A DNA stretch of 64,000 nucleotides. Source: Faecalibacterium hattorii. GTDB lineage: Bacteria > Bacillota > Clostridia > Oscillospirales > Ruminococcaceae. The DNA lies in contig NZ_PRLC01000012.1 in the NCBI RefSeq assembly GCF_003287455.1, positions 1 to 64,000 on the forward strand. The letters are read 5' to 3'. A program made the position numbers and the translations under genes. The notes beneath the pieces are model-generated. The model saw nothing but the letters and a program-made list of their open reading frames with translations. It was not told the origin of the DNA and made no database searches. Below are positions 1 through 64,000 of the stretch, piece after piece (the stretch's first letter is position 1; every line of letters starts with the position of its first letter).

Positions 1-16
1 CTGAACCAGTCATATG

Positions 17-132
<116 letters not shown>

Positions 133-138
133 TTGATC

Positions 139-173
139 AAAACGCTCTAAGAGAGATCTTAGGGCGTTTTTTG
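139..173 (+). terminator. Intrinsic terminator of the rRNA operon
   Basis: Ten-base-pair stem (141-150 with 159-168), 8-nt loop and a run of six T. The bases just past the T run (TTGCAC, 174-179) serve as a -35 box for the next gene. Confidence 0.9.
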
Positions 174-202
174 TTGCACTTTGGAGCGAAAAATAGTATC
201 AT
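174..202 (+). promoter_or_regulatory. SigA-type promoter for the traX-regulator-kinase operon
   Basis: TTGCAC (174-179), 17-bp spacer, TATCAT (197-202). It abuts the rRNA terminator, the same arrangement as at 36168-36232. Confidence 0.5.
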
Positions 203-275
203 AAAAGGCAGAAACTTATAGTTTCTACAGATATTCCTGCTACACTGGATGCAGTACAAGGAGAGGAGTATCTGT

Positions 276-1139
276 ATGGAACAATTGATGAAAAAAGGGC
301 TGGATGGGACTCAGCTCAAGACCGTCGCGCTGGTGCTGATGGTGTTGGATCACATTCATTATTTCTTTGAATTTACGGGCTGGGTGCCCACATGGTTCAG
401 TATGCTGGGGCGGCTCAGTGCGCCGCTGTTTCTGTTCTGCACGGTGGAAGGCTTTGCGCACACCCATGACCGGAAGCGCTACGTTCTCCGCATCTGGGCA
501 ATCGGAACAGCGATGGCGGCACTGGAATTTTTCATGATCTATGCCGGTGCCTTCCGGCGTGGAGACGGCTTTTATCCGCAGAATGCCATCTTTCAGGATC
601 TTGTGCTGTTGTGCGTGGTCTGGCAAGGCATCGACTGGCTGCGGGAGAAAAAATTCGCAAAGGGCATTGGCGCCATTGCCGCCGTTTTGTGCTGGCCGTA
701 TATGGTCATGGCCTTTCTGCTGGTTTTCCCCCAAGTGCAAGATATGCCCATTGCCTCTGCGGTGGTGGCGTTCCTGATGACGAGTCCGCTGCCCATGTGG
801 ACGGCTATCACAGACGGTAGCTGGGGCTTTTTGCTGGGCGGGGTGCTGCTGTATGCGCTGCGGGGGCATCGCCCGGTGCAGCTGGGCGTGTGGGCGCTGA
901 ATGCGCTTCTGTGGGATTTGGTGCTGCCCTTTGCGATGTTTCACGCTCAGGCAAATTTCGTCTGGACCCAGATGTTTACGGATTATTACGAGTGGTTCGG
1001 CGTGGCGGCAGCGGTACTGATGGGACTCTACAACGGCAGGCGGGGCAGCGGGCACAAGCAGCTGTTTTACGGGTTCTATCCGGCCCATATCTATCTTTTG
1101 TATGGGGCGTCCTGTCTGCTTTACAATGTGATGAGGTGA
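276..1139 (+). CDS. TraX family membrane protein (putative acyltransferase)
   Basis: 287-aa polytopic membrane protein. The N-terminal segment with KTVALVLMVLDH followed by GRLSAPLFLF is typical of the TraX family, first known for N-acetylation of F pilin and widespread in Firmicutes as a membrane acyltransferase of unknown substrate. About eight hydrophobic segments follow. The ATG at 276 is chosen because AAGGAGAGGAG lies 8 bases upstream; an in-frame ATG at 249 has no ribosome binding site. It is first in an operon with a response regulator 4 bases downstream, so it may be co-expressed with or controlled by that pair. The substrate cannot be told from sequence. Confidence 0.85.
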   Translation: MEQLMKKGLDGTQLKTVALVLMVLDHIHYFFEFTGWVPTWFSMLGRLSAPLFLFCTVEGFAHTHDRKRYVLRIWAIGTAMAALEFFMIYAGAFRRGDGFYPQNAIFQDLVLLCVVWQGIDWLREKKFAKGIGAIAAVLCWPYMVMAFLLVFPQVQDMPIASAVVAFLMTSPLPMWTAITDGSWGFLLGGVLLYALRGHRPVQLGVWALNALLWDLVLPFAMFHAQANFVWTQMFTDYYEWFGVAAAVLMGLYNGRRGSGHKQLFYGFYPAHIYLLYGASCLLYNVMR

Positions 1140-1143
1140 TCGT

Positions 1144-1818
1144 GTGGCAAACATTCTGGCGGTGGACGACAACCCGGACCTGTGCATCCTGCTCAAGACG
1201 GCCTTGGAGCGGGATGGTCACCGGGTGGTGACATGCAGCTCCGGGGCAGACCTGACCGAAGCACTCTGCCGCTGGTCGGACTGCATCCTGCTGGATGTGA
1301 TGATGCCAAACGAAAGCGGCTTTGCTGTCTGCCGCCGGATCCGGGAGCAGACGGATGCACCCATTTTGTTTCTGACGGCCCGGACCGATGAGGCATCCGT
1401 GCTGGAGGGGCTGGGCATTGGGGGAGATGACTACCTGACCAAGCCCTTCCGGGTGAGCGAACTGCGGGCGCGGGTCGCGGCCCATCTGCGGCGGCAGAAC
1501 CGTGTTCCGGTGTACCGGATGGTGCGTGGCGGGGTGAGCTTTGATATGAAGGGAAAATCGGCGTCCTACGCAGAAAAAGAACTGCCGCTGACCCGCTCGG
1601 AGTACGCGATCTGTGAGTATCTGGCGCTTCATGCTGGGCAGACCTTCACCAAGGAACAAATCTACGAAGCCGTGTTTGGCGTGGATGGAACAGCGGACGA
1701 CACCGCTATCACCCAGCATATCAAAAACATCCGGGTCAAGCTGCGGGCCGCCGGGGCACCGGAGACGCTTTTGAAGACGGTGTGGGGAGTGGGCTATCAA
1801 TGGAAAAGCGAAAACTGA
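1144..1818 (+). CDS. OmpR/PhoB-family response regulator
   Basis: 224 aa. Receiver domain about 1-115 with acidic pocket D8/D9, phosphoacceptor D51, switch residue T78 and K100 in the TKPF motif. The C-terminal winged helix (about 125-222) ends with the usual GVGYQW strand. The GTG start at 1144 sits 4 bases after the TraX stop, with GAGGTGA spanning that stop. It overlaps the kinase gene by 19 bases. All residues needed for phosphorylation and DNA binding are present, although the partner kinase lacks an ATPase domain, so the phosphate may come from another kinase. Target genes are unknown; autoregulation of this operon is plausible. Confidence 0.92.
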   Translation: MANILAVDDNPDLCILLKTALERDGHRVVTCSSGADLTEALCRWSDCILLDVMMPNESGFAVCRRIREQTDAPILFLTARTDEASVLEGLGIGGDDYLTKPFRVSELRARVAAHLRRQNRVPVYRMVRGGVSFDMKGKSASYAEKELPLTRSEYAICEYLALHAGQTFTKEQIYEAVFGVDGTADDTAITQHIKNIRVKLRAAGAPETLLKTVWGVGYQWKSEN

Positions 1819-2741
1819 TCTCGCTGCGGGCCGTGCTGCTGGGGTATCTTGTGCAGACAGCGGTGAGCTGCATTGTGGCAGCGGTGCTTTGGTTCCTGCT
1901 GTTTTTCTTGTGCATCGACAGCGGATGGCTTCTTCCGGCCAACCGGGCGGCGCGGGTCTCGAACGAGGCAGTACAGAACATTCTGCCGTACCGGACGGCA
2001 AAAACATTTGACCCGGCTGAGCTGGACCCGCTGTGCCGGTATGTGCTGTTTGATGCAGAGGGGAATACGGTGCTTGCCACCAACATGGACCGTTCCCATC
2101 TGCAAAAAGCAATGCGGGAGTGGGCGGGGGATCTTCGCTGGGAGATTGGATACGAACAGTATTATCTGCGCGCGAGATTGCAGGACGGGACGGTTTGTCT
2201 GCTGCAATTTGACTACGCAGTGCCCTATGCAGACCCAACTCTGCGCGATATTCTGCCGGATGTGCAGACGATGCACTTGATTTTGGGTATTTTCCTGCTG
2301 GTGGGGGTGGTCGCGTGGAGCACCCACCGTTCCGGTGCGTTTCTGAGACGGGAGACGGCTCGGCTGACGGAGGCGTCCCGGCAGGTGGCCGAAAAAAGGG
2401 GCATCGAGGACATCGACTTTACCGGGGCAAAGGTGCGGGAGTACGATGAGGCTCTGCGCGCGCTGCAGCTGATGGGTGAGGAACTGACCGACAGCCTGCA
2501 GGCCCAATGGGAAATGGAGCACCGGCAGCGGGAGAGCATCATCCAGCTGTCTCACAAGCTGAAGACGCCGTTGACGGTCATTCAGGGCAATGCCGAGCTT
2601 CTGGCCGAGGATGAGGGCATGACCGGGGAACAGAAGGCCCAGCTCGACGCCATCCTTCGCAGCACCGGAGAGACGCGGAATTATCTGACCCGCATCCGCG
2701 CTGAGGTGCAGACGCCTCTGAAATACAAGCGAAGAACATAA
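1800..2741 (+). CDS. Sensor histidine kinase lacking the HATPase domain (truncated)
   Basis: 313 aa. Membrane helices about 10-37 and 157-174 flank a short outer domain; a HAMP-like linker and a dimerisation/phosphoacceptor domain (about 240-300) follow. The H-box has H252 followed by K253 (SHKLKTPLT), where this family normally has an acidic residue needed for catalysis. The protein ends about 60 residues after the histidine: no N, G1, F or G2 box exists, and the remaining DNA to the next gene is a hairpin. It therefore cannot bind ATP as normal kinases do. It may be a decayed gene, a phosphatase/scaffold (T256 of the phosphatase motif is kept), or dependent on another ATPase subunit. Start ATG 1800 overlaps the regulator. 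Confidence 0.8.
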   Translation: MEKRKLISLRAVLLGYLVQTAVSCIVAAVLWFLLFFLCIDSGWLLPANRAARVSNEAVQNILPYRTAKTFDPAELDPLCRYVLFDAEGNTVLATNMDRSHLQKAMREWAGDLRWEIGYEQYYLRARLQDGTVCLLQFDYAVPYADPTLRDILPDVQTMHLILGIFLLVGVVAWSTHRSGAFLRRETARLTEASRQVAEKRGIEDIDFTGAKVREYDEALRALQLMGEELTDSLQAQWEMEHRQRESIIQLSHKLKTPLTVIQGNAELLAEDEGMTGEQKAQLDAILRSTGETRNYLTRIRAEVQTPLKYKRRT

Positions 2742-2743
2742 CA

Positions 2744-2789
2744 ACAGCCGCCCCGCTGCGTTGTTCTCTCAACGCGGCGGGGCGGCTGT
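2744..2789. terminator. Long hairpin between convergent genes
   Basis: Twenty-base-pair near-perfect GC-rich stem (2744-2763 with 2770-2789) and 6-nt loop, just after the kinase stop and before the convergent udk stop. Neither strand has a long T run, so termination by the stem alone is inferred. Confidence 0.6.
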
Positions 2790-2805
2790 GCGGTATCGGA
2801 AAATG

Positions 2806-3435
2806 TCACTGCATATTTGCCTTCTGGATCAGGCTGCGGATGTGGTGGGCCAGCATCTCGATGGCGGGGCCGTTCTCGCCGCCGTTGGGGATGATGATGT
2901 CCGCATTGCGCTTGCTGGGCTCGACGAAGGCCTCGTGCATGGGCTTGACCGTGGTGCGGTACTGGGTGATGACGCTGTCCAGCGAGCGGCCGCGCTCCTT
3001 GACGTCCCGCAGGATGCGGCGGAGGATGCGCTCGTCGGCGTCGGTGTCCACATAGATCTTATAATCGAACAGCTTGCACAGTTCCGGCTCGGCCAAGGGC
3101 AGGATGCCCTCCACGATGAGGACGGGGGCGGGTTCGATGTGCTGCACCTCGCTGCTGCGGTTGTGGTCGGCGTAGTCGTAAACCGGGCAGTCGATGGCGC
3201 TGCCCGCCTTCAGCTCCCGCAGATGCTCGATGAGCAGGTCATTATCAAAGGCATCTGGATGGTCGTAGTTCAGCTTGCAGCGCTCCTCAAACGGCAGCTC
3301 GTCGTGGCGCTTATAGTAGCTGTCGTGGGAGATGAGGCGCACCTCGTCCTCCCCGAAACGCTCCTTGAGCCGGAGAGCCAGCGTGGTCTTGCCGCTGCCC
3401 GAACCGCCCGCAATGCCGATGATCAGATTGTTCAT
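2806..3435 (-). CDS. udk: Uridine kinase
   Basis: 209 aa, normal length for uridine/cytidine kinase, which phosphorylates uridine and cytidine in pyrimidine salvage. P-loop GGSGSGKTT at residues 10-18, HDSYY nucleoside-site motif, the YDHPDAFD motif, and a C-terminal arginine-rich lid segment (ERILRRILRDVKERGR). GGGAGGA precedes the ATG at good spacing. It is a single gene, convergent with the kinase to its left and divergent from the peptidase gene to its right. Confidence 0.93.
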   Translation of the reverse strand: MNNLIIGIAGGSGSGKTTLALRLKERFGEDEVRLISHDSYYKRHDELPFEERCKLNYDHPDAFDNDLLIEHLRELKAGSAIDCPVYDYADHNRSSEVQHIEPAPVLIVEGILPLAEPELCKLFDYKIYVDTDADERILRRILRDVKERGRSLDSVITQYRTTVKPMHEAFVEPSKRNADIIIPNGGENGPAIEMLAHHIRSLIQKANMQ

Positions 3436-3579
3436 GTTCCAAAATCCTCCCGTCTGCCGATTTCGGTAGAAAAACCGGTCAAATTCAGTTATAATATAAA
3501 AGTAAATCCTTCTTACTGCATATCATAACACAAAAACGCTTTTTTTGACAGAGCAAACAAGGCTCTGGGAGGAAACTGG

Positions 3580-4197
3580 ATGAAAAAAATCATATCGGCA
3601 CCCTACATTGACCAGACCGAGCGCTGGGTGAACGGCTGTGAGAGCATCAGCGCGGTGATGCTGCTGCAAGCGATGGGCATTTCCATCGCCCCGGACACCT
3701 TCATCGAGCGGGACCTGCCCCACGCCCCCTATTGGGAGCAGGACGGAAAACTCTACGGGCCGGATCCGTGGCACGTTTACCCCGGCGACCCCCACGATCA
3801 CACCGGTTATGGTTGCTATGCGCCCTGCATCGTGGAGGCGCTGAACAGCGCGTTGGTGCACGAGGGCGCCGCCGACCGGTTCGAGGTGGTGGACGAGAGC
3901 GGAAAGACGGCGGCGGAGCTGTGCCGGTATATCGACGAGGGAATGCCGGTGGTCTTCTGGGCGACGCTGGACTTCCAGCCCGTGCCCGAACAGCGGGACC
4001 ACTGGCTGCTGGCGGACGGCACCGACTTTGCGTGGAAGTGCAACGAGCACTGTCTGCTGCTGGTGGGCTACGACGAGGACCACTACTGGTTCAATGACCC
4101 GTGGCACGACCACGGCCTGTGCCGCCAGCCGAAGGCGCTGGCGGAGCAGTGCCACGCCGCGCAGGGGATGTTCGCCGTGACCCTGCGGAGAAGGTGA
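3580..4197 (+). CDS. C39-family (Peptidase_C39_2) cysteine peptidase-like protein
   Basis: 205 aa with no signal peptide or membrane helix. Papain-like catalytic residues of the Peptidase_C39_2/YvpB family are visible: C20 in NGCESIS, H157 in NEHCLLLVGYD, and N172-D173 in FNDP. Unlike bacteriocin-processing C39 domains it is not fused to an ABC transporter. GGGAGG lies 7 bases before the ATG. It ends 6 bases before the cardiolipin synthase gene and is surely co-transcribed. A cytoplasmic location is inferred; the substrate is unknown. Confidence 0.75.
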   Translation: MKKIISAPYIDQTERWVNGCESISAVMLLQAMGISIAPDTFIERDLPHAPYWEQDGKLYGPDPWHVYPGDPHDHTGYGCYAPCIVEALNSALVHEGAADRFEVVDESGKTAAELCRYIDEGMPVVFWATLDFQPVPEQRDHWLLADGTDFAWKCNEHCLLLVGYDEDHYWFNDPWHDHGLCRQPKALAEQCHAAQGMFAVTLRRR

Positions 4198-4203
4198 GCC
4201 GCC

Positions 4204-5823
4204 ATGAAAAAAGAGGAACTGAAAGAGAATGTCCGGGGTTACGCCCAGAAGTTTGAGGACGGCGGGCTGCGGCTGCTGAAAAAGGGCCAGAAGGGGATCG
4301 TCCACGCCATCTTCAGCCGCTTCGGGCTGGTACTGGTGCTTCTGCTGCTCCAAGTGGGGCTGCTGTTCAGCATCTTCCGGTGGTTCGGCAACCTGCTGCC
4401 CCATTACTTCGGCGGCAGCGTGGTCGTGACGGCAGCCATGGTCGTCTATCTGCTCAACAGCAAGATGGACAACAGCGCGAAGATCACATGGATGGTGGTC
4501 GTTGCCATCCTGCCCGTGGTGGGCGTGCCGCTCTTTTTCTACGTCAAGAGCAATGCGGGCCACAACCTGCTGCGCAAGCGGCTGATGGAGCTGGAAAATA
4601 CCCTCCGCCCCCAGCTGCCCCAGAACCGGGAGGTGGTGGAGCGGCTGCGCCGGGCCGAGCCCGGCGCGGCGTCGCTGGCAAAGTATCTGCATGGGCCGGG
4701 CGGCGGCTTCCCGGTGTATGAGAACACCGCCATGACCTATTTCCCCAGCGGCGAAGCCAAGTTTGCCGAGCTGCTGCGGCAGCTGGATACGGCGGAAAAG
4801 TACATCTTCGTCGAATATTTCATCATCGACGAGGGGCTGTTCTGGGGCCGGGTGCTGGAGATTCTGGCCCGCAAGGCCGCCGAGGGCGTGGACGTACGGG
4901 TGATGTACGACGGCACCTGCGAGTTCTCGACCCTGCCGCGGGACTACCCCAAGCGGCTGGAAGCGCTGGGCATCCAATGCAAGGTGTTCAGCCCGGTGCA
5001 GCCCTTTGTCTCGACCCACTACAACTACCGCGACCACCGGAAGATCCTCGTCATCGATGGGCGGGTCGGGTTTACCGGCGGCGTGAATCTGGCGGATGAG
5101 TACATCAACCATGTGGAGAAGTACGGCCGCTGGAAGGATGCGGCCATCATGCTGGAGGGCGAGGCCGTCCGCTCGCTGACGGCGCTGTTCTTGGAGATGT
5201 GGAGCGTGCTGAAGGAGCCGGAGTTCGAAGCCTTCCTTGCGGACCCCATCCCGGTGCCGGAACACACGCAGGGCACCGCAGCCCCGTACGGCGACTGTCC
5301 GCTGGACGGCGAACGGGTGGGCGAGATGGTCTACATCGACCTGCTCAACCGGGCACGGGAGTACATCCACATCATGACGCCCTACCTCATCTTGGACGGC
5401 GAGCTGGAAACGGCGCTGAAATTCGCCGCCGAGCGGGGCGTGGATGTCCACCTGATCCTGCCGGGCATCGCGGACAAGAAGTTCCCAAATGCGCTGGCAA
5501 AGACCCACTACTCGGCCCTGCTGGATTCCGGCGTGAAGATCAGCGAGTGGACGCCGGGCTTCGTCCATGCAAAGGTCTTTGTGGTGGATGACCGGGAGGC
5601 CGTGGTGGGAACCATCAACCTCGATTACCGCAGCCTGTACCACCATTTTGAAAATGCGGTCTGGCTGACGAACGCCCCCTGCATCCGGGACATCGAAGAG
5701 GATTTTCAGGCGACGCTGGAACAGTGCCGCACCGTGGAGAACAACCCGAAGAGCATCTGGCAGGGGCGGTTCCTTTTCCGTGCCGTGGGAATGCTGCTCA
5801 AAGTCATTGCACCGCTGCTATAA
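4204..5823 (+). CDS. cls: Cardiolipin synthase
   Basis: 539-aa membrane enzyme that joins two phosphatidylglycerol molecules into cardiolipin and glycerol. It has an N-terminal soluble tail, two to three membrane helices (about 38-58, 70-85, 95-114), and two phospholipase-D HKD motifs: H278-K280-D285 in HRKILVID and H455-K457-D462 in HAKVFVVD. Both motifs are complete, so it should be active. The N-terminal extension of about 35 charged residues before the first helix is somewhat longer than in many homologues. The ribosome binding site AGAAGGTGAG overlaps the end of the peptidase gene. Confidence 0.93.
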   Translation: MKKEELKENVRGYAQKFEDGGLRLLKKGQKGIVHAIFSRFGLVLVLLLLQVGLLFSIFRWFGNLLPHYFGGSVVVTAAMVVYLLNSKMDNSAKITWMVVVAILPVVGVPLFFYVKSNAGHNLLRKRLMELENTLRPQLPQNREVVERLRRAEPGAASLAKYLHGPGGGFPVYENTAMTYFPSGEAKFAELLRQLDTAEKYIFVEYFIIDEGLFWGRVLEILARKAAEGVDVRVMYDGTCEFSTLPRDYPKRLEALGIQCKVFSPVQPFVSTHYNYRDHRKILVIDGRVGFTGGVNLADEYINHVEKYGRWKDAAIMLEGEAVRSLTALFLEMWSVLKEPEFEAFLADPIPVPEHTQGTAAPYGDCPLDGERVGEMVYIDLLNRAREYIHIMTPYLILDGELETALKFAAERGVDVHLILPGIADKKFPNALAKTHYSALLDSGVKISEWTPGFVHAKVFVVDDREAVVGTINLDYRSLYHHFENAVWLTNAPCIRDIEEDFQATLEQCRTVENNPKSIWQGRFLFRAVGMLLKVIAPLL

Positions 5824-5830
5824 TGATAAG

Positions 5831-5905
5831 AAAAAGCTGTTGGAACTCCTTCCGTCACCGCTGGCATCGTAGGTGACTGGGGGAGTAACAACAGCTTTTG
5901 TTTTG
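5831..5905. terminator. Two-way terminator between cls and yitT-like gene
   Basis: An 11-bp outer stem (5832-5842 with 5889-5899) flanked by A and T runs on both sides; a second stem (GTCACC/GGTGAC) is nested inside. It serves both convergent genes. Confidence 0.75.
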
Positions 5906-5975
5906 CGATCCGTTGCGTTTGGCCAGCGCCTCATGGAGGGCGGCAGCCCGCCGGAAGGGGGAACGGGTCCATAGT

Positions 5976-6842
5976 TTATTGATAGTGCTTTTCCAGCGAG
6001 AAGCCGCGGCCGCTGACTTCGGTGACGCGGCTGACGATGAGGAAGCACTCCGGGTCGATGGAATGGACGAGCTTTTCCAGCTTGGGCAGTTCACGGTTGG
6101 AAACAACGCTCAACAGCACTTCGCTGGGGTCGCGGGTGTAGCCGCCCTCGCCGTGGAAGATGGTCACGCCGCGGTCGAGCTGCTCCAGAATGGCCTCGCG
6201 GATGGCGTCGGACCGGGCGCTGATGATCTTGACCTGCGTGCGGCTGTCACCCATCAGAAGCATTTTGTCCATGACGATGGTGTGCAGGATGACCAGTACG
6301 ATGCCGTACAGCACCTGATCCGACTGGCTGAACAGGGCCTGTACCAGCAGGATGGCGATGTCAAAGACCATCATGGTAAGGGAGACCGGGAGCCGGAACC
6401 ACTTTTGCAGCACCAGCGGCGGGATGTCCATGCCGCCGGTGGAAGCCCCGGCCCGGATGACCATGCCGAGGGCCGCGCCGATGCCAAGGCCCGCAAAGAC
6501 CGTGCACAGGAAGATGTCCTCGGTGAGGACGCGGCCATGGAGCAGCCCCTCCCACAGCGCGAGGAAGGCGGGGCTCAGGATGCTGCTGGCAAGGGTGTTC
6601 AGCGCAAAGGCACGCCCCAGCACCACCCAGCCCCAGACCAGCATGGCAATGTTGAAGGCCAGCAGAAAGCCGGAAACGGACAGGCCGGTCAGGCGGCCAA
6701 AGGCCAGCGCAATGCCGGTGGCACCGCCGGTGATGAGCCCGGCGGGTTCCAGAAACAGCGCGACGGCCAGCGAATACAGCGCGTTGCCGAATACGATGGC
6801 GGCGCTGTTCAAGATGAAGTGACGGCGATAAGATCGGTTCAT
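5976..6842 (-). CDS. YitT family membrane protein (DUF2179 C-terminus)
   Basis: 288 aa. Five or so membrane helices in the first 170 residues (YitT_membrane) are followed by a cytoplasmic DUF2179 domain ending in SGRGFSLEKHYQ. Family function is not established. The start is set at the ATG preceded by AAAGGAGGG; an upstream in-frame start 17 codons earlier lacks a site and would overlap the P-II-like stop region. It is the last gene of the DUF1538/P-II-like/YitT run, 51 bases after the P-II-like gene. Confidence 0.85.
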   Translation of the reverse strand: MNRSYRRHFILNSAAIVFGNALYSLAVALFLEPAGLITGGATGIALAFGRLTGLSVSGFLLAFNIAMLVWGWVVLGRAFALNTLASSILSPAFLALWEGLLHGRVLTEDIFLCTVFAGLGIGAALGMVIRAGASTGGMDIPPLVLQKWFRLPVSLTMMVFDIAILLVQALFSQSDQVLYGIVLVILHTIVMDKMLLMGDSRTQVKIISARSDAIREAILEQLDRGVTIFHGEGGYTRDPSEVLLSVVSNRELPKLEKLVHSIDPECFLIVSRVTEVSGRGFSLEKHYQ

Positions 6843-6893
6843 AAAAAATCCCTCCTTTCCTATGATACAAGAAAAGGAGGGAAAAATCCACAC

Positions 6894-7568
6894 TTAATCT
6901 TCGTCGATCAGCCGCAGACCGGCGGTGTCGGTGACGGGAAGCGAAAAAACGATGGCCCCCGCCTTGGGGTCGGCTCCGGTCATGATGGCTTTCATGATCT
7001 GGTTCTTCTGGGCCGTGCGGCTGACGATGAAGACCAGCTCCTTTTCGTTGGCAAGCTCCACCCCCATGAAGTGCGCCGCGCCCTCCATGCCGGTGCCCTT
7101 GGCGTGGACGACGGTGCCGCCGCCGGCCCCCTCGGCGCGGGCGGCGTCCATGATGGAGCCGGTGTGGCCCTGATTGGCGATGACGAGCAGCAGCTCATAG
7201 CGGGTATCTTTCAAGGTGCTCTCCTCCTCTAAGGTGAAGGTCTGATGTTCGGTCAAAAACTGGAGCGCCCGCTTGCCGCCGATGCTGCTGAGCGGGATGA
7301 TGAACGCGATGCCGGTGCCGGGCACATCGATGCGCAGCCGGTGGCGCAGCTCCTTTTGGAGCTTGGGCCATGTGTCGGCGGTGATCATCGAGAAGAGGAC
7401 GGCCTTTTCCGTCCGCTCAAGGCCGAGGGTGGAAAGGGTCTCCTGCACGGCGGTTCCGGAGCCTACGGTGCGTAAGCTGACCGTGACGCCGAATTCGGCA
7501 TACAGGGCCAGAAAGGCGTCGGTGGAGCGTCGGTCGGTGATGGTGACCAGCCAGTAAAGCGAATTCAC
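6894..7568 (-). CDS. P-II-like regulatory protein paired with DUF1538 transporter
   Basis: 224 aa, about twice a normal P-II subunit. Each half shows a ferredoxin-like beta-alpha-beta pattern with a glycine-rich turn (VGSGTA near residue 36; GGGTVVHAKGTG near 150), suggesting two fused P-II-like lobes. P-II proteins sense nucleotides and small effectors and often plug transporters. It lies 12 bases after the DUF1538 gene, the pairing known for this family, so control of that transporter is the likely job (inference). The canonical uridylylation tyrosine loop is not visible. GGAGG-type site upstream of ATG 7568. Confidence 0.7.
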   Translation of the reverse strand: MNSLYWLVTITDRRSTDAFLALYAEFGVTVSLRTVGSGTAVQETLSTLGLERTEKAVLFSMITADTWPKLQKELRHRLRIDVPGTGIAFIIPLSSIGGKRALQFLTEHQTFTLEEESTLKDTRYELLLVIANQGHTGSIMDAARAEGAGGGTVVHAKGTGMEGAAHFMGVELANEKELVFIVSRTAQKNQIMKAIMTGADPKAGAIVFSLPVTDTAGLRLIDED

Positions 7569-7580
7569 AGCAAGACCTCC

Positions 7581-9131
7581 TTACAGCTCAATGATGGCGT
7601 CATCCGGCAGGTCAGCAAAGGCCAGCGCGGCGGCGGGCACCGGCTGCGCTTTGCGGGCGCGGCGCTGCTTGAACTGCGCCATCAGGCCCATGAGCTGCAC
7701 CGTGATGAGGGGCGTCATGGCCACCATGGCCACCACGCCGAAGGCATCGGTGACGATATTGCCGCCCGCGGCCACGCACGCGCCCTGCGCCAGCGGCAGC
7801 AGGAAGGTGGCCGTCATGGGGCCGGAAGCGACGCCGCCCGCGTCGAAGGCGATGGCGGTGTAGAGCTTGGGCACCACAAAGGAGATGCCGATGGCAAAGG
7901 TGTAGCCGGGGATGAGGAACCAGAGGATCGAGATGCCGGTCAGCACCCGCACCATGGCAAGCCCCACCGAGAGGGAGACGCCAGCCGAGAGGGCGGCTCC
8001 CATCGTCCCGGCGGAGATGGCACCGTCGGTGATCTCCTCGACCTGCTTGTTCAGCACGTAGACGGCGGGCTCGGCCTTGACGATGAAGTAGCCGATGAGC
8101 ATTCCGATGGGGACCAGCACCCAGCGGAAGGAACGGCCCGCCAGAACCTGACCTAAATAATTACCGGCTGGCATAAAACCAACGTTTGCGCCGGTGAGGA
8201 ATAGCACAAGGCCCATGTAGGTGTACAAAAGCCCCACGCCGATCCGCCCCAGCGACCGGCGGTCGAGCTTGAGGGCGACGAGCTGGAAGATGCCGAACAT
8301 CAGCACGATGGGCAGCAGGGAGGTGGCGATCTCCTTCAGATAGGTGGGGAGGCTGACGTGGAACAGCTGCCACAGCTCCACCGAATCGCCGACATCGGGC
8401 AGGACGGGCGGGATGTAGGTGCTGTCGCTGGCCTGAAAGAGGATGCCCAGCACAAGCACCGCCAGAATGGGCCCCACCGAGCAGAGGGCGACGAGGCCGA
8501 AGCTGTCGTCGGCGGCATGACGGTCGCTGCGGATGGCAGCGACGCCGACGCCCAGCGCCATGATGAAGGGGACCGTGATGGGGCCGGTGGTCACGCCGCC
8601 GGAGTCAAACGCCACGGCGAGGAACTCCTTGGGCACAAAGGCCGCCAGTACGAAGATGAGGGCATAGAACACCACGAGGAGCTTGGGCAGCGCAATGCTC
8701 AGCAGCATACGCAGAAAGGCCACCACAAGGAAGAAACCTACGCCTGCGGCCACCGAGAGGATCAGGGTCATGTTGGGGATGGAGGGAACCTGATTGGCCA
8801 GCACCTGTAAGTCCGGCTCGGAGATGGTGATGAGGAAGCCCAGCACGAAGCCCACCCCGATGATGAGGGGGACGCTGCGGCTCTTGGTCAGCACCGCGCC
8901 GACCCGTTCGCCCATGGGGCTCATGCTCATCTCGGCACCAAGGGTGAAGAACATGATGCCCACGATGATCATCGCCGCCCCCAGCAGAAAGCAGAGCAGG
9001 ATGCTGGGGGAGACGGGGGCGATGGAAAAGCAGAGCACCAGCACGATGGCCACGATGGGCAGCACCGCCTGCAGGGACTCCAGCAGCTTTTCCCGCAGTT
9101 TGGGAAGCGAACCTTTTAAAATGTCGTCCAC
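7581..9131 (-). CDS. DUF1538 family membrane transporter
   Basis: 516 aa with about a dozen membrane helices arranged as two repeats of the DUF1538 unit: similar GAEMSMSPMGERVGA and FDSGGVTTGP-type segments occur in the first half, and FDAGGVASGP in the second. This internal duplication suggests an inverted-repeat transporter. The substrate is unknown. The reading frame stays open upstream to a GTG at 9266, which would add 45 residues unlike the family. I prefer the GTG at 9131 with GGAAAGG just before it, though that spacing is short; the start is uncertain. The P-II-like gene follows directly. Confidence 0.75.
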   Translation of the reverse strand: MDDILKGSLPKLREKLLESLQAVLPIVAIVLVLCFSIAPVSPSILLCFLLGAAMIIVGIMFFTLGAEMSMSPMGERVGAVLTKSRSVPLIIGVGFVLGFLITISEPDLQVLANQVPSIPNMTLILSVAAGVGFFLVVAFLRMLLSIALPKLLVVFYALIFVLAAFVPKEFLAVAFDSGGVTTGPITVPFIMALGVGVAAIRSDRHAADDSFGLVALCSVGPILAVLVLGILFQASDSTYIPPVLPDVGDSVELWQLFHVSLPTYLKEIATSLLPIVLMFGIFQLVALKLDRRSLGRIGVGLLYTYMGLVLFLTGANVGFMPAGNYLGQVLAGRSFRWVLVPIGMLIGYFIVKAEPAVYVLNKQVEEITDGAISAGTMGAALSAGVSLSVGLAMVRVLTGISILWFLIPGYTFAIGISFVVPKLYTAIAFDAGGVASGPMTATFLLPLAQGACVAAGGNIVTDAFGVVAMVAMTPLITVQLMGLMAQFKQRRARKAQPVPAAALAFADLPDDAIIEL

Positions 9132-9302
9132 CGACCTTTCCGAATTGGAATAATCATACAATGATTTGATTCTAGTATACAGAAAATGCCGAAACAGGGC
9201 AACTAAGAACCGGCAAAGATTACTTTTCCAACCAAAGTTTACAAATCGCTCATAAACAAAAAGCACCCGCCGTGCAGGATGCAGAGCGGGCGCCGAAAGA
9301 GT

Positions 9303-10622
9303 TTATTCGATGTTCTGCTTGCCGAGGACGTCCGAGGTGGGCGTCTGGAAGGCGGGGATGTTGGCGTAGGGGTCGGGGGTGGTGTCGGCGGGGAGGCTCT
9401 TCATATAGCTGTCCATGGACTCGGCCACCTGCTTGGCGATGGCCACGGCCTCGACGACGGTGCGGGCACCCATGACGGCGTCGCCGCCCGCGAAGACGCC
9501 GGGGCGGGTGGTGCTGCCGTCCTCACTGACGGTGAGCAGACCGCGCTGGTTGGTCTCGATGCCGGTGGTGGTCTTGACGAGGTTGCTCTCGGAGCCTTGG
9601 CTGACCGAGACGATGACGCCGGTGTGGGGGTAGAAGGTCTCGCTGCCTTCCACCTGCGTGAACTTGCCGTCCTCGCCCTTGACGGTGTCGCGGCAGATCA
9701 GGCCGTTCTCGCGGATCTCCACCGGAGCTTTGCAGAAGCGGAAGCCCACGCCTTCCAGCTTGGCATAGCGGACTTCGTACTCGGAGGCGCTGATGCAGTC
9801 CTCGTCGCGGCGGGCGTAGCAGGTGACATGGCGGGCACCGTTCCGGATGGCGGTGCGGGCGCAGTCCATGGCGGAGTTGCCCACGCCGATCACGGCGATG
9901 TCGTCGCCGAGGCGGAACGCCTTGGAGTTGGCGAGGTAGTCGATGCCGAACGCTACGTTGCCCAGCGTCTCACCCTTGATGTGCATGGCGTTGGCCTTCC
10001 ACAGGCCAGCGCCGATGAAGACGCTCTTGTAACCGTCGCGGAAGAGGTCGTCAATGGTGATGGTCTTGCCGATGGTGGTGTTGGGGCGGAAGTGGATGCC
10101 CTTGAGGTCGAGGTGGTGATACTGGAAATCGTCCAGCACACTGTCAGGCAGACGGTAGTTGGGGATGCCGTACCGCATCACGCCGCCGATCTTATCGCGG
10201 GCGTCGAAGATGGTGATGTCATACCCCCAGCGTGCCAGCAGCACCGCGATGGTCAGGCCGGCAGGGCCCGCGCCGACGACGGCGGCTTTCATGCCGTTCT
10301 TGGGGGCAGGGCCGGCCACCATCTTGTTGGCGTAGGTGGTGGAGATATAGTCCTCGATGATCGAGAAGTGGACGGGGTCGTGGCTGGGCATCCGGTTGCG
10401 GATGCAGTGGCCCTCGCACTGGTTCTCGTGGTTGCACACCAGCGCGCAGACCGTGGTCAGAGGGTTGTTTTCAAAGAGCATCCGGCCCGCATCGTCCAGC
10501 TGGTTTGCCTTGAGCAGACGGATGACCTCCGGGATGTTGGTGTGGATGGGGCAGCCTTGCTGACACATCGGCTTTTTGCAGCCGAGGCAGCGGTTCGCTT
10601 CGTCCAGAACGTGAAGTGCCAT
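9303..10622 (-). CDS. GltD-like NAD(P)/FAD oxidoreductase (glutamate synthase small-subunit family)
   Basis: 439 aa. N-terminal cysteine-rich Fer4_20 domain (RCLGCKKPMC, QQGCP, then CALVC and CEGHC) binds two 4Fe-4S clusters; FAD-binding GxGxxG (VVGAGPAGL) and NAD(P)-binding segment (VIGVGNSAMD) follow. This is the fold of the glutamate synthase beta subunit and NfnB. No large GltB subunit is nearby, so it may be a stand-alone electron-transfer enzyme rather than true GltD. ATG 10622 has GAGGAGG at proper spacing; the frame extends 8 codons upstream without a site. Confidence 0.85.
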   Translation of the reverse strand: MALHVLDEANRCLGCKKPMCQQGCPIHTNIPEVIRLLKANQLDDAGRMLFENNPLTTVCALVCNHENQCEGHCIRNRMPSHDPVHFSIIEDYISTTYANKMVAGPAPKNGMKAAVVGAGPAGLTIAVLLARWGYDITIFDARDKIGGVMRYGIPNYRLPDSVLDDFQYHHLDLKGIHFRPNTTIGKTITIDDLFRDGYKSVFIGAGLWKANAMHIKGETLGNVAFGIDYLANSKAFRLGDDIAVIGVGNSAMDCARTAIRNGARHVTCYARRDEDCISASEYEVRYAKLEGVGFRFCKAPVEIRENGLICRDTVKGEDGKFTQVEGSETFYPHTGVIVSVSQGSESNLVKTTTGIETNQRGLLTVSEDGSTTRPGVFAGGDAVMGARTVVEAVAIAKQVAESMDSYMKSLPADTTPDPYANIPAFQTPTSDVLGKQNIE

Positions 10623-10681
10623 GCAGTTCCTCCTCTTGCGCCCCATACTGGGGACGCTTCGTTGTATCCAATGCTCTTTTT

Positions 10682-10711
10682 ATTTTACACCGAACCGCTC
10701 CCGTGATACAA
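10682..10711 (-). promoter_or_regulatory. Promoter of the GltD-like gene
   Basis: On the minus strand TTGTAT, 18-bp spacer, TAAAAT, about 60 bases upstream of the start codon. Confidence 0.55.
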
Positions 10712-10746
10712 GAGCCTATTTGCCGATTTTTATCTGAAAAATTTTG

Positions 10747-11946
10747 TCACTTCGTCAAAAAGACAATTTTTTGACGAAGTAAGCCGCCCATGGGCTCCGG
10801 CGTTTTGCGGCAAAGGGCGCCGAGGTCGCTGGCGGTGAGCTGAGCGTCTGCCATCCGGGCGCAGGAGGGATCCTCTTCCCGCAGACGCATCAGCGAATGC
10901 GAAACGGGGAGGACTGCCCCTTTTAATAAGGAAAGGGCCTCCCGCCGGGCCCCCAGCAGATGCAGATAGGGCGGCAGCGGGGGTAGGGCGGCGTCATAGC
11001 CCAGCGCGGCATCCATGGCAAGGCGGCGCATCCGGGCGCGGGGGTAGCGCACGGTGGTCAGGGCGTCCAGCAGCTCTTGGTGGGTGGAACTGGTGCGCAC
11101 GGCGTGCTCCAGCCGGTGTTCCAGCCCTTCCGAGACGCCCCGCAGGTTGGCAAAAGGCTCCGGCCCGGTGCACTTGGCCCGGAGCAGGGCCAGCTCGCAG
11201 CGGCCCGCGGCATCGAAATCGGTGTACCGCCCGGCGGCGTAGGCTTCCCGATAAAGGGGCAGGACGGCGGCGGGCACGTAGGGGGCAGCGGCGTCGGCCC
11301 CGCCGCTCTGCCAGAGCTGGCGCAGGGCGCTGGCACTGGCGAACTGCACGGCGTCCGGGGAGAGCGCCTCCCCGTGGCCCGCGCCTTGGCGGGGCAGGGG
11401 AACGGGGGTCATGGAAACGCCCAGTTCGAGGATGGCCTTGCAGTATTCGACGGCAAGGTTGTTGTTGGGCTTGTCCAGCAGGGCCGCCAGCTCTGTGCCG
11501 GGGCAGAGAGCCTCCACGGCGGCTTGCCGGGCGGCGGCGAAGCTGCGGGCCCCGGCGGCGAGCTGTGCCTTGAGGGCGGCGCGGTAAGCTTCGCTGCACA
11601 GGACGCGGGCGGCTTCCATCAGCAGGGCAGCGTCCGGTGTCTCGGCCCCGAAGACCAGCCCATCGCACCCGGCGGCGGAAAGGACCCGCACCCCCGCGCG
11701 GGCAAACGCTTCGGCCCCGGCACAGGCGCAGGGCGCGGGCAGGGCGAAGACGAGGTCGGCCCCGCAGGTCAGCGCGGCCCGCACCCGGACGGCCTCCGGC
11801 AGCAGCGGCAGCGCGCCCCGCTGGGTCAGCCCGCAGCTCATGGCCACGGCCACCCGCCCGGCCCCCAGCGCTTTTGCCTGCGCCAGCTGCCACGCATGGC
11901 CGTTGTGAAAAGGATCGTATTCAGCGATGATACCAGCTAGTTTCAT
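10747..11946 (-). CDS. tmcAL: tRNA(Met) cytidine acetate ligase
   Basis: 399 aa. TmcAL (formerly YlbM) activates acetate with ATP and forms N4-acetylcytidine at the wobble base of elongator tRNA-Met. The nucleotidyltransferase-like N-terminus has AEYDPFHNGH with the HxGH-type motif at about 14-17. The next conserved segment reads MSCGLTQRG, a divergent form of the usual MSGNFVQRG. Base composition is very GC-rich compared with neighbours. A perfect hairpin overlaps its last codons. Its neighbour ackA also handles acetate, which may be coincidence. Confidence 0.88.
   Translation of the reverse strand: MKLAGIIAEYDPFHNGHAWQLAQAKALGAGRVAVAMSCGLTQRGALPLLPEAVRVRAALTCGADLVFALPAPCACAGAEAFARAGVRVLSAAGCDGLVFGAETPDAALLMEAARVLCSEAYRAALKAQLAAGARSFAAARQAAVEALCPGTELAALLDKPNNNLAVEYCKAILELGVSMTPVPLPRQGAGHGEALSPDAVQFASASALRQLWQSGGADAAAPYVPAAVLPLYREAYAAGRYTDFDAAGRCELALLRAKCTGPEPFANLRGVSEGLEHRLEHAVRTSSTHQELLDALTTVRYPRARMRRLAMDAALGYDAALPPLPPYLHLLGARREALSLLKGAVLPVSHSLMRLREEDPSCARMADAQLTASDLGALCRKTPEPMGGLLRQKIVFLTK
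10749..10780 (-). terminator. Hairpin overlapping the 3' end of tmcAL
   Basis: A 13-bp perfect stem ACTTCGTCAAAAA with its complement and a 6-nt loop lies inside the last codons and encodes the C-terminal FVKKIVFLT segment. On the minus strand an AAAATTTTT run follows, so it likely terminates tmcAL transcription. Confidence 0.55.
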
Positions 11947-11959
11947 GGGCGTTTACCTC

Positions 11960-12026
11960 GGCTCCCTCTCGTTGGCTCCCCGAATAGAGGAGCCGGCCGC
12001 ACCAAAGCGCGGACGGAGAGGGGGAT
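11960..12026. repeat. Short nested-hairpin intergenic element (REP-like)
   Basis: About 67 bp with outer arms GCTCCCTCTC/GAGAGGGGGA, an inner GGCTCC/GGAGCC hairpin and a GCGC arm pair, ending in GGACGGAGAG. Its plan resembles the end of the 15187-15287 repeat. It lies upstream of tmcAL. Confidence 0.4.
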
Positions 12027-12167
12027 CTCAAATCAGAATGCGGCAACGGGACAGTTTGTGAAAAATCTGTCAGACTAACAACAAAAAATGGCAATATACT
12101 GCGGATTCTGGGCAGGGTGTACAAAAAAGCAGGGATACTTTGTAGAACCCTTTGCCTCGTTTGCGGC

Positions 12168-12196
12168 TTGAAAAGCGGCTGAACCTATTATATAAT
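12168..12196 (+). promoter_or_regulatory. SigA-type promoter of ackA
   Basis: TTGAAA (12168-12173), 17-bp spacer, perfect TATAAT (12191-12196). The 11947-12263 gap otherwise holds the repeat at 11960-12026 and no recognisable gene. Confidence 0.8.
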
Positions 12197-12263
12197 ATTT
12201 TTAGGAATCTGTAAAATTCTGCCCGCTTTTGTGGGCTGAAAAACAATATGGAGGCACAAGAAG

Positions 12264-13463
12264 ATGAAAGTTCTGGTTATTAACTGCGGTTCTTCTTCCC
12301 TGAAATATCAGCTGATCGATATGGATGGCGAGAAGGTTCTGTGCAAGGGCCTGTGCGAGCGCATCGGCATGGAGAGCAGCATGATTACCCACGAGGCCAA
12401 CGGCCACAAGGCTACCACTCCGGCGATCTTCCCCACCCACACCGAGGCTTTTGCTGAGGTCGTCAAGAAGATGACCACCGGCGAGGGCAAGTGCATCAAC
12501 GATGTCAAGGAGATCGACGCCATTGGCCACCGCGTCGTCCATGGCGGCGAGAAGTTCAAGGCCAGCTGCCTGATCACCGACGAAGTCATCAACACCATCC
12601 GCGAGCTGAGCCCGCTGGCTCCTCTGCACAACCCCGCGGGCATCCTCGGCATCGAGGCTGCCCGCAAGGTCTTTGGCCCGGATATCCCGATGGTCGCTGT
12701 CTTCGATACCGCTTTCCACAGCACCATGCCCCCGAAGGCTTATATGTACGCCATCCCCTACGAGTACTATGAGAAGTACGGCGTCCGCCGCTACGGCTTC
12801 CACGGCACCAGCCACAAGTACGTGGCTTACAAGGCTGCCGAGTATCTGGAGGAGCCCATTGAGCGCCTGAAGCTGATCACCTGCCATCTGGGCAACGGTT
12901 CTTCCATCGCTGCAGTCGATCAGGGCAAGGTCGTCGATACCTCCATGGGCATGACCCCGCTGGCCGGCCTGATGATGGGCACCCGCTGCGGCGATCTGGA
13001 CCCCTCTGTGGTCAACTACCTGAAGTACACCCTGAACATCACCGGTCACCAGCTGGACGAGATCCTGAACAAGAAGTCCGGTCTGCTGGGCATCTCCGGC
13101 GTTTCCAGCGACAAGCGTGACGTCGAGGAGGCTGCTGCTGCCGGCAACAAGCGCGCACAGCTCGCTTCCGATATGCTGAACTACCAGATCAAGAAGATCA
13201 TCGGCAGCTACATCGCAGCCATGGGCGGCGTGGACGCCATCGTCTTCACCGGCGGCATCGGCGAGCATGACGCCATCGCCCGCGCAAAGATCTGTCACCA
13301 CATGGATTGGCTGGGCATCCGCATCGACACCGACAAGAACAAGCATCCGCAGGGCGATGTCTGCGAGATCACCGCTTGGGGTGCCAAGGTCCGCACGCTG
13401 GTCATCGCTACCGACGAGGAGCTGATGATCGCCCGCGACACCAAGGAAGTCATCGAGAAGTAA
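12264..13463 (+). CDS. ackA: Acetate kinase
   Basis: 399 aa, normal length. It converts acetyl phosphate and ADP to acetate and ATP, the main substrate-level ATP step of many gut fermenters. It shows the ASKHA fold motifs NCGSSSLKY at the N-terminus, GHRVVHGG, DTAFH and the GTSHKYV/CHLGNGSS segments. GGAGG is at proper distance from ATG 12264. It stands alone, without pta beside it, between its own promoter and terminator. Codon use is of the highly expressed type, like the ribosomal genes. Confidence 0.97.
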   Translation: MKVLVINCGSSSLKYQLIDMDGEKVLCKGLCERIGMESSMITHEANGHKATTPAIFPTHTEAFAEVVKKMTTGEGKCINDVKEIDAIGHRVVHGGEKFKASCLITDEVINTIRELSPLAPLHNPAGILGIEAARKVFGPDIPMVAVFDTAFHSTMPPKAYMYAIPYEYYEKYGVRRYGFHGTSHKYVAYKAAEYLEEPIERLKLITCHLGNGSSIAAVDQGKVVDTSMGMTPLAGLMMGTRCGDLDPSVVNYLKYTLNITGHQLDEILNKKSGLLGISGVSSDKRDVEEAAAAGNKRAQLASDMLNYQIKKIIGSYIAAMGGVDAIVFTGGIGEHDAIARAKICHHMDWLGIRIDTDKNKHPQGDVCEITAWGAKVRTLVIATDEELMIARDTKEVIEK

Positions 13464-13486
13464 TCGACCTGCCAAAGCGCTTTCCG

Positions 13487-13523
13487 AGAGCCGCGCTCCT
13501 GCCAAGGGAGCGCGGCTCTTTTG
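13487..13523 (+). terminator. Terminator of ackA
   Basis: Thirteen-base-pair GC-rich perfect stem (13487-13499 with 13507-13519), loop GCCAAG-type, then TTTT. Confidence 0.9.
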
Positions 13524-13596
13524 CTGTTTTGAACGATGCAAAGTCTGTCTTATTGGGCGGAATCCACAAAATCCTAGGCGAAGGGTTGTTTTTTGG

Positions 13597-13625
13597 TTGA
13601 CAAATCAAAAAAAGAACGGTACAAT
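13597..13625 (+). promoter_or_regulatory. Strong promoter of the zinc-ribbon gene
   Basis: Perfect TTGACA (13597-13602), 17-bp A-rich spacer, TACAAT (13620-13625): one of the strongest promoters in the window. It overlaps a spurious upstream extension of the coding frame. Confidence 0.85.
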
Positions 13626-13631
13626 AAGGGA

Positions 13632-13761
13632 GTCCTCAGCCAGAGGATGTTCTATCATTCAAGCCCCTGGTAGCTTACGATCAGCGCGATGGTCCCTAAA
13701 AACCAAAGGTATGGTTACAATCCTTCCGTGGGCAAGAACTAAACAAAGAGGAGATACTACT
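13632..13761 (+). promoter_or_regulatory. Structured 5' leader of the zinc-ribbon gene
   Basis: About 130 nt of untranslated leader between promoter and coding start. It can form TCCTC/GAGGA and AACC/GGTT hairpins and contains a long C-rich/G-rich middle. No known riboswitch consensus was recognised. Leaders of this kind often control stress or cold-shock genes (inference). Confidence 0.4.
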
Positions 13762-14052
13762 ATGTTCGAAGACAAGACTTTAGTTTGCAAAGACTGCGGC
13801 AAGGAGTTTGTTTGGACTGCTGGTGAGCAGGAGTTCTACGCATCTCGCGGCTTTGAGAATCAGCCCCAGCGCTGCAAGCCCTGCCGTGACGCCCGCAAGA
13901 ACGGCGTCCGTGGCGGCAACAACGGCGGTGAGCGTCAGATGTTCGATGCTGTCTGCGCAGCTTGCGGCAAGGCTTGCAAGGTTCCCTTCCAGCCCCGTGA
14001 GGACCGTCCGGTCTACTGCTCTGACTGCTTCGCTCGCATGAAGCAGAACTAA
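13762..14052 (+). CDS. Small zinc-ribbon protein (CxxC-CxxC family)
   Basis: 96 aa. The N-terminal zinc ribbon has CKDCGKEF and CKPCRDARK; a second cysteine cluster (CAACGKACKVPF then CSDCF) lies at the C-terminus. A flexible Gly/Asn-rich linker separates them. This matches small proteins annotated as zinc-ribbon or CxxC-x17-CxxC proteins, presumably nucleic-acid or ribosome associated (inference). ATG 13762 follows AAAGAGGAG. A strong promoter, long leader and own terminator indicate a highly expressed single gene. Precise function unknown. Confidence 0.75.
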   Translation: MFEDKTLVCKDCGKEFVWTAGEQEFYASRGFENQPQRCKPCRDARKNGVRGGNNGGERQMFDAVCAACGKACKVPFQPREDRPVYCSDCFARMKQN

Positions 14053-14080
14053 GCGCTGATTTTACGATCTGAATCGCTTG

Positions 14081-14114
14081 GCCCCCTCCGTCGGAAGATG
14101 GAGGGGGCTTTTTG
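14081..14114 (+). terminator. Terminator of the zinc-ribbon gene
   Basis: Twelve-base-pair stem (14081-14092 with 14097-14108, one G-U), GGAA tetraloop, five T. Confidence 0.9.
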
Positions 14115-14180
14115 TACTGGCGGGCGCAAGCCCGACGGAGAGGCTGTAGGAAGACGAAGCTTGAAAATTTACAAGAATAC

Positions 14181-14210
14181 TTGAAAAAATACCGAGCGAT
14201 AGGGTATAGT
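14181..14210 (+). promoter_or_regulatory. Promoter of the DUF1858-trmK operon
   Basis: TTGAAA (14181-14186), 18-bp spacer, TATAGT (14205-14210). Confidence 0.65.
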
Positions 14211-14266
14211 ATAGGAAGACGGCATTTCTGCCGCCGGAACACCCACAACAGAAAGGAACACCCATC

Positions 14267-14524
14267 ATGTTTGATATTTTTGATATGCTCAAGAAGGACG
14301 AGAAGAAGGCCGAGATGAAGCAGGTCACCCGCGAGACCATCATCGGCGACATTCTGGATATGGATCAGACCACCGCTCCCTACTTCATGGAGATCGGTAT
14401 GCACTGCCTCGGCTGCCCGGCATCCCGCGGCGAGAGCATCGAGGAGGCCTGTGAGGTGCACGGTGTGGACTGCGACGAGCTGATCGAGAAGCTGAACGAG
14501 CATCTGGCCGCCAAGAAGGCCTGA
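14267..14524 (+). CDS. DUF1858 domain protein
   Basis: 85 aa. The DUF1858 domain (about 20-80) has the family pattern IIGDILDMDQTTAPYFMEIGMHCLGCPASRGESIEEACEVHG shortened here to its key features: a HCLGC cysteine pair and the ESIEEA helix. DUF1858 proteins resemble the N-terminal part of ScdA/RIC and may bind a metal or Fe-S species (inference). AGAAAGGA precedes ATG 14267. Its stop overlaps the trmK start (TGATG), so translation of the two is coupled. Confidence 0.85.
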   Translation: MFDIFDMLKKDEKKAEMKQVTRETIIGDILDMDQTTAPYFMEIGMHCLGCPASRGESIEEACEVHGVDCDELIEKLNEHLAAKKA

Positions 14525-15186
14525 TGCTGCCCACACTGGATGCGCGTCTGACGGCGGCGGCGGAGCTGGTGCTGCCCGGCAAGCCGGTGGCCGACATCGG
14601 CTGCGACCACGGCAAGCTGACGGCGGTGCTGGCGGCTTCGGGCAGATACCCGAAGGTCATCGGGGCTGACCTGCGCCCCGGCCCGCTGGCCAAGGCCAAG
14701 CAGACGCTGGAACATGCAGGATGCGAAGACCGCGCTGAGCTCCGGCTCGGCGACGGTCTTTCTGTGTTGTCGGCGGGGGAGGTCGGCACCATCGTGCTGG
14801 CAGGCGTTTCTGCCCAGACGACGTGGGAGATCATCGATAAGGCCCCGTGGGTCTCCCAGCCCGGCGGACCTCGGCTGGTCATGGTGCCCGCTACCCGCCA
14901 CAGCGAACTGCGCCGCTGGCTGTGGGAACACGGCTTCACTCTTGCGGTGGACCGTCCGGTACAGGCGGCGGGCCGCTGGTATGCCGTGATGGCGGCGGAG
15001 TACACCGGCGAGAAGAAGACCCCGACCTTTACCGAGTGCCTGTTCGGCCGCACCGGCGAATGGCCGGAGGGCGAAGGCTACGCTGCTTGGCAGAAAGCCA
15101 AGCTCCCCCGGTTCCGGCTGGGTGTTCCCGACGGTTCCCTTTTAGCACAGGAAATTGACGATTTGCTGGCGGGTTTGCCGCGATAA
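14524..15186 (+). CDS. trmK: tRNA (adenine(22)-N1)-methyltransferase family protein
   Basis: 220 aa. TrmK makes m1A22 in tRNA using S-adenosylmethionine. The SAM-binding motif is VADIGCDHGKL (about 22-32), followed by GADLRPGPLAKAK. The family segment that usually reads AGMGG is LAGVSAQTT here, a departure that might affect catalysis. The gene overlaps the DUF1858 stop and precedes a Nif3-like gene, the trmK-nif3 (yqfN-yqfO) pairing common in Firmicutes; this context supports the name. Confidence 0.8.
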   Translation: MLPTLDARLTAAAELVLPGKPVADIGCDHGKLTAVLAASGRYPKVIGADLRPGPLAKAKQTLEHAGCEDRAELRLGDGLSVLSAGEVGTIVLAGVSAQTTWEIIDKAPWVSQPGGPRLVMVPATRHSELRRWLWEHGFTLAVDRPVQAAGRWYAVMAAEYTGEKKTPTFTECLFGRTGEWPEGEGYAAWQKAKLPRFRLGVPDGSLLAQEIDDLLAGLPR

Positions 15187-15287
15187 AGCCTCCCACTTTG
15201 GGAAAGACTCTCCCCGGTCAGGGAGAGATGCCGCAATTGCGACAGAGTGGGGACAGTGGCATCGCGTGAGCGATGACGGAGAGAGCG
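15187..15287. repeat. Dispersed ~100-bp intergenic repeat, copy A
   Basis: Matches the reverse complement of 45424-45522 over nearly its whole length, by eye about 80 percent, with shared blocks such as CTTTGGGAAAGACTCT and GAGATGCCGC. It contains palindromic arms (TCTCCC/GGGAGA; TCGCGTGAGCGA). It starts right after the trmK stop and runs to just before nif3. Confidence 0.75.
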
Positions 15288-15302
15288 AGGACGGTGAACG
15301 TT

Positions 15303-16082
15303 ATGACAACAACACATCAGATCTACGAAGGGATGCAGCGCATCGCCCCGCTGGAGCTGGCAGAGAGCTGGGACAACCCCGGCTTGCTGGTGGACTGCGG
15401 CGGGCCGGTGGAAAAAGTGCTGGTCACGCTGGACATCACCCCGGAGGTGGTGGAGGAGGCCGCCGCCAAGGGCTGCTCCCTCATCGTGGCGCACCACCCG
15501 GTCATCTTCAGCCCGCTCAAGAAGCTGGGCAGCAGGGATGTGCCCTTCCAGTTGGTGCAGAGCGGCATTTCCGCCATCTGTATGCACACCAATCTGGACG
15601 CAGCCGAGGGCGGCGTCAACGAGGTGCTGGCGGGCATTTTCGGGATGCGGAACTGGGAGACCTTTGCGGGCGGCTGCGGCCGTGTGGGCGAGATCGACCC
15701 CATCACGGTGCCCCAACTGGCGAAAAAGGCCCAGCAGGAGCTGGCCAAGCGGTGCAATCTGCCCGCCGAAGGTCCGGCTGTTCAGGTGAAGTACACCGAC
15801 AGCGGGATGCCGGTGCGGCGGCTGGCCGTCATCAGCGGCGCGGGCGGCAGTCTGTTCGAGGATGCCATCGCGATGGACGCAGACTGTCTGCTGACCGGCG
15901 AAGCCAACCACCACCACGCCTGTGACGCGGCGCGGCTGGGCTTTTCGCTGATCGCGGCAGGGCACTACGCCACCGAATTCCCGGTGACGGCCGCCGTGGC
16001 CGAAAAGCTGCGGGCTGCATTCCCGGAGGTGGAGGTGCTGGTCAGCACCCAAAACCGGGACCCCTATACTTATATTGTATAA
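15303..16082 (+). CDS. Nif3-like dinuclear metal-centre protein
   Basis: 259 aa, the short form of the NIF3/GTP cyclohydrolase I type 2 family without the inserted middle domain of Bacillus YqfO. Metal ligands are visible: HHP (AHHPVIF), HTNLDAAEGG, and the C-terminal GHYATE. Many databases call these proteins GCH1 type 2 but a general biochemical role is not settled. ATG 15303 is chosen by family alignment; the ribosome binding site is weak (GAGGACGG). A repeat separates it from trmK. The last codons overlap a possible TATAAT for the next gene. Confidence 0.87.
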   Translation: MTTTHQIYEGMQRIAPLELAESWDNPGLLVDCGGPVEKVLVTLDITPEVVEEAAAKGCSLIVAHHPVIFSPLKKLGSRDVPFQLVQSGISAICMHTNLDAAEGGVNEVLAGIFGMRNWETFAGGCGRVGEIDPITVPQLAKKAQQELAKRCNLPAEGPAVQVKYTDSGMPVRRLAVISGAGGSLFEDAIAMDADCLLTGEANHHHACDAARLGFSLIAAGHYATEFPVTAAVAEKLRAAFPEVEVLVSTQNRDPYTYIV

Positions 16083-16116
16083 TGAGCAGAGAACGATTGA
16101 CGAGGTAATAAGATCA

Positions 16117-17874
16117 ATGGCTTTGGATGCTGCGACATTGGCGCTGACGGCGGCGGAGCTGAAAGCAACGCTGACCGAGGCGAAGATCGCAAAATTATTT
16201 GAACCGACTCGCGACGAGCTGGTGCTGACGCTCCGCACCCGCACCGAGACCTACAGCTTGCTGCTGTCGGCCCGGAGCGGTTCCGCGCGGGTCTGCCTGA
16301 CCGAAGAGAGCTTCGAGAACCCGGAGACGCCGCCCTCCTTCTGTATGCTGATGCGGAAGCACCTGACCGGCGGCAAGCTGCTGGATGTCCGAATGGAACC
16401 GGGCGACCGCATCGTATACTTCGAGTTCCAGTGCACCAACGAGATGGGTGACCTCGTCCGAAACACCCTCTGCGCTGAGCTGATGGGCCGCTACTCCAAT
16501 CTGGTGCTGGTGCAGAACGGCAAGATCATCGACGCCCTCAAGCGGGTGGATTTTGAGGACAGCGACATCCGGCAGCTCCTGCCGGGTCTGCCCTACACGG
16601 TGCCGCCCAAACCGGCCCGCCCGGACTTCCTCGCGGTGAGCTCGGCGTCTATCGTGGCGGCGGCGTGCGAGCGCGACCTGCCGGTGGCGGATGCGCTGAA
16701 CAAGACCGTTGCAGGGGTCGGCCCGGTGGTCTGCCGGGAGGCCGCATGGCGCGCCTTCAACGGCGAACACCTGCTGGCCGACGGGCTGACCGAGGATCAG
16801 AAACGGAAGCTGATGGCCGCCATCGATGAGCTGAAGGAACTCCACGACCAAGGCGGCTGCCCCTGCAGCGTCACTGCCCCGGACGGCAAGCCGGTGGAGT
16901 TCACCTTCTTCCGGCCTCAGCAGTACGGCGAGACGTACCGTATAAAGGAATGGCCCTCCTTCAATGCCATGCTGGAGGGCTACTACGCCGAGAAAGACCG
17001 CGCCGAGCGGCTGCGCACCAAGAGCAAAGAACTCCACAAAGCGGTGCACAATATGTACGAGCGCGCGGTCCGCAAACAGGCGGCCCGGCAGGAAGAACTG
17101 GCCGCCAGCGGCAAGAGCGAAAAGCTCCGGCTCTACGGCGAGCTGCTCTCCGCCAACCTCTATATGGCCCAGAAGGGGATGAAGAGCATCACCGTGCCCA
17201 ACTGGTACGACGAGGGGAAAGAGGTCACCATCCCGCTGGACCTGCGGTTCACTCCCAGCCAGAACGCCCAGAACTTCTTCAAGAACTATAAGAAGAAGCA
17301 GACTGCTGCGCGGATGCTGGTGGACCTGCTGGCCGAGGGCGAAAAGGAGATCGCCTACCTCGAAACCGTTCTGTACGAGGTGGAGACGGCCTCCGGCGAG
17401 GCGGCGCTGAACGAGATCCGCGCCGAACTCAAGAGCCAAGGCTACCTGAAATACTACAAGCAGCGGGACAAGCGCCAGAAACCGGCGGATTTCCTGCGCT
17501 TTGTGTCCAGCGACGGGTTTGAGATCTTGGTGGGCCGGAACAATGCCCAGAACGATAAGCTCACCCTCCACACCGCCCGCGGCAAGGACCTGTGGTTCCA
17601 TGTGCAGAAAGCCCCCGGCAGCCATGTGGTCGTCATGAGCCGGGGCGAGGACATCCCCGACACCACCAAGCAGGAAGCGGCAGAGCTGGCTGTGCTCTAT
17701 TCCAGCACCTTCAAGGCGGGCACCGGCGCAAAGGTCGCGGTGGACACCACCGAGGTGAAGAACATCTGGAAGGCCAACGGCGCCAAGCCCGGCATGGTGC
17801 TGTATGAGGTGTACACCACCGTGTACGTCACGCCGAGGGAAGATCTGGCGGAGATGCTGAAACAGAAAACGTAA
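16117..17874 (+). CDS. rqcH: Rqc2 homolog RqcH (NFACT family)
   Basis: 585 aa. RqcH binds stalled 50S subunits carrying nascent chain-tRNA and recruits tRNA-Ala to add C-terminal alanine tails that mark the chain for degradation. NFACT-N runs about 1-200 (start MALDAATLALTAAELKATL like family members), a helix-hairpin/coiled-coil region is about 290-440, and the NFACT-R domain at about 460-570 contains LVGRNNAQND, DLWFHVQKAPGSHVV and YSS. The frame is open 14 codons upstream; ATG 16117 fits the family start and has GAGG upstream. Terminator follows. Confidence 0.92.
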   Translation: MALDAATLALTAAELKATLTEAKIAKLFEPTRDELVLTLRTRTETYSLLLSARSGSARVCLTEESFENPETPPSFCMLMRKHLTGGKLLDVRMEPGDRIVYFEFQCTNEMGDLVRNTLCAELMGRYSNLVLVQNGKIIDALKRVDFEDSDIRQLLPGLPYTVPPKPARPDFLAVSSASIVAAACERDLPVADALNKTVAGVGPVVCREAAWRAFNGEHLLADGLTEDQKRKLMAAIDELKELHDQGGCPCSVTAPDGKPVEFTFFRPQQYGETYRIKEWPSFNAMLEGYYAEKDRAERLRTKSKELHKAVHNMYERAVRKQAARQEELAASGKSEKLRLYGELLSANLYMAQKGMKSITVPNWYDEGKEVTIPLDLRFTPSQNAQNFFKNYKKKQTAARMLVDLLAEGEKEIAYLETVLYEVETASGEAALNEIRAELKSQGYLKYYKQRDKRQKPADFLRFVSSDGFEILVGRNNAQNDKLTLHTARGKDLWFHVQKAPGSHVVVMSRGEDIPDTTKQEAAELAVLYSSTFKAGTGAKVAVDTTEVKNIWKANGAKPGMVLYEVYTTVYVTPREDLAEMLKQKT

Positions 17875-17879
17875 ACCAC

Positions 17880-17915
17880 CGGAGCCATCGGAAAAAGATG
17901 GCTCCGAATTTTTTT
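17880..17915 (+). terminator. Terminator of the trmK-nif3-rqcH run
   Basis: Ten-base-pair stem (17880-17889 with 17897-17906), 7-nt loop, seven T. Confidence 0.92.
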
Positions 17916-17920
17916 GGAAG

Positions 17921-17949
17921 GGAAAAACACTTGGCCCCTGCCATTCGTC
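17921..17949 (+). promoter_or_regulatory. Possible ECF-type promoter of the sigma-factor operon
   Basis: GGAAAAAC (17921-17928), 17-bp spacer, CGTC (17946-17949) resembles the GGAAC/CGTC pattern of many ECF promoters, and no SigA-type boxes were seen here. This suggests autoregulation, on weak pattern evidence. Confidence 0.35.
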
Positions 17950-17989
17950 TTACAGACAGAAGCCCGCTGAGGAGAAAGGAGGAAGGCCC

Positions 17990-18475
17990 ATGTGGGAGTG
18001 GATGTACGAGGGATTCTGGGACAAGCTGGAACACTTTTGTTACAAGCTCTGCCGGGAGGAAAGCCGGGCCGAGGACCTGACGCAGGAAGTTTTCCTGAAA
18101 GCACTGCAGAACCGGGAGCTGCTGGACAGCTTCAACCAACGGCAGTGCAAGGCGTGGCTGTTTGCCACGGCACGGAACCTGTACTGCGACCAGCTCCGCC
18201 GGAAAATGAAAGAGGAAAGCCTCATGAGAGAAATGCTTCCGGAGGGGGACGAGGAACCGCCGGACGAAACGGCAGAAGCGGCGCTGGGCACCGTGGATCT
18301 GGAAACGCTGCTGGAATTGCTGGACCCTTTGGACCGGGCGATGTTTACGCTGCGTTATGAAGAAGGCTATAACGCCAGTGAGCTGAGCAAAATATTCCAT
18401 CTGCCCCCCGGAACCGTCCGTGCCCGCCTGATGAAAGCACGAACTCTTTTGAAACACGAACTGTTGGAGGAATGA
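17990..18475 (+). CDS. ECF-type RNA polymerase sigma factor
   Basis: 161 aa. Sigma region 2 (about 5-75) includes EDLTQEVFLKAL and AWLFATARNLYCDQLRR; region 4 (about 108-158) has YEEGYNASELSKIF and PPGTVRARLMKARTLLKHEL, a helix-turn-helix for the -35 element. Regions 1 and 3 are absent, so it is an ECF sigma. AAAGGAGGAA is ideally placed before ATG 17990. The next gene starts 3 bases after its stop, yet does not look like a normal anti-sigma factor. A possible self-type promoter lies at 17921-17949. Confidence 0.9.
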   Translation: MWEWMYEGFWDKLEHFCYKLCREESRAEDLTQEVFLKALQNRELLDSFNQRQCKAWLFATARNLYCDQLRRKMKEESLMREMLPEGDEEPPDETAEAALGTVDLETLLELLDPLDRAMFTLRYEEGYNASELSKIFHLPPGTVRARLMKARTLLKHELLEE

Positions 18476-18478
18476 ACG

Positions 18479-19654
18479 ATGAAAAAACTGAAAGTCGATG
18501 CTGTTGTCCTTGACCTGCGCCACCTGACCGAAGAGACGCTTGCCGCGTATGACAAGTGCGAGATGGAAGCTGTTTTTGCCCTGATGAATCCCCACGCACA
18601 GGCACTTCTGAATCAGTACGGCGTCAAACTGGATGTGGTGCAGAGCATCAACGGCGAGGACGATGTGGATGTCAGCACCATCAACGGCAAGGCGACGCTG
18701 GACGGAACTTCCATCCCGGACAAGAAACGGGCGATGGTCGTCAACGGCAAGCTTTATATGAAGCCGGACGGCGTGAAGGCTCTGGAACAGTATTGCGGCA
18801 TCGTCGTCAACGGCAAGCTTTACTGCCCGGAGTCGCTTGTGTCGGCGGTCACGGCAAAATGCACCGTCAACGGCAAGGTCTGCATCTATCCGGATGATGC
18901 GGTGATTTTGAACAGCACGACCAAGCTGGACAAGACCTTCCTGCTCCGGGCGCAGGCGAAGCTCTACTGGGCAGAAAGGATGTTCGTGGCCGTTGACCCG
19001 AAGCTGGACGCCGAAGCACTGGCGGCAAAGGGGGCGCGGTTCGCGGCCCCGAAAGCCATCCTGACCGAGAGCAACGCCGAGACCCTTGCGCCCCTCTTCA
19101 CCGAGGAAACCGAGTTGGTGATCCTGCCGGACGGCACGGCGTTTCTGGATGACGACCTCGAACTGAGTGCATCGGCGCTGCGCCGGAACGGAGACCGTCT
19201 CTATGTCATGGGCGATGTGACAATTCCCGAAAAGGCAGGGGAGCTGCTGGAGAAGATCGAGTATCTGCACGCAGAGGGAACGATCTTCCTGCCCGATACG
19301 CTGGAAGAGGCCGTCGATGTCATCCCTGAACTTGAATATCAGGAGCTTCGTGTCCTGCACGGACACACCCTTATCGGCAAGCCGATGCTCTGGCTAGGCA
19401 AAGAGATGCTGGACCTTTACCCGGACGGCGTGACCTGCGTGGACTGCGCAATGGTAAAGCTGGATAAAGCATTGGAGCCGGACACCATCGCGAAGAAGTT
19501 CGTTTTTGATGGCTGCGCGATGGTCTTCTGCACCGAATTGCAGCAAAATGCGGTGAGTGCCGTTTCAAAGAATGTGGCGCAGATCCAGACAGGCCTTGCG
19601 AAAGAAGAAAACGATGACACCGTCCGGCTGGACGGCATCCAGCTGACCCTGTAA
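18479..19654 (+). CDS. Uncharacterised protein with NGK repeats, partner of the ECF sigma factor
   Basis: 391 aa, not assigned to a family I know. There is no signal peptide and no membrane helix. Residues 50-140 hold five short repeats with an NG(K/E) turn at 58-60, 69-71, 89-91, 111-113 and 131-133, each preceded by a beta-like strand (VVNGKLY); similar strand-turn patterns with conserved D/P continue to the C-terminus. This suggests a stacked beta solenoid, recalling bactofilin-like polymers, though that family match is not shown. It is 3 bases from the sigma gene, so it may be its cytosolic regulator or main effector. Confidence 0.6.
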   Translation: MKKLKVDAVVLDLRHLTEETLAAYDKCEMEAVFALMNPHAQALLNQYGVKLDVVQSINGEDDVDVSTINGKATLDGTSIPDKKRAMVVNGKLYMKPDGVKALEQYCGIVVNGKLYCPESLVSAVTAKCTVNGKVCIYPDDAVILNSTTKLDKTFLLRAQAKLYWAERMFVAVDPKLDAEALAAKGARFAAPKAILTESNAETLAPLFTEETELVILPDGTAFLDDDLELSASALRRNGDRLYVMGDVTIPEKAGELLEKIEYLHAEGTIFLPDTLEEAVDVIPELEYQELRVLHGHTLIGKPMLWLGKEMLDLYPDGVTCVDCAMVKLDKALEPDTIAKKFVFDGCAMVFCTELQQNAVSAVSKNVAQIQTGLAKEENDDTVRLDGIQLTL

Positions 19655-19697
19655 CGAACTGCCATCCTCCCATTATAATAAAAGGCAGAAATGCCGC

Positions 19698-19741
19698 GCC
19701 CTCCCGCCTGTGAAAACAGGACCCTCCGGGAGGGCTTTTTC
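19698..19741 (+). terminator. Terminator of the ECF operon
   Basis: Nine-base-pair outer stem GCCCTCCCG (19698-19706 with 19727-19735), an inner CCTG/CAGG hairpin, then six T. Confidence 0.9.
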
Positions 19742-19915
19742 TGCGGGAAGGAATAAAAGCCGGGGGAATGGGGCATCCTAAAAGGGCTGATAAGGTTTTC
19801 AACCGAAAAGAGCCTCTTGGAATTGTGCGTTCTGCACAAAATTTGGGCCGGGACATCAAAAGAAGAAAATAAAAAAGAAAAATCGGATTTTTTCTGAAAA
19901 ATCGCGAAAAAACAC

Positions 19916-19944
19916 TTGCCAAATGCACGCAGATGTGATAAAAT
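19916..19944 (+). promoter_or_regulatory. Promoter of the S10 ribosomal operon
   Basis: TTGCCA (19916-19921), 17-bp spacer, TAAAAT (19939-19944). The stretch before it (19742-19915) is A-rich and shows no gene. Confidence 0.7.
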
Positions 19945-19950
19945 ATCTCT

Positions 19951-20296
19951 CGGCTGCAAAAGGCTTGTGCGATACAAGTCGTGCAGGCCAGCGATATGCG
20001 TAGATGCGGGAGGTTGTCATCCGGCGATAGCTGTGATGGGTTATTTCCGCGGAGTATGTCCGATCTTAGAACCGGGCGAAAGAATTACTGACAGCGATGG
20101 AATACGTTCCCTCGGCAGGGCGACCTGCGAAACGGGCGGAACCAATGTTCGGATTTGATTTGCTAATATTTATCCGGGAGAACTGCCGAGCGGTTCACCG
20201 GTTTTTCTAGTGCCAAATCGAGGAACACCCGGAACTGTGTAGAGCAATTTATCGGCTCGCCTAGGGCAAAATCAATTTTTTCAGGAGGCGTAAGCA
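19951..20296 (+). promoter_or_regulatory. Long S10-operon leader with internal terminator-like hairpin
   Basis: About 345 nt of untranslated, G/C-structured leader before rpsJ. At 20174-20206 a hairpin forms (CCGG-GAAC arms 20174-20183 with 20093+100 region GTTC at 20193-20196 and CCGG at 20198-20201) followed by five T, the layout of an intrinsic terminator. In Escherichia coli the S10 leader is the site of L4-mediated attenuation; a comparable role here is inferred. No convincing open reading frame lies inside. Confidence 0.6.
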
Positions 20297-20608
20297 ATGG
20301 CAGTCAAAGAGAAAATCAGAATCCGTCTGCAGAGCTATGATGCTCAGCTGATCGATGCCGCAGCAGAGAAGATCGTGGAGACCGCAAAGCACACTGGTGC
20401 CCGCGTGTCCGGCCCCATCCCCCTGCCCACCGATCGCGAGATCGTGACCGTTCTGCGTGCTACCCACAAGTACAAGGATAGCCGCGAGCAGTTCGAGAGC
20501 CGCACTCACAAGCGTCTGATCGACATTCTGAAGCCGTCTAACAAGACGGTCGAGGCTCTGATGAGCCTCCAGCTCCCCGCTGGCGTGGACATCGAGATCA
20601 AGCTGTAA
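20297..20608 (+). CDS. rpsJ: 30S ribosomal protein S10
   Basis: 103 aa, full length. It shows the S10 signature region ([21 protein letters not shown] shortened: GPIPLPT and the following long loop residues) and ends [11 protein letters not shown]10 sits in the 30S head and also acts as NusE in antitermination of rRNA operons. It is the first gene of the S10 operon with CAGGAGG before ATG 20297. The 92-base gap to rplC holds two hairpins. Confidence 0.98.
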
Positions 20609-20619
20609 CAGATCGATCA

Positions 20620-20682
20620 TTCGATGCCCTCGTTTCCCGAGGGGTCATGTTGGCGGTGACGTGCGCCGCCAACCAATAACCT
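20620..20682 (+). other. Two hairpins between rpsJ and rplC
   Basis: CCCTCG/CGAGGG with a 4-nt loop, then TTGGCGG/CCGCCAA. Neither has a T run, so RNA processing or stability control is more likely than termination. Confidence 0.5.
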
Positions 20683-20700
20683 TTACAGGAGGAAAAGAAA

Positions 20701-21333
20701 ATGGTTAAAGGCATTATCGGCAAGAAAGTCGGTATGACCCAGCTGTTCGATGAGAACGGCAAGGTCATCCCCGTGACCGTCATCGAGGCTGGTCCCTGCA
20801 CCGTCGTGCAGAAGAAGACCGTCGAGAGCGATGGTTATCAGGCTGTTCAGCTGGGCTTCGGCGAGGTTTCCGCCAAGAAGGTCAACAAGGCAGCAGCAGG
20901 TCACTTCAAGAAGGCAAACGTTGCCCCCAAGAAGACCCTGCGCGAGTTCCGTCTGGAAGATGTTTCCGCTATGAACGTTGGCGACGTGCTGAAGGCTGAT
21001 GTCTTCGCAGCCGGCGACAAGGTCGACGTGGTCGGCGTTTCCAAGGGCAAGGGCTATCAGGGCGTTATCAAGCGTTATGGTCAGCACCGTCTGCGTGAGA
21101 GCCACGGCACCGGTCCTGTTGCTCGTCATGCTGGTTCTAACGGTTCCACTTCTACCCCCTCTCGCGTGTTCCCCGGCAAGCGTCTGCCCGGCCACATGGG
21201 CTTTGTGCGCGTCACCGTGCAGAACCTGACCGTTGTCAAGGTTGACACCGAGAACAATCTGATCGCTGTCAAGGGTGCGGTTCCCGGCTCCAAGGGCACC
21301 ATCGTCACTCTGGCCAACAGCGTGAAGGCGTAA
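20701..21333 (+). CDS. rplC: 50S ribosomal protein L3
   Basis: 210 aa. L3 is an early 50S assembly protein near the peptidyl-transferase centre. The start [16 protein letters not shown] and the internal loop with [23 protein letters not shown] are family hallmarks; the glutamine methylated in some species would lie in the central loop. GGAGG precedes ATG 20701. It is 14 bases upstream of rplD. Confidence 0.98.
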
Positions 21334-21347
21334 GGAGGAAAGCTACA

Positions 21348-21971
21348 ATGGCAAAGTTTAATGTAGTCGATATGAACGGTCAGCATGTTAGCGAGATCGA
21401 GCTTTCCGACGCCGTGTTCGGTATCACCCCGAACGAGAAGGCTGTCCACATTGCTGTGGTGAACTTCCTCGCTAATCAGCGTCAGGGCACCCAGAACACC
21501 AAGATCCGCATGGAAGTTTCCGGCGGCGGCAAGAAGCCTTGGCGTCAGAAGGGCACCGGCCACGCTCGTCAGGGTTCCATCCGCGCTCCGCAGTGGACCC
21601 ACGGCGGTGTTGCTCTGGGCCCCAAGCCCCGCAGCTACAACTACCACATCAACAACAAGGTCAAGCGTCTGGCTCTGCTGAGCGTCCTGTCCGACAAGGC
21701 TGCCAATGGCAACATGGTCGTTGTTGATAAGTTCGCCTGCGACGAGTACAAGACCAAGACTGTGGTTGCAATGCTGAACGCCGTTGGCGCTGGCAAGAAG
21801 AACCTGCTGGTCAATGAGACTGTCGATGCAAAGTTCGTCAAGAGCGCCGGCAACATTGCTGGTGTGAAGACCACCTTCGCTGGCAGCGTGAACACCTATG
21901 ACGTGCTGAACGCCGACAAGCTGATCATCAGCGTCGACGCAGCAAAGAAGCTTGAGGAGGTGCTTGGCTAA
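21348..21971 (+). CDS. rplD: 50S ribosomal protein L4
   Basis: 207 aa. L4 lines the peptide exit tunnel with its long loop (about 45-100, KKPWRQKGTGHARQGS region), the site of macrolide-resistance changes; this loop looks wild type. In some bacteria L4 represses its own operon by binding the S10 leader, and the leader here has a matching terminator-like hairpin. GGAGG before ATG 21348; the stop overlaps rplW by one base. Confidence 0.98.
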   Translation: MAKFNVVDMNGQHVSEIELSDAVFGITPNEKAVHIAVVNFLANQRQGTQNTKIRMEVSGGGKKPWRQKGTGHARQGSIRAPQWTHGGVALGPKPRSYNYHINNKVKRLALLSVLSDKAANGNMVVVDKFACDEYKTKTVVAMLNAVGAGKKNLLVNETVDAKFVKSAGNIAGVKTTFAGSVNTYDVLNADKLIISVDAAKKLEEVLG

Positions 21972-22267
21972 TGAAAACCGCACATGATATCATCCTGAAG
22001 CCGGTCATTACCGAGAACTCCATGGCTGGCATCGCCGACAAGAAGTACACCTTCAAGGTCGCTACCGACGCTACCAAGGTCGAGATCGCTCAGGCTGTCG
22101 AGACCCTGTTCCCCGGCGCTAAGGTCGCAAAGGTCAACACCATTTCCGTGCGCGGCCGCTTCCGCCGTCAGGGTATGCATGCTGGTTACACCGCCGCTTC
22201 CAAAAAGGCGATCGTGACCCTGACCAAGGACTCCAAGGAAATCGAGTTCTTCAACAGCATGGTCTAA
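21971..22267 (+). CDS. rplW: 50S ribosomal protein L23
   Basis: 98 aa. L23 lies at the tunnel exit and docks trigger factor and SRP. It begins with the HDIILKPVITENS motif (family: L.P..TEKS) and contains the basic loop VRGRFRRQG. ATG overlaps the rplD stop (TAATG), giving coupled translation; GAGGAGG lies inside the end of rplD. A 77-base gap with two small hairpins (AACCC/GGGTT, GGGG/CCCC) follows. Confidence 0.97.
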   Translation: MKTAHDIILKPVITENSMAGIADKKYTFKVATDATKVEIAQAVETLFPGAKVAKVNTISVRGRFRRQGMHAGYTAASKKAIVTLTKDSKEIEFFNSMV

Positions 22268-22344
22268 TCGAACCCACCGAGGGTTCCTCTATGGGGATAT
22301 GACCCCGATAATAATTCATAAGATAAACAAAGGAGAATAGCATT

Positions 22345-23175
22345 ATGGCTATCAAGAAGTATGGCCCCACTACTCCGGGCCGCCGCGGCATGACCGTCAC
22401 GGATTACAGCGTCCTGAGCAAGGTCGCTCCTGAGCGCAGCCTGCTGGAGCCCATGAAGAAGCACAGCGGCCGCAACAACACCGGTCGTATCACCGTCCGC
22501 CATCAGGGCGGCGGCAACCGCACCAAGTATCGTGTCATCGACTTCAAGCGTCAGAAGACCGATATGCCCGCTACCGTCAAGACTCTGGAGTACGATCCGA
22601 ACCGCAGCGCATTCATCGCTCTGGTCGAGTATACTGACGGTGTCAAGAGCTACATCATCGCTCCCGACGGCCTGAAGGTCGGCGATGTGATCCTGAGCGG
22701 CAAGGGCGCCGACATCAAGCCCGGCAACTGCCTGCCCTTCGAGAACATCCCCGTCGGTACCATCATCCACAACATCGAGCTGTATCCCGGCCGCGGCGCT
22801 CAGCTGGTTCGTTCCGCTGGCAACATGGCTCAGCTGATGGCTAAGGAGAACGGTTACGCTCTGGTCCGTCTGCCCTCTGGTGAGATGCGCAACGTGCCCG
22901 TCAACTGCACTGCAGTCGTCGGTCAGGTCTCCAACATCGACCACGAGAACGTCAACCTCGGCAAGGCTGGCCGTAAGCGCCACATGGGCGTCCGTCCCGG
23001 CAGCCGTGGTACCGTCATGAACCCCTGCGACCACCCCCACGGCGGTGGCGAGGGCCGCGCACCTGTTGGTCACTCCGGTCCTATGACTCCTTGGGGCAAG
23101 CCCGCTCTGGGTCTCAAGACTCGCAAGCATCATAAGCGCTCCGATAAGCTGATCGTGAAGCGTGCAGGTAAGTAA
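22345..23175 (+). CDS. rplB: 50S ribosomal protein L2
   Basis: 276 aa, normal length. L2 is a primary 23S binder needed for subunit joining and peptide-bond formation. The C-terminal conserved stretch [17 protein letters not shown] carries the essential histidine. The N-terminus [15 protein letters not shown] is typical of Firmicutes. AAAGGAGA upstream of ATG 22345; rpsS follows after 17 bases. Confidence 0.98.
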
Positions 23176-23192
23176 GAGAGGAGTTAAAGACA

Positions 23193-23459
23193 ATGGGTAG
23201 AAGCATTAAAAAAGGACCTTTCGTCCAAGCTGCTCTTCTGAAGCACGTTGAAGCGATGAACGCTTCCGGCAAGAAGCAGGTCATTAAGACTTGGAGCCGT
23301 GCCTCCACGATCTTCCCCGAATTCGTTGGTCACACCTTTGCCGTCCACGACGGCCGCAAGCATGTGCCTGTGTACGTGACCGAGGACATGGTTGGCCACA
23401 AGCTGGGTGAGTTCGTTCCCACCCGTACCTTTAAGGGCCACACCGGTAATTCGAAGTAA
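23193..23459 (+). CDS. rpsS: 30S ribosomal protein S19
   Basis: 88 aa. S19 forms the head of the 30S with S13 and contacts the A-site tRNA region. It has the conserved RSIKKGPFV start and the [24 protein letters not shown] segment in short conserved blocks. GAGGAG upstream of ATG 23193. Ends HTGNSK as in relatives. Confidence 0.98.
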
Positions 23460-23477
23460 GAGAAGGAGGAACACAAC

Positions 23478-23813
23478 ATGGAAGCTCGGGCAATTCTTCG
23501 TTATGCCCGCATTAGTCCTCGTAAGGTGTCCATCGTTATGGATCTGATCCGTAACAAGCCCTTGGACGAAGCGCTGGCAATCCTGCAGTACACCCCGAAG
23601 GCCGCTTGTGAGCCCCTTCTGAAGCTGGTGAAGTCTGCAGCCGCAAATGCGGAAAACAACTTCAATATGGACAAGAACAACCTCTACGTCGCCGAGTGCT
23701 ACGTCTGCCCCGGCCCGACGCTGAAGCGCATGATGCCTCGTGCACAGGGCCGCGGCTACCGCATCCTGAAGCGCACCAGCCACATGACCGTTGTTCTGAA
23801 AGAGAAACAGTAA
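23478..23813 (+). CDS. rplV: 50S ribosomal protein L22
   Basis: 111 aa. L22 has a long beta-hairpin reaching into the exit tunnel (about 80-98, [14 protein letters not shown]), another macrolide contact; no insertions are seen there. The N-terminal [10 protein letters not shown] motif is conserved. AGAAGGAGG before ATG 23478; rpsC follows after 12 bases. Confidence 0.98.
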
Positions 23814-23825
23814 GGAGGGAAAACA

Positions 23826-24530
23826 ATGGGCCAGAAAGTAAATCCGCACGGCATTCGTGTCGGCGTTATTAAAGACTGGGACAGCCGCTGGTTTGCCTCC
23901 AAGAAGGATTTCAGCGACAACCTCGTCGAGGATCACAAGATCCGCACTGAGCTGAAGGCTCAGCTGAAGGACGCTGGCGTCCCCAAGATCGAGATCGAGC
24001 GCACTGTGGATCCTTCCACTTCCGCTCCCCGCGTCACCGTTAACATCTACTGCGCTAAGCCCGGCATGGTCATCGGCAAGGGCGGCGAAGAGCGCGTTGC
24101 TCTGCAGAACAAGCTGACCAAAGAGTATGGCAAGACCGTTATCGTCAATGTCATCGAGGTCAAGAGCGCTTCCACCAACGCTCAGCTGGTTGCAGAGGAT
24201 ATCGCTCGTCAGCTGGAGAACCGCGTGACCTTCCGCCGTGCGATGAAGCAGTGCATGCGCAACGCCATGAGCCCCCGCGATCGTTCTACCGTTCCCGCAA
24301 AGGGCATCAAGGCAATGTGCTCCGGCCGTCTGGGCGGCGCTGATATCGCTCGTACCGAGAGCTATCATGAGGGCACCATCCCCCTGCAGACTCTGCGTGC
24401 TGACATTGACTACGGCTTTGCAGAGGCTGCCACCACCTACGGCCGCATCGGCGTTAAGGTGTGGGTCTACAAGGGCGAGGTCCTGAAGAGCGCTAAGACC
24501 GCTCAGAAGAAGGAAGGAGGCAACAAGTAA
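23826..24530 (+). CDS. rpsC: 30S ribosomal protein S3
   Basis: 234 aa. S3 helps form the mRNA entry channel and its helicase activity. N-terminal [12 protein letters not shown] and a KH domain (about 40-110) with VIGKGGE are clear; the C-terminal S3_C domain has the [12 protein letters not shown] segment. AAGGAGGG before ATG 23826. Its stop overlaps the rplP start by one base. Confidence 0.98.
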
Positions 24531-24970
24531 TGTTACTGCCTAAGCGTGTTAAGTACCGCCGCGTCCAGCGCGGCCGCATGACCGGCAAGGCTACCCGCGG
24601 CAACGTGGTGTGCCAGGGCCAGTACGGCCTTGTTGCTCTGGAGCCGGCATGGATCTCTTCCACTCAGATCGAGGCTGCCCGTGTTGCGATGACTCGTTAC
24701 ATCAAGCGTGGCGGCAAGGTCTGGATCAAGATCTTCCCCGATAAGCCCGTTACCGAGAAGCCCGCTGAGACCCGAATGGGTTCCGGTAAAGGCTCTCCCG
24801 AATACTGGGTCGCTGTTGTGAAGCCCGGCCGCGTTCTGTTCGAGCTGGCAGATGTCGATGAGGCAACTGCTCGCGAGGCTCTGCGTCTGGCAATGCACAA
24901 GCTGCCCATCAAGTGCAAATTTGTGGTCCGTGAGGACTCCGTGAAGGAGGATGGCACCAATGAAGGCTAA
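24530..24970 (+). CDS. rplP: 50S ribosomal protein L16
   Basis: 146 aa. L16 contacts tRNA in the A and P sites and completes the peptidyl-transferase centre. It has [16 protein letters not shown] at the start and [18 protein letters not shown] in the middle (family motifs). The gene starts inside the rpsC stop (TAATG) with AAGGAGG in the end of rpsC, and overlaps rpmC by 11 bases. Confidence 0.98.
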
Positions 24971-25145
24971 TGAACTCCGCGAGATGCAGACCGCAGAGCT
25001 GACCAGCAAGCTGGCAGATCTGAAGGCTGAGCTGTTTAACCTGCGCTTCCAGCATGCCATCAACCAGCTGGAGAACCCCGGCCGCATCGAAGCAGTCAAG
25101 AAGGACATCGCCCGTGTGATGACCGTTCTGGCTGAGAAGCAGTAA
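24960..25145 (+). CDS. rpmC: 50S ribosomal protein L29
   Basis: 61 aa. A small helical-hairpin protein at the tunnel exit next to L23. It starts [10 protein letters not shown] and has the [17 protein letters not shown] signature in order. The frame is open 3 codons upstream but AAGGAGG and family alignment place the start at 24960, inside the end of rplP. Confidence 0.95.
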
Positions 25146-25157
25146 GGAGGTTAAACG

Positions 25158-25415
25158 ATGGAAGAACGTAATCTGAGAAAGACCCGCGTCGGCGTTGTCG
25201 TGTCCGACAAGATGGATAAGACCATCGTGGTTGCCGTTAAGGATAGCGTGCAGCACCCCCTGTACAAGAAGATCCTGAAGCGTACCGCCAAGTTCAAGGC
25301 TCGTGACGAGAAGAACGAATGCGGCATCGGTGACCGTGTTGAGATCATGGAGTGCCGCCCCCTGAGCAAGGATGTGCGCTGGCGCCTGGTCCGTATCGTT
25401 GAGAAGGCAAAGTAA
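25158..25415 (+). CDS. rpsQ: 30S ribosomal protein S17
   Basis: 85 aa. An OB-fold primary 16S binder. [16 protein letters not shown] and the later [20 protein letters not shown] blocks are conserved. AAGGAGG precedes ATG 25158. A 43-base gap leads to rplN. Confidence 0.98.
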
Positions 25416-25458
25416 TCTTTGCCCGCTGCTTTGAACAGTTTGAAAGGAGATATCTGAA

Positions 25459-25827
25459 ATGGTTCAGATGCAAACTTATCTCAAAGTTGCCGACAACACC
25501 GGTGCCAAGGAGCTGATGTGCTTCCGCGTGCTGGGCGGCACCCGCAAGAGATACGCAAACATTGGTGACGTCGTGGTCTGCTCTGTCAAGAAGGCAGCCC
25601 CCGGCGGCTCCGTTAAGAAGGGCGACGTCGTCAAGGCTGTCATCGTGCGCAGCAAGCATGGCGTCCGCCGCGACGACGGTTCCTACATCCGTTTCGATGA
25701 GAACGCCGCCGTTATCGTTATGGCCGACAAGAGCCCCAAGGGTACCCGTATCTTTGGACCCGTTGCTCGCGAGCTGCGTGATGCCGGCTACACCAAGATC
25801 CTGAGCCTGGCTCCGGAATCGCTGTAA
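25459..25827 (+). CDS. rplN: 50S ribosomal protein L14
   Basis: 122 aa, normal length. L14 forms an inter-subunit bridge with the 30S. It shows the start [20 protein letters not shown] and the [13 protein letters not shown] block. GAAAGGAGA before ATG 25459; rplX follows after 13 bases. Confidence 0.98.
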
Positions 25828-25840
25828 GGAGGTTTTAAAA

Positions 25841-26155
25841 ATGAATAATCTTCATGTTAAAACCGGCGACAACGTTATGATCATCAGCGGCAAGGACAAG
25901 GGCCACACTGGTAAGGTCCTGCAGGTCAGCCCCTCTGAGAACAAGGTCATCGTTGAGGGCCAGAACATGGTTACCAAGCACGTCAAGCCCCGCCGTCAGG
26001 GCGAGCAGGGCGGTATCGTCAAGGCTGAGGGTGCTATGTACGCATCCAAGGTCATGCCCATCTGCCCCAAGTGCGGCAAGGCCGTGCGTGTGGGCCACGT
26101 CGAGAAGGACGGTAAGATGGTCCGCGTCTGCAAGAAGTGCGGCGCTGAGCTGTAA
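25841..26155 (+). CDS. rplX: 50S ribosomal protein L24
   Basis: 104 aa. KOW-domain assembly initiator (residues 5-40 contain [18 protein letters not shown]). The C-terminal part has [11 protein letters not shown] and CKKCG, a zinc-ribbon-type pair seen in a subset of L24 proteins, so zinc binding is likely. AAGGAGG before ATG 25841. Confidence 0.97.
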
Positions 26156-26172
26156 GAAAGGAGTATGGAACA

Positions 26173-26721
26173 ATGGCTCGTTTGAAAGAACAGTATGTCA
26201 ATGAAATTGCTCCTGCTCTGAACTCCAAGTTCGGTTACAAGAGCGTTATGCAGATCCCCAAGCTGGACAAGGTCGTCATCAATGTTGCCTGCGGCGAAGC
26301 GAAGGACAACGAGAAGATCCTTGAGGCAGTCATGAAGGATCTGGGCCAGATCACTGGCCAGAAGGCAGTCGTCTGCCGTGCCAAGAAGAGCGTTGCAAAC
26401 TTCAAGCTGCGTCAGGGCACTCCCATCGGCTGCAAGGTCACCCTGCGTGGTGAGCGTATGTACGAGTTTGTCGATCGTTTCTTCAACGTCGCTCTGCCCC
26501 GTGTCCGCGACTTCCGCGGCATCAACGGCAACGGCTTTGACGGCCGCGGCAACTTCGCATGCGGCATCAAGGAGCAGATCATCTTCCCGGAGATCGACTT
26601 CGATAAGGTCGATGCAGTCCGCGGCATGGATGTCTGCTTCGTTACCACCGCTAAGACCGACGAAGAGGGCAAGGAGCTGCTGAAGGCTCTGGGCGCTCCG
26701 TTCGCTACCGAGAATAACTAA
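26173..26721 (+). CDS. rplE: 50S ribosomal protein L5
   Basis: 182 aa. L5 binds 5S rRNA and touches P-site tRNA. The [13 protein letters not shown] and [12 protein letters not shown] segments and the FNRGRGNF-like [14 protein letters not shown] block are conserved. AAAGGAG before ATG 26173; rpsZ follows after 16 bases. Confidence 0.98.
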
Positions 26722-26737
26722 GGAGGAGATTGATACA

Positions 26738-26923
26738 ATGGCTAAACTGTCTATGAAGCTGAAGCAGTCTCGTCCTGCTAAGTTCTCTACCCGTGCATAC
26801 ACCCGCTGCCGCATCTGCGGCCGCCCCCACTCCGTGCTGCGCAAGTACGGCGTGTGCCGTGTGTGCTTCCGTGAGCTGGCCTACAAGGGCGAGATTCCCG
26901 GTGTCAAGAAGGCTTCTTGGTAA
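26738..26923 (+). CDS. rpsZ: 30S ribosomal protein S14, zinc type
   Basis: 61 aa, the short zinc-binding form. [20 protein letters not shown] supplies a complete CxxC...CxxC zinc site. Ends GVKKASW, as usual for the type Z protein. AAGGAGGA before ATG 26738. A 109-base gap with a CCGCTCCG/CGGAGCGG hairpin follows. Confidence 0.98.
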
Positions 26924-26955
26924 TTGACCCAGCAGCCGGATAAATGGTCGGATAT

Positions 26956-26985
26956 CCGCTCCGGGGCAAAGATGTTTCGGAGCGG
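26956..26985 (+). other. Hairpin between rpsZ and rpsH
   Basis: Perfect 8-bp stem CCGCTCCG (26956-26963) with CGGAGCGG (26978-26985), 14-nt loop, no T run. Possible RNA processing or control element. Confidence 0.5.
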
Positions 26986-27032
26986 TATCATTATAAAACA
27001 AATGAGAGCTAATCTTAGGAGGTTAGTGGCAA

Positions 27033-27431
27033 ATGCAGATTACTGATCCTATCGCGGACCTGCTGACTCGCATCCGCAACGCAAGCACTGCCAAACACCC
27101 TTCTGTGGAGATCCCCGCATCGAACATGAAGAAGGCTATCTGCCAGATTCTGGTTGACGAGGGCTACATCAAGGGCATGCAGATCAAGAACGATACCGTT
27201 CAGGGCACCATCGTTGTCACCCTGAAGTATCAGGCAAACGGCGAGTCCGTTATCGCCGGCCTGCGCCGTGTGTCCAAGCCCGGCCTGCGCATCTACACCA
27301 ACTGCGAGGATATGCCGAAGGTCATGAAGGGCCTCGGTACCGCAATCATTTCCACTTCCAAGGGCATCATGACCGATAAGGCTGCTCGTGCTGCGCACGT
27401 TGGCGGCGAGGTCCTCGCCTTTGTGTGGTAA
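27033..27431 (+). CDS. rpsH: 30S ribosomal protein S8
   Basis: 132 aa. Primary 16S binder of the central domain and, in other bacteria, translational repressor of the spc operon. It starts [17 protein letters not shown] and ends with the GGEVLAFVW motif. TTAGGAGG precedes ATG 27033. rplF follows after 17 bases. Confidence 0.98.
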
Positions 27432-27448
27432 GAAAGGGGTAAAAGACA

Positions 27449-28000
27449 ATGTCGAGAATTGGAAGAAAACCCATCGTCATTCCTGCCGGCGTCACTGTCA
27501 CTGTCGATGAGGCAGCACACACCGTCGCCGTCAAGGGCCCCAAGGGCAGCCTGAATTCCAACTATCATCCCCTCATGACCGTCAAGGTCGAGGGCAATGA
27601 GGTTTTGGTTACCCGCCCCAATGACGAGCCCGAAGCACGCGGCCTGCATGGCCTGACCCGCACCAACATCGCCAACATGGTGAACGGTGTCGTCAACGGC
27701 TATGAGAAGAAGCTGGAGATCGTCGGTGTTGGTCTGCGCTGCCAGAAGCAGGGCTCCAACCTCGTGATGAATCTGGGCTTCTCTCATCAGGTGAACATCC
27801 CCGATACCGAGGATTGCACCATCGTTTGGCAGGATCCCAACCACTTCACTGTTACCGGTATTGACAAGCAGAAGGTCGGCCAGTACGCCGCCGAGATCCG
27901 CGCCAAGAAGCCGCCTGAGCCTTACAAGGGCAAGGGCATCCGCTACGAGGGCGAGGTTGTCAAGCACAAAGAAGGCAAAGCCGGCAAGGGCAAGAAATAA
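27449..28000 (+). CDS. rplF: 50S ribosomal protein L6
   Basis: 183 aa. L6 has two similar domains; it starts SRIGRKPIVIPAGV and ends with PEPYKGKGIRYEGE, the C-terminal signature. It lies near the factor-binding site. AAAGGGG before ATG 27449. A lysine/glycine-rich tail (KAGKGKK) is normal. Confidence 0.98.
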   Translation: MSRIGRKPIVIPAGVTVTVDEAAHTVAVKGPKGSLNSNYHPLMTVKVEGNEVLVTRPNDEPEARGLHGLTRTNIANMVNGVVNGYEKKLEIVGVGLRCQKQGSNLVMNLGFSHQVNIPDTEDCTIVWQDPNHFTVTGIDKQKVGQYAAEIRAKKPPEPYKGKGIRYEGEVVKHKEGKAGKGKK

Positions 28001-28018
28001 GGTAAGGAGTGAAAGACA

Positions 28019-28378
28019 ATGGTTAAGCAGATCGACAAGAACGAAGCTCGTCTTCGTCGTCATCGCCGTGTTCGCAACAAGATCAGCGGCACCGCAGCAC
28101 GTCCTCGCCTGGATGTTTTCCGCTCCGCCAAGCACATTTACGCTCAGATCATCGATGATGAGCAGGGCGTGACTCTGGTGTCGGCTTCCACCATGGACAA
28201 GGACTTCAACGGTTTCGGCGGCAACGTCGAGGCCGCTGCTGAGATCGGCAAGAAGGTCGCAGCAAAGGCTCTGGAAAAGGGCATCACCGAGGTCGTTTTC
28301 GACCGTGGCGGTTACGTTTATCATGGCCGTGTTAAGGCCCTGGCTGATGGCGCCCGTGAGGGCGGCCTGAAGCTGTAA
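28019..28378 (+). CDS. rplR: 50S ribosomal protein L18
   Basis: 119 aa. L18 carries 5S rRNA into the 50S. Basic N-terminal tail ([16 protein letters not shown]) followed by the conserved RPRLDVFRS and [21 protein letters not shown] blocks. AAGGAG before ATG 28019. Confidence 0.98.
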
Positions 28379-28397
28379 TGAGAGGAGGAAACACATT

Positions 28398-28898
28398 ATG
28401 GCTATGAGAAACCGTGAAGACGACGGCATGATCACCAAGGTTGTCTCCATCAACCGCGTTTCCAAGACGGTCAAGGGCGGCCGCATCATGAAGTTTGCTG
28501 CTCTGGTCGTTGTGGGCGACGGCAAGGGCACCATCGGTTACGGCATCGGCAAGTCCGGCGAAGTGCCTGAGGCAATCCGCAAGGGCGAAGCTGCTGCAAA
28601 GAAGAACATGCACAAGGTTGCCATGAAGGGCACCACCATCCCCCACGAGATCGTCGGCAAGTACGGCGCAGGCGCTGTTCTGCTCAAGCCGGCTGCACCC
28701 GGTACCGGCATGATCGCCGGCGGCCCTGTGCGTGCCGTCATTGAGGCTGCTGGCATCAAGGACGTCCGTGCGAAGTCTATGCGCTCCAACAACCCCATCA
28801 ACGTTGTTTCTGCTACCTTCGCAGGTCTGTGCGGCTTGGTCAGCGCGGAGTCCGTCGCTGAGAAGCGCGGCAAGACCGTGAAAGAAATTCTGGGTTAA
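28398..28898 (+). CDS. rpsE: 30S ribosomal protein S5
   Basis: 166 aa. Double-stranded RNA-binding N-terminal domain ([16 protein letters not shown]) and the [24 protein letters not shown] block; spectinomycin-site residues in the VSKTVKGGR loop look wild type. Role in decoding accuracy. AGAGGAGGA before ATG 28398; rpmD follows after 14 bases. Confidence 0.98.
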
Positions 28899-28912
28899 GG
28901 AGGTAACACACC

Positions 28913-29098
28913 ATGGCAGAGAAGATGCTCAAAATCGAGCTGAAGAAGAGCCTGATCGGCCGCGGCGCGAAGCAGATCGCTACCGCCGAGGCTCTGGGCC
29001 TGAAGAAGCCGGGCGACGTTACCGTTCAGCCTGACAATGCCGCTACGCAGGGCAAGATCGCTAAGATCGGCTTCCTGCTCAGCGTCACCGAAGCCTAA
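28913..29098 (+). CDS. rpmD: 50S ribosomal protein L30
   Basis: 61 aa, bacterial short form. It contains [13 protein letters not shown], family-like [19 protein letters not shown] and a short tail. AAGGAGG before ATG 28913. Two stop codons in tandem-like context (TAATAG) end the gene. Confidence 0.95.
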
Positions 29099-29118
29099 TA
29101 GCAGGGGGTATACGCATA

Positions 29119-29559
29119 ATGAAACTTCATGAATTGCACGCGATTCCCGGCGCAAACAAGGCTGTGACCCGTAAGGGCCGCGGCATTGGCTCCGGTAATG
29201 GCAAGACTGCCGGTTTCGGCAGCAAGGGCCAGAAGGCCCGTTCCGGCGTGAAGCACGCTGGTTTCGAAGGCGGCCAGATGCCTCTGGCACGTCGTCTGCC
29301 GAAGGTTGGCTTTAACAACATCTTTGCTACCCAGTACGCCATCGTTAACGTGGCAGATCTGGAAGCAGCTTTTGAGGCCGGTGCTGTTGTTGACACTGAG
29401 GCTCTGAAGGCTAAGGGTCTGGTCAAGAAGACTCTGGACGGCGTTAAGGTGCTTGGCAACGGCGAGCTGACCAAGGCTCTGACCGTCAAGGCCGCAGCCT
29501 ATTCCGCTTCTGCCAAAGAGAAAATCGAGAAGGCAGGCGGAAAGGCTGAGGTGATGTAA
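29119..29559 (+). CDS. rplO: 50S ribosomal protein L15
   Basis: 146 aa. L15 stabilises late 50S assembly. N-terminal glycine-rich extension ([26 protein letters not shown], in conserved pieces) and [12 protein letters not shown] are typical. It is followed after one base by secY, so the two are tightly coupled. Confidence 0.98.
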
Positions 29560-29560
29560 G

Positions 29561-30856
29561 GTGTTTCAGACATTCCGTAACGCATGGAAGATTCCTGAAC
29601 TGAGAAATCGTCTCCTGTTCACGCTGGCGATCCTCGTGGTGTATCGTCTGGGCTGCGCCATCCCCGTTCCGTTCATCACCGGCTCTGCACTGAGCCAGAT
29701 GTTCTCGAACGGCAATATGCTCTCGTATCTCGATATGATGAGCGGCGGCGCGTTGTCCCGGTGCACACTCTTCGCGTTAGGTGTGACACCTTATATCAAC
29801 GCCTCCATCATTGTGCAGCTGCTCACCGTTGCGATCCCTTCGCTGGAAAACATCGCGAAGGAGCCGGACGGCCAGAGCAAGCTGCAGCAGATCACCCGGT
29901 ACGCCGGCGGCGTCATCGCTCTGGTGATGAGCCTCGGCTACTACTTCGTGGTCCGCAATATGGGTGCATTGAAGTACACGAACGGCGCGGCCGGTATCTT
30001 TACCGCCGTGGTCATCATCGCCGCCTTCACCGCCGGTGCTCAGTTGATCACTTGGTGTGGTGAGCAGATCGATGACAAGGGAATCGGCAACGGTATCTCC
30101 CTTCTGATCTTCTCCTCGATCGTTTCCAACTGGTCCAGCATCTACACCACGGTCACGGGTCTGCTGACCCGCGCCGCGGCCGGTGAGGCCAAGTTCTACA
30201 TTCTGCTGCCCCTGCTGGTCGTGCTGGCACTGGTCGTGATCGTGTTCATCATCATCATGACGAATGCTGAGCGCCGCATCACCATCCAGTATGCAAAGCG
30301 CGTGGTGGGCCGCAAGCAGATGGGCGGGCAGAACAGCTATCTGCCGCTGAAGCTGAACATGAGCGGCGTCATGCCCATCATCTTCGCTTCCGCTCTGGTT
30401 TCGATCCCCGGCACGATCGGCAGCTTCCTGCAGATCGATCAGGCAGCACATCCGTTCTGGTATGCGTTCTTCCATACCTTCAATTATACGTCTGCGCTGT
30501 ACGTGGTCATCTACCTGCTGCTGATTCTGGCCTTCAACTACTTCTATGTGGCCATCCAGTACAACCCCGTGGAAATCGCCAACAATCTGCGCCGCAACAA
30601 CGGCTCGATCCCCGGCTTCCGTCCCGGCAAGCCGACCAGCGATTTCCTGACCCGCACCCTGAACAAGATCACCCTCATCGGCGCGATCTTCCTCGCTGCG
30701 GTGGCTGTACTGCCGATCATCCTCGGCAACCTGACCGGTATGAGCATCCAGCTGGGCGGTACCAGCCTGCTGATCGTTGTCGGTGTGGCACTTGATACCA
30801 CCCGCAGCCTCGACAGCTTTATGACGATGCGCAACCATAAGGGCTTCCTCGGCTGA
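29561..30856 (+). CDS. secY: Protein translocase subunit SecY
   Basis: 431 aa with ten membrane helices, the channel for Sec-dependent export. The plug-region serine-rich segment and the conserved SLGYY, GIGNGISLLIF and NAERRITIQYAKR loop are present. GTG start at 29561, with only a weak GAGGTGA site inside the end of rplO, suggesting translational coupling. An attenuator-like hairpin separates it from adk. Confidence 0.97.
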   Translation: MFQTFRNAWKIPELRNRLLFTLAILVVYRLGCAIPVPFITGSALSQMFSNGNMLSYLDMMSGGALSRCTLFALGVTPYINASIIVQLLTVAIPSLENIAKEPDGQSKLQQITRYAGGVIALVMSLGYYFVVRNMGALKYTNGAAGIFTAVVIIAAFTAGAQLITWCGEQIDDKGIGNGISLLIFSSIVSNWSSIYTTVTGLLTRAAAGEAKFYILLPLLVVLALVVIVFIIIMTNAERRITIQYAKRVVGRKQMGGQNSYLPLKLNMSGVMPIIFASALVSIPGTIGSFLQIDQAAHPFWYAFFHTFNYTSALYVVIYLLLILAFNYFYVAIQYNPVEIANNLRRNNGSIPGFRPGKPTSDFLTRTLNKITLIGAIFLAAVAVLPIILGNLTGMSIQLGGTSLLIVVGVALDTTRSLDSFMTMRNHKGFLG

Positions 30857-30882
30857 TCTAAAATTAAAGCACTGATGTGAGA

Positions 30883-30928
30883 AAGCACTGGAAAGGAGAG
30901 CACGCTCGGACTTTTCAGTGCTTTTTTG
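30883..30928 (+). terminator. Terminator or attenuator between secY and adk
   Basis: Thirteen-base-pair stem (30883-30895 with 30911-30923, one G-U), 15-nt loop and six T. Because adk and map have no clear own promoter, it probably lets part of the transcripts through. Confidence 0.8.
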
Positions 30929-30997
30929 CTTTGGTGGGCCGTTAGCTGGTTCAAACAAAAATACACTGTCCTCTTGTAAAAGGAAAGGAGCAACCCT

Positions 30998-31630
30998 ATG
31001 AATCTGATTCTGTTGGGCGCACCCGGCGCCGGTAAGGGCACGCAGGCGGAGATCATCTGCGCAAAGCTGAACATTCCTTCCATCAGCACCGGCAACATCC
31101 TGCGCGCTGCCGTCAAGGAAGGCACTGAGATGGGCAAGAAGGCCAAGAGCTTCATGGACGCCGGCGCGCTGGTGCCCGATGAGGTCATCATCGGCATCCT
31201 GAAGGACCGCCTGTCCGAGGCAGACTGCGCAAACGGCTTCATCCTCGACGGTGTGCCCCGTACCATTGCTCAGGCAGAGGCCATCGAGACCATGGGCATC
31301 CGCATCGACAAGGTGCTGGAGCTGCAGGTCGAGGACAAGGTGATCGTGGAACGCATGGGCGGCCGCCGCGTCTGCGAGAAGTGCGGCGCAAGCTACCACG
31401 TCCTCAACAAGAAGAGCAAGGTCGAGGGCGTGTGCGACTGCTGCGGCGGCAAGCTGGTCATCCGCAAGGACGACCAGCCCGAAACCGTGCTGGACCGCCT
31501 GAAGGCATACCACGAGCAGACCGAGCCGCTGGTGGAGTTCTACCGTACCCGCGGAAAACTGGCTGCCATCCCGTTCTGCCCCTCCATCGAAGAGACGACG
31601 GCTGAGATCATGAAGGCTTTGGAGGCGTAA
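30998..31630 (+). CDS. adk: Adenylate kinase
   Basis: 210 aa. Interconverts ATP, AMP and ADP. P-loop GAPGAGKGT at 7-15; a zinc-binding LID with C126, C129, C146 and C149 as in Gram-positive enzymes; DGVPRT motif. AAAGGAAAGGAG precedes ATG 30998. It is placed between secY and map, the usual Firmicutes order; map begins 2 bases after its stop. Confidence 0.98.
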   Translation: MNLILLGAPGAGKGTQAEIICAKLNIPSISTGNILRAAVKEGTEMGKKAKSFMDAGALVPDEVIIGILKDRLSEADCANGFILDGVPRTIAQAEAIETMGIRIDKVLELQVEDKVIVERMGGRRVCEKCGASYHVLNKKSKVEGVCDCCGGKLVIRKDDQPETVLDRLKAYHEQTEPLVEFYRTRGKLAAIPFCPSIEETTAEIMKALEA

Positions 31631-31632
31631 GC

Positions 31633-32424
31633 ATGATTCAGATCAAGAATGCGAAAGAACTGGACGGAATGCGTCGGGCCAACGCCCTGAGCGCAGCTGC
31701 CCTGAAGTACGGCGGCGAGCACATCGAAGCTGGCATGACCACTTGGGAGCTGGATAAGCTGATCTATGACTTCATCGTGAAGCACGGCGGCATCCCGAAC
31801 TTCAAGGGCCTGTACGGTTTTCCGGGAACGGCCTGCATCAGCCTGAATGATACCATCATCCACGGCATCCCGTCGCATGACATCGTGATCCGTCCGGGCG
31901 ACATCGTGAGCATCGACACCGGTGCCAAGGTGGACGGCTTCAATGGCGACAACGCCTGCACCTATGGGGTGGGCAAGATCGACCTCGAAGCCCAGCGTCT
32001 GCTGGACGTGACCAAGGCGGCTCTGTACAAGGGCATCGAACAGGCCAAGGCGGGCAACCGCATCGGTGATATCGGCTACGCTGTGCAGAGCTACTGCGAG
32101 GATGCCGGTTTCTCCGTCGTCCGCGAGTTCGTGGGCCACGGCACCGGCCGCGAGCTGCACGAGGACCCCGAAGTGCCCAATTACGGCCATCAGGGCCGCG
32201 GCCCGCGTCTCGTGCCCGGCATGACCATCGCCATCGAGCCGATGATCTGCCAGTACGACTGCAAGATCACCCAGTCCAAGGACGGCTGGACCGTCAAGAC
32301 CAAGGACGGCGGTCTGGCTGCGCACTTCGAGCACTCCAATGCGATCCTGAAGGATCACACCGAGATCATGACCCGCTTCTGGGACGACCCGGATTTTGAC
32401 CCGGAGACCTTCAGCCTGAAGTAA
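31633..32424 (+). CDS. map: Methionine aminopeptidase, type I
   Basis: 263 aa. Removes the initiator methionine. Metal-binding residues sit in IDTGAKVDGFNGDNA (two Asp), GHGTGRELHEDP (His) and AIEPM (Glu); a second Glu is in AHFEHSNAIL. No N-terminal SH3 or zinc extension. GGAGG lies in the end of adk. A KOW-type gene often found between map and infA is missing here. Confidence 0.97.
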   Translation: MIQIKNAKELDGMRRANALSAAALKYGGEHIEAGMTTWELDKLIYDFIVKHGGIPNFKGLYGFPGTACISLNDTIIHGIPSHDIVIRPGDIVSIDTGAKVDGFNGDNACTYGVGKIDLEAQRLLDVTKAALYKGIEQAKAGNRIGDIGYAVQSYCEDAGFSVVREFVGHGTGRELHEDPEVPNYGHQGRGPRLVPGMTIAIEPMICQYDCKITQSKDGWTVKTKDGGLAAHFEHSNAILKDHTEIMTRFWDDPDFDPETFSLK

Positions 32425-32438
32425 GCGGAAACCCTTTG

Positions 32439-32464
32439 AGACCTCCCTTCGGGGAGGTCTTTTT
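32439..32464 (+). terminator. Terminator after map
   Basis: Nine-base-pair stem AGACCTCCC with its complement, TTCG tetraloop, five T. Confidence 0.93.
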
Positions 32465-32609
32465 GGCTTCCAGACCTGTAATTTGTGCAATTCCGACAAG
32501 TTTTGGTGAAAAAGTTTCATCCTACCGGTGGAGACGCCCGAAACCCGGAGCGAAAAACAGCCGCTTTTGATTTTGAAGAAATTTTTATCGGAAATACGGA
32601 AAAAAGAAC

Positions 32610-32638
32610 TTGCAAAATAGATGCAAAAGGTGTATAAT
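32610..32638 (+). promoter_or_regulatory. Promoter of the infA-rpmJ-rpsM-rpoA operon
   Basis: TTGCAA (32610-32615), 17-bp spacer, perfect TATAAT (32633-32638). The 373-base gap 32425-32797 holds the map terminator, this promoter and a 150-nt leader; I see no gene in it. Confidence 0.85.
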
Positions 32639-32797
32639 CTATAAATGGCCGTGGCAGCCAGATGCTTTCTCGGTGGACAGGGATTTTCTGCCCACTTTGC
32701 GGATTTTGTGCCGCAGGAGAAGAAGTATGTGGCGGTTATCGCCGCCTGTCCGTCAATTCATGGCAAACTGAGCAGATCCAATGAGGAGGCAAATAGC

Positions 32798-33049
32798 TTG
32801 TCTAAAGAAGACGTCATCGAAATCGAAGGCATTGTGCGTGAAGCCATGCCCAACGCCATCTTTAAGGTGGAAATGTTGAGCGAGGATAAGAACACCGGGA
32901 AGCTCACTCCCAGCGGCCACATCCTCTTAGCGCACATCTCCGGCAAGCTCCGGACCAATTTCATCCGTATCCTGCCCGGGGACAAGGTCACCGTAGAAAT
33001 GTCGCCCTACGATTTATCGAAGGGCCGCATCACTTGGCGCTCCAAATAA
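32798..33049 (+). CDS. infA: Translation initiation factor IF-1 with an 11-residue insertion
   Basis: 83 aa, against about 72 in most bacteria. IF-1 is an S1/OB-fold protein that blocks the A site during initiation. The core is clear ([41 protein letters not shown]). The extra residues (about [13 protein letters not shown]) lie where the usual ELENGH turn is, between strands 2 and 3. TTG start at 32798, chosen because GAGGAGG is 8 bases upstream and the family starts there; the frame is open for 51 more codons upstream without family similarity. Confidence 0.92.
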
Positions 33050-33084
33050 GCGTCAAGGCATCATTCAAAAGGAGGTTCAACATC

Positions 33085-33198
33085 ATGAAGGTCAAGCCTT
33101 CCGTGAAACCCATCTGCGAAAAGTGCAAGGTCATCCGCCGCAAAGGCCGCGTGATGGTCATCTGCCAGAACCCCAAGCATAAGCAGCGCCAGGGCTAA
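33085..33198 (+). CDS. rpmJ: 50S ribosomal protein L36
   Basis: 37 aa. [27 protein letters not shown] is given here only by motif: it keeps the zinc ligands C11, C14, C27 and H32 of the zinc-type L36. AAAGGAGG before ATG 33085. It lies in the standard infA-rpmJ-rpsM order. Confidence 0.97.
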
Positions 33199-33280
33199 TT
33201 CGGGCGCCTGAGGGTCAAGTGCGTAGAGTCCCGGCGCAGACCCTGACACTGACATGGGATGATTTTTGGAGGAAACTACT

Positions 33281-33652
33281 ATGGCACGTATTGCCGGCGT
33301 TGACCTGCCCCGCGAGAAGCGCGTTCAGGTGGGTCTCACCTACGTTTACGGTATCGGTCAGACCACTGCCAACAAGATCTTGGAGGCAACTGGCATCAAC
33401 CCCGATACCCGCGTCAAGGACCTGACTCTGGAAGAAGAGGCTAAGATCCGTGACTACATCGATCAGGCTAACATCATCGTTGAGGGCGACCTGCGCCGCA
33501 ACGTTGCTCTGGACATCAAGCGTCTGGTCGAGATCCAGTCCTTCCGTGGCACCCGCCATCGCAAGAATCTGCCCTGCCGTGGCCAGCGCACCAAGACCAA
33601 TGCACGTACCTGCAAGGGCCCGAAGCGCACGGTCGCTAACAAGAAGAAGTAA
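33281..33652 (+). CDS. rpsM: 30S ribosomal protein S13
   Basis: 123 aa. Head protein that contacts P-site tRNA and bridges to the 50[16 protein letters not shown] start, helix-two-turn-helix region, and the basic C-terminal tail ([19 protein letters not shown]) are present. TTGGAGG precedes ATG 33281; an upstream ATG-like extension of 5 codons is rejected on spacing. Confidence 0.97.
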
Positions 33653-33666
33653 GGAGGATTTGAGAA

Positions 33667-34077
33667 ATGGCAAGTGCAAATAATGCCAAGAAGGGCGCAA
33701 ATGTCCGCATGAAGCGGAAAGAGCGCAAGAATATTGCTGCTGGTCAGGCTCATATCCAGTCTACCTTCAACAATACTGTCGTTACCATCACCGACCTGCA
33801 GGGTAATGCAGTGTCTTGGTGCTCCTCCGGCTCCCTGAACTTCCGCGGCAGCCGCAAGAGCACCCCGTTCGCAGCCCAGTCTGCTGCTGAGACCGCAGCC
33901 AAGGTTGCTATCGAGCATGGCATGAAGACCGTTGAGGTCTACGTCAAGGGCCCCGGCGCTGGCCGTGAGTCCGCTATCCGTGCGCTTCAGGCTACCGGTC
34001 TGGAAGTCACCCTGATCAAGGACGTGACTCCCATCCCCCACAACGGCTGCCGCCCCCCGAAGCGCCGTCGTGTCTGA
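33667..34077 (+). CDS. rpsK: 30S ribosomal protein S11
   Basis: 136 aa. Platform protein near the mRNA exit. [18 protein letters not shown] and the C-terminal [16 protein letters not shown] are family hallmarks. AAGGAGG before ATG 33667. rpsD follows after 20 bases. Confidence 0.98.
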
Positions 34078-34097
34078 TCGAAGGAGGAAATTGAATT

Positions 34098-34700
34098 ATG
34101 GCAAAGAATACGCAGCCTATCGCAAAGCGTTGCAAGGCCTTGGGCATTTCTCCCGCGGTCATGGGCTATGCAAAGAAGAATACCACCCGCAACTCCAATG
34201 GCAACATGCGCAAGAAGCAGTCTGAGTACGCATCTCAGCTGAAGGAGAAGCAGAAGGTCAAGTTTATCTACGGCGTTCTGGAGAAGCAGTTCCACAATGC
34301 TTACCTGCGTGCTGAGGCTCGCCCCGGTAAGACCGGTGAGAACCTGCTGCAGATCATGGAGTGCCGTCTGGACAACGTCGTGTTCCGTCTGGGCTTCGCT
34401 CAGACCCGCCGCGACGCTCGCCAGCTGGTGAGCCACGCTCACTTCACCGTCAACGGCAAGAAGGTCAACATTCCTTCTTATCAGATCAAGGCCGGTGACG
34501 TGATCGAAGTCCGTGAGTCCAGCCGTTCTTCTGCTAAGTTTGCTAAGCTGACTGGCCCTGAGGCTCCCGTTGTGGCACTGCCCTCTTGGCTGGATCGCGA
34601 GGCTGGCACCCTGAAGGGCGTTGTCACCAAGCTCCCTGAGCGCAGCGACATCGACTACGAAGTTGCAGAGCACCTCATCGTCGAGCTGTACTCCAAGTAA
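34098..34700 (+). CDS. rpsD: 30S ribosomal protein S4 (zinc-free form)
   Basis: 200 aa. Primary 16S binder and accuracy protein. The S4 RNA-binding domain (about 90-150) shows the expected LDNVVFRLGFAQTRRDARQLVSHAHF pattern in short blocks. The N-terminal CxxC zinc knuckle of some S4 proteins is absent; the only cysteines are isolated. AAGGAGG before ATG 34098. A 114-base gap separates it from rpoA. Confidence 0.97.
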   Translation: MAKNTQPIAKRCKALGISPAVMGYAKKNTTRNSNGNMRKKQSEYASQLKEKQKVKFIYGVLEKQFHNAYLRAEARPGKTGENLLQIMECRLDNVVFRLGFAQTRRDARQLVSHAHFTVNGKKVNIPSYQIKAGDVIEVRESSRSSAKFAKLTGPEAPVVALPSWLDREAGTLKGVVTKLPERSDIDYEVAEHLIVELYSK

Positions 34701-34814
34701 TCCATTAAGAAGGCCGGACCTCCTTTCTGGATGGTTCGCTTTCGCATTCTTTTCTTTGAAAGAATTTAATAATGGGCCGGCACTTCACGCCGGTTTGACA
34801 AGGAGGGCATAGAT

Positions 34815-35771
34815 ATGATGGAGATTGAACGTCCCAAAATCGAAACGGCAAGCCTGTCCCCGGACGGCCGCTACGGCAGATTCGTCGCGGAGCCTCTGGA
34901 ACGTGGCTTTGGCATCACACTGGGCAACAGCCTGCGTCGTGTGCTTCTTTCCTCTCTGCCCGGTGTCGCCGTGACCAGCGTCAAGATCGACGGCGTGGTT
35001 CACGAGTTCTCCACCATTGAGGGCGTCAAGGAAGACGTTACCGAAATTGTCCTGAACCTGAAGGGTATCGCTGCAAAGCTGTACACCGATGGTCCGAAGA
35101 CAGTGCGTGTTGAGGCAGTTGGCCCCTGTGAGGTCACCGCCGACAACATCAAGCAGGGCGACGACATTGAGATCCTGAACCCTGAATGGCACATCGCAAC
35201 CTTGGGCGAGGGCGGCAAGCTCGTCATGGAGCTCACCTTCGATAAAGGCCGCGGTTATGTGCCCGCAGAGCGCAACAAGCAGGCCATCGTCGAGAAGAAC
35301 GATATCAATACGCTTCCCGTCGATAGCATTTACACCCCTGTGCTCAAGGTGAATTACAACGTTGAGAGCACCCGTGTTGGCCAAGCGATCGATTACGACA
35401 AGCTGACCATTGAGGTTTGGACCGATGGCACGATCAACGCGCAGGAAGCCGTTTCTCTGGCTGCCCGCGTCCTGACCGAGCACCTGAACCTGTTCGTCAA
35501 CCTGTCCGACGAGGCAGCTGGCACCGAGATCATGGTGGAGAAGACCAACGACGATAAAGAGAAGGCTCTGGAGATGACCATCGAAGAGCTGGATCTGAGC
35601 GTCCGTTCCTTTAACTGCCTGAAGCGTGCCGGTATCAACACGGTCGAGGATCTGGTCAGCAAGAGCGAGGACGAAATGATGAAGGTTCGCAACCTCGGCC
35701 GCAAGAGCCTTGAGGAAGTCATGGCAAAGCTGGACTCTCTCGGCTTCAAGCTGAACACAGACGATGAATAA
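34815..35771 (+). CDS. rpoA: RNA polymerase alpha subunit
   Basis: 318 aa. N-terminal dimerisation domain (about 1-230) with [15 protein letters not shown]-terminal domain (about 250-315) with the helix-hairpin-helix pattern [23 protein letters not shown] in short blocks, used for UP-element and activator contacts. Two adjacent ATG codons (34815 and 34818) are possible starts; AGGAGGG spacing favours the first. Confidence 0.98.
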
Positions 35772-35797
35772 CTAAAATAATTAAGGAGTGAAACGGG

Positions 35798-36139
35798 ATG
35801 CCCGGTACCAGAAAGCTCGGTAGAACCAGCGACAGCCGCAACGCTATGATGCGCGCTATGGTTACCTACCTGTTGGAGAATGGCAAGATTGAGACCACTG
35901 TCACTCGCGCTAAGGACGTTCGTTCCATGGCCGAGAAGATGATCAGCCTTGGCAAGGCAAGCGACCTGCACACCAAGCGTCAGGTTTATGCCTACATCAC
36001 CAAGGAAGATGTTGCAAAGAAGCTGTTTGATGAGATCAGCCCCAAGTACGCTGACCGCAACGGCGGCTACACCCGCATCATCAAGATCGGCGCTCGCCGC
36101 GGCGACGCTGCTGAGATGGCAGTTCTGGAGCTCGTCTGA
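35798..36139 (+). CDS. rplQ: 50S ribosomal protein L17
   Basis: 113 aa. Tunnel-exit protein and the usual last gene of the alpha operon. [21 protein letters not shown] start and [21 protein letters not shown] end are conserved blocks. AAGGAG before ATG 35798. A strong terminator follows. Confidence 0.98.
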
Positions 36140-36167
36140 TCGACTCTGACTGTAAAAACAGTGTAAC

Positions 36168-36203
36168 AAAACGCTCTTTCCCTTTGGGAGAGGGCGTTTT
36201 TTG
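36168..36203 (+). terminator. Terminator of the alpha operon
   Basis: Thirteen-base-pair stem (36170-36182 with 36186-36198, two G-U), loop TTT, six T. Its sequence tail GGGCGTTTTTTGTTGC is the same as at the rRNA terminator (162-177). Confidence 0.92.
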
Positions 36204-36232
36204 TTGCCCATGGGCGCAATTCGTGATATACT
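36204..36232 (+). promoter_or_regulatory. Promoter of the lipoprotein-regulator-kinase operon
   Basis: TTGCCC (36204-36209), 17-bp spacer, TATACT (36227-36232), directly after the T run of the preceding terminator. Confidence 0.65.
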
Positions 36233-36280
36233 TAATTCTGTGTAACCAAGCTGATTTTCCACCGGAAGGAGGGACGACGG

Positions 36281-37585
36281 TTGAAAAGACGACACTTCCT
36301 GCTGCTGGCGGCGTGCTGCCTTGCGGGGCTGCTGCCGGGATGCAGTTTTCCGATGACGGAGAACATGCAGGTGGAAGAGCTTCTCCGGGCGCCCCGGCTT
36401 TCGGGCGATTACGGGGCTTTGCAGAACGCCCTGAACGACTGGCTGGGCGAGAGCGCCCAGCTCAAGTACCCCATGCAGGGCGACCTGCTTTCGCCGTTCC
36501 TGTTACAGGACCTCGACGGCGACGGGGAGCAGGATGCGGCGGTTCTTTATACCACCGCCCAGTCCTCCAACGTCTGCATCGCCTTTTTGCAGCGGGACGA
36601 GGAGAACCGGTGGAAGGTGTGCCAGAGCATCGAGGGCCTTGCGGACACGGTGGACAATGTTCGGCTGGCCCAATTGCAGGACGGCAGCTCCATGCAGATG
36701 GTGGTGGGTTACCTCGCCGCACAAGGGGACAGTTATCTGGCCGTTTACTCCTACGAAAACGGGCAGGTCAGCGCGATTCTGGAGCAGTCCTATGAGCAGT
36801 ATCTGGTGGAGGACATCACCGGCGGCGGCAATCAGGACCTGATCCTGATGTCCACGCTGGAGGACGGCGGGGTGCAGATCGAGCTGCTGACCGTGGACCG
36901 GGATGGCAGCTTCCAACAGGTCGCGGTCATGGGCCTTTCGGCGGATAAATTCTCCGGCTGCGCCTCGGTGGCGGCGGGCCTTGGGGCCGACGGCAAACAC
37001 TATCTGGTGCTGGACGGCTGGACCGGTATCTCCGGCAACAATCTGGCCACGGTGCTGCTTCGGTTCGACGAGGAGAGCCAGCAGATGATCCCCGCCGACC
37101 AGATCAGTACGAGCGAACTGTACAGCGCTTCGCTGCGGAACGTGCCGAACCTCGTCAGCCGGGACTTGGACGGCGACGGCACGGTGGAGATCCCCACCCA
37201 GCCGGACGAGGCGGGTCTGCTGAACATGAGCCAGAGCCGCCGGATGGATTTCATCGTCTGGATGGACTACACCAGCCCGACGCCGGAAAAGAGCTTCGGC
37301 TTGCTGGACGAGGAAACCAACTGCTACATCGAGCTGCCCGCCGAGTGGGAGGGGAACCTGCTGCTCACTGACAGCACCGAGATCGACGCCGCCGTGGAGC
37401 TGCGCACCGTGGACGAGAACGAGTTGGTGCTCACCCTGCGGCTGGTGTCGGCCAGCGCCAGCGCGGCGGGCTGGACCCGCCTCGGCGTGGTGGCGTCCCG
37501 CCAGATGCAGGCAAAACTGGGGGAGGGGGCCGTCATCACGGACCAGACCTATCGGCTGTCCCGGTCACTGTATCGATTGAATTAG
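36281..37585 (+). CDS. Lipoprotein with DxDxDG calcium-loop motifs, first gene of a two-component operon
   Basis: 434 aa. Signal peptide with lipobox ending PGC (residues 19-21), so it is likely a membrane-anchored surface lipoprotein. Two DLDGDG motifs (near 77 and near 300) resemble calcium-binding turns of FG-GAP/VCBS-type beta-propeller blades; the whole protein is rich in beta-like segments. TTG start at 36281, set by GGAGGG 7 bases upstream. 36 bases after its stop comes a response regulator, then a kinase. A role as outer accessory to that sensor, as LpqB has for MtrAB, is inference. Confidence 0.7.
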   Translation: MKRRHFLLLAACCLAGLLPGCSFPMTENMQVEELLRAPRLSGDYGALQNALNDWLGESAQLKYPMQGDLLSPFLLQDLDGDGEQDAAVLYTTAQSSNVCIAFLQRDEENRWKVCQSIEGLADTVDNVRLAQLQDGSSMQMVVGYLAAQGDSYLAVYSYENGQVSAILEQSYEQYLVEDITGGGNQDLILMSTLEDGGVQIELLTVDRDGSFQQVAVMGLSADKFSGCASVAAGLGADGKHYLVLDGWTGISGNNLATVLLRFDEESQQMIPADQISTSELYSASLRNVPNLVSRDLDGDGTVEIPTQPDEAGLLNMSQSRRMDFIVWMDYTSPTPEKSFGLLDEETNCYIELPAEWEGNLLLTDSTEIDAAVELRTVDENELVLTLRLVSASASAAGWTRLGVVASRQMQAKLGEGAVITDQTYRLSRSLYRLN

Positions 37586-37621
37586 CCCTCTCAGGCATAA
37601 AAAATTTTAACGGAGGTACCC

Positions 37622-38326
37622 ATGGTCAAAGTACTTGTTGTGGAGGACGAAGCCAGCATCCGCGAGATGATCGCGCTGAACCTGCGCTTGGCCGGCATGG
37701 AGGCCGTGGAGGCCGACAGCGCCGAGGCCGCCCTCCCGCTGCTGGAACAGAAGCCCGGCTGCGATGCGGCCATTCTGGATGTGATGCTGCCGGGGATGAA
37801 CGGCTTTTCGCTCTGCGAGACCATCCGCCGCACCGACCAGAAGATCGGCATCATCATCCTGAGCGCAAAGGGGCAGGAGCAGGACAAGATCCGCGGCTTG
37901 TCCATCGGCGCGGACGACTATATGACAAAACCCTTCAGCGTCAGCGAGCTGCTGGCCCGCGTGGAGGCCCTCTGCCGCCGCGTGAGCCGTTCGGCGGGCG
38001 GGGAGAGCGGCGCGGCCCACAGCCCTGCCGCCCTCGTCAGCGGCGACTTTGTGCTGGACGAGAACCGCCGCGTCCTGCTCAAGGCGGGCAAGCCCATTGA
38101 GCTGACGCAGGTGGAGTTTCAGATCATGGAACTTTTCTTCCACAATCCCGGCGTCGCGCTGGTGCGTGAAAAGATCCTGAAGGGTGTCTGGGGCGAGAAC
38201 TACTTCGGCGATGTGAAGATCGTGGATGTGAACATCCGCCGGCTGCGGATGAAGATAGAGGATGAACCCAGCCACCCCACCCACATCATGACGGTGTGGG
38301 GCTACGGCTACCGGTGGGAAGAATGA
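37622..38326 (+). CDS. OmpR/PhoB-family response regulator
   Basis: 234 aa. Receiver domain about 1-118: E8/D9 pocket, D53 phosphoacceptor (AILDVMLPG), S81 switch residue and K103 (MTKPF). A 15-residue linker precedes the winged helix (about 135-232), which ends with MTVWGYGYRWE. Similar to PhoP/VicR regulators of envelope functions. ACGGAGG before ATG 37622. Its last bases overlap the kinase start (ATGA), so both are made in fixed ratio. Confidence 0.93.
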   Translation: MVKVLVVEDEASIREMIALNLRLAGMEAVEADSAEAALPLLEQKPGCDAAILDVMLPGMNGFSLCETIRRTDQKIGIIILSAKGQEQDKIRGLSIGADDYMTKPFSVSELLARVEALCRRVSRSAGGESGAAHSPAALVSGDFVLDENRRVLLKAGKPIELTQVEFQIMELFFHNPGVALVREKILKGVWGENYFGDVKIVDVNIRRLRMKIEDEPSHPTHIMTVWGYGYRWEE

Positions 38327-39744
38327 GGAGCGGCATCACCCGGCGGTGGCTCTGCGGCAGTCTGCTGATGACGGTGCTGCTGGTGCTCTTGGTGGAGGGG
38401 ATGTTCCTGTACAGCTGCACCCGCAGCTATTACAACAGCGTCCAGCAGACCATGTACCGCCGCTTTTCCTCCATCAGCGGCCAGCTGAAAATGTACACCG
38501 GCGACACGGCCCAGAAAGCTTCTGCCAGCCGGAGCGTGGCTCTGCGCCGGATGGTGGAGCAGTTTTCCGATAAGGACAAATACGAGTTCATGCTGCTGGA
38601 CAGCTACGGCAGCGTCATTGCCTCCTCCAGTGGCACCGACGCCGAGGGCATCCTGACCAGTGCTGACTTCGAACAGGCGCAGGAGACCGGCGACGGCATG
38701 GGGGTGGCCATCTACCACACCGACAGCAGCGAAATGGTCATGGCGGTCTGCTGCCTTGTGCCCTATGCGGCCGAGGATGTGGCCGCCATGCGGCTGGTCA
38801 CCAGCCTGACACTGGTGCAGAACCAGTTGAAAAATGTCTTCCTCATCAGCATCGTGGTGGTCATCACCATCTTGGGCTTTACGGTGGCGTCCGGCCTGTA
38901 TTTCGTGCGGAGCATCGTGGTGCCGCTGGGGCAGGTGGAGCGCACCGCCGCCAGTATCGCGCGGGGTGAGCTGGACGTCCGTCTGCCCGTGACCGGCGAC
39001 GCCCGCGACGAGGTAGACCGGCTGCGCGGCACCATCAACCGGATGGCCGAGGGGCTGGAAGAGACCGAAAAGATGAAGAATGAATTCATCAGCTCGGTCT
39101 CCCATGAGCTGCGCACGCCGCTGACCTCCATCCGGGGCTGGGTGGAGACCCTGCGCACCCTCGACGACCCGGAGGACGAAAACTACCGCAAGGGGCTGGA
39201 GATCATCAACAACGAGACGGCCCGCCTCTACAACATGGTGGAGGAGCTGCTGGACTTCAGCCGCTTGCAGAACGGGCGGCTCAAGATGAGCTGCCACCCT
39301 CTCGACCTCGTGGCCGAGCTGACCGACGCGGTCCTCTTCTGCGAAGCCCGCATCCAGCGGGAGGGGCTGCTGCTCTCTTACAGCGAGCCGGAGGAGATGA
39401 TCCCCGTCTATGCTGACCCGAATCGTCTGCGGCAGGTGTTCATCAATATTCTGGACAACGCCATCAAGTATTCGGCTCCCGGCGGGCGGATCACCGTCAA
39501 GATCTGGCAGGGCGAGTACAAGGCCTTCATCGAGATCATCGACCAAGGCCGGGGCATCCCGCCCGAAGACCTCGAAAACGTGAAGACCAAGTTCTACAAG
39601 GGCAGCAACTCGGTGCGGGGCAGCGGCATCGGTCTGGCGCTGGTGGATTCCATCATGACGGCGTTGGACGGCACCCTTGACCTCAAGAGCACCCTTGGCC
39701 GCGGCACTGTGGTCACGCTGGGGCTGCCTATTTATAAGCGCTAA
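38323..39744 (+). CDS. Sensor histidine kinase, complete
   Basis: 473 aa. Membrane helix about 11-31, outer sensor about 33-165, second helix about 172-194, HAMP about 195-250, HisKA with H261 in SSVSHELRTPLT, and a full HATPase domain: N-box NILDNAIKYS, G1 DQGRGIP, F/G2 GSGIGLALVDSIM. The overall plan is that of PhoR/VicK. It is translated from an ATG overlapping the regulator stop. Unlike the kinase at 1800-2741 it has every catalytic box. Confidence 0.94.
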   Translation: MRSGITRRWLCGSLLMTVLLVLLVEGMFLYSCTRSYYNSVQQTMYRRFSSISGQLKMYTGDTAQKASASRSVALRRMVEQFSDKDKYEFMLLDSYGSVIASSSGTDAEGILTSADFEQAQETGDGMGVAIYHTDSSEMVMAVCCLVPYAAEDVAAMRLVTSLTLVQNQLKNVFLISIVVVITILGFTVASGLYFVRSIVVPLGQVERTAASIARGELDVRLPVTGDARDEVDRLRGTINRMAEGLEETEKMKNEFISSVSHELRTPLTSIRGWVETLRTLDDPEDENYRKGLEIINNETARLYNMVEELLDFSRLQNGRLKMSCHPLDLVAELTDAVLFCEARIQREGLLLSYSEPEEMIPVYADPNRLRQVFINILDNAIKYSAPGGRITVKIWQGEYKAFIEIIDQGRGIPPEDLENVKTKFYKGSNSVRGSGIGLALVDSIMTALDGTLDLKSTLGRGTVVTLGLPIYKR

Positions 39745-39830
39745 GAAGATTTAGACACAATTCTGCGGTACAATAAAGGCTGTAAAAAATCACCCGCCCG
39801 GTACTCCGCGTGCGGGGACAGGAGAACCCA

Positions 39831-40778
39831 ATGAATCAACCGAAGCAAGAACGTTTCAAAACCAGTGTGGGCGGTCAGGCCCTGATGGAAGGAATCATGA
39901 TGCGCGGCCCGGAGAAGATCTGCTGCGCGGTGCGCAAGCCGGACGGCACCATCGAGACCAAGATCGAGCCTACCCCCAAGCATGGCATCTGGACCAAGAT
40001 TCCCCTCGTGCGGGGTGCTATCTCAATGGTGGAAAGTCTCATCATGGGCTACCGGTACATGATGTACTCCGCACAGGTGAGCATGGGCGACGACTACGAC
40101 CCCGAAGAGGAGGAGACCGCCTTTGAAAAATGGGTGGGAGACCACCTCGGCAAAAAGGCGGAGGACGTGCTGCTGGGGGCGGCTGCCCTCATCGGCGGCC
40201 TGTTCGCGATCCTGCTCTTCACGGTGCTGCCCACGGTTCTGGTGGGCGGTGTGAACCATCTGGTGCCGCTGGGCCGCTGGAGCAAGGTCATTCTGGAAGC
40301 GCTGCTCAAGGTCGCCATTTTCCTGAGCTACATGGCCGCCATCTCGAAGATGAAGGAGATCCACCGCGTCTTCGAGTACCACGGTGCCGAGCACAAGACC
40401 ATTGCCTGTTACGAGGCGGGGGACGAGCTGACCGTGGAGAATGTCCGCAAATATACCCGGTTCCACCCCCGCTGCGGCACCAGCTTTTTGATCTTGGTGG
40501 TCATCGTCAGCGTGTTTTTGTACAGCGTCCTGCCGTGGTCCAGCACCGGGCTGCGGGTGGTGTTCAAGCTGCTGCTGCTCCCGGTGGTCATGGGCATCAG
40601 CTATGAGCTGCTGAAGTGGTGCGGCCGGTCGGACAACATCGCCACCCGGATCATCCGCCAGCCCGGCATCTGGGTGCAGCACCTGACCGTTTTTGAGCCG
40701 GACGACAGCATGATCGAAGTCGCCATTGCGGCGGTGACCCCCGTTCTGCCCGAAAAACCGGAGGATGGCAAATGGTAA
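39831..40778 (+). CDS. YqhQ family membrane protein (DUF1385)
   Basis: 315 aa. The DUF1385 signatures SVGGQALMEGIMMRGP near the start and EYHGAEHKTIACYE near residue 190 are present (family: GGQAVIEGVMMR and HGAEHK). Four membrane helices lie around 112-135, 150-172, 225-245 and 255-275. Function unsettled. AGGAG precedes ATG 39831; the frame opens 7 codons earlier without a site. It overlaps prmC by 7 bases, the conserved yqhQ-prmC pairing. Confidence 0.9.
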   Translation: MNQPKQERFKTSVGGQALMEGIMMRGPEKICCAVRKPDGTIETKIEPTPKHGIWTKIPLVRGAISMVESLIMGYRYMMYSAQVSMGDDYDPEEEETAFEKWVGDHLGKKAEDVLLGAAALIGGLFAILLFTVLPTVLVGGVNHLVPLGRWSKVILEALLKVAIFLSYMAAISKMKEIHRVFEYHGAEHKTIACYEAGDELTVENVRKYTRFHPRCGTSFLILVVIVSVFLYSVLPWSSTGLRVVFKLLLLPVVMGISYELLKWCGRSDNIATRIIRQPGIWVQHLTVFEPDDSMIEVAIAAVTPVLPEKPEDGKW

Positions 40779-41629
40779 CGGAAGGCACCCTGCCCCGCGA
40801 CGCACTGCGGCAGGTGGAACAGCGGCTGACAGCTGCGGGCTGCCCCGACGCCGATTTCGACGCGGCAGAGCTGCTGCGGCTGGTCCTCGGCGTGGACGTC
40901 CGGCTGGCCTTTGCCCCGCTGACGGCGGAACAGGCCGCCCGGCTGGAAGAGCTGACGGCCCGGCGGGCAGACCGGGAGCCGCTGCAATACCTCTGCGGGA
41001 GCTGGCCCTTCCTCGACTTTGAACTGGCCGTCGGCCCCGGTGTGCTCTGCCCGCGGGCGGACACCGAGGTGGTGGCCGAAACGGCAGCCGGGCTGCTGAA
41101 GGAGGTCCCCCACCCGAAGGTGCTGGACCTCTGCGCCGGAACAGGCTGCCTCGGCCTCGGCGTCAAGCGGTTCTGCCCCGATGCCGCTGTCACGAGCCTT
41201 GAAAAAAGCCCGGATGCGCTGGTCTACCTGAAGCGGAACGCCCGCCTTCCCGGCGGGCTGGAGATCACGCCGGTGGAGGGAGATCTGTTCACTTACTGGC
41301 AGACCCTGCCGGAGGGGCAGCTGGACCTCATCGTGTCGAACCCGCCCTACCTGACCGCCGCCGAGATGGCTCAGCTCCAGCCCGAAGTGGCCAAGGAACC
41401 CGCCATGGCGCTGGCAGCAGGGGAGGACGGCCTTGCATTTTACCGCACCATCGCGGAAGACTACCAACAAGCCCTCCGCCCCGGCGGTGCCCTCGCTTTG
41501 GAGATCGGCTGGCAGCAGCGGGAAGCTGTCACCGCCCTGCTGGCAGAAAACGGCTGGGTGGACATTGCCTGTCAAAAAGACTACGGCGGGAATGATAGAG
41601 CTGTGACTGCCCGCAGAAGCTGCAAGTAA
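40772..41629 (+). CDS. prmC: Release factor glutamine methyltransferase
   Basis: 285 aa. Methylates the GGQ glutamine of release factors RF1 and RF2. N-terminal helical domain; SAM-binding motif LDLCAGTGCLGLG (about 118-130) and the catalytic NPPY (SNPPYLTA). prfA, its usual partner, is not within the window. GGAGG lies in the end of yqhQ. The C-terminus (GGNDRAVTAR) is the normal family end. Confidence 0.93.
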   Translation: MVTEGTLPRDALRQVEQRLTAAGCPDADFDAAELLRLVLGVDVRLAFAPLTAEQAARLEELTARRADREPLQYLCGSWPFLDFELAVGPGVLCPRADTEVVAETAAGLLKEVPHPKVLDLCAGTGCLGLGVKRFCPDAAVTSLEKSPDALVYLKRNARLPGGLEITPVEGDLFTYWQTLPEGQLDLIVSNPPYLTAAEMAQLQPEVAKEPAMALAAGEDGLAFYRTIAEDYQQALRPGGALALEIGWQQREAVTALLAENGWVDIACQKDYGGNDRAVTARRSCK

Positions 41630-41676
41630 CAGCGGAACGCGGCATAAAAATAATTGAAAAATAGAACAACTTCCTG

Positions 41677-41704
41677 TTGTAATGTTCTGAATTTGTGATA
41701 TACT
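41677..41704 (+). promoter_or_regulatory. Promoter of the recA operon with overlapping inverted repeats
   Basis: TTGTAA (41677-41682), 16-bp spacer, TATACT (41699-41704). ACAAC/GTTGT (5-nt loop) and the outer AGAACA/TGTTCT arms cover the -35 region (41663-41688). It does not fit the GAAC-N4-GTTC LexA box; candidate operator only. Confidence 0.6.
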
Positions 41705-41780
41705 ATTAGGGAAAGAATCAGAATTGACCCGCGCCAAGGCCGGACAGGCTGCGCCGGGATGGACAGCAAAGGAGAAGACT

Positions 41781-42956
41781 ATGGCAGCAAAGAATCAGAA
41801 CACGGTGGTTTCGGCCACCCAGAAGATCGAGCCCGGCGCAAAAAAAGATGCGCTGGCGACCGCGCTGGCCCAGATCGAAAAGCAGTTCGGCAAGGGCGCC
41901 GTCATGAAGCTGGGCGACAACACCGCCATGCAGGTGGACGCCATCTCCACCGGCAGCTTGGGTCTGGATATGGCGCTGGGCGTGGGCGGCGTGCCCCGCG
42001 GCCGCATCATCGAGGTGTACGGCCCGGAATCCAGCGGTAAGACCACGCTGGCGCTGCACATTCTGGCCGAAGCCCAGAAGCAGGGCGGCGAAGTTGCTTT
42101 CATCGACGTCGAGCACGCGCTGGACCCCGTCTATGCCGAGGCGCTGGGCGTGGACATCAACAACCTCCTCGTCAGCCAGCCGGACACCGGCGAACAGGCC
42201 ATGGAGATCTGTGAGGCGCTGGTGCGCTCCGGTGCCATCGACGCCATCGTGGTGGACTCGGTGGCCGCTATGGTCCCCCGCGCCGAGATCGAGGGCGAGA
42301 TGGGCGACAGCCATGTGGGCTTGCAGGCCCGCCTGATGAGTCAGGCCATGCGCAAGCTCACCAGCGTCATCGGCAAGACCAATACGGTCTGCGTCTTCAT
42401 CAACCAGCTGCGTGAGAAGGTCGGCGTCGTCTACGGCAACCCCGAAGTCACCACCGGCGGCCGCGCACTGAAGTATTATTCCTCCGTCCGGATCGACATC
42501 CGCCGCGTGGAGGGCCTGAAGGACTCCTCCGGCCAATTCATCGGCAACCACACCCGCGCCAAGATCGTCAAGAACAAGGTGGCGCCTCCGTTCCGTGAGG
42601 CCGAATTCGACATCATGTTCGGCGAGGGCATTTCCAAGATGAGCGAGCTCATCGACCTCGGCGTGAAGCTGGGCATTGTGCAGAAGAGCGGCGCATGGTT
42701 CAACTACGGCGATATCCGTCTGGGTCAGGGCCGCGACAACGCCAAACAGTTCCTGCGCGATAACCCGGAGCTGGCCAACGACATCGAGGGCCAGATCCGC
42801 GCCAACGCCGACAAGCTCTATGCCAGCCGCCGCACCGCCAAGGCTGCTGCCCCTGCCGCCGAAGCATCCGGCGAAAAGGCCCCGGCCAAGGAGCCGGTGG
42901 TCAAGGCTCCCACCCGCAGCAGCGAGAGCGAGCTGGACATCATGGTGGAAGAGTAA
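41781..42956 (+). CDS. recA: Recombinase RecA
   Basis: 391 aa. Forms the strand-exchange filament and stimulates LexA cleavage. Walker [10 protein letters not shown] at 81-89, Walker B VVDSVAA, and the [10 protein letters not shown]2-flanking segment. A short N-terminal extension and an alanine/proline-rich acidic C-terminal tail (about 345-391) are ordinary variations. AAAGGAGA before ATG 41781; recX begins immediately after the stop. Confidence 0.98.
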
Positions 42957-43466
42957 ATGGCCTTTACGCACAACCGCCGCCCGCTGGCGGAGGAGGAAAA
43001 ATCCACCGACGCCGCCAAGGCCCGCGCCCGCGCGATGGAGCTTCTGGCGGGGCAGGAACTGTCCTCCGGCATCCTGTACGAGCGGCTGAACCGCCGCTTC
43101 ACCGAGCAGACCTCGGCGGCGGTGGTGGCCGAGATGGTGGAGCGGGAGTACGTCAACGACGAGCGCTACGCCGAGGCCCGCGCCCACGGGCTGCTGGCGG
43201 CGAAAAAGAGCCGCCGCGCCGCCGCGCAGAATCTGCGGCAGAAGGGCCTGAGCACCCAGCAGATCGAACAGGCGCTGGAAGTGGTCTACACTCCGGAGGA
43301 AGGCGGTGAGGACCCGGAGCTGGAAGCCGCCGCCGCGCTGGTGGAGGGCCGCTACCGCAAAAAGCTGGAAGCGGGCCGCCGCGACCTTGTGGTGGCCGCC
43401 CTGATGCGGCGCGGGTTCGCGTATGCGGTGATCAAAGAAGCCATCAAAAGAGTGGAAGAAGAATAG
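42957..43466 (+). CDS. recX: Regulatory protein RecX
   Basis: 169 aa. RecX binds inside the RecA filament and limits its growth. Three-helix repeats with DERYAEARAHGLLAAKKSRRAA and LRQKGLSTQQIEQAL in order are typical. It starts at the base after the recA stop, so it is in the same transcript and translationally coupled; no separate ribosome site is seen. Confidence 0.92.
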   Translation: MAFTHNRRPLAEEEKSTDAAKARARAMELLAGQELSSGILYERLNRRFTEQTSAAVVAEMVEREYVNDERYAEARAHGLLAAKKSRRAAAQNLRQKGLSTQQIEQALEVVYTPEEGGEDPELEAAAALVEGRYRKKLEAGRRDLVVAALMRRGFAYAVIKEAIKRVEEE

Positions 43467-43486
43467 AAAGAGAGTATATCCCCTTT

Positions 43487-44812
43487 ATGAAAATTGCATG
43501 TATTTCCCTTGGATGCCCGAAGAATCAGGTCGATCTGGACGGCATGGTCCACATCCTGCTGTCCGCCGGCCACGAGACGGTGGCGGAGCTGGGCGAAGCC
43601 GATGTCATCCTCGTCAACACCTGCGGCTTCATCGAGAGCGCCAAGACCGAGGCCATCGAGAACATCCTTGAGGCGTGCTCCTACAAGCAGCAGAACCCGA
43701 ACCTGAAGGTCGTGGTTACCGGGTGCTTGGCCGAGCGCTACCGCAGCCAGATCGAGGAGGAGATCCCCGAAGTGGACGCCGTGGTGGGCTGCGCCTCCAA
43801 CAAGGCCATCGACTCCATCGTGGCCCGGCTCTTCAACGGTGAGGAGCACCTCGAAAGCTACGGCCTGAAGAAAGATTTCCCGCTGGGCGGCAAGCGCGTC
43901 ATCGGCACGCCCGCCCACTATGCGTACTTAAAGATCGCCGAGGGCTGCAACAACCGCTGCCACTACTGCGCCATCCCCGCCATCCGCGGCCCGCTGCGCA
44001 GCCGTGACATGGCCGACTGTGTGGCCGAGGCCCGCTGGCTGGCCGGTGAGGGCGTCAAGGAGCTCATCATCGTGGCGCAGGACCCCACCGCCTACGGCGA
44101 GGACTGGGGCAAGCCGGGCAGCATCTGCGAGCTGCTGGACAAGCTGAACAAGGTGCAGGGCATCGAGTGGATCCGCATCATGTACGCTTACCCGGAGCGG
44201 ATCACCGATGAGTTCATCGCGGCGATGCAGCGGAACGAGAAGGTCGTGCCTTACCTCGACCTGCCCATCCAGCACTGCAACGACACCATCCTCAAGAACA
44301 TGAACCGCCGCTCCAACCGCGCCGAGCTGCTGGACGTTATCGGCAGGCTCCGCCGTCAGATCCCCGGCATCACCCTGCGCACCACCCTGATCGCGGGCTT
44401 CCCCGGCGAGACCGAGGAGCAGTTCGAGGATCTGTGCAACTTCGTCAAGGAGGTCCAGTTCGACCGTTTGGGCTGCTTTGCCTACTCGGCGGAAGAGAAC
44501 ACCGTGGCCGCCAAGATGGACGGCCAGATCGAGCAGGAGGTCAAGGATAAGCGCACCGAGCTGGTGATGCAGATCCAGACCGGCATCATGGCCCAGAAAC
44601 AGGCGGCCAAGGTCGGCCAGACCGTCCGGGTCATCTGCGACGGCATCGATGACGAGAGCGGCCTGTACCTCTGCCGCACGGCGGGCGACGCGCCGGAAGT
44701 GGACGGCAACGTCTGCGTTTCCAGCGAGGAGCCGCTCTACCCCGGCGAGTTCTATGACATTCTGGTGGACGACAGCGACCTTTACGATCTGTATGGTACG
44801 GTTGCAAAATAA
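43487..44812 (+). CDS. rimO: Ribosomal protein S12 methylthiotransferase RimO
   Basis: 441 aa. Adds a methylthio group to the conserved aspartate of S12. The N-terminal UPF0004 domain has cluster cysteines C10, C46 and C80; the radical-SAM domain has C154, C158 and C161 (CNNRCHYC); a TRAM domain is at the C-terminus (about 375-440). Complete family architecture. Only a weak AAAGAGAG site is seen before ATG 43487. Confidence 0.96.
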   Translation: MKIACISLGCPKNQVDLDGMVHILLSAGHETVAELGEADVILVNTCGFIESAKTEAIENILEACSYKQQNPNLKVVVTGCLAERYRSQIEEEIPEVDAVVGCASNKAIDSIVARLFNGEEHLESYGLKKDFPLGGKRVIGTPAHYAYLKIAEGCNNRCHYCAIPAIRGPLRSRDMADCVAEARWLAGEGVKELIIVAQDPTAYGEDWGKPGSICELLDKLNKVQGIEWIRIMYAYPERITDEFIAAMQRNEKVVPYLDLPIQHCNDTILKNMNRRSNRAELLDVIGRLRRQIPGITLRTTLIAGFPGETEEQFEDLCNFVKEVQFDRLGCFAYSAEENTVAAKMDGQIEQEVKDKRTELVMQIQTGIMAQKQAAKVGQTVRVICDGIDDESGLYLCRTAGDAPEVDGNVCVSSEEPLYPGEFYDILVDDSDLYDLYGTVAK

Positions 44813-44832
44813 CAAACAGGAGGATATTTTGT

Positions 44833-45423
44833 ATGAATCTGCCCAATAAGCTGACTCTGAGCCGCATGATTCTGGTGCCGGTCTTCATGATCTTTGCCTC
44901 TATGACCCAGCTCGGCACCGACAACTTCAACGCTTCGTGGTATCTGGCCGCGGGCATCGTCTTCGCCATCGCCAGCTTTACCGACTATCTGGACGGTCAT
45001 CTGGCCCGCAAGTGGCACATGGTCACCGATTTCGGCAAGTTTGCTGACCCCTTGGCCGACAAGCTGCTGACGACGGTCGCCTTCATCTACATGATGCGGG
45101 ACGGTGTGTGCAGCCCGGTGGTGCTCTGCATCATTCTGGCCCGCGAGTTCGCGGTGTCCGGTCTGCGGATGGTGGCCGCCGGTGCCAAGGACGGCAAGGT
45201 GATCGCCGCAAACATGTGGGGCAAGGTGAAGACCGTGCTCCAGATGCTGACCATCATCTTCTACTTCTTCGGCGTCTCGCTGACCTATGGCCACACCATG
45301 ATCGGCAATCTGGACGTCTGGCTGATCTCCCACTGGCTGTGCTGGCTGGTGGCCGCGGCTACCGCCATTTCCGGCATCAAGTATCTGTGGGATAACCGTA
45401 GCTTTATCAATACCGCAAAGTAA
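44833..45423 (+). CDS. pgsA: CDP-diacylglycerol--glycerol-3-phosphate 3-phosphatidyltransferase
   Basis: 196 aa membrane enzyme making phosphatidylglycerol phosphate, the precursor of the substrate of cardiolipin synthase (4204-5823). The CDP-alcohol motif is complete: D51, D54-G55, A58-R59, G68, D72, D76. ACAGGAGG before ATG 44833. The rimO-pgsA pairing is common in Firmicutes; here both follow recA-recX. Confidence 0.95.
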   Translation: MNLPNKLTLSRMILVPVFMIFASMTQLGTDNFNASWYLAAGIVFAIASFTDYLDGHLARKWHMVTDFGKFADPLADKLLTTVAFIYMMRDGVCSPVVLCIILAREFAVSGLRMVAAGAKDGKVIAANMWGKVKTVLQMLTIIFYFFGVSLTYGHTMIGNLDVWLISHWLCWLVAAATAISGIKYLWDNRSFINTAK

Positions 45424-45522
45424 GCCCTCTCAGTCATTGCTTCGCAATGCCAGCTGTCCACCCTCTGTCGCATACGCGGCATCTCCCTCCGACCGGAGAG
45501 AGTCTTTCCCAAAGGGGGAGCT
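45424..45522. repeat. Dispersed ~100-bp intergenic repeat, copy B (inverted relative to copy A)
   Basis: Reverse-complement match to 15187-15287. It starts right after the pgsA stop and ends about 30 bases before the next start, as copy A fills the trmK-nif3 gap. The first bases (GCCCTCTCAG) also occur just after the stops at 37586 and 63269. Confidence 0.75.
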
Positions 45523-45555
45523 TTTTGCGGTAATTTGATTACAAATTGGAGAAAC

Positions 45556-46200
45556 ATGAAACAACATTCGCTTTTGGACAAGCTGCGCCGGGTGCTTTCC
45601 ATCCTGCTGAACTTGGCTGTCGTGTACATGGAGCCCACCGCCATCCGAATGAGCTGGGAGGCTGTGGGTGACCAGACCCTGACCTTCTATACCGAGAACT
45701 CCAACATTTTTTCGGCGGGGGTCTGTCTGTTGGTGGCGGTGTGTCAGGTGTGGGCGTTGATCTCCGGGCGGGAGCTGCCCCGGTGGGTCAAGCGGCTGAA
45801 ATTTCTGGCTGCGTGCTGCCTGACCATGACCTTCCTGACCGTGGTCTTCGTGCTGGCCCCCTACTACCCCAACGAGGGCGGCGTCCGCTTCCTGCTGACC
45901 GAGAGTTCCATGCTCTACCACCACCTGCTCAACCCGCTGTGCGTCTTCGTCTCCTTCGTTTTCTTGGAGCGGGAACCGCGGCTGAGTGCCCGGAACATCC
46001 CGCTGGCACTGGTGCCGACGGCGGTGTACGGAGCCATTGCGCTCTGGGCCAACTACCAGCGGCTCTGGACCGGGCCGTATCCCTTCCTGCTGGTCTATGA
46101 GCAGACCACCCGGCAGACCGTGCTGTGGAGCGTGGGCATCCTGCTGATGAATCTGTTCTATGCGTGGCTCGTCTGGCTGGCGGGCGGAAATCGCCGATAA
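45556..46200 (+). CDS. Pr6Pr-type membrane protein (AIG1/FAR-17a-like)
   Basis: 214 aa with six membrane helices. FYTENSNIF near residue 40 and SSMLYHHLLNPLCVFVSFVFLE near 110 resemble the Pr6Pr/FAR-17a-AIG1 family (motifs ending HH..P and TxxSN). Eukaryotic members hydrolyse fatty acid esters; bacterial roles are unknown. TTGGAG before ATG 45556; the frame is open 7 codons earlier. Two-way terminator follows. Confidence 0.7.
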   Translation: MKQHSLLDKLRRVLSILLNLAVVYMEPTAIRMSWEAVGDQTLTFYTENSNIFSAGVCLLVAVCQVWALISGRELPRWVKRLKFLAACCLTMTFLTVVFVLAPYYPNEGGVRFLLTESSMLYHHLLNPLCVFVSFVFLEREPRLSARNIPLALVPTAVYGAIALWANYQRLWTGPYPFLLVYEQTTRQTVLWSVGILLMNLFYAWLVWLAGGNRR

Positions 46201-46208
46201 ACTGCAAC

Positions 46209-46262
46209 AAAAAGGCCCTGTTTTCTGACGGTGGATGCCGCCGGGAAACAGGGCCTTTTTTG
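46209..46262. terminator. Two-way terminator
   Basis: Stem AAAAGGCCCTGTTT with its complement (about 46210-46223 and 46246-46259), an inner GGTG-type hairpin, and A/T runs on both sides. Shared by convergent genes. Confidence 0.9.
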
Positions 46263-46283
46263 TGTGAAGCAGGGGGAGACGAA

Positions 46284-46958
46284 TCAGTTTTCTTTCTTGT
46301 ATTCCGCCTTCATTGCAGCATAGCCGATGAGCACGGTCCACACATAGGCGCAGGTCTTGGGGATCATCAGCAGACCGATGACCGGGATCACATCGCCCCA
46401 CAGCACCACCGGGATATAGAAGCCAAAGCTCAGCACGATGGTGAGCCACATCCAGCGGAATGCGGTATCGTGGTTCTCTTTGGCGCTGCGGTAGAACAGC
46501 ACGATGACCAGCAGACCCAGCAGCGCGAAGGGGAGGTTGCGGTAGATGCCCCAAGACAGGGGAGAATGGTTGGTGAGCCACTGGTTCTGGGGCATCATGC
46601 AGAGGATCACACGGGCAGCCGACAGAGTGTAGACGGCCAAGGTCACGGCCTTCTGGCCGTGGATGTGGTAGCGCTGACGCCAGACGTAGTACAGCAGCAC
46701 ATAGAACACCGTCATGGTGACCGAGGTGATCCACTTGCCCAGACCCAGCTGGAAGGCATAGCTGTCAAGACCGGTGGTGCACAGAGCCAGTGCGCGGGGC
46801 ACCAGATGGAAAGAGTCACCGGCACCCAGCACCACAGCCATCCAGCCAAACAGCTGGAACTGGGCGGAGCCTTTGCTGTTCCGGATCATGCGGATGCCCA
46901 CGGAAAGGACGGTGAGCAGATAAAAAATGTCAAAAAGCGTTTCAAAGATCGCACGCAT
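46284..46958 (-). CDS. Uncharacterised seven-helix membrane protein under TetR-type control
   Basis: 224 aa with about seven hydrophobic helices and few conserved polar motifs (GAGDSFHLVPR near 40). I do not recognise the family. AAAGGAGA precedes ATG 46958; a TTG-initiated extension to 47054 has no support. It lies downstream of the tetR gene on the same strand, with a palindrome in between that matches the half-sites of the tetR operator, so it is the probable regulated target. Role unknown; transport or membrane stress defence are guesses only. Confidence 0.65.
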   Translation of the reverse strand: MRAIFETLFDIFYLLTVLSVGIRMIRNSKGSAQFQLFGWMAVVLGAGDSFHLVPRALALCTTGLDSYAFQLGLGKWITSVTMTVFYVLLYYVWRQRYHIHGQKAVTLAVYTLSAARVILCMMPQNQWLTNHSPLSWGIYRNLPFALLGLLVIVLFYRSAKENHDTAFRWMWLTIVLSFGFYIPVVLWGDVIPVIGLLMIPKTCAYVWTVLIGYAAMKAEYKKEN

Positions 46959-47047
46959 CGTAAAAATCTCCTTTGTTGTGTGAAATGGGTGGAATGGGGG
47001 AATGCAGCGGGGTCCTGCCTGAGGGTCCGGAACATCACCTCCTTGAT

Positions 47048-47060
47048 TGAACAATGTTCA
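47048..47060. promoter_or_regulatory. TetR-type operator, downstream copy
   Basis: Perfect palindrome TGAACA-A-TGTTCA. It shares GAAC/GTTC half-sites with the operator at 47674-47690. No clear -35/-10 pair was found beside it. Confidence 0.6.
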
Positions 47061-47067
47061 CTTTGAC

Positions 47068-47100
47068 GGATAAAAAATCCCCACGCATCCGTGGGAAGTT
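47068..47100 (-). terminator. Terminator downstream of tetR
   Basis: On the minus strand CCCACG/CGTGGG with a 4-nt loop followed by GATTTTTTAT. Confidence 0.7.
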
Positions 47101-47102
47101 TT

Positions 47103-47660
47103 TTAATAGAGGGTTCGTCGGACGATCTCCAGCACCATGGACGGGTCGAAATCCTGCTGCACCAGTGCGGACAGCATCTGGGAGAACAGGACCCCGGCAA
47201 ACCGTTCGGCGGTGAACTGGTCATTGAAGGCATCCGGCCGGACGTTGGGGTCCTGCTGCAGGACGAGATGCAGCTGCCGCAGGATGTGCTGCCACGCCTG
47301 CTGCATCTGCTGTTTTCCATCTGCCGTGCCTTGGTGCATAAAGCCAAGGGAGTGGTGCGTGAAAAAGCCGGGATACTGGGCGCAGCCGTATTCCAACTGC
47401 CGGTACATCCAGCGGACACAGGCCAGCGTGTCCCGGAAGACGGCTTCGTCCTCCGGGCGGTGGAAGATATCGTTCCAGATGCTTTCCACCGTGGCGCTCA
47501 CCAGCTCGGTCTTGGAGCCAAAATAGTTGTAGATGCAGCCCACCGACACACCGCAGGCCGCAGCCACGGCGCGGATGTTGACCGCAGCCCATCCATTTTG
47601 CTGGATGAGGGTACGACTGGCTTTTAAGATATCCTCTTTGGAGGTTGCGGTAAGATTCAT
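47103..47660 (-). CDS. TetR family transcriptional regulator
   Basis: 185 aa. Helix-turn-helix at about 8-55: ILKASRTLIQQNGWAAVNIRAVAAACGVSVGCIYNYFGSK in standard TetR layout. The C-terminal ligand/dimer domain is not assignable. GAGGTGA precedes the ATG. Its promoter (47688-47716) is overlapped by a perfect inverted repeat, implying autorepression, and a second palindrome precedes the downstream membrane gene. Confidence 0.92.
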   Translation of the reverse strand: MNLTATSKEDILKASRTLIQQNGWAAVNIRAVAAACGVSVGCIYNYFGSKTELVSATVESIWNDIFHRPEDEAVFRDTLACVRWMYRQLEYGCAQYPGFFTHHSLGFMHQGTADGKQQMQQAWQHILRQLHLVLQQDPNVRPDAFNDQFTAERFAGVLFSQMLSALVQQDFDPSMVLEIVRRTLY

Positions 47661-47673
47661 GTGATCACCTCAA

Positions 47674-47690
47674 AATGAACTGCGTTCATT
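47674..47690. promoter_or_regulatory. TetR-type operator over the tetR promoter
   Basis: Perfect 17-bp inverted repeat AATGAAC-TGC-GTTCATT, overlapping the -10 box at 47688-47693. Confidence 0.75.
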
Positions 47691-47716
47691 ATAGACGGAA
47701 CACAACGTTCTGTCAA
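47688..47716 (-). promoter_or_regulatory. Promoter of tetR
   Basis: Consensus on the minus strand: TTGACA, 17-bp spacer, TATAAT. With such a strong core, repression by the overlapping operator is probably needed. Confidence 0.85.
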
Positions 47717-47753
47717 GGGAAAAGCAAAAAATTTTTGGGGATTTTTTCACAGC

Positions 47754-47798
47754 GCAAAAAGGCCGCCCCACGGGAAGACCCATGGGGCGGCCTTGAAA
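47754..47798 (-). terminator. Terminator of asnA
   Basis: Fifteen-base-pair stem AAGGCCGCCCCATGG-type with 5-nt loop, followed on the minus strand by TTTTT. Confidence 0.88.
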
Positions 47799-47811
47799 AG
47801 AATGCTGGCTG

Positions 47812-48825
47812 TTACAACAGCGGGATGCCAGCCTTGGCGCAGGCTTCGCGGGTGGCTTCGTCCCAGACGCTTGCCTGAACTTCGCCGATGTGGGCGCTGC
47901 CCAGCAGCAGCATACACAGGCGGCTCTGGCCGATGCCGCCGCCGATGGTGTAAGGCAGCTCGCCGTTCAGCACGGCCTTGTGGAAGGGCAGGACCCGGCG
48001 GTCATCGCAGCCCGCCATGGTCAGTTGCTTGTCCATGCTTTCGGGGCTGACGCGGATGCCCATGCTGCTCAGCTCGTAGCTGCACTGCAGCGGCTCGTTC
48101 CAGAACAGCAGATCGCCGTTCAGATCCCAGTCGTCGTAGTCGGGGGCGCGGCCGTCGTGGGGCTTGCCGCTCTTCAGCGGGGCACCGATCTTCATCAGGA
48201 AGGTGGTGCCGTTCTCCTTGACGATGGCGTTCTCGCGCTCCTTCGGGGTCAGGTCCGGGTACTTGTCCTCCAGCTCCTGCGTGGTGATGAAGGTCACGTT
48301 GGGGGTGTGCAGGGGCAGGTCCTGCAGCTGGGGGAACATAGCGTGGAGGTTCATCTCGGTGGCGCAGACCGCCGACACGATGGACCGCACCACATTCTTC
48401 AGGTAAGCCTCGTTGCGGTCCTCCTCCCGGATGACCTTTTCCCAGTCCCACTGGTCCACATAGACGGAGTGGAGGTTATCCAGCTCCTCGTCGCGGCGGA
48501 TGGCGTTCATGTCGCAGTACAGGCCCTTGCCCACCCGGAAGCCGTAGTCCTTCAGGGCCTTGCGCTTCCACTTGGCCAGCGACTGCACCACCTGTGCTTC
48601 GGTGCCGCTGTCCTTGATGTCGAAGGTGACTTTCCGCTCGACGCCGTTCAGGTCGTCGTTCAGGCCGGTGGACGCCTCCAGAAACAGCGGCGCGGACACG
48701 CGGTAGAGGTTCAGCGTGGCGCAGAGCGTGTCTGCGAACAGCCGCTTCACCGTGCCGATGGCGCGCTGGGTGTCGTACAGGTTCAGCGCGGGTGTGTAGT
48801 TTGCCGGAATGATGGTTTTACTCAT
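47812..48825 (-). CDS. asnA: Aspartate--ammonia ligase
   Basis: 337 aa, normal length. Makes asparagine from aspartate and ammonia with ATP. AsnA resembles a class II tRNA synthetase core; blocks such as [19 protein letters not shown] and [14 protein letters not shown] (motif 3-like, ends the active site) are visible as short conserved runs. Own promoter upstream and terminator downstream. A GGGG-type ribosome site precedes the ATG. Confidence 0.96.
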
Positions 48826-48900
48826 GGCAGTTTACCCCTCTCTTGCCGCTCCCCGCCGCCGAATCACGGCACCGGAACGGCTTTCCCTTTATTACAGTAA

Positions 48901-48929
48901 ATTATGACACAACTTCGGGGAGATGTAAA
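48901..48929 (-). promoter_or_regulatory. Promoter of asnA
   Basis: On the minus strand TTTACA, 17-bp spacer, CATAAT. Confidence 0.55.
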
Positions 48930-48980
48930 GGGGCGGAAAGAAAAAAGCCGCGCTCAGGCTGTAGAGCAGTGTCAAACTGC

Positions 48981-49009
48981 TTGACTTCCGGTGCGGCGGC
49001 CATTATAAT
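48981..49009 (+). promoter_or_regulatory. Promoter of the T-box-cysS transcript
   Basis: TTGACT (48981-48986), 17-bp spacer, perfect TATAAT (49004-49009). Confidence 0.85.
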
Positions 49010-49015
49010 AAATCT

Positions 49016-49275
49016 GTATCAGAACAAATGCGTTGATCCGGGCAGAGTAGCGCAGGGAACGTCTGCACAGAGAGAATGGGCCGTTGGCTGGGAGCCTGTT
49101 TGCAGAGGGGTGCGTGAAGTGCGCCCGGAGAGCACACTGCGGGAAGGATAGTATCGCAGTGCGGCCGCCGCCGTTACCGGCTTTGAGCGACAAACAGAAG
49201 TGGAACCGCGATTTTGAACGAAAACCGCCTTCGGAGTCCTTACAGCAGTAAGGATTCCGGAGGTTTTTTGCTTAT
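49016..49275 (+). ncRNA. T-box leader (cysteine type) upstream of cysS
   Basis: A 260-nt leader with the landmarks of T-box riboswitches: AGTAGCG near the base of stem I, a CAGAGAG segment with the GGCTGGGAGCC apical part, a stretch GTGAAGTGCGC where TGC can serve as cysteine specifier, the T-box core GAAGTGGAACCGCG at 49197-49210, and a terminator hairpin with six T at 49222-49267. It senses uncharged tRNA-Cys and lets transcription proceed when cysteine is short. Confidence 0.9.
49222..49267 (+). terminator. T-box conditional terminator
   Basis: Long stem with CCTTA/TAAGG core around a 6-nt loop, closed by AACC/GGTT and followed by six T. The alternative antiterminator uses the T-box core bases. 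Confidence 0.85.
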
Positions 49276-49341
49276 CGGTTTTCGCGGAGCGAGGCTGTGA
49301 GGGTCGCGGCTTCTGTCTGCCACACAAAAGGAGAGGTTTTT

Positions 49342-50739
49342 ATGCAGATTTTCAACACCCTGACCCGTCAGAAAGAAGAGTTCGTCCCGCAGGTGCCCGG
49401 CGAGTATCGCATCTACGTCTGCGGCCCGACCGTTTACAATTATATCCACATCGGCAATGCCCGCCCGCTGATCGTCTTCGACACCCTGCGCCGCTATCTG
49501 GAATACCGCGGCAACAAGGTCATCTATGTGTCCAACATCACCGATATCGATGATAAGCTCATCAAAAAGGGGCAGGAAGAGGGCACTTCCATGAAGAAAG
49601 TTGCCCAGCATTTTGAGGCTGAGTACCTCAAGGATGCCGCCGGCCTGAACTGCAAGAAGCCCACCGTCCAGCCCCGCGCTACCGAGCACATCCAGCAGAT
49701 CCTCGATATCGTTAAGGATCTGATCGACACCGGCCACGCCTACGTCGCCAAGAACGGCGATGTCTACTTCCGCGTCAAGAGCGACCCGGAGTACGGCAAG
49801 CTGAGCCACCTGAAGCTGGACGATCTGGAGAGCGGCAACCGCGAGCTGCGCAGCCAGATGGACGATGGCCTGAAGGAAGACCCCGCCGACTTCGCCGTCT
49901 GGAAGGCCGCTAAGCCCGGCGAGCCCGCATGGGAAAGCCCCTACGGTATGGGCCGCCCCGGCTGGCACATCGAGTGCAGCGCCATGAGCCGCACCCATCT
50001 GGGCAAGACCATCGACCTGCACTGCGGCGGTCAGGACTTGATCTTCCCCCACCACGAGAACGAGATCGCACAGAGCGAGTGTGCCAACGGCTGCGAGTTC
50101 GCCCGCTACTGGATGCACAACGGTTTCATCAATGTGGATAACCAGAAGATGTCCAAGAGTCTGCACAACTTCTTCACGGTCCGCGATGTCGCCAACCTCT
50201 ACGGCTACGAGCCCATCCGCTACTTCATGCTGACCGCGGGCTATCGGATGCCGCTGAACTACACCGTGGATCTCATTGAGAGCTGCAAGAACAGCTTGGA
50301 GCGCCTGTACACCTGCCGCGAGAACCTCGACTTTGCCCTGAGCAAGAGCGAGTTCGGCGCCGACGAGACCCTGAAAGCCAAGGCCGATGAGGCCCGCACC
50401 AAGTTCTGCAAGGCCATGGACGACGACCTGAACACCCCCGATGCGCTGGCTGCCGTGTTCGATCTGGTCAAGGAGATCAACACGTTGTCCGCCGCTTCCA
50501 GCAAGGAAGCGCTGGAGGCTGCTGCCAAGGCCTTCGACGAGATCACCGATGTGCTGGGCCTGATGTACAACCGCAAGAAGGACGAGGTGCCCGCCGAAGT
50601 GACCGAACTGGTCGAGAAGCGCGCCGCCGCCAAGAAGGCGAAGGACTGGGCCGCCGCTGATGCCATCCGCGCCCAGCTGACCGAAATGGGCTGGGCCGTC
50701 AAGGATACGGCACAGGGCCCGCAGTTGAGCAAGATCTAA
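49342..50739 (+). CDS. cysS: Cysteine--tRNA ligase
   Basis: 465 aa class I synthetase. C28 and later Cys/His residues bind the zinc that selects cysteine; HIGN at 36-39 is the HIGH motif and KMSKS starts at K269. DALR-type and anticodon-binding helices follow. AAAGGAGAGG precedes ATG 49342; an upstream in-frame start at 49297 would fall inside the T-box antiterminator region. It is controlled by the T-box leader. Confidence 0.97.
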   Translation: MQIFNTLTRQKEEFVPQVPGEYRIYVCGPTVYNYIHIGNARPLIVFDTLRRYLEYRGNKVIYVSNITDIDDKLIKKGQEEGTSMKKVAQHFEAEYLKDAAGLNCKKPTVQPRATEHIQQILDIVKDLIDTGHAYVAKNGDVYFRVKSDPEYGKLSHLKLDDLESGNRELRSQMDDGLKEDPADFAVWKAAKPGEPAWESPYGMGRPGWHIECSAMSRTHLGKTIDLHCGGQDLIFPHHENEIAQSECANGCEFARYWMHNGFINVDNQKMSKSLHNFFTVRDVANLYGYEPIRYFMLTAGYRMPLNYTVDLIESCKNSLERLYTCRENLDFALSKSEFGADETLKAKADEARTKFCKAMDDDLNTPDALAAVFDLVKEINTLSAASSKEALEAAAKAFDEITDVLGLMYNRKKDEVPAEVTELVEKRAAAKKAKDWAAADAIRAQLTEMGWAVKDTAQGPQLSKI

Positions 50740-50750
50740 CGAGCTGAGCG

Positions 50751-50779
50751 AACTGCCGCGCGTCTGCGCGGCAGTTTTT
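50751..50779 (+). terminator. Terminator of cysS
   Basis: Eleven-base-pair stem AACTGCCGCGC with its complement, GTCT loop, five T. Confidence 0.92.
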
Positions 50780-50812
50780 ATGTAAAAATCTTGAATCACT
50801 TGAATCCCGTTA

Positions 50813-50841
50813 TTGACCGAAAGCGCAGGATGCGGTAAAAT
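50813..50841 (+). promoter_or_regulatory. Promoter of the secreted-protein gene
   Basis: TTGACC (50813-50818), 17-bp spacer, TAAAAT (50836-50841). Confidence 0.75.
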
Positions 50842-50925
50842 TAGGGTGGCTCGAAGCAAGATCGGGCCCGGCGGCGCTTCGCCGCACGACCGCAAATTTT
50901 GGATGCAAACAGGAGGTCTGCAAAA

Positions 50926-51867
50926 ATGAAGACCAAAAGGATGATTTCGCTGCTGCTTGCCGTTGTTCTGACGCTGAGCGTGGCCGTTACCCCGGCGTTT
51001 GCAGCATCGGCGGGCAGCGAGCTCGCCGCCGGAAAAAGCGCAAACGTCGAAGAAACCAACGATGTCGTTTCCATCCGTCTGACTACGTCGGGCGATCTGG
51101 TTTATGGTTCCCCCTTCACCCTCAGCGTGCAGACGCGCCCCGCCGACACCCAGTATATCGGCGTGATCATTGGCATCAAGGGCGAGGCCAAGGGCTATGT
51201 GACCTTGGTGCTCTCGGATAAGATCCGCACCCTGCTCAAGATGATCCCGCTGCCGCGCAAGATGTCGGCGACCCCGGATCAGGAAGAGGAGTTCAACCTC
51301 TACGCCTACCTCAAGCAGTTGATCGACGGCAACGACGTCAGCGTGCTGCTCCGCGTGGCGGACGAGGTGGTGTCCGTGATGGACGTATTGCAGTTCTATA
51401 TGCCCACCATCAAGGACTTCTCCACCGGCCTGAAGCTGGCGCTGGAGTTGATCCGCAAGTATCTGCCGGAGGGCGCCTTCAGCCGCATCTACGTCGATGA
51501 GCAGCCCACCGATTCCGGCCGCTACATCGCGGGCGCGGTGGCGCTGGAGTCCGGCGATATGAACACCGCCGGCATGGCCATGTTCCGCATCAAGCCCAAG
51601 AGCGAGGGCGTCCGCGCCTACTGGGCGCAGGAGCTTCCCGCCAGTATGACCGCGGAAGAGGTGCAGAACTACAATCTCGCCGCCGTGGTGGAGTCGGACG
51701 GGCAGGTGGTGCCGGAGGGCAAGGTGACTTACACTTACAAAAAGCCCGGCCTTTTCGGCCGCACCTACGATACCCTCCCCGCCGAACCCGGCGAGTACGT
51801 CCAGACCGCCGCCGTGGGGGGCAACTACTCCTGCGATAAGATCAGCCGGACCATCGTGATCCGGTAA
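50926..51867 (+). CDS. Uncharacterised secreted protein
   Basis: 313 aa. Sec signal peptide (basic MKTKR, hydrophobic core about 7-22, cleavage after AFA at about residue 27). The mature part has a beta-rich N-terminal portion (SIRLTTSGDLVYGSPFTLSVQT), a helical middle (about 95-160) and a C-terminal beta region ending TIVIR, as if Ig-like strands flank a helical insert. No membrane anchor or sorting signal is seen. CAGGAGG precedes ATG 50926. It is monocistronic with its own promoter and terminator. I cannot assign a family. Confidence 0.65.
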   Translation: MKTKRMISLLLAVVLTLSVAVTPAFAASAGSELAAGKSANVEETNDVVSIRLTTSGDLVYGSPFTLSVQTRPADTQYIGVIIGIKGEAKGYVTLVLSDKIRTLLKMIPLPRKMSATPDQEEEFNLYAYLKQLIDGNDVSVLLRVADEVVSVMDVLQFYMPTIKDFSTGLKLALELIRKYLPEGAFSRIYVDEQPTDSGRYIAGAVALESGDMNTAGMAMFRIKPKSEGVRAYWAQELPASMTAEEVQNYNLAAVVESDGQVVPEGKVTYTYKKPGLFGRTYDTLPAEPGEYVQTAAVGGNYSCDKISRTIVIR

Positions 51868-51883
51868 ACGCTCCATAAAAAAG

Positions 51884-51926
51884 AACGCGCCGCCGCACAG
51901 TTTTGGATGCTGTGCGGCGGCGTTTT
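51884..51926 (+). terminator. Terminator of the secreted-protein gene
   Basis: Thirteen-base-pair perfect stem CGCCGCCGCACAG with its complement, 9-nt loop, TTTT. Confidence 0.9.
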
Positions 51927-51929
51927 GTG

Positions 51930-51958
51930 TTGTAATTCGTCGAATGATATGCTACAAT
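51930..51958 (+). promoter_or_regulatory. Promoter of the small hydrophobic peptide transcript
   Basis: TTGTAA (51930-51935), 17-bp spacer, TACAAT (51953-51958). Confidence 0.7.
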
Positions 51959-51964
51959 AAAAAT

Positions 51965-52136
51965 GCCGCCGAAAAGGCGGTGGATAAGGTGCTGTGTCGA
52001 AAACACAGGCGGCTGCTCTTACTGGTAGGACGCTCGTTTCATGAAAAATCATGGAAGGAACGTTATACCGAGGGGCGAGCTTATTTTTGAAGTCGAACCC
52101 CGGACTCGTGGTATAACGGGAAAGGGGGAATGTCGG
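51965..52136 (+). promoter_or_regulatory. Highly structured 172-nt leader of the small peptide gene
   Basis: Three successive hairpins are visible: CCGCC/GGCGG (51966-51980), CTGTGT/ACACAG (51992-52008), and a 58-nt hairpin (52061-52118) with 9-bp base CGTTATACC/GGTATAACG and nested GGGG/CCCC, CGA/TCG and CTT/AAG pairs. The last ends just before the GGGGG ribosome site, so structure could control translation. Confidence 0.7.
52031..52043 (+). repeat. 13-bp inverted repeat, left arm
   Basis: CGCTCGTTTCATG, perfect inverted match to 52329-52341. The two arms flank the peptide gene and its terminator. Confidence 0.7.
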
Positions 52137-52280
52137 ATGACATTGTCTGAATTGCTGGCGCTGCTGACCCTTCTGGTCGCAGCAGCCGCGCTGATGGTCG
52201 AAGTGGCAAAAGCCGGGTTCGCCATCGCGTGGAAAGTCGCACACGACAGATCAAACGATGACAACAAGAAAAGCAAGTAA
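52137..52280 (+). CDS. 47-aa hydrophobic peptide, candidate type I toxin
   Basis: 47 aa: one membrane helix (about 4-23, LSELLALLTLLVAAAAL), an amphipathic stretch, then a charged tail rich in D, N and K. This is the plan of small membrane toxins of the TxpA/holin-like type, though no sequence family is certain. GGGGG lies 8 bases before ATG 52137; an in-frame start at 52041 has no site and lies in the folded leader. The stop codon is inside the 5' arm of a terminator, and an opposite promoter at 52391-52418 would produce RNA complementary to its 3' end. Confidence 0.6.
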   Translation: MTLSELLALLTLLVAAAALMVEVAKAGFAIAWKVAHDRSNDDNKKSK

Positions 52281-52320
52281 CCGCCTCAGCTTCCTACACT
52301 GACGGTTGCTTGCTTTCTTT
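52270..52320. terminator. Two-way terminator shared by peptide mRNA and antisense RNA
   Basis: Thirteen-base-pair stem AAGCAAGTAACCG (52271-52283) with CGGTTGCTTGCTT (52303-52315), one mismatch-type pair, 19-nt loop, T-rich tails on both strands. Confidence 0.75.
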
Positions 52321-52328
52321 GTGCATAA

Positions 52329-52341
52329 CATGAAACGAGCG
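52329..52341 (-). repeat. 13-bp inverted repeat, right arm
   Basis: CATGAAACGAGCG on the plus strand, complement of 52031-52043, located in the 5' half of the predicted antisense RNA. Confidence 0.7.
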
Positions 52342-52390
52342 ACTGCCGGTAACGGGTAGCCGTTTGCCGACCAGCGCCTTTTCTATTTCC

Positions 52391-52418
52391 ATTATATCCG
52401 TTTTGGACGTGTTGTCAA
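52391..52418 (-). promoter_or_regulatory. Consensus promoter facing the small peptide gene
   Basis: On the minus strand perfect TTGACA (52418-52413), 16-bp spacer, perfect TATAAT (52396-52391). It lies past the dnaJ-like stop and has no coding gene downstream. Confidence 0.8.
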
Positions 52419-52439
52419 GAGTTTTGGGAGCGTGGTCGC

Positions 52440-53195
52440 TCAGATCCCCCGGAACCGCCAGCCCCAGCCCCAGCCGCCGCAGCAACAGTTGCACAGCAGG
52501 TTCAGCAGGATCATGCTCCAGCACCAGCGCATCAGGCCGCCCGGCTGGGCGTAGGTCGTCTGGGTGCGGTAGGTCTGGCCGGAGCTTTGCAGGTTGCGCA
52601 GATGCACCTGATATTCGGTGTTGCCCGGCTCCATCTGAGCGGCGCGGCGGGCGTCCTGCAGCGCCCCGATGCTGTTGCCAAGGCCCTGATTCGCCAGCGA
52701 GGAGAGGTAATACCACCGGGCTGTGCGGTTCGAAACGCCGTCCAGCACGCGGCGGGCCTCGGCGTAGCGCCGGTTCGCGATGAAGTTGCGGGCGGCCTGC
52801 AGCTCCGGAGTGTCGGTGCTGTTATAGCTGGCGCCGCTCTGCTGCTGGTAGCCGCCGAACCCGAAGCCAAAGCCGAAGGGGTCAAAGCCGAAGTCCCAGT
52901 CGCCGTCCTGCTGGGTATAGCCCTGCTGGCCGTAATTCTGCTGGAAACCGCCGTAATAGCTGCCGCCATAGCTCTGCTGGCCGTAGGGGTTGCCATAGCC
53001 GCCGCTCTGGGGGCCGGTCTCGCCCTTGGTGATGGCGTCGTAGGCGGCCTGAACTTCCTTGAAGTGTTCCTCGGCCGTGGGGTCGTTGGGGTTCAGGTCG
53101 GGGTGCCAGCGCTTGCACTTGGCACGGTACGCTTTTTTGATTTCTTCGTCGCTGGCTCCGCGCTGGATGCCCAGCACCTCATAGGGGTCTTTCAT
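52440..53195 (-). CDS. J-domain protein with Gly/Tyr/Gln-rich linker and TPR-like region
   Basis: 251 aa. J domain at about 3-60 with the HPD motif (KRWHPDLNPND), so it should stimulate an Hsp70. Residues about 62-130 are rich in G, Y, Q and F (low complexity, FGFGFGFGGY). A TPR-like helical part (about 130-205) follows, then a short hydrophobic Cys/Trp-rich tail (LLNLLCNCCCGGWGWGW) that could touch the membrane. It is not the housekeeping DnaJ, which has zinc fingers. It has its own promoter but neighbours DUF5685 and zinc-ribbon genes. Confidence 0.85.
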   Translation of the reverse strand: MKDPYEVLGIQRGASDEEIKKAYRAKCKRWHPDLNPNDPTAEEHFKEVQAAYDAITKGETGPQSGGYGNPYGQQSYGGSYYGGFQQNYGQQGYTQQDGDWDFGFDPFGFGFGFGGYQQQSGASYNSTDTPELQAARNFIANRRYAEARRVLDGVSNRTARWYYLSSLANQGLGNSIGALQDARRAAQMEPGNTEYQVHLRNLQSSGQTYRTQTTYAQPGGLMRWCWSMILLNLLCNCCCGGWGWGWRFRGI

Positions 53196-53261
53196 GGATC
53201 AACTTCCTCACGTCTCTACTAGGCTTTGTGCCGCCGGGCTGGGGGCACACAAACAAGATTA

Positions 53262-53290
53262 AGTGTACAGGACTGCGCCTGAAAAATCAA
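53262..53290 (-). promoter_or_regulatory. Promoter of the J-domain gene
   Basis: On the minus strand TTGATT, 17-bp spacer, TACACT. Confidence 0.45.
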
Positions 53291-53318
53291 GAGAAACCGC
53301 CCAATTCAGGCGGTTTTG
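53289..53318 (-). terminator. Terminator at the end of the DUF5685 gene
   Basis: Stem AACCGCC/GGCGGTT with 7-nt loop overlapping the last codons; a T/C-rich tail follows on the minus strand. Confidence 0.6.
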
Positions 53319-54145
53319 TGCTTCTGCTTCTCGTTTTTGCAGTTGTATTTGAGCCACACGCCCGAATACAGGATGTTTCGCAGCAGGTCCACGTCCTCCA
53401 CGCAGGGCAGACGCTCGAAGCTGCGGGCGCAGTTCGAAAGCAGCAGCTCGAAAATTTCCCGCATCTCTTCCTCGTAGCCGGGGGTCTGGCTCAGGGAGCG
53501 CAAAGGGTTGTAGGCCCCCTTGCGGGTATCCTTGGCGAGGTCGTCGTAGGCGTCCAGCAGGTAGATGTACTTGCCGAGGTTGAAGCCGATGCTCCGCAGC
53601 TCCGGCGACCAGTGGTCTTCTTGGTAGTCGAAGAGTTCCGCCATCAGCTCGCCGAAGCAGCCGGATACGGCGTCGAGGTCCTCGCTGCCCTTGGCCTCAT
53701 ACTGGGCCAGCCGGTCCAGACAGGCGCGGATGGCACCGCACTGCCGGGGCCAGCGGGCCGCTGCGGCTTCGGTGGGGGAGGCCAGCAGCTGCTGGAACCC
53801 AAGGCCGAGGAGGCTGTGGTCGTCCTTCCACTTGTCCGCGGCGTTGTAGTAGTGGAGCGCGACGCTCAGGTCGGCGCAGTAGTCCGTGGGGGCGCTGGCT
53901 CGCCAATCCACTTTCCGGATGGGGTGGATGGGGCAGTGGCCGCTGCCGGCAGCAAGCTCGCTCTCGCCCTCGTACAGGCTGGAGAGCAGCAGGTTCAGGA
54001 AAGTCAGGTCATAGCTCAGGGTCAGCCGCCCCCGCAGCCCGTGCAGTGCGCCGATGCGGCGGCAGAGCCCGCAGTAGGCGGTGCGGTAGCGGGCCTGTGC
54101 TTCGGGGGAGAGGGCCGCCTGATTCGGGATCACATAGCCGAACAT
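53306..54145 (-). CDS. DUF5685 family protein
   Basis: 279 aa, all-helical. It starts MFGYV and has YCGLCRRIG near 24-32 with a Cys pair, HCPIHP near 70, and YIYLLDAYDDLAKDTRKGAYNPL near 190, which recalls the Asp-rich helices of isoprenoid-synthase folds (DxxxD); the chemistry is not known. DUF5685 assignment is from memory of the family pattern. It is 3 bases after the zinc-ribbon membrane protein gene and upstream of the J-domain gene, suggesting joint function. Confidence 0.7.
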   Translation of the reverse strand: MFGYVIPNQAALSPEAQARYRTAYCGLCRRIGALHGLRGRLTLSYDLTFLNLLLSSLYEGESELAAGSGHCPIHPIRKVDWRASAPTDYCADLSVALHYYNAADKWKDDHSLLGLGFQQLLASPTEAAAARWPRQCGAIRACLDRLAQYEAKGSEDLDAVSGCFGELMAELFDYQEDHWSPELRSIGFNLGKYIYLLDAYDDLAKDTRKGAYNPLRSLSQTPGYEEEMREIFELLLSNCARSFERLPCVEDVDLLRNILYSGVWLKYNCKNEKQKHKTA

Positions 54146-54148
54146 GGG

Positions 54149-54544
54149 TCAGCTCTTCTTGATGAACTGGGTGCCGCAGCGGGGGCAGGAGATCTGGATG
54201 CGGCCCCGGCCGCGGGGCACCCGCAGCTTCTGGTGGCACTGGGGGCAGCGGTAGTAGTGGTAGACCTTCCGGTTGGCCCACTGCTCCTTCCAGCTGCGGA
54301 ACTTGCTGCCCACACGATCCTTGAGGGTGTAGAACTTGTAGTTCTCCTCCGTCCGCTTGGAGATGTTGCGGCTGAAGGTGCGGTAGTAGCAGAACACCAG
54401 CAGAGCCACACCCAGCCATGTGAACAGGCTGACCCGGCTGACGATGGCGATCAGCAGCAGCACCAGCGAAGCGATGCTCAGGAACTGGTTCAGGCCGTCG
54501 GTGCCGTAGCGGCCGATCATGAAGCGGCGAAGTTTTTCTCTCAT
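54149..54544 (-). CDS. Zinc-ribbon membrane protein
   Basis: 131 aa. Two membrane helices (about 20-36 and 40-56) are followed by a basic linker and a C-terminal zinc ribbon CPQCHQKL...CPRCGTQF. The start at 54544 (MREKLRRFM) has AAGGA upstream at a slightly long distance; a TTG 8 codons earlier is possible. First gene of the run with DUF5685 and the J-domain gene. Function unknown; the ribbon may bind zinc for protein contact. Confidence 0.7.
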   Translation of the reverse strand: MREKLRRFMIGRYGTDGLNQFLSIASLVLLLIAIVSRVSLFTWLGVALLVFCYYRTFSRNISKRTEENYKFYTLKDRVGSKFRSWKEQWANRKVYHYYRCPQCHQKLRVPRGRGRIQISCPRCGTQFIKKS

Positions 54545-54582
54545 AGTCTTACAGTCCTTTTTCCTCAAGATATCTTTAAAAG

Positions 54583-54615
54583 AGGACGGCCGAGGCCGTC
54601 CTGCTGTTCTTTACA
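54583..54615 (-). terminator. Hairpin terminator downstream of the GH2 gene
   Basis: GGACGGCC/GGCCGTCC stem (54587-54604) with a 2-nt gap; TTTT follows on the minus strand. Confidence 0.55.
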
Positions 54616-54684
54616 AGGATAGAATATCAGCCAAACATGATAAAACTTTGAACGGAGTGCAAATCTATCATGAAAGGACGGCGT

Positions 54685-57072
54685 TTAACCGCGTTTGCGC
54701 ACGGTGAGGGCGGCTTCGGTGTCCAGCGCACCCTCCATTTTGCAGTGGAGGACGGCCCGGCCCGCTTCGCCGGTGGTGGCGAGGTAGGTGCCCGCCATGC
54801 CGCCCCGCAGCGGCACCACGCTGGGGCCGAGGATCTTCACCGGGCCTTCGACGGAAAGCTGGACGGCCTCGCCGCAGTAGGGCAGGAGGTTGCCGTTCTG
54901 GTCGATGGCCCGGAGGCTGACGGCGGCGCAGTCCCATGTGGGGCCGTCGGTCAGCAAGGGATTCAGGACAGTGCACTCCAGCCGGACGCTCTGCACCGGC
55001 TCCTTGACCACGGTGCGGACAGCCCGGCCGTGCCAGACGGCCTCGAACCGGTAGACGCTGGAAGGGGAACCCAGCACGCCGATGTACTTGTAGTACATCC
55101 GAAGCAGGTCGTTCCAGCCAAGCCGCAGCGACAGCAGCCGGGCCCGGCTCAACGGCGAGAGGGTCAGCGCGTCCCGGCGCATCTCATTGAGGATGGCGGC
55201 CACCTGCGGGGCGGCCACGGGGTCAAGGCCCTCGTACTTTTCCAGCAGGGAGCCGACGAAGTCCTGCACCTCGATGGGCGGATGAGGCAGCGCGGCAAAG
55301 CGGCCCCGGCGGTCCGGGGTAAACTCGGCGATGAAATCGTTGCCGCGGTAGAGCCGGACGCTCTCGGCATTGGTGAACACCCAGCACGCCCCCGCAAAGC
55401 CGCCGGGGTGATCCCCCAGCGCCATGCTGGACGAAACTTCCAGCACGATGTCCGAAGGGGAGCGGGGCGTTTTCTGGCTGGCGTAGACGGCGGCGGAGAG
55501 CTTCGGGTTCCGGAACATGTCCAGCACGCCGTGGTAGCAGATGCGGTCGCCGCTGCCGAACTCCTTGTGGGTGTTGTAATCGGCCATGCACCAGCCCAGC
55601 GCCCCGGCCACGCCCGGCTGGGCGATGGCGTCGTTCAGGACGGCGGCGTGGTGCAGCGCTTGGACCAGCCGGTGCGGCTCGTCGTCAAAGGCTTTGGCCG
55701 GGAACTGCTGGCCCCCGAATTCGCTGATGAGGTAGCCTTTGCGGATGTCGGGGGTGACATTGGCTCGGTTCTCGCACCCCGGCCCCCGCCCGGCGTAGGA
55801 GTGGTCGTTGTAGGCGTAGACGTCTTCCAGAAGCTGATCCTTCCGGCGGATGTGGACCCCGGCGGTGGGGCGGGTGGGGTCGAGCCGGTGGACGGCCTCG
55901 TTGGTGCGCTTGTAGAAGGCTTCGTCGTCGGCGCTGGCGTTGACCCGCACCCCCCACAAAAAGACGCTGGGGTGGTTGCGGCACTGGCAGACCATCTCGC
56001 GGCAGTTTTGCAGCGCTTGGGCCTTCCAGCTTTCGTCCCCGATGTACTGCCAGCCCGGCATTTCGAGGAAGACGAGCAGCCCCAGCTCGTCGCACGCATC
56101 GAGGAAGGCGGGGCTCTGGGGGTAGTGGCTGGTGCGGACGGCGTTGCAGCCCAGCTGCTTTTTCAGGATGTGGGCATCAAGCTGCTGGATGCTGTCCGGC
56201 ATGGCATAGCCCTGATAGGGGTAGCTCTGGTGGCGGTTCAGGCCCCGCACTTCGACCCGCTGGCCGTTGAGGTAAAGCCCGCCCGCGACGAATTGGATGG
56301 TGCGGAAGCCGAACCGGGTGGACTTTTCGTCCAGCACCCGGTCGGGCAGACCGCCGGTGCCGGGGCGGATGAGCCGCACCGTGAGGGTGTAGAGGAAGGG
56401 GTGGTCGATGCTCCACGGGTGGACGCCGTTCAGGGTGCCCACGATGGGCAGGGACAGCTCCCCGTCGTAGAGGGCGCGGCTCCCGGCGGGGCTGCGGATC
56501 TCGGCTTGGAGGGTGCAGCCCACGGTCTCACCCACGGTGGAGGTGTAGATGCGGAAATCGCCCTCAGCCTGTGCCTCTATGAAGATATCGCGCAGATAAG
56601 CGGGTTCTTTCACGTCCAGCGAGACGGCGCGGTAGATGCCGCCGTAGGTCAGGTAATCGATCTGGCCGCCGAAGGGCGGGATGTTCAGGTCCTCGCGGCT
56701 GTCGCAGCGGACGGCGAGGACGTTTTTCTCCCCCAGACGGAGGGCTTCGGTGAGATCGACTGTGAAGGCTGTGTAGCCACAGCCATGGTGGAACACCCGC
56801 CGCCCGTTGCAGAACACGGTGGCGTCGTGGGCCACGGCGTCAAAGGTGAGCAGCACGGTGCGGCCCTGCCACTCCTTCGGGGCGAAAAACTCCCGCCGGT
56901 AGCCGCAAAGGCGCTGGTAATCGTTTTCATTGCAGTAATTGTAGGGCAGCGTCTTGACCGTGTGGGGGATGCGCACGGGTTCCAGCGCAAGCTCCGGGCA
57001 CTCCGGCCGCACGATGGCGGGGTCGAAGGTGGGGGTGAACAGCCAGCCGTCGTTCCAATCGTAATGTTCCAT
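54685..57072 (-). CDS. Glycoside hydrolase family 2 protein (beta-galactosidase-like) with altered acid/base site
   Basis: 795 aa. GH2 sandwich domain (about 1-160), immunoglobulin-like domain, TIM barrel (about 265-560) and C-terminal beta domains. The nucleophile is visible as E451 in LISEFGG. At the position where the family has the acid/base glutamate after Asn (WGVRINES-like) this protein reads WGVRVNAS: N378 then A379 in place of Glu. It has no signal peptide, so it acts inside the cell. GGAGGG precedes the ATG. It may be inactive, or use another residue; a binding or transglycosylation role is possible. Confidence 0.85.
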   Translation of the reverse strand: MEHYDWNDGWLFTPTFDPAIVRPECPELALEPVRIPHTVKTLPYNYCNENDYQRLCGYRREFFAPKEWQGRTVLLTFDAVAHDATVFCNGRRVFHHGCGYTAFTVDLTEALRLGEKNVLAVRCDSREDLNIPPFGGQIDYLTYGGIYRAVSLDVKEPAYLRDIFIEAQAEGDFRIYTSTVGETVGCTLQAEIRSPAGSRALYDGELSLPIVGTLNGVHPWSIDHPFLYTLTVRLIRPGTGGLPDRVLDEKSTRFGFRTIQFVAGGLYLNGQRVEVRGLNRHQSYPYQGYAMPDSIQQLDAHILKKQLGCNAVRTSHYPQSPAFLDACDELGLLVFLEMPGWQYIGDESWKAQALQNCREMVCQCRNHPSVFLWGVRVNASADDEAFYKRTNEAVHRLDPTRPTAGVHIRRKDQLLEDVYAYNDHSYAGRGPGCENRANVTPDIRKGYLISEFGGQQFPAKAFDDEPHRLVQALHHAAVLNDAIAQPGVAGALGWCMADYNTHKEFGSGDRICYHGVLDMFRNPKLSAAVYASQKTPRSPSDIVLEVSSSMALGDHPGGFAGACWVFTNAESVRLYRGNDFIAEFTPDRRGRFAALPHPPIEVQDFVGSLLEKYEGLDPVAAPQVAAILNEMRRDALTLSPLSRARLLSLRLGWNDLLRMYYKYIGVLGSPSSVYRFEAVWHGRAVRTVVKEPVQSVRLECTVLNPLLTDGPTWDCAAVSLRAIDQNGNLLPYCGEAVQLSVEGPVKILGPSVVPLRGGMAGTYLATTGEAGRAVLHCKMEGALDTEAALTVRKRG

Positions 57073-57141
57073 AGTCCGCCCTCCGTCGTGGTAAAAATAC
57101 TTATCCTAATGCTACCACAAAGTTGTGAACGAAAAAAGCAT

Positions 57142-57762
57142 TTATCTTATAAAATTTGTCATCGGACGGCGGGGATTCTCCGGGTGGGAGATGCCCGCGG
57201 CCTTGCCCGCTTCGATGCAGCGGAGCAGCCACGCCATATTGCGGCCCAGCTCCCGCATCACGGCGCAGCCCTCTTGGTCCTGTAAGACCTGCTCCGGGTT
57301 GGAGCCATGGACCATGGGCCAGTAGGAGCCGCTGACGAGGGGCATGTGGAAGAACTCCGGGTACTTCACCAGTTGGTCAAGGGTGGTGGTAGTACCGGCG
57401 CGGCGGGCCGAGCAGCAGATGGCGGCGGGCTTGTAGGCAAGATACTTGCCGCCCGCGTAGCTCAGCCGGTCCATAAAGCTGGTCATGTTGCCGGATGCGG
57501 AAGCGTAGTGGACCGGGGTGCCGAAGACGAAGGCGTCGGCGGTCTTGGCCTTTTCGATGGCCTCGTTGACCACGCCCCCGAAGACGCAGCCCTTGCCCGC
57601 AGCGCAGCCGCCGCAGCCGATGCAGCCGCCGACGGGCTTGGTGCCGACATTCAAAATCTCGGTATCGATGCCGGCGGCGTTCAGTTCCCCGGCGATGAGG
57701 GTCAGGGCGGTGTAGGTGCAGCCCTTCTCGTGGGGGCTGCCGTTGATGAGCAGGACATTCAT
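57142..57762 (-). CDS. Flavodoxin-family / iron-sulfur flavoprotein-like reductase
   Basis: 206 aa. FMN-binding loop NGSPHEKGCTYTAL at about 7-20 and a cysteine cluster CIGCGGCAAGKGC (about 47-59) as in iron-sulfur flavoproteins; FGTPVHYASASGNMTSFMDRL is the second flavin segment in order. Likely NAD(P)H-dependent electron transfer with unknown partner. AAAGGAGA precedes the ATG. Single gene with its own promoter; a 69-base gap without features lies between it and the GH2 gene. Confidence 0.85.
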   Translation of the reverse strand: MNVLLINGSPHEKGCTYTALTLIAGELNAAGIDTEILNVGTKPVGGCIGCGGCAAGKGCVFGGVVNEAIEKAKTADAFVFGTPVHYASASGNMTSFMDRLSYAGGKYLAYKPAAICCSARRAGTTTTLDQLVKYPEFFHMPLVSGSYWPMVHGSNPEQVLQDQEGCAVMRELGRNMAWLLRCIEAGKAAGISHPENPRRPMTNFIR

Positions 57763-57813
57763 AGTAACTCTCTCCTTTTGACGGTGCGCGGAGAAAAACC
57801 GCGCTCTGGGCTG

Positions 57814-57842
57814 ATTTTAGCACATTTGCCGCCGGAGTGCAA
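57814..57842 (-). promoter_or_regulatory. Promoter of the flavoprotein gene
   Basis: On the minus strand TTGCAC, 17-bp spacer, TAAAAT. Confidence 0.7.
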
Positions 57843-57850
57843 CGCAACCC

Positions 57851-57881
57851 TTGACAAAGTGCGGTGTCTTGACAATAATAT
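57851..57881 (+). promoter_or_regulatory. Probable promoter of rsmD
   Basis: Perfect TTGACA (57851-57856) followed by AATAAT/TAATAT about 17-19 bases later; a second TTGACA occurs at 57869-57874. It is back to back with the flavoprotein promoter. Confidence 0.5.
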
Positions 57882-57918
57882 AAAGATACACAAACGGATG
57901 CAAAAAGGAGGCAACCAC

Positions 57919-58488
57919 ATGCGAGTCATTGCAGGAGACGCACGGGGCAGACGGCTGGAGGCCCTGCCCGGCACCGATATCACCCGCCCCACCCTCGATC
58001 AGGTCAAGGAGGCGATGTTCAGCATCGTCCAGTTCGACCTGCCCGGTGCACGGGTGCTGGACCTGTACGCCGGAAGCGGCCAGCTGGGCATCGAAGCTCT
58101 TTCCCGCGGGGCAGCGCGGTGCGTGTTCTTGGACGAGAATCGCGAGGCCGTGAACATCGTGATGAAGAACTGCAAGACCTGCGGCGTGTTCGACTGCAGC
58201 CGGGTCAACATCGGCGAGGCGGCGCGGTATCTTTCCGCGTGCCATGAGCAGTTCGACCTCGTTCTGTTGGACCCGCCGTTCCGCGGTGGTACGCTGGAAA
58301 AGATCCTTCCCAGCGTGGACAAGGTGGTGGCCCCCGGCGGCATCGTCCTGTGCGAGAGCGAGACAGGCCTTGTGCTGCCCGCCGAGGCTGGGGAGCTGAC
58401 CTTGAAGAAACAGTATAAATACGGCAAGGTGCTGCTGTGGAAATATGCAAAGCCCATGCAGCCCGCCGGAGAGGAAGATGCGGAATGA
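57919..58488 (+). CDS. rsmD: 16S rRNA (guanine(966)-N2)-methyltransferase
   Basis: 189 aa. Methylates G966 of 16S rRNA near the P site. MRVIAGDARGRRL start, DQVKEAMFSI, SAM motif LDLYAGSGQLGIEALSRG in short blocks, and the catalytic LLDPPFR. AAAAAGGAGG before ATG 57919; the open frame far upstream is antisense to the flavoprotein gene and not coding. In most relatives coaD follows; here a coiled-coil gene overlaps instead. Confidence 0.94.
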   Translation: MRVIAGDARGRRLEALPGTDITRPTLDQVKEAMFSIVQFDLPGARVLDLYAGSGQLGIEALSRGAARCVFLDENREAVNIVMKNCKTCGVFDCSRVNIGEAARYLSACHEQFDLVLLDPPFRGGTLEKILPSVDKVVAPGGIVLCESETGLVLPAEAGELTLKKQYKYGKVLLWKYAKPMQPAGEEDAE

Positions 58489-58946
58489 ACGTAAACGAGC
58501 TTTTGGATACCATTGAGGACGCTCTCGAAGAGAGCGCCGGGATGCCCCTTTCGGGCGGCAAGCGGATCGTGGACGTGGAGCAGATCCGGGATTATCTGGA
58601 CGAGATCCGCCAGAATCTACCGGTGGAGCTGCGTCAGGCACAGTCCATCGTCAGCGACCGTGCCCAGCTCATCGATTCGGCCAACGCACAGGCACAGGCC
58701 ATCGTGAAAAAGGCCGAGGAGCGGGCCCGCATCCTCGTCAGCGAGGCCGAGATCGTCAAGGCGGCCCAGCAGCGCGCGTCGGAGATCGTCTCCGCCGCCC
58801 AGACCGAGGCCCGCACCGTCCGCCAGACCGTGACCGACTACTGTGATAATATGCTCAAGACCACCGAAGAGACCATGGCCGAGAACGCCGCACAGGTGAA
58901 AAGTGTGCGTGCAAACCTCCGCCAGAGCCCCCGCAAACCCATGTAA
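58485..58946 (+). CDS. Coiled-coil protein of unknown function coupled to rsmD
   Basis: 153 aa. A short N-terminal helical part (1-45) leads to a long Ala/Glu/Arg/Gln-rich coiled coil (about 50-145, AQAQAIVKKAEERARILVSEAE), like proteins annotated as ATPase- or DivIVA-like. ATG overlaps the rsmD stop (ATGA). No membrane segment. Cell-shape or division scaffolding is a guess from the coiled coil and the division genes 270 bases away. Confidence 0.7.
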   Translation: MNVNELLDTIEDALEESAGMPLSGGKRIVDVEQIRDYLDEIRQNLPVELRQAQSIVSDRAQLIDSANAQAQAIVKKAEERARILVSEAEIVKAAQQRASEIVSAAQTEARTVRQTVTDYCDNMLKTTEETMAENAAQVKSVRANLRQSPRKPM

Positions 58947-58982
58947 TTGGGCCCCTGCGGAGTTTGTCAAAAAAACAGGACG

Positions 58983-59023
58983 TCCCCCGCAAGCAAAGTA
59001 CACGGCTTGCAGGGGATTTTTTT
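58983..59023 (+). terminator. Terminator after the coiled-coil gene
   Basis: CCCC-GCAAGC with GCTTGC-A-GGGG arms (58984-59015), 10-nt loop, seven T. Confidence 0.88.
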
Positions 59024-59057
59024 GGTGATTTTTGAGGAAAAAGCACCGCCAAAAGCC

Positions 59058-59086
59058 TTGCATTCGCACACGGGTTTTGTTAAAAT
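59058..59086 (+). promoter_or_regulatory. Promoter of the rsmH-division cluster
   Basis: TTGCAT (59058-59063), 17-bp spacer, TAAAAT (59081-59086). No mraZ gene or MraZ-type GTG repeat boxes (TGGGN) stand out before rsmH. Confidence 0.7.
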
Positions 59087-59216
59087 AAAATTGAATCCGA
59101 AAAGGTGCTTGGGGCAGTGTGCCCCTCAGGGCGCCCGGCGGGGTCTGAAAAATGAAAAAATGACGGCTCACCGCACAGGATGAAGGACTGAAACAACAGA
59201 AAGGAGGCTGGGCCCT

Positions 59217-60185
59217 ATGGAAAACGAACAACACGGACAAGCCTTTGACCCGGCCTCGTTTGAGCATGTGCCCGTACTGCTGAACGAGTGCCTCGACGGC
59301 CTTGCCATCGACCCGGCGGGCATATACCTCGACGGCACCGCCGGAGGGGCGGGCCATTCCCGCCAGATCGCGCTCCGTCTGGACGCAGAAAAGGGCGGGC
59401 GGCTCATTTCCCTCGATCAGGACCCCGACGCGGTGCAGACGGCCCGCGCAAGGCTGGCCGGGCTCCCCGCCACGGTGGTGCAGATCAACTTCCGCTGTGC
59501 GGGACAAGCCCTTGAACGATTGGGCATCGAGCGGATCAACGGGGCGCTGCTGGACCTCGGCGTATCCAGTCATCAACTGGACGACGCGGCCAGAGGCTTT
59601 TCCTACCGGGCGGACGCGCCGCTGGATATGCGGATGAGCCAAGAGGGCGAGACCGCCGCCGACCTCGTGAACACTGAGAGCCGGGAGGAGCTGGCCCGCA
59701 TCCTGAAGGATTACGGCGAAGAGCCTTTTGCTTGGCAGATCGCGGGGAAGATCGTGGAGGCGCGGGAAACATCCCCCATCGAGACGACCTTGCAGCTGGC
59801 CGACATCGTGGCCAGCGCCATGCCCGCCGCCGAGCGCCGCAAGAACAAGAACCCTTCCCGCCGCACCTTCCAAGCGCTGCGCATTGCGGTCAATCACGAG
59901 CTGGACGCGCTGGAAGAGGGCATGGACACCATTTTTGAGCATCTGGCACCGGGCGGACGCTTCTGCATCATCACCTTCCACTCCCTTGAGGACCGGCTGG
60001 TGAAAAACAAGTTCCGCCGCTGGTCCACCGCCTGCACCTGCCCGCCGGAGTTCCCGGTCTGCGTCTGCGGCGGCAAGGCCAAGGCCAAGCTCATCACCCG
60101 CAAACCCATCGAAGCCAATACGCAGGAGTTGGAAGAGAACCGGCGCAGCCGGTCCGCACACCTCCGCGTTCTTGAAAAACTGTAA
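59217..60185 (+). CDS. rsmH: 16S rRNA (cytosine(1402)-N4)-methyltransferase
   Basis: 322 aa (MraW). HVPVLLNECLDGL start, DGTAGGAGHS (SAM loop), LLDLGVSSHQLDDAARGFSYRADAPLDMRM in order, and the C-terminal SLEDRLVKNKFR. GGAGG at good spacing before ATG 59217. First gene of the dcw cluster here; mraZ, the usual first gene, is absent. Confidence 0.96.
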   Translation: MENEQHGQAFDPASFEHVPVLLNECLDGLAIDPAGIYLDGTAGGAGHSRQIALRLDAEKGGRLISLDQDPDAVQTARARLAGLPATVVQINFRCAGQALERLGIERINGALLDLGVSSHQLDDAARGFSYRADAPLDMRMSQEGETAADLVNTESREELARILKDYGEEPFAWQIAGKIVEARETSPIETTLQLADIVASAMPAAERRKNKNPSRRTFQALRIAVNHELDALEEGMDTIFEHLAPGGRFCIITFHSLEDRLVKNKFRRWSTACTCPPEFPVCVCGGKAKAKLITRKPIEANTQELEENRRSRSAHLRVLEKL

Positions 60186-60220
60186 CACCACCGCGGAGAA
60201 TCAGTGAGGAGGAGAGTACC

Positions 60221-60709
60221 ATGGGTCAGGCAGCATATGATATGACAGAGGTGCGCCGCAGAAGAGCGCCTCAGACGCAGCGCAAAGTTCCGCTGCGGGT
60301 AGAAAAGGGCGGCAAGCCCCGGCTGAATCCGGTGCGGGCCGCTATGCAGCACGCGCTGCAGCTGCTTTCGGCGGCGCTGCTGGTGGGCTTTGCGGTCAGC
60401 TTGCTGTGGAGCGAGTCGCAGTTGGTGGAGCTGAACAGCCAGATCCAGAACGCCAAGGCTGACCTCGTGAGCACCCAGAGCCAGTACACCTACTACAACA
60501 GCGCACTGAACAACCGGACGAACATCACCAGCGTGGAAGAGACGGCCACCCGCCTCGGCCTGATGAAGATCGACCAGAGCCAGATCACCTACATCCGTCT
60601 GGACGGGGGCAGCGTCCTCGTCCGCAAGGAGTCCGCTGTGCGGCAGTGGACCGACCTGCTGCACGACGGCGCGATGATGATCATGGGCAGCGTGAACCGC
60701 GCAAACTAA
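60221..60709 (+). CDS. ftsL: FtsL-like cell division protein
   Basis: 162 aa, bitopic. A basic cytoplasmic tail (1-42), one membrane helix (about 45-65) and an outer coiled-coil (about 66-100) match FtsL, which with DivIB and DivIC activates the septal synthase. Sequence conservation of FtsL is low, so the name rests on position between rsmH and a penicillin-binding protein and on topology. GAGGAG precedes ATG 60221. Confidence 0.8.
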   Translation: MGQAAYDMTEVRRRRAPQTQRKVPLRVEKGGKPRLNPVRAAMQHALQLLSAALLVGFAVSLLWSESQLVELNSQIQNAKADLVSTQSQYTYYNSALNNRTNITSVEETATRLGLMKIDQSQITYIRLDGGSVLVRKESAVRQWTDLLHDGAMMIMGSVNRAN

Positions 60710-60720
60710 AATAAAACAGG

Positions 60721-60747
60721 AAAAGCGTGCGGCAGCGCACGCTTTTT
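60721..60747 (+). terminator. Hairpin between ftsL-like and PBP genes
   Basis: AAAAGCGTGCG with CGCACGCTTTT around GCAG and then TTT. In an otherwise continuous cluster it is probably a partial terminator that tunes PBP level. Confidence 0.8.
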
Positions 60748-60772
60748 CGGTTTCTCAGGAGTAAGACAAGCA

Positions 60773-63268
60773 ATGCAGGAACCATCCTCCAAGCCCAAGA
60801 AGGGCCTTTACCGGCTGCGCCGCACCGACCCGCATGAACGCCTTAACGCAAGGCTGCGGCATTTCAGCTTCGTGGCCGCCGTGCTTTTCGTGCTGGCGGC
60901 AGCGGGCATCGTCATCCACAGCCTGTACAACATCCAGATCCGGAACGGCGCCACCTTCCGCCAGTATGCGGCCCAGCAGCAATTGCTGGACAGCACCATT
61001 CAGGCCACCCGCGGTGAAATTTACGATACCTCCGGCATCACGCTGGCGTCCACCAGCGTGGTCTGGACCATCTGGGCTGACCCCAGCTACAGCACGGCCC
61101 TGTTCACCAGCACCAAGAACGACGACACCGGCGGGGTGGCCAAGACCGCCGACCCGGCGGCATTGCAGGAAGTGAGCACCCAGCTCACCCTGCGGCTGCT
61201 CTCCGGCGACGGCGAGAGTCTGGACAGCGTGGACACCTCCTCCGAGGCGTACCAGACCCAGTACCAGACCGTGTACGATGCCCTTTCCAAGAGCGACTCG
61301 GCCTATCAGACGCTGGCCACCAAGGTGAACAACGCCATCAAGCTGTCCATCGAGAAGTACGTCACCGAGTACAACAAGACCCACAAGAAGGCGGACGCCG
61401 AACAGGGCATCCGCAAAGGGCGCATCTCCGTTTCCTCCACCAAGAGCTTCCAGCGGGATTACCCCTACGGCGCGTTTGCCGCGTCGGTGCTGGGCTTCTG
61501 CGATGCGGACGGCTACGGCACCTACGGCCTTGAAAAATCCTACGAGTCCACGCTGGCGGGCGTCAACGGCCGCACCATCACCCTGCGCAACGCCTACGGC
61601 AACGCCATCGCGGACGAAAACGCCACCACCTACGCCGCGAAGGACGGCTCGAACCTCGTCCTTTCGCTGGATGTGAACGTGCAGGAAGTGGTGGAACGCT
61701 ACCTGAACGAAGCCATCGCGGCCAACAATGTGGAGAACCGCGGCGCGGCCATCGTCATGAACGTCAAGACCGGTGCCATCCTCGCCATGGCCTCGAAGCC
61801 TGATTTCGACCCCAACGACCCGCTGAACTACACCACCAACGAGGCCTACCTGAACGAGCTGGTCCACGCGGAACCGGAACTCTACGGCGTCTACCTCAAG
61901 AATGAAGACGGCAGCTACGTCACCGATGCTAACGGCAACAAAGTTCTTGACCCGGAGGGCGATTACTCCGGCTACTACCGCGACATCCAGTGGAAGAACA
62001 AGACCATCACCGAGCTGTACTACCCCGGAAGCGTCTTCAAGGTCATCACGGCGGCCATGGGTGTGGACTCCGGCAAGGCGACCTTCAACACCACCCTGAA
62101 CTGCTCCGGCGCTTATGGCGTCGCCAAGGAGACCTACCACTGCGCGGGCAAAAAGGCCCATGGTGTGCAGAATCTGGCCGAGGCCCTGCGGAACAGCTGC
62201 AACATCTACTTCATCCAGTTGGGCCAGCGGATTGGCTCCAGCCTGTTCTACGATTACTTCGACGCCTTCGGCTTTACCGAGCGGACCGGCGTGGACCTGC
62301 CCAACGAGACCAGCTTCATGCAGTATTACAGCAAGAGCCGCTTGGGCGAAGTGGAGCTGGCCTCCTCGGCCTTCGGTCAGGCCATGGCGGTGACCCCGCT
62401 GCAGGTCTGCACCGCCATCTCGGCAGCCGTCAACGGCGGCTACCTCGTGACCCCGCATGTGGTGGATAAGATCACCGACCAGAACGGCAACGTCATCGAG
62501 GAAGTCGGCGCGAACGTCCGCCGTCAGGTCATCAGCGAGAGCGCCAGCGAGACCATCCGGCAGATCATGGAATACGAGGTGGCCGATGGCACGCAGGGCG
62601 GCGGCGGCCGCGCCTATGTGGCGGGCTACCGCATCGGCGGCAAGTCCGGCACGTCCGAGCAGCTGAACATGGACCGCCGCAGCGACGGCGATTACAAGAA
62701 GGTCGCTTCCTTCGCCGCCGTGCTGCCCGCCAACGACCCGGAGATCCTCGTCTACGTTATGCTGGACGACCCCAACAACGCCAAGACGGACTACTCGTCC
62801 ATTCTGGCCGCGCCTGTCGTCGGCAACATCATCAGCGAGATCGCGCCCTATCTTGGCATCGCCACCGACGGCACCGACCGCAGCAGCACCATGGTCAAGG
62901 TGCCGAACCTTGTGGGCAACGAGTGGAGCAACGCGCAGGTCTCGCTGAACATCAAGGGCCTGAAGCACCAGCTGGCCGAGAGCGATTCCGGCCAGACCGG
63001 CGCGGTGGTCACCTACCAGTACCCCCGTGCGGGGGCAGAGGTGGCCTATGGCACGACCATCTACCTGTATACGGATACATACGAGGGCAAACACACGGAG
63101 GTGCCGGACGTTTCGGGCAAGAGCGCGGATTTTGCCCGGCAGATGCTGGCGGCGGCGGGCCTGAACTGCGTGGTGGAAGGGGACGGAAACGGCCTTGTCC
63201 AAGCGCAGAGTGAGGCCGCCGGTTCCAGCGTCCAGCGCGGCACCATCGTGACCATTACCTGCGGGTAA
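60773..63268 (+). CDS. Penicillin-binding protein with two PASTA domains (SpoVD/PBP2-like transpeptidase)
   Basis: 831 aa. Short cytoplasmic tail, membrane helix about 34-52, class B PBP dimer domain, and transpeptidase domain with S420-x-x-K423 (GSVFK), S475-C-N477 and K624-S-G-T. Two PASTA domains (about 706-766 and 767-831) end the protein and may bind muropeptides or act in septal regulation. It is the only class B PBP seen in the cluster and so could serve division (FtsI role) or sporulation; the sequence does not decide. AGGAG before ATG 60773. Confidence 0.92.
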   Translation: MQEPSSKPKKGLYRLRRTDPHERLNARLRHFSFVAAVLFVLAAAGIVIHSLYNIQIRNGATFRQYAAQQQLLDSTIQATRGEIYDTSGITLASTSVVWTIWADPSYSTALFTSTKNDDTGGVAKTADPAALQEVSTQLTLRLLSGDGESLDSVDTSSEAYQTQYQTVYDALSKSDSAYQTLATKVNNAIKLSIEKYVTEYNKTHKKADAEQGIRKGRISVSSTKSFQRDYPYGAFAASVLGFCDADGYGTYGLEKSYESTLAGVNGRTITLRNAYGNAIADENATTYAAKDGSNLVLSLDVNVQEVVERYLNEAIAANNVENRGAAIVMNVKTGAILAMASKPDFDPNDPLNYTTNEAYLNELVHAEPELYGVYLKNEDGSYVTDANGNKVLDPEGDYSGYYRDIQWKNKTITELYYPGSVFKVITAAMGVDSGKATFNTTLNCSGAYGVAKETYHCAGKKAHGVQNLAEALRNSCNIYFIQLGQRIGSSLFYDYFDAFGFTERTGVDLPNETSFMQYYSKSRLGEVELASSAFGQAMAVTPLQVCTAISAAVNGGYLVTPHVVDKITDQNGNVIEEVGANVRRQVISESASETIRQIMEYEVADGTQGGGGRAYVAGYRIGGKSGTSEQLNMDRRSDGDYKKVASFAAVLPANDPEILVYVMLDDPNNAKTDYSSILAAPVVGNIISEIAPYLGIATDGTDRSSTMVKVPNLVGNEWSNAQVSLNIKGLKHQLAESDSGQTGAVVTYQYPRAGAEVAYGTTIYLYTDTYEGKHTEVPDVSGKSADFARQMLAAAGLNCVVEGDGNGLVQAQSEAAGSSVQRGTIVTITCG

Positions 63269-63332
63269 CGCCTTCTCAGGCATCTCGCGTGTGAGACGAT
63301 CGAGCAATATTGGAAAAAGGGGATAGGGTATT

Positions 63333-64000
63333 TATGGAACGTATCAAAGCAAGTGTGCTGCTGCACGGCCTTGTGCCGGACAGCATGATGTTCGGGGAGG
63401 CGGAAGTCTCCCTCGTGACCACCGACAGCCGCGAGGTGCGCCCCGGCTGCATCTTCGTGGCCTTTCCGGGGGAAAGGTTCGACGGCCACGACTTCGCGGC
63501 CAAGGCGCTGGAAGAAGGGGCCCTCTGCGTGGTGGTGAACCATCCGGTCGAGGGCGTCCCGGCGGAAAAGGCCGTCCTCTGCCCGGACAGCTACCACGCC
63601 ATGATGGTGCTGGGCGCGAACTACCGCAGCCAGTTCCACCCCAAGGTGGTGGGCGTGACCGGCAGCGTGGGCAAGACCACCACCAAGCAGATGTGCTACG
63701 CCGCCATCGAGGGCTTCGGGAATACCATCAAGACCGAGGGCAACCAGAACAATGAGCTGGGTCTGCCCCGCACCATGTTCCGCATCGGCAGGGATACCGA
63801 GTACGCCGTGGTGGAGATGGGCATGAGCCACCGGGGCGAGATCGAGCGGCTGAGCCGGTGCGCCCGCCCAGATGTGGGCATCATCACCTGCATCGGCGTG
63901 TCCCACATCGGCAACTTGGGCAGTCAGGAGAACATCTGCAAGGCGAAGCTGGAGATTTGCGCCGGTCTGCCGGAGGGGGCCCCCCTCGTGCTGAACGGCG
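63333..64000 (+). CDS. murF: UDP-N-acetylmuramoyl-tripeptide--D-alanyl-D-alanine ligase, 5' part (cut by window end)
   Basis: The first 222 codons of MurF, still open at the window edge. N-terminal Mur ligase domain with TTDSREVRPGCIFVAFPG, then the ATP loop VTGSVGKTTTK (about 110-120) and the later EMGMSHRGEIERLS block of MurF. It adds D-Ala-D-Ala to the UDP-MurNAc tripeptide. A GGGGATAGGG stretch precedes ATG 63333. The gene follows the PBP after 64 bases with a piece of repeat-like sequence (CTTCTCAGGCA) just after the PBP stop. Confidence 0.93.

Follow-up and report, generated by a model that had tools for sequence, protein, structure and literature searches.

A candidate type I toxin-antitoxin-like locus from a family of paralogues in Faecalibacterium, with a predicted leader switch and a copied 5' module

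Type I toxins are small hydrophobic peptides, usually of less than 60 aa and with a charged C-terminus (PMC6563280). In par of pAD1 (Fst / RNA I-RNA II) from Enterococcus, a U-turn is located in the toxin RNA and a second contact between the RNAs is made via DNA direct repeats, which render the two RNAs complementary (PMC7472228). The antitoxin of BsrG/SR4 from Bacillus subtilis overlaps the toxin mRNA at the 3' end, and its distant binding changes the sequestration of the Shine-Dalgarno (SD) sequence (PMC4147584). For AapA3/IsoA3 of Helicobacter pylori, several anti-SD segments have been described that form mutually exclusive, metastable hairpins hiding the SD (PMC6733600). The comparisons drawn below refer to excerpts of these papers; TimP/TimR (PMC11228461) was a further system considered. 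In a literature search with most subscription journals outside its scope, no paper describing a type I toxin-antitoxin system in Faecalibacterium or the Ruminococcaceae was found among the entries listed, and a search by topic (inverted repeat and anti-SD) likewise listed none on such a system.

The locus reported here lies in a stretch of 64,000 nucleotides (the window) of a 2.79 Mb Faecalibacterium assembly, and its parts are collected in Table 1. With a probability of roughly 0.78 we read it as a type I toxin-antitoxin-like locus, one of many paralogues, which combines a leader switch with a copied module. The original prediction had likened it to txpA/ratA or fst modules. Its layout is nearest to par/fst, although the repeats of the locus are inverted and not direct. 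Like par, as far as the excerpts go, the locus has convergent promoters, a bidirectional terminator and a one-helix peptide with a W before the charged tail (seen here by eye in many copies). A loop-loop start with a U-turn motif and a second contact near the ribosome site, both known from par, are predicted for it, and its SD may likewise be hidden in cis. The DNA direct repeats DRa/DRb of par have no counterpart: a repeat search (seed 7, length >= 9) returned no direct repeat between the leader and the antisense 5' end, and the matching segments are inverted. As direct repeats are a defining feature of par/fst, the locus was not filed in that class. Direct repeats yield complementary RNAs in par, whereas inverted repeats mean that the RNAs of this locus carry the same sequence. 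The U-turn also differs in its place, since it lies in the toxin RNA of par while here YUNR was present in the antisense loop region of all 42 loci compared (a count made without a shuffled control) and on the sense side of 28/42. TTGG was found in the antisense terminator loop region of 29/42 loci, compared to 18% of shuffles.

In common with BsrG/SR4, the antitoxin would overlap at the 3' end, by about 60 nt here versus about 120 nt there; a copied 5' module is present here and was not found in the available part of the BsrG/SR4 description. Mutually exclusive SD-hiding pairings are predicted as in AapA3. There, a 5'-3' interaction is trimmed at the 3' end for unlocking, whereas the segments all lie in the leader here, and, unlike in the excerpted account of AapA3/IsoA3, the antisense RNA of this locus repeats the first leader segment. 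What goes beyond the original prediction, judged from the sequence comparisons, is a 5' module common to antisense RNA and toxin leader, together with a co-evolving four-segment leader.

Table 1. Predicted features of the locus and the basis of their assignment.
Feature	Positions	Strand	Basis
Toxin mRNA promoter	51930-51958	+	TTGTAA-17-TACAAT, TG 5' of -10, 9/12 consensus bases
Antisense RNA promoter	52391-52418	-	TTGACA-16-TATAAT, 12/12 consensus bases
Leader 5' module, same sense as antisense RNA 5' end	51983-52043	+	Local alignment with 52383-52329; inverted repeat
Leader segment 1, C/U-rich tail of leader module	52014-52029	+	Aligned leaders, duplex energies
Leader segment 2, G-rich arm 5' of U run	52063-52077	+	Aligned leaders, duplex energies
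Leader segment 3, C-rich arm 3' of U run, anti-SD	52091-52116	+	Aligned leaders, duplex energies
Leader segment 4, Shine-Dalgarno region	52117-52133	+	Aligned leaders, duplex energies
Peptide gene, presumed toxin, 47 aa, single helix	52137-52280	+	ATG start, SD AAAGGGGG
Bidirectional terminator common to both RNAs	52264-52322	both	Inverted repeat, stop codon in 5' arm
Antisense RNA, presumed antitoxin	52253-52386	-	Model match 66.8 bits; window sequence itself in model
Antisense RNA 5' module, same sense as leader module	52329-52383	-	Local alignment

The arrangement drawn by the original prediction was recovered in each of its parts. The sense promoter is near-consensus and the facing promoter has a perfect TTGACA and TATAAT; by consensus-base scoring the sense promoter is the weaker one in the window and at most other loci. 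The exact pattern TTGACA-16..18-TATAAT occurred twice in the 64 kb window versus 0.01 times expected from shuffles. The other perfect promoter (TTGACA-17-TATAAT, 47688-47716, minus strand) gave no match to the antisense RNA model. Given an mRNA start near 51965, the leader has a predicted length of about 172 nt and contains the three hairpins foreseen, one from repeat arms (52061-52069 / 52110-52118) and two in the predicted fold. The open reading frame starts at 52137, and its stop codon TAA (52278-52280) falls inside the 5' arm of the two-way terminator, whose arms (52264-52283 / 52303-52322) are 85% complementary, separated by 19 nt and accompanied by T-rich stretches on both sides; this repeat was absent from a simple terminator scan limited to loops of 3-8. 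The antisense RNA is predicted to span about 52384 to 52262 on the minus strand. Transcription of both RNAs is putative. Not noted in the original prediction, a perfect inverted repeat of 13 nt (52031-52043 / 52329-52341) belongs to a longer similarity between the 5' ends of both RNAs. Ordinary Rfam elements elsewhere in the window are an S10-Clostridia ribosomal protein leader (19993-20079) and a 5S rRNA (17-133, plus strand).

The window peptide, described before as a single helix with a charged tail, has a best 19-residue hydropathy of 2.51 (from residue 6) and thus matches the small hydrophobic peptides with a charged C-terminus that are typical of type I toxins. With a profile built from 18 peptides, 51 matches were obtained in 14/31 Faecalibacterium genomes, and the window genome itself harbors further peptide copies and antisense relics. 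The pooled pN/pS was 0.25 (156 pairs), with pN lower than pS in 155/156 pairs, values that come from non-independent pairs and in which pN is lowered because the pairs were chosen at >= 60% amino-acid identity.

The original prediction had not recognised the peptide or the leader as a described family, and in database comparisons no fitting Rfam, NCBIfam or Pfam entry was obtained above its cut-off. The window peptide had no match to Pfam Hol_Tox (PF16935), which was matched by 3/18 of its relatives with a best E of 2.8. Weak matches to Hol_Tox came from sister loci that share the RNA layout and carry MVTYSDLIQTGIL-type peptides (L111, E 0.0016, score 18.7; L112, E 0.003, score 17.8, the latter from a query copy with one residue wrong), and both scores lie below the cut-off of 23.3, so that these peptides do not qualify as members. 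NCBIfam includes an Fst model. No Fst-named NCBIfam or Pfam match was found among the 18 peptide members at E 10; their weak NCBIfam matches were scattered across families and were rejected, as were scattered weak PHROG matches (best E 0.00092, to a family matched by 3/18 members). Among phages and plasmids no match to the window peptide was detected at E 0.1, and of 28 pattern-matching stretches in viral contigs none encoded a peptide relative. At the gathering score, Rfam gave two matches in the window, neither of them at the locus. Matches from a relaxed Rfam search of the window and 12 loci (SAM_alpha, AaHKsRNA41, SpF25 and others) were below the gathering scores and were discarded, the sole match above threshold at the 12 loci being a tRNA in the sequence flanking L065.

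A covariance model of the antisense RNA was built from 42 sequences. Matches at E 0.01 or better were present in 24/31 Faecalibacterium genomes with up to 18 per genome, numbers that include three genomes (G014, G024, G027) with matches only between E 0.001 and 0.01, possibly by chance, as well as some weak matches on the strand opposite to true ones; since many of the 42 model sequences come from the same genomes, the matches are not independent. Each of the 51 peptide matches found within the genus lies opposite an antisense RNA model match, and the arrangement that was to speak against a toxin-antitoxin module, a conserved peptide without the opposing promoter, was not encountered among them. 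The search for further copies with an opposing promoter, proposed at the same time, yielded at least 11/12 consensus bases in 47/52 parsed loci and 9 in the other five (54 loci were entered, two lacked a start, and 4/52 are from other genera). An antisense RNA gene that overlaps the toxin mRNA and is conserved with it, as expected of type I systems, was thus found at the level of predicted RNAs.

The layout was also detected at L047, L078, L085 and L086 in one other genus of the family, at L050 and L087 in a second (L047 and L050 were among the model sequences), and at L094, which belongs to a different family of the same order (38.1 bits, E 2.5e-08). Outside the genus it is rare: at E 0.001, 13/297 family genomes and 5/395 order genomes had matches, counts that include the own genus and unconfirmed matches. 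Weak protein matches in one other genus of the family (L079, L080, L082, L088) came without a convincing antisense-model match and were not counted. At L081, in another genus of the family, the antisense model fails (12.4 bits); by eye, both RNAs start alike there (ACAGAGAAG) and have CCUC-type anti-SD stretches. Loci found only by the antisense RNA encode other peptides, including MVTYSDLIQTGIL types, and therefore one RNA control layout appears to serve several peptide types. Four antisense-model matches lie within about 4 kb in one genome (G012:C1:297153-301062), among them two neighbouring copies with near-identical peptides. By eye, a same-looking gene, which we take to be deoxycytidylate-deaminase-like, adjoins copies in different genomes (after L002, L034 and L053; before L036, L037, L040, L062 and L066), and it may mark a hot spot for copies.

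Decay was found on the toxin side. The matches listed at >= 45 bits amount to at least 123 antisense loci from 20 genomes; the peptide gene is kept in 95 of them, 26 are without leader, ribosome site or reading frame, and two are cut by contig ends (L109, L161). A rule-based split had given 95 loci with and 28 without an ORF, and by hand L019 was then re-sorted as intact, L127 as broken, and L109 and L161 were set aside. Two of the broken loci (L126, L003) keep an open frame and have lost leader and ribosome site. In four others (L138, L143, L150, L157), a deletion that begins, by eye, just 3' of the sense -10 extends as far as the last codons. The antisense promoter retains at least 10/12 bases in 21/26 broken loci among the matches listed; of the five weak ones, that of L173 sits at a contig end, where it cannot be judged. 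Tandem antisense copies were seen at L057 and L134, the second unit retaining only later or C-terminal peptide codons.

A search with the antisense model favours finding loci with a broken toxin. The peptide search was able to find the converse case, a peptide without an antisense RNA, and did so in 0/51 matches. Loss of the toxin side with the antisense RNA kept (26/123 among the matches listed) is, as a comparative pattern, the asymmetry expected of a toxin and its antidote. A conserved peptide whose toxicity is presumed could also be a small membrane protein that serves normal physiology and is under ordinary antisense control in cis, but the one-sided loss, the antisense RNA kept at every peptide match, the multiple copies and the patchy spread make this unlikely. 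Type I control of a probably toxic peptide is thus the reading favoured by the comparative evidence, which consists of sequences throughout.

Beyond the original prediction, toxin leader and antisense RNA were found to start with the same module in the same sense, matched locus by locus. In 42 of the 52 loci (near-identical copies L008, L016, L029, L040, L048, L049 and L062, the broken L006 and L052, and L014 with its altered 3' frame were left out), the mean similarity was 44.8 for cognate and 30.4 for non-cognate modules, 26.7 for the reverse-complement control and 22.5 for shuffled sequences, and 0/10,000 permutations reached the observed sum. The two 5' ends have therefore evolved together within loci, which may have occurred either by selection or by recombination between the inverted repeats. 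Stems are predicted at the 5' ends of both RNAs, and the module tail 3' of the hairpin also tracks locus by locus. In the window, the antisense tail ACCCGUUACCGG differs from the common CUCCUU.

The aligned leaders consist of a C/U-rich segment 1, a G-rich segment 2, a U run, a C-rich segment 3 and the SD (segment 4). When cognate duplex energies were compared with permuted ones (n=42), strong effects were obtained for 1:2 (z -5.5), 2:3 (z -9.0) and 3:4 (z -5.9), with 0/5,000 permutations for each, and no effect for the control pairs 1:3 (z +0.4) and 2:4 (z +1.5); as the loci are related, these z-values overstate independence. A larger set (93/94 loci placed, 83 non-redundant, 65 used) gave -7.5, -8.5 and -10.7, with controls at 0.0 and +0.85, the value for 1:2 being inflated by an overlap of the two segments at some of its loci. 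One pair between SD and segment 3 was C-G in 18, U-A in 16 and U-G in 3 of the 42 loci and broken or a gap in 5. Since 1:2 and 3:4 exclude 2:3, the SD could be hidden in one state of the leader and freed in the other, and a cis switch over the ribosome site is a rather likely prediction.

Folding gave a mixed picture. RNAalifold (alignment A5) returned 3:4 in the consensus fold and did not return 2:3. In folds of the leader plus 30 nt, module-SD pairing had a mean of 0.41, and removal of the first 62 nt raised the unpaired share of the SD from 0.11 to 0.23. In whole-mRNA folds, the SD pairs mostly within the leader (mean 0.34) or with the ORF (0.27), pairing with the module being rare (0.08); no uniform state was obtained, and the unpaired share went from 0.24 to 0.22 without the first 62 nt; freeing of the SD by 5' trimming was thus unsupported in these folds.

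An insertion of small mobile elements was considered as well, with the 5' modules as terminal inverted repeats and the copies and internal deletions as relics of transposition. The copy numbers per genome, the cluster of four matches in G012 and the internal deletions would be in line with it. The repeats, however, start close to where transcription is predicted to begin and lie between the two promoters, not at the outer ends, the decay is one-sided, and the segments co-evolve as RNA pairs, which together render this explanation improbable, even more so than that of a physiological peptide.

Under the toxin-antitoxin reading, an mRNA of roughly 360 nt would encode the one-helix membrane peptide, and a convergent RNA of roughly 120 nt would overlap its last ~60 nt via the common terminator, where a loop-loop interaction would make the first contact. 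The leader would be closed by 1:2 and 3:4 pairing, which hides the ribosome site, and open by 2:3 pairing, which frees it. Because the antisense RNA starts with a copy of the first leader module, its 5' end may act in trans as segment 1 or as an anti-SD and keep the mRNA closed. Pairing of the RNAs at the 3' end of the mRNA, as originally predicted, agrees with the overlap and is highly probable, yet it gives an incomplete description of two RNAs that also have a common 5' module.

For the last step, action of the copied module in trans is possible, at somewhat less than even odds. It competes on similar terms with an antitoxin that acts only via the 3' overlap, through terminator kissing and RNase III decay, the 5' modules being stabilising hairpins; this alternative retains the toxin-antitoxin core. 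Consistent with it are the ~60-nt overlap, the predicted stems at both 5' ends, and an antisense tail without clear locus-specific pairing, be it to segment 4 (z -0.9, n=42; -0.2, n=65) or to segment 2 (z -1.4, n=42; -1.7, n=65, 233/5,000 permutations). A generic cap hairpin, on the other hand, would not need module identity of the extent seen locus by locus, which includes the tail after the hairpin. The weak locus-specificity of the antisense tail would fit either cross-action between paralogues or the absence of any action. Locus-specific pairing of the module tail straight to the SD found little support (1:4 z -1.4, n=42; -2.4, n=65), and duplex energies over ~60 nt were too coarse (antisense 5' end versus SD z -0.8, leader 5' end versus SD z -2.5).

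Taken together, the layout, its conservation, the identity of the modules, the co-evolution of the segments and the one-sided decay, all traced by comparison, describe a large natural set of at least 123 loci in 20 genomes of a type I-like system in a human gut genus. They also offer the testable idea of an antisense RNA that imitates its target's own leader, beyond complementing it alone. More tentatively, the antitoxin may act in trans as a copy of the mRNA's own lock, its first ~55 nt duplicating the leader module and keeping the switch closed as segment 1, with the 3' overlap serving only as an anchor. Antisense genes that outlive their toxins raise the question of whether they are orphan RNA antitoxins protecting against other copies. 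With an antisense tail that lacks clear locus specificity, intact antisense RNAs and the 26 orphans among the matches listed could, if this holds true, guard several paralogous toxins at once and would then form a genus-wide RNA anti-addiction network.
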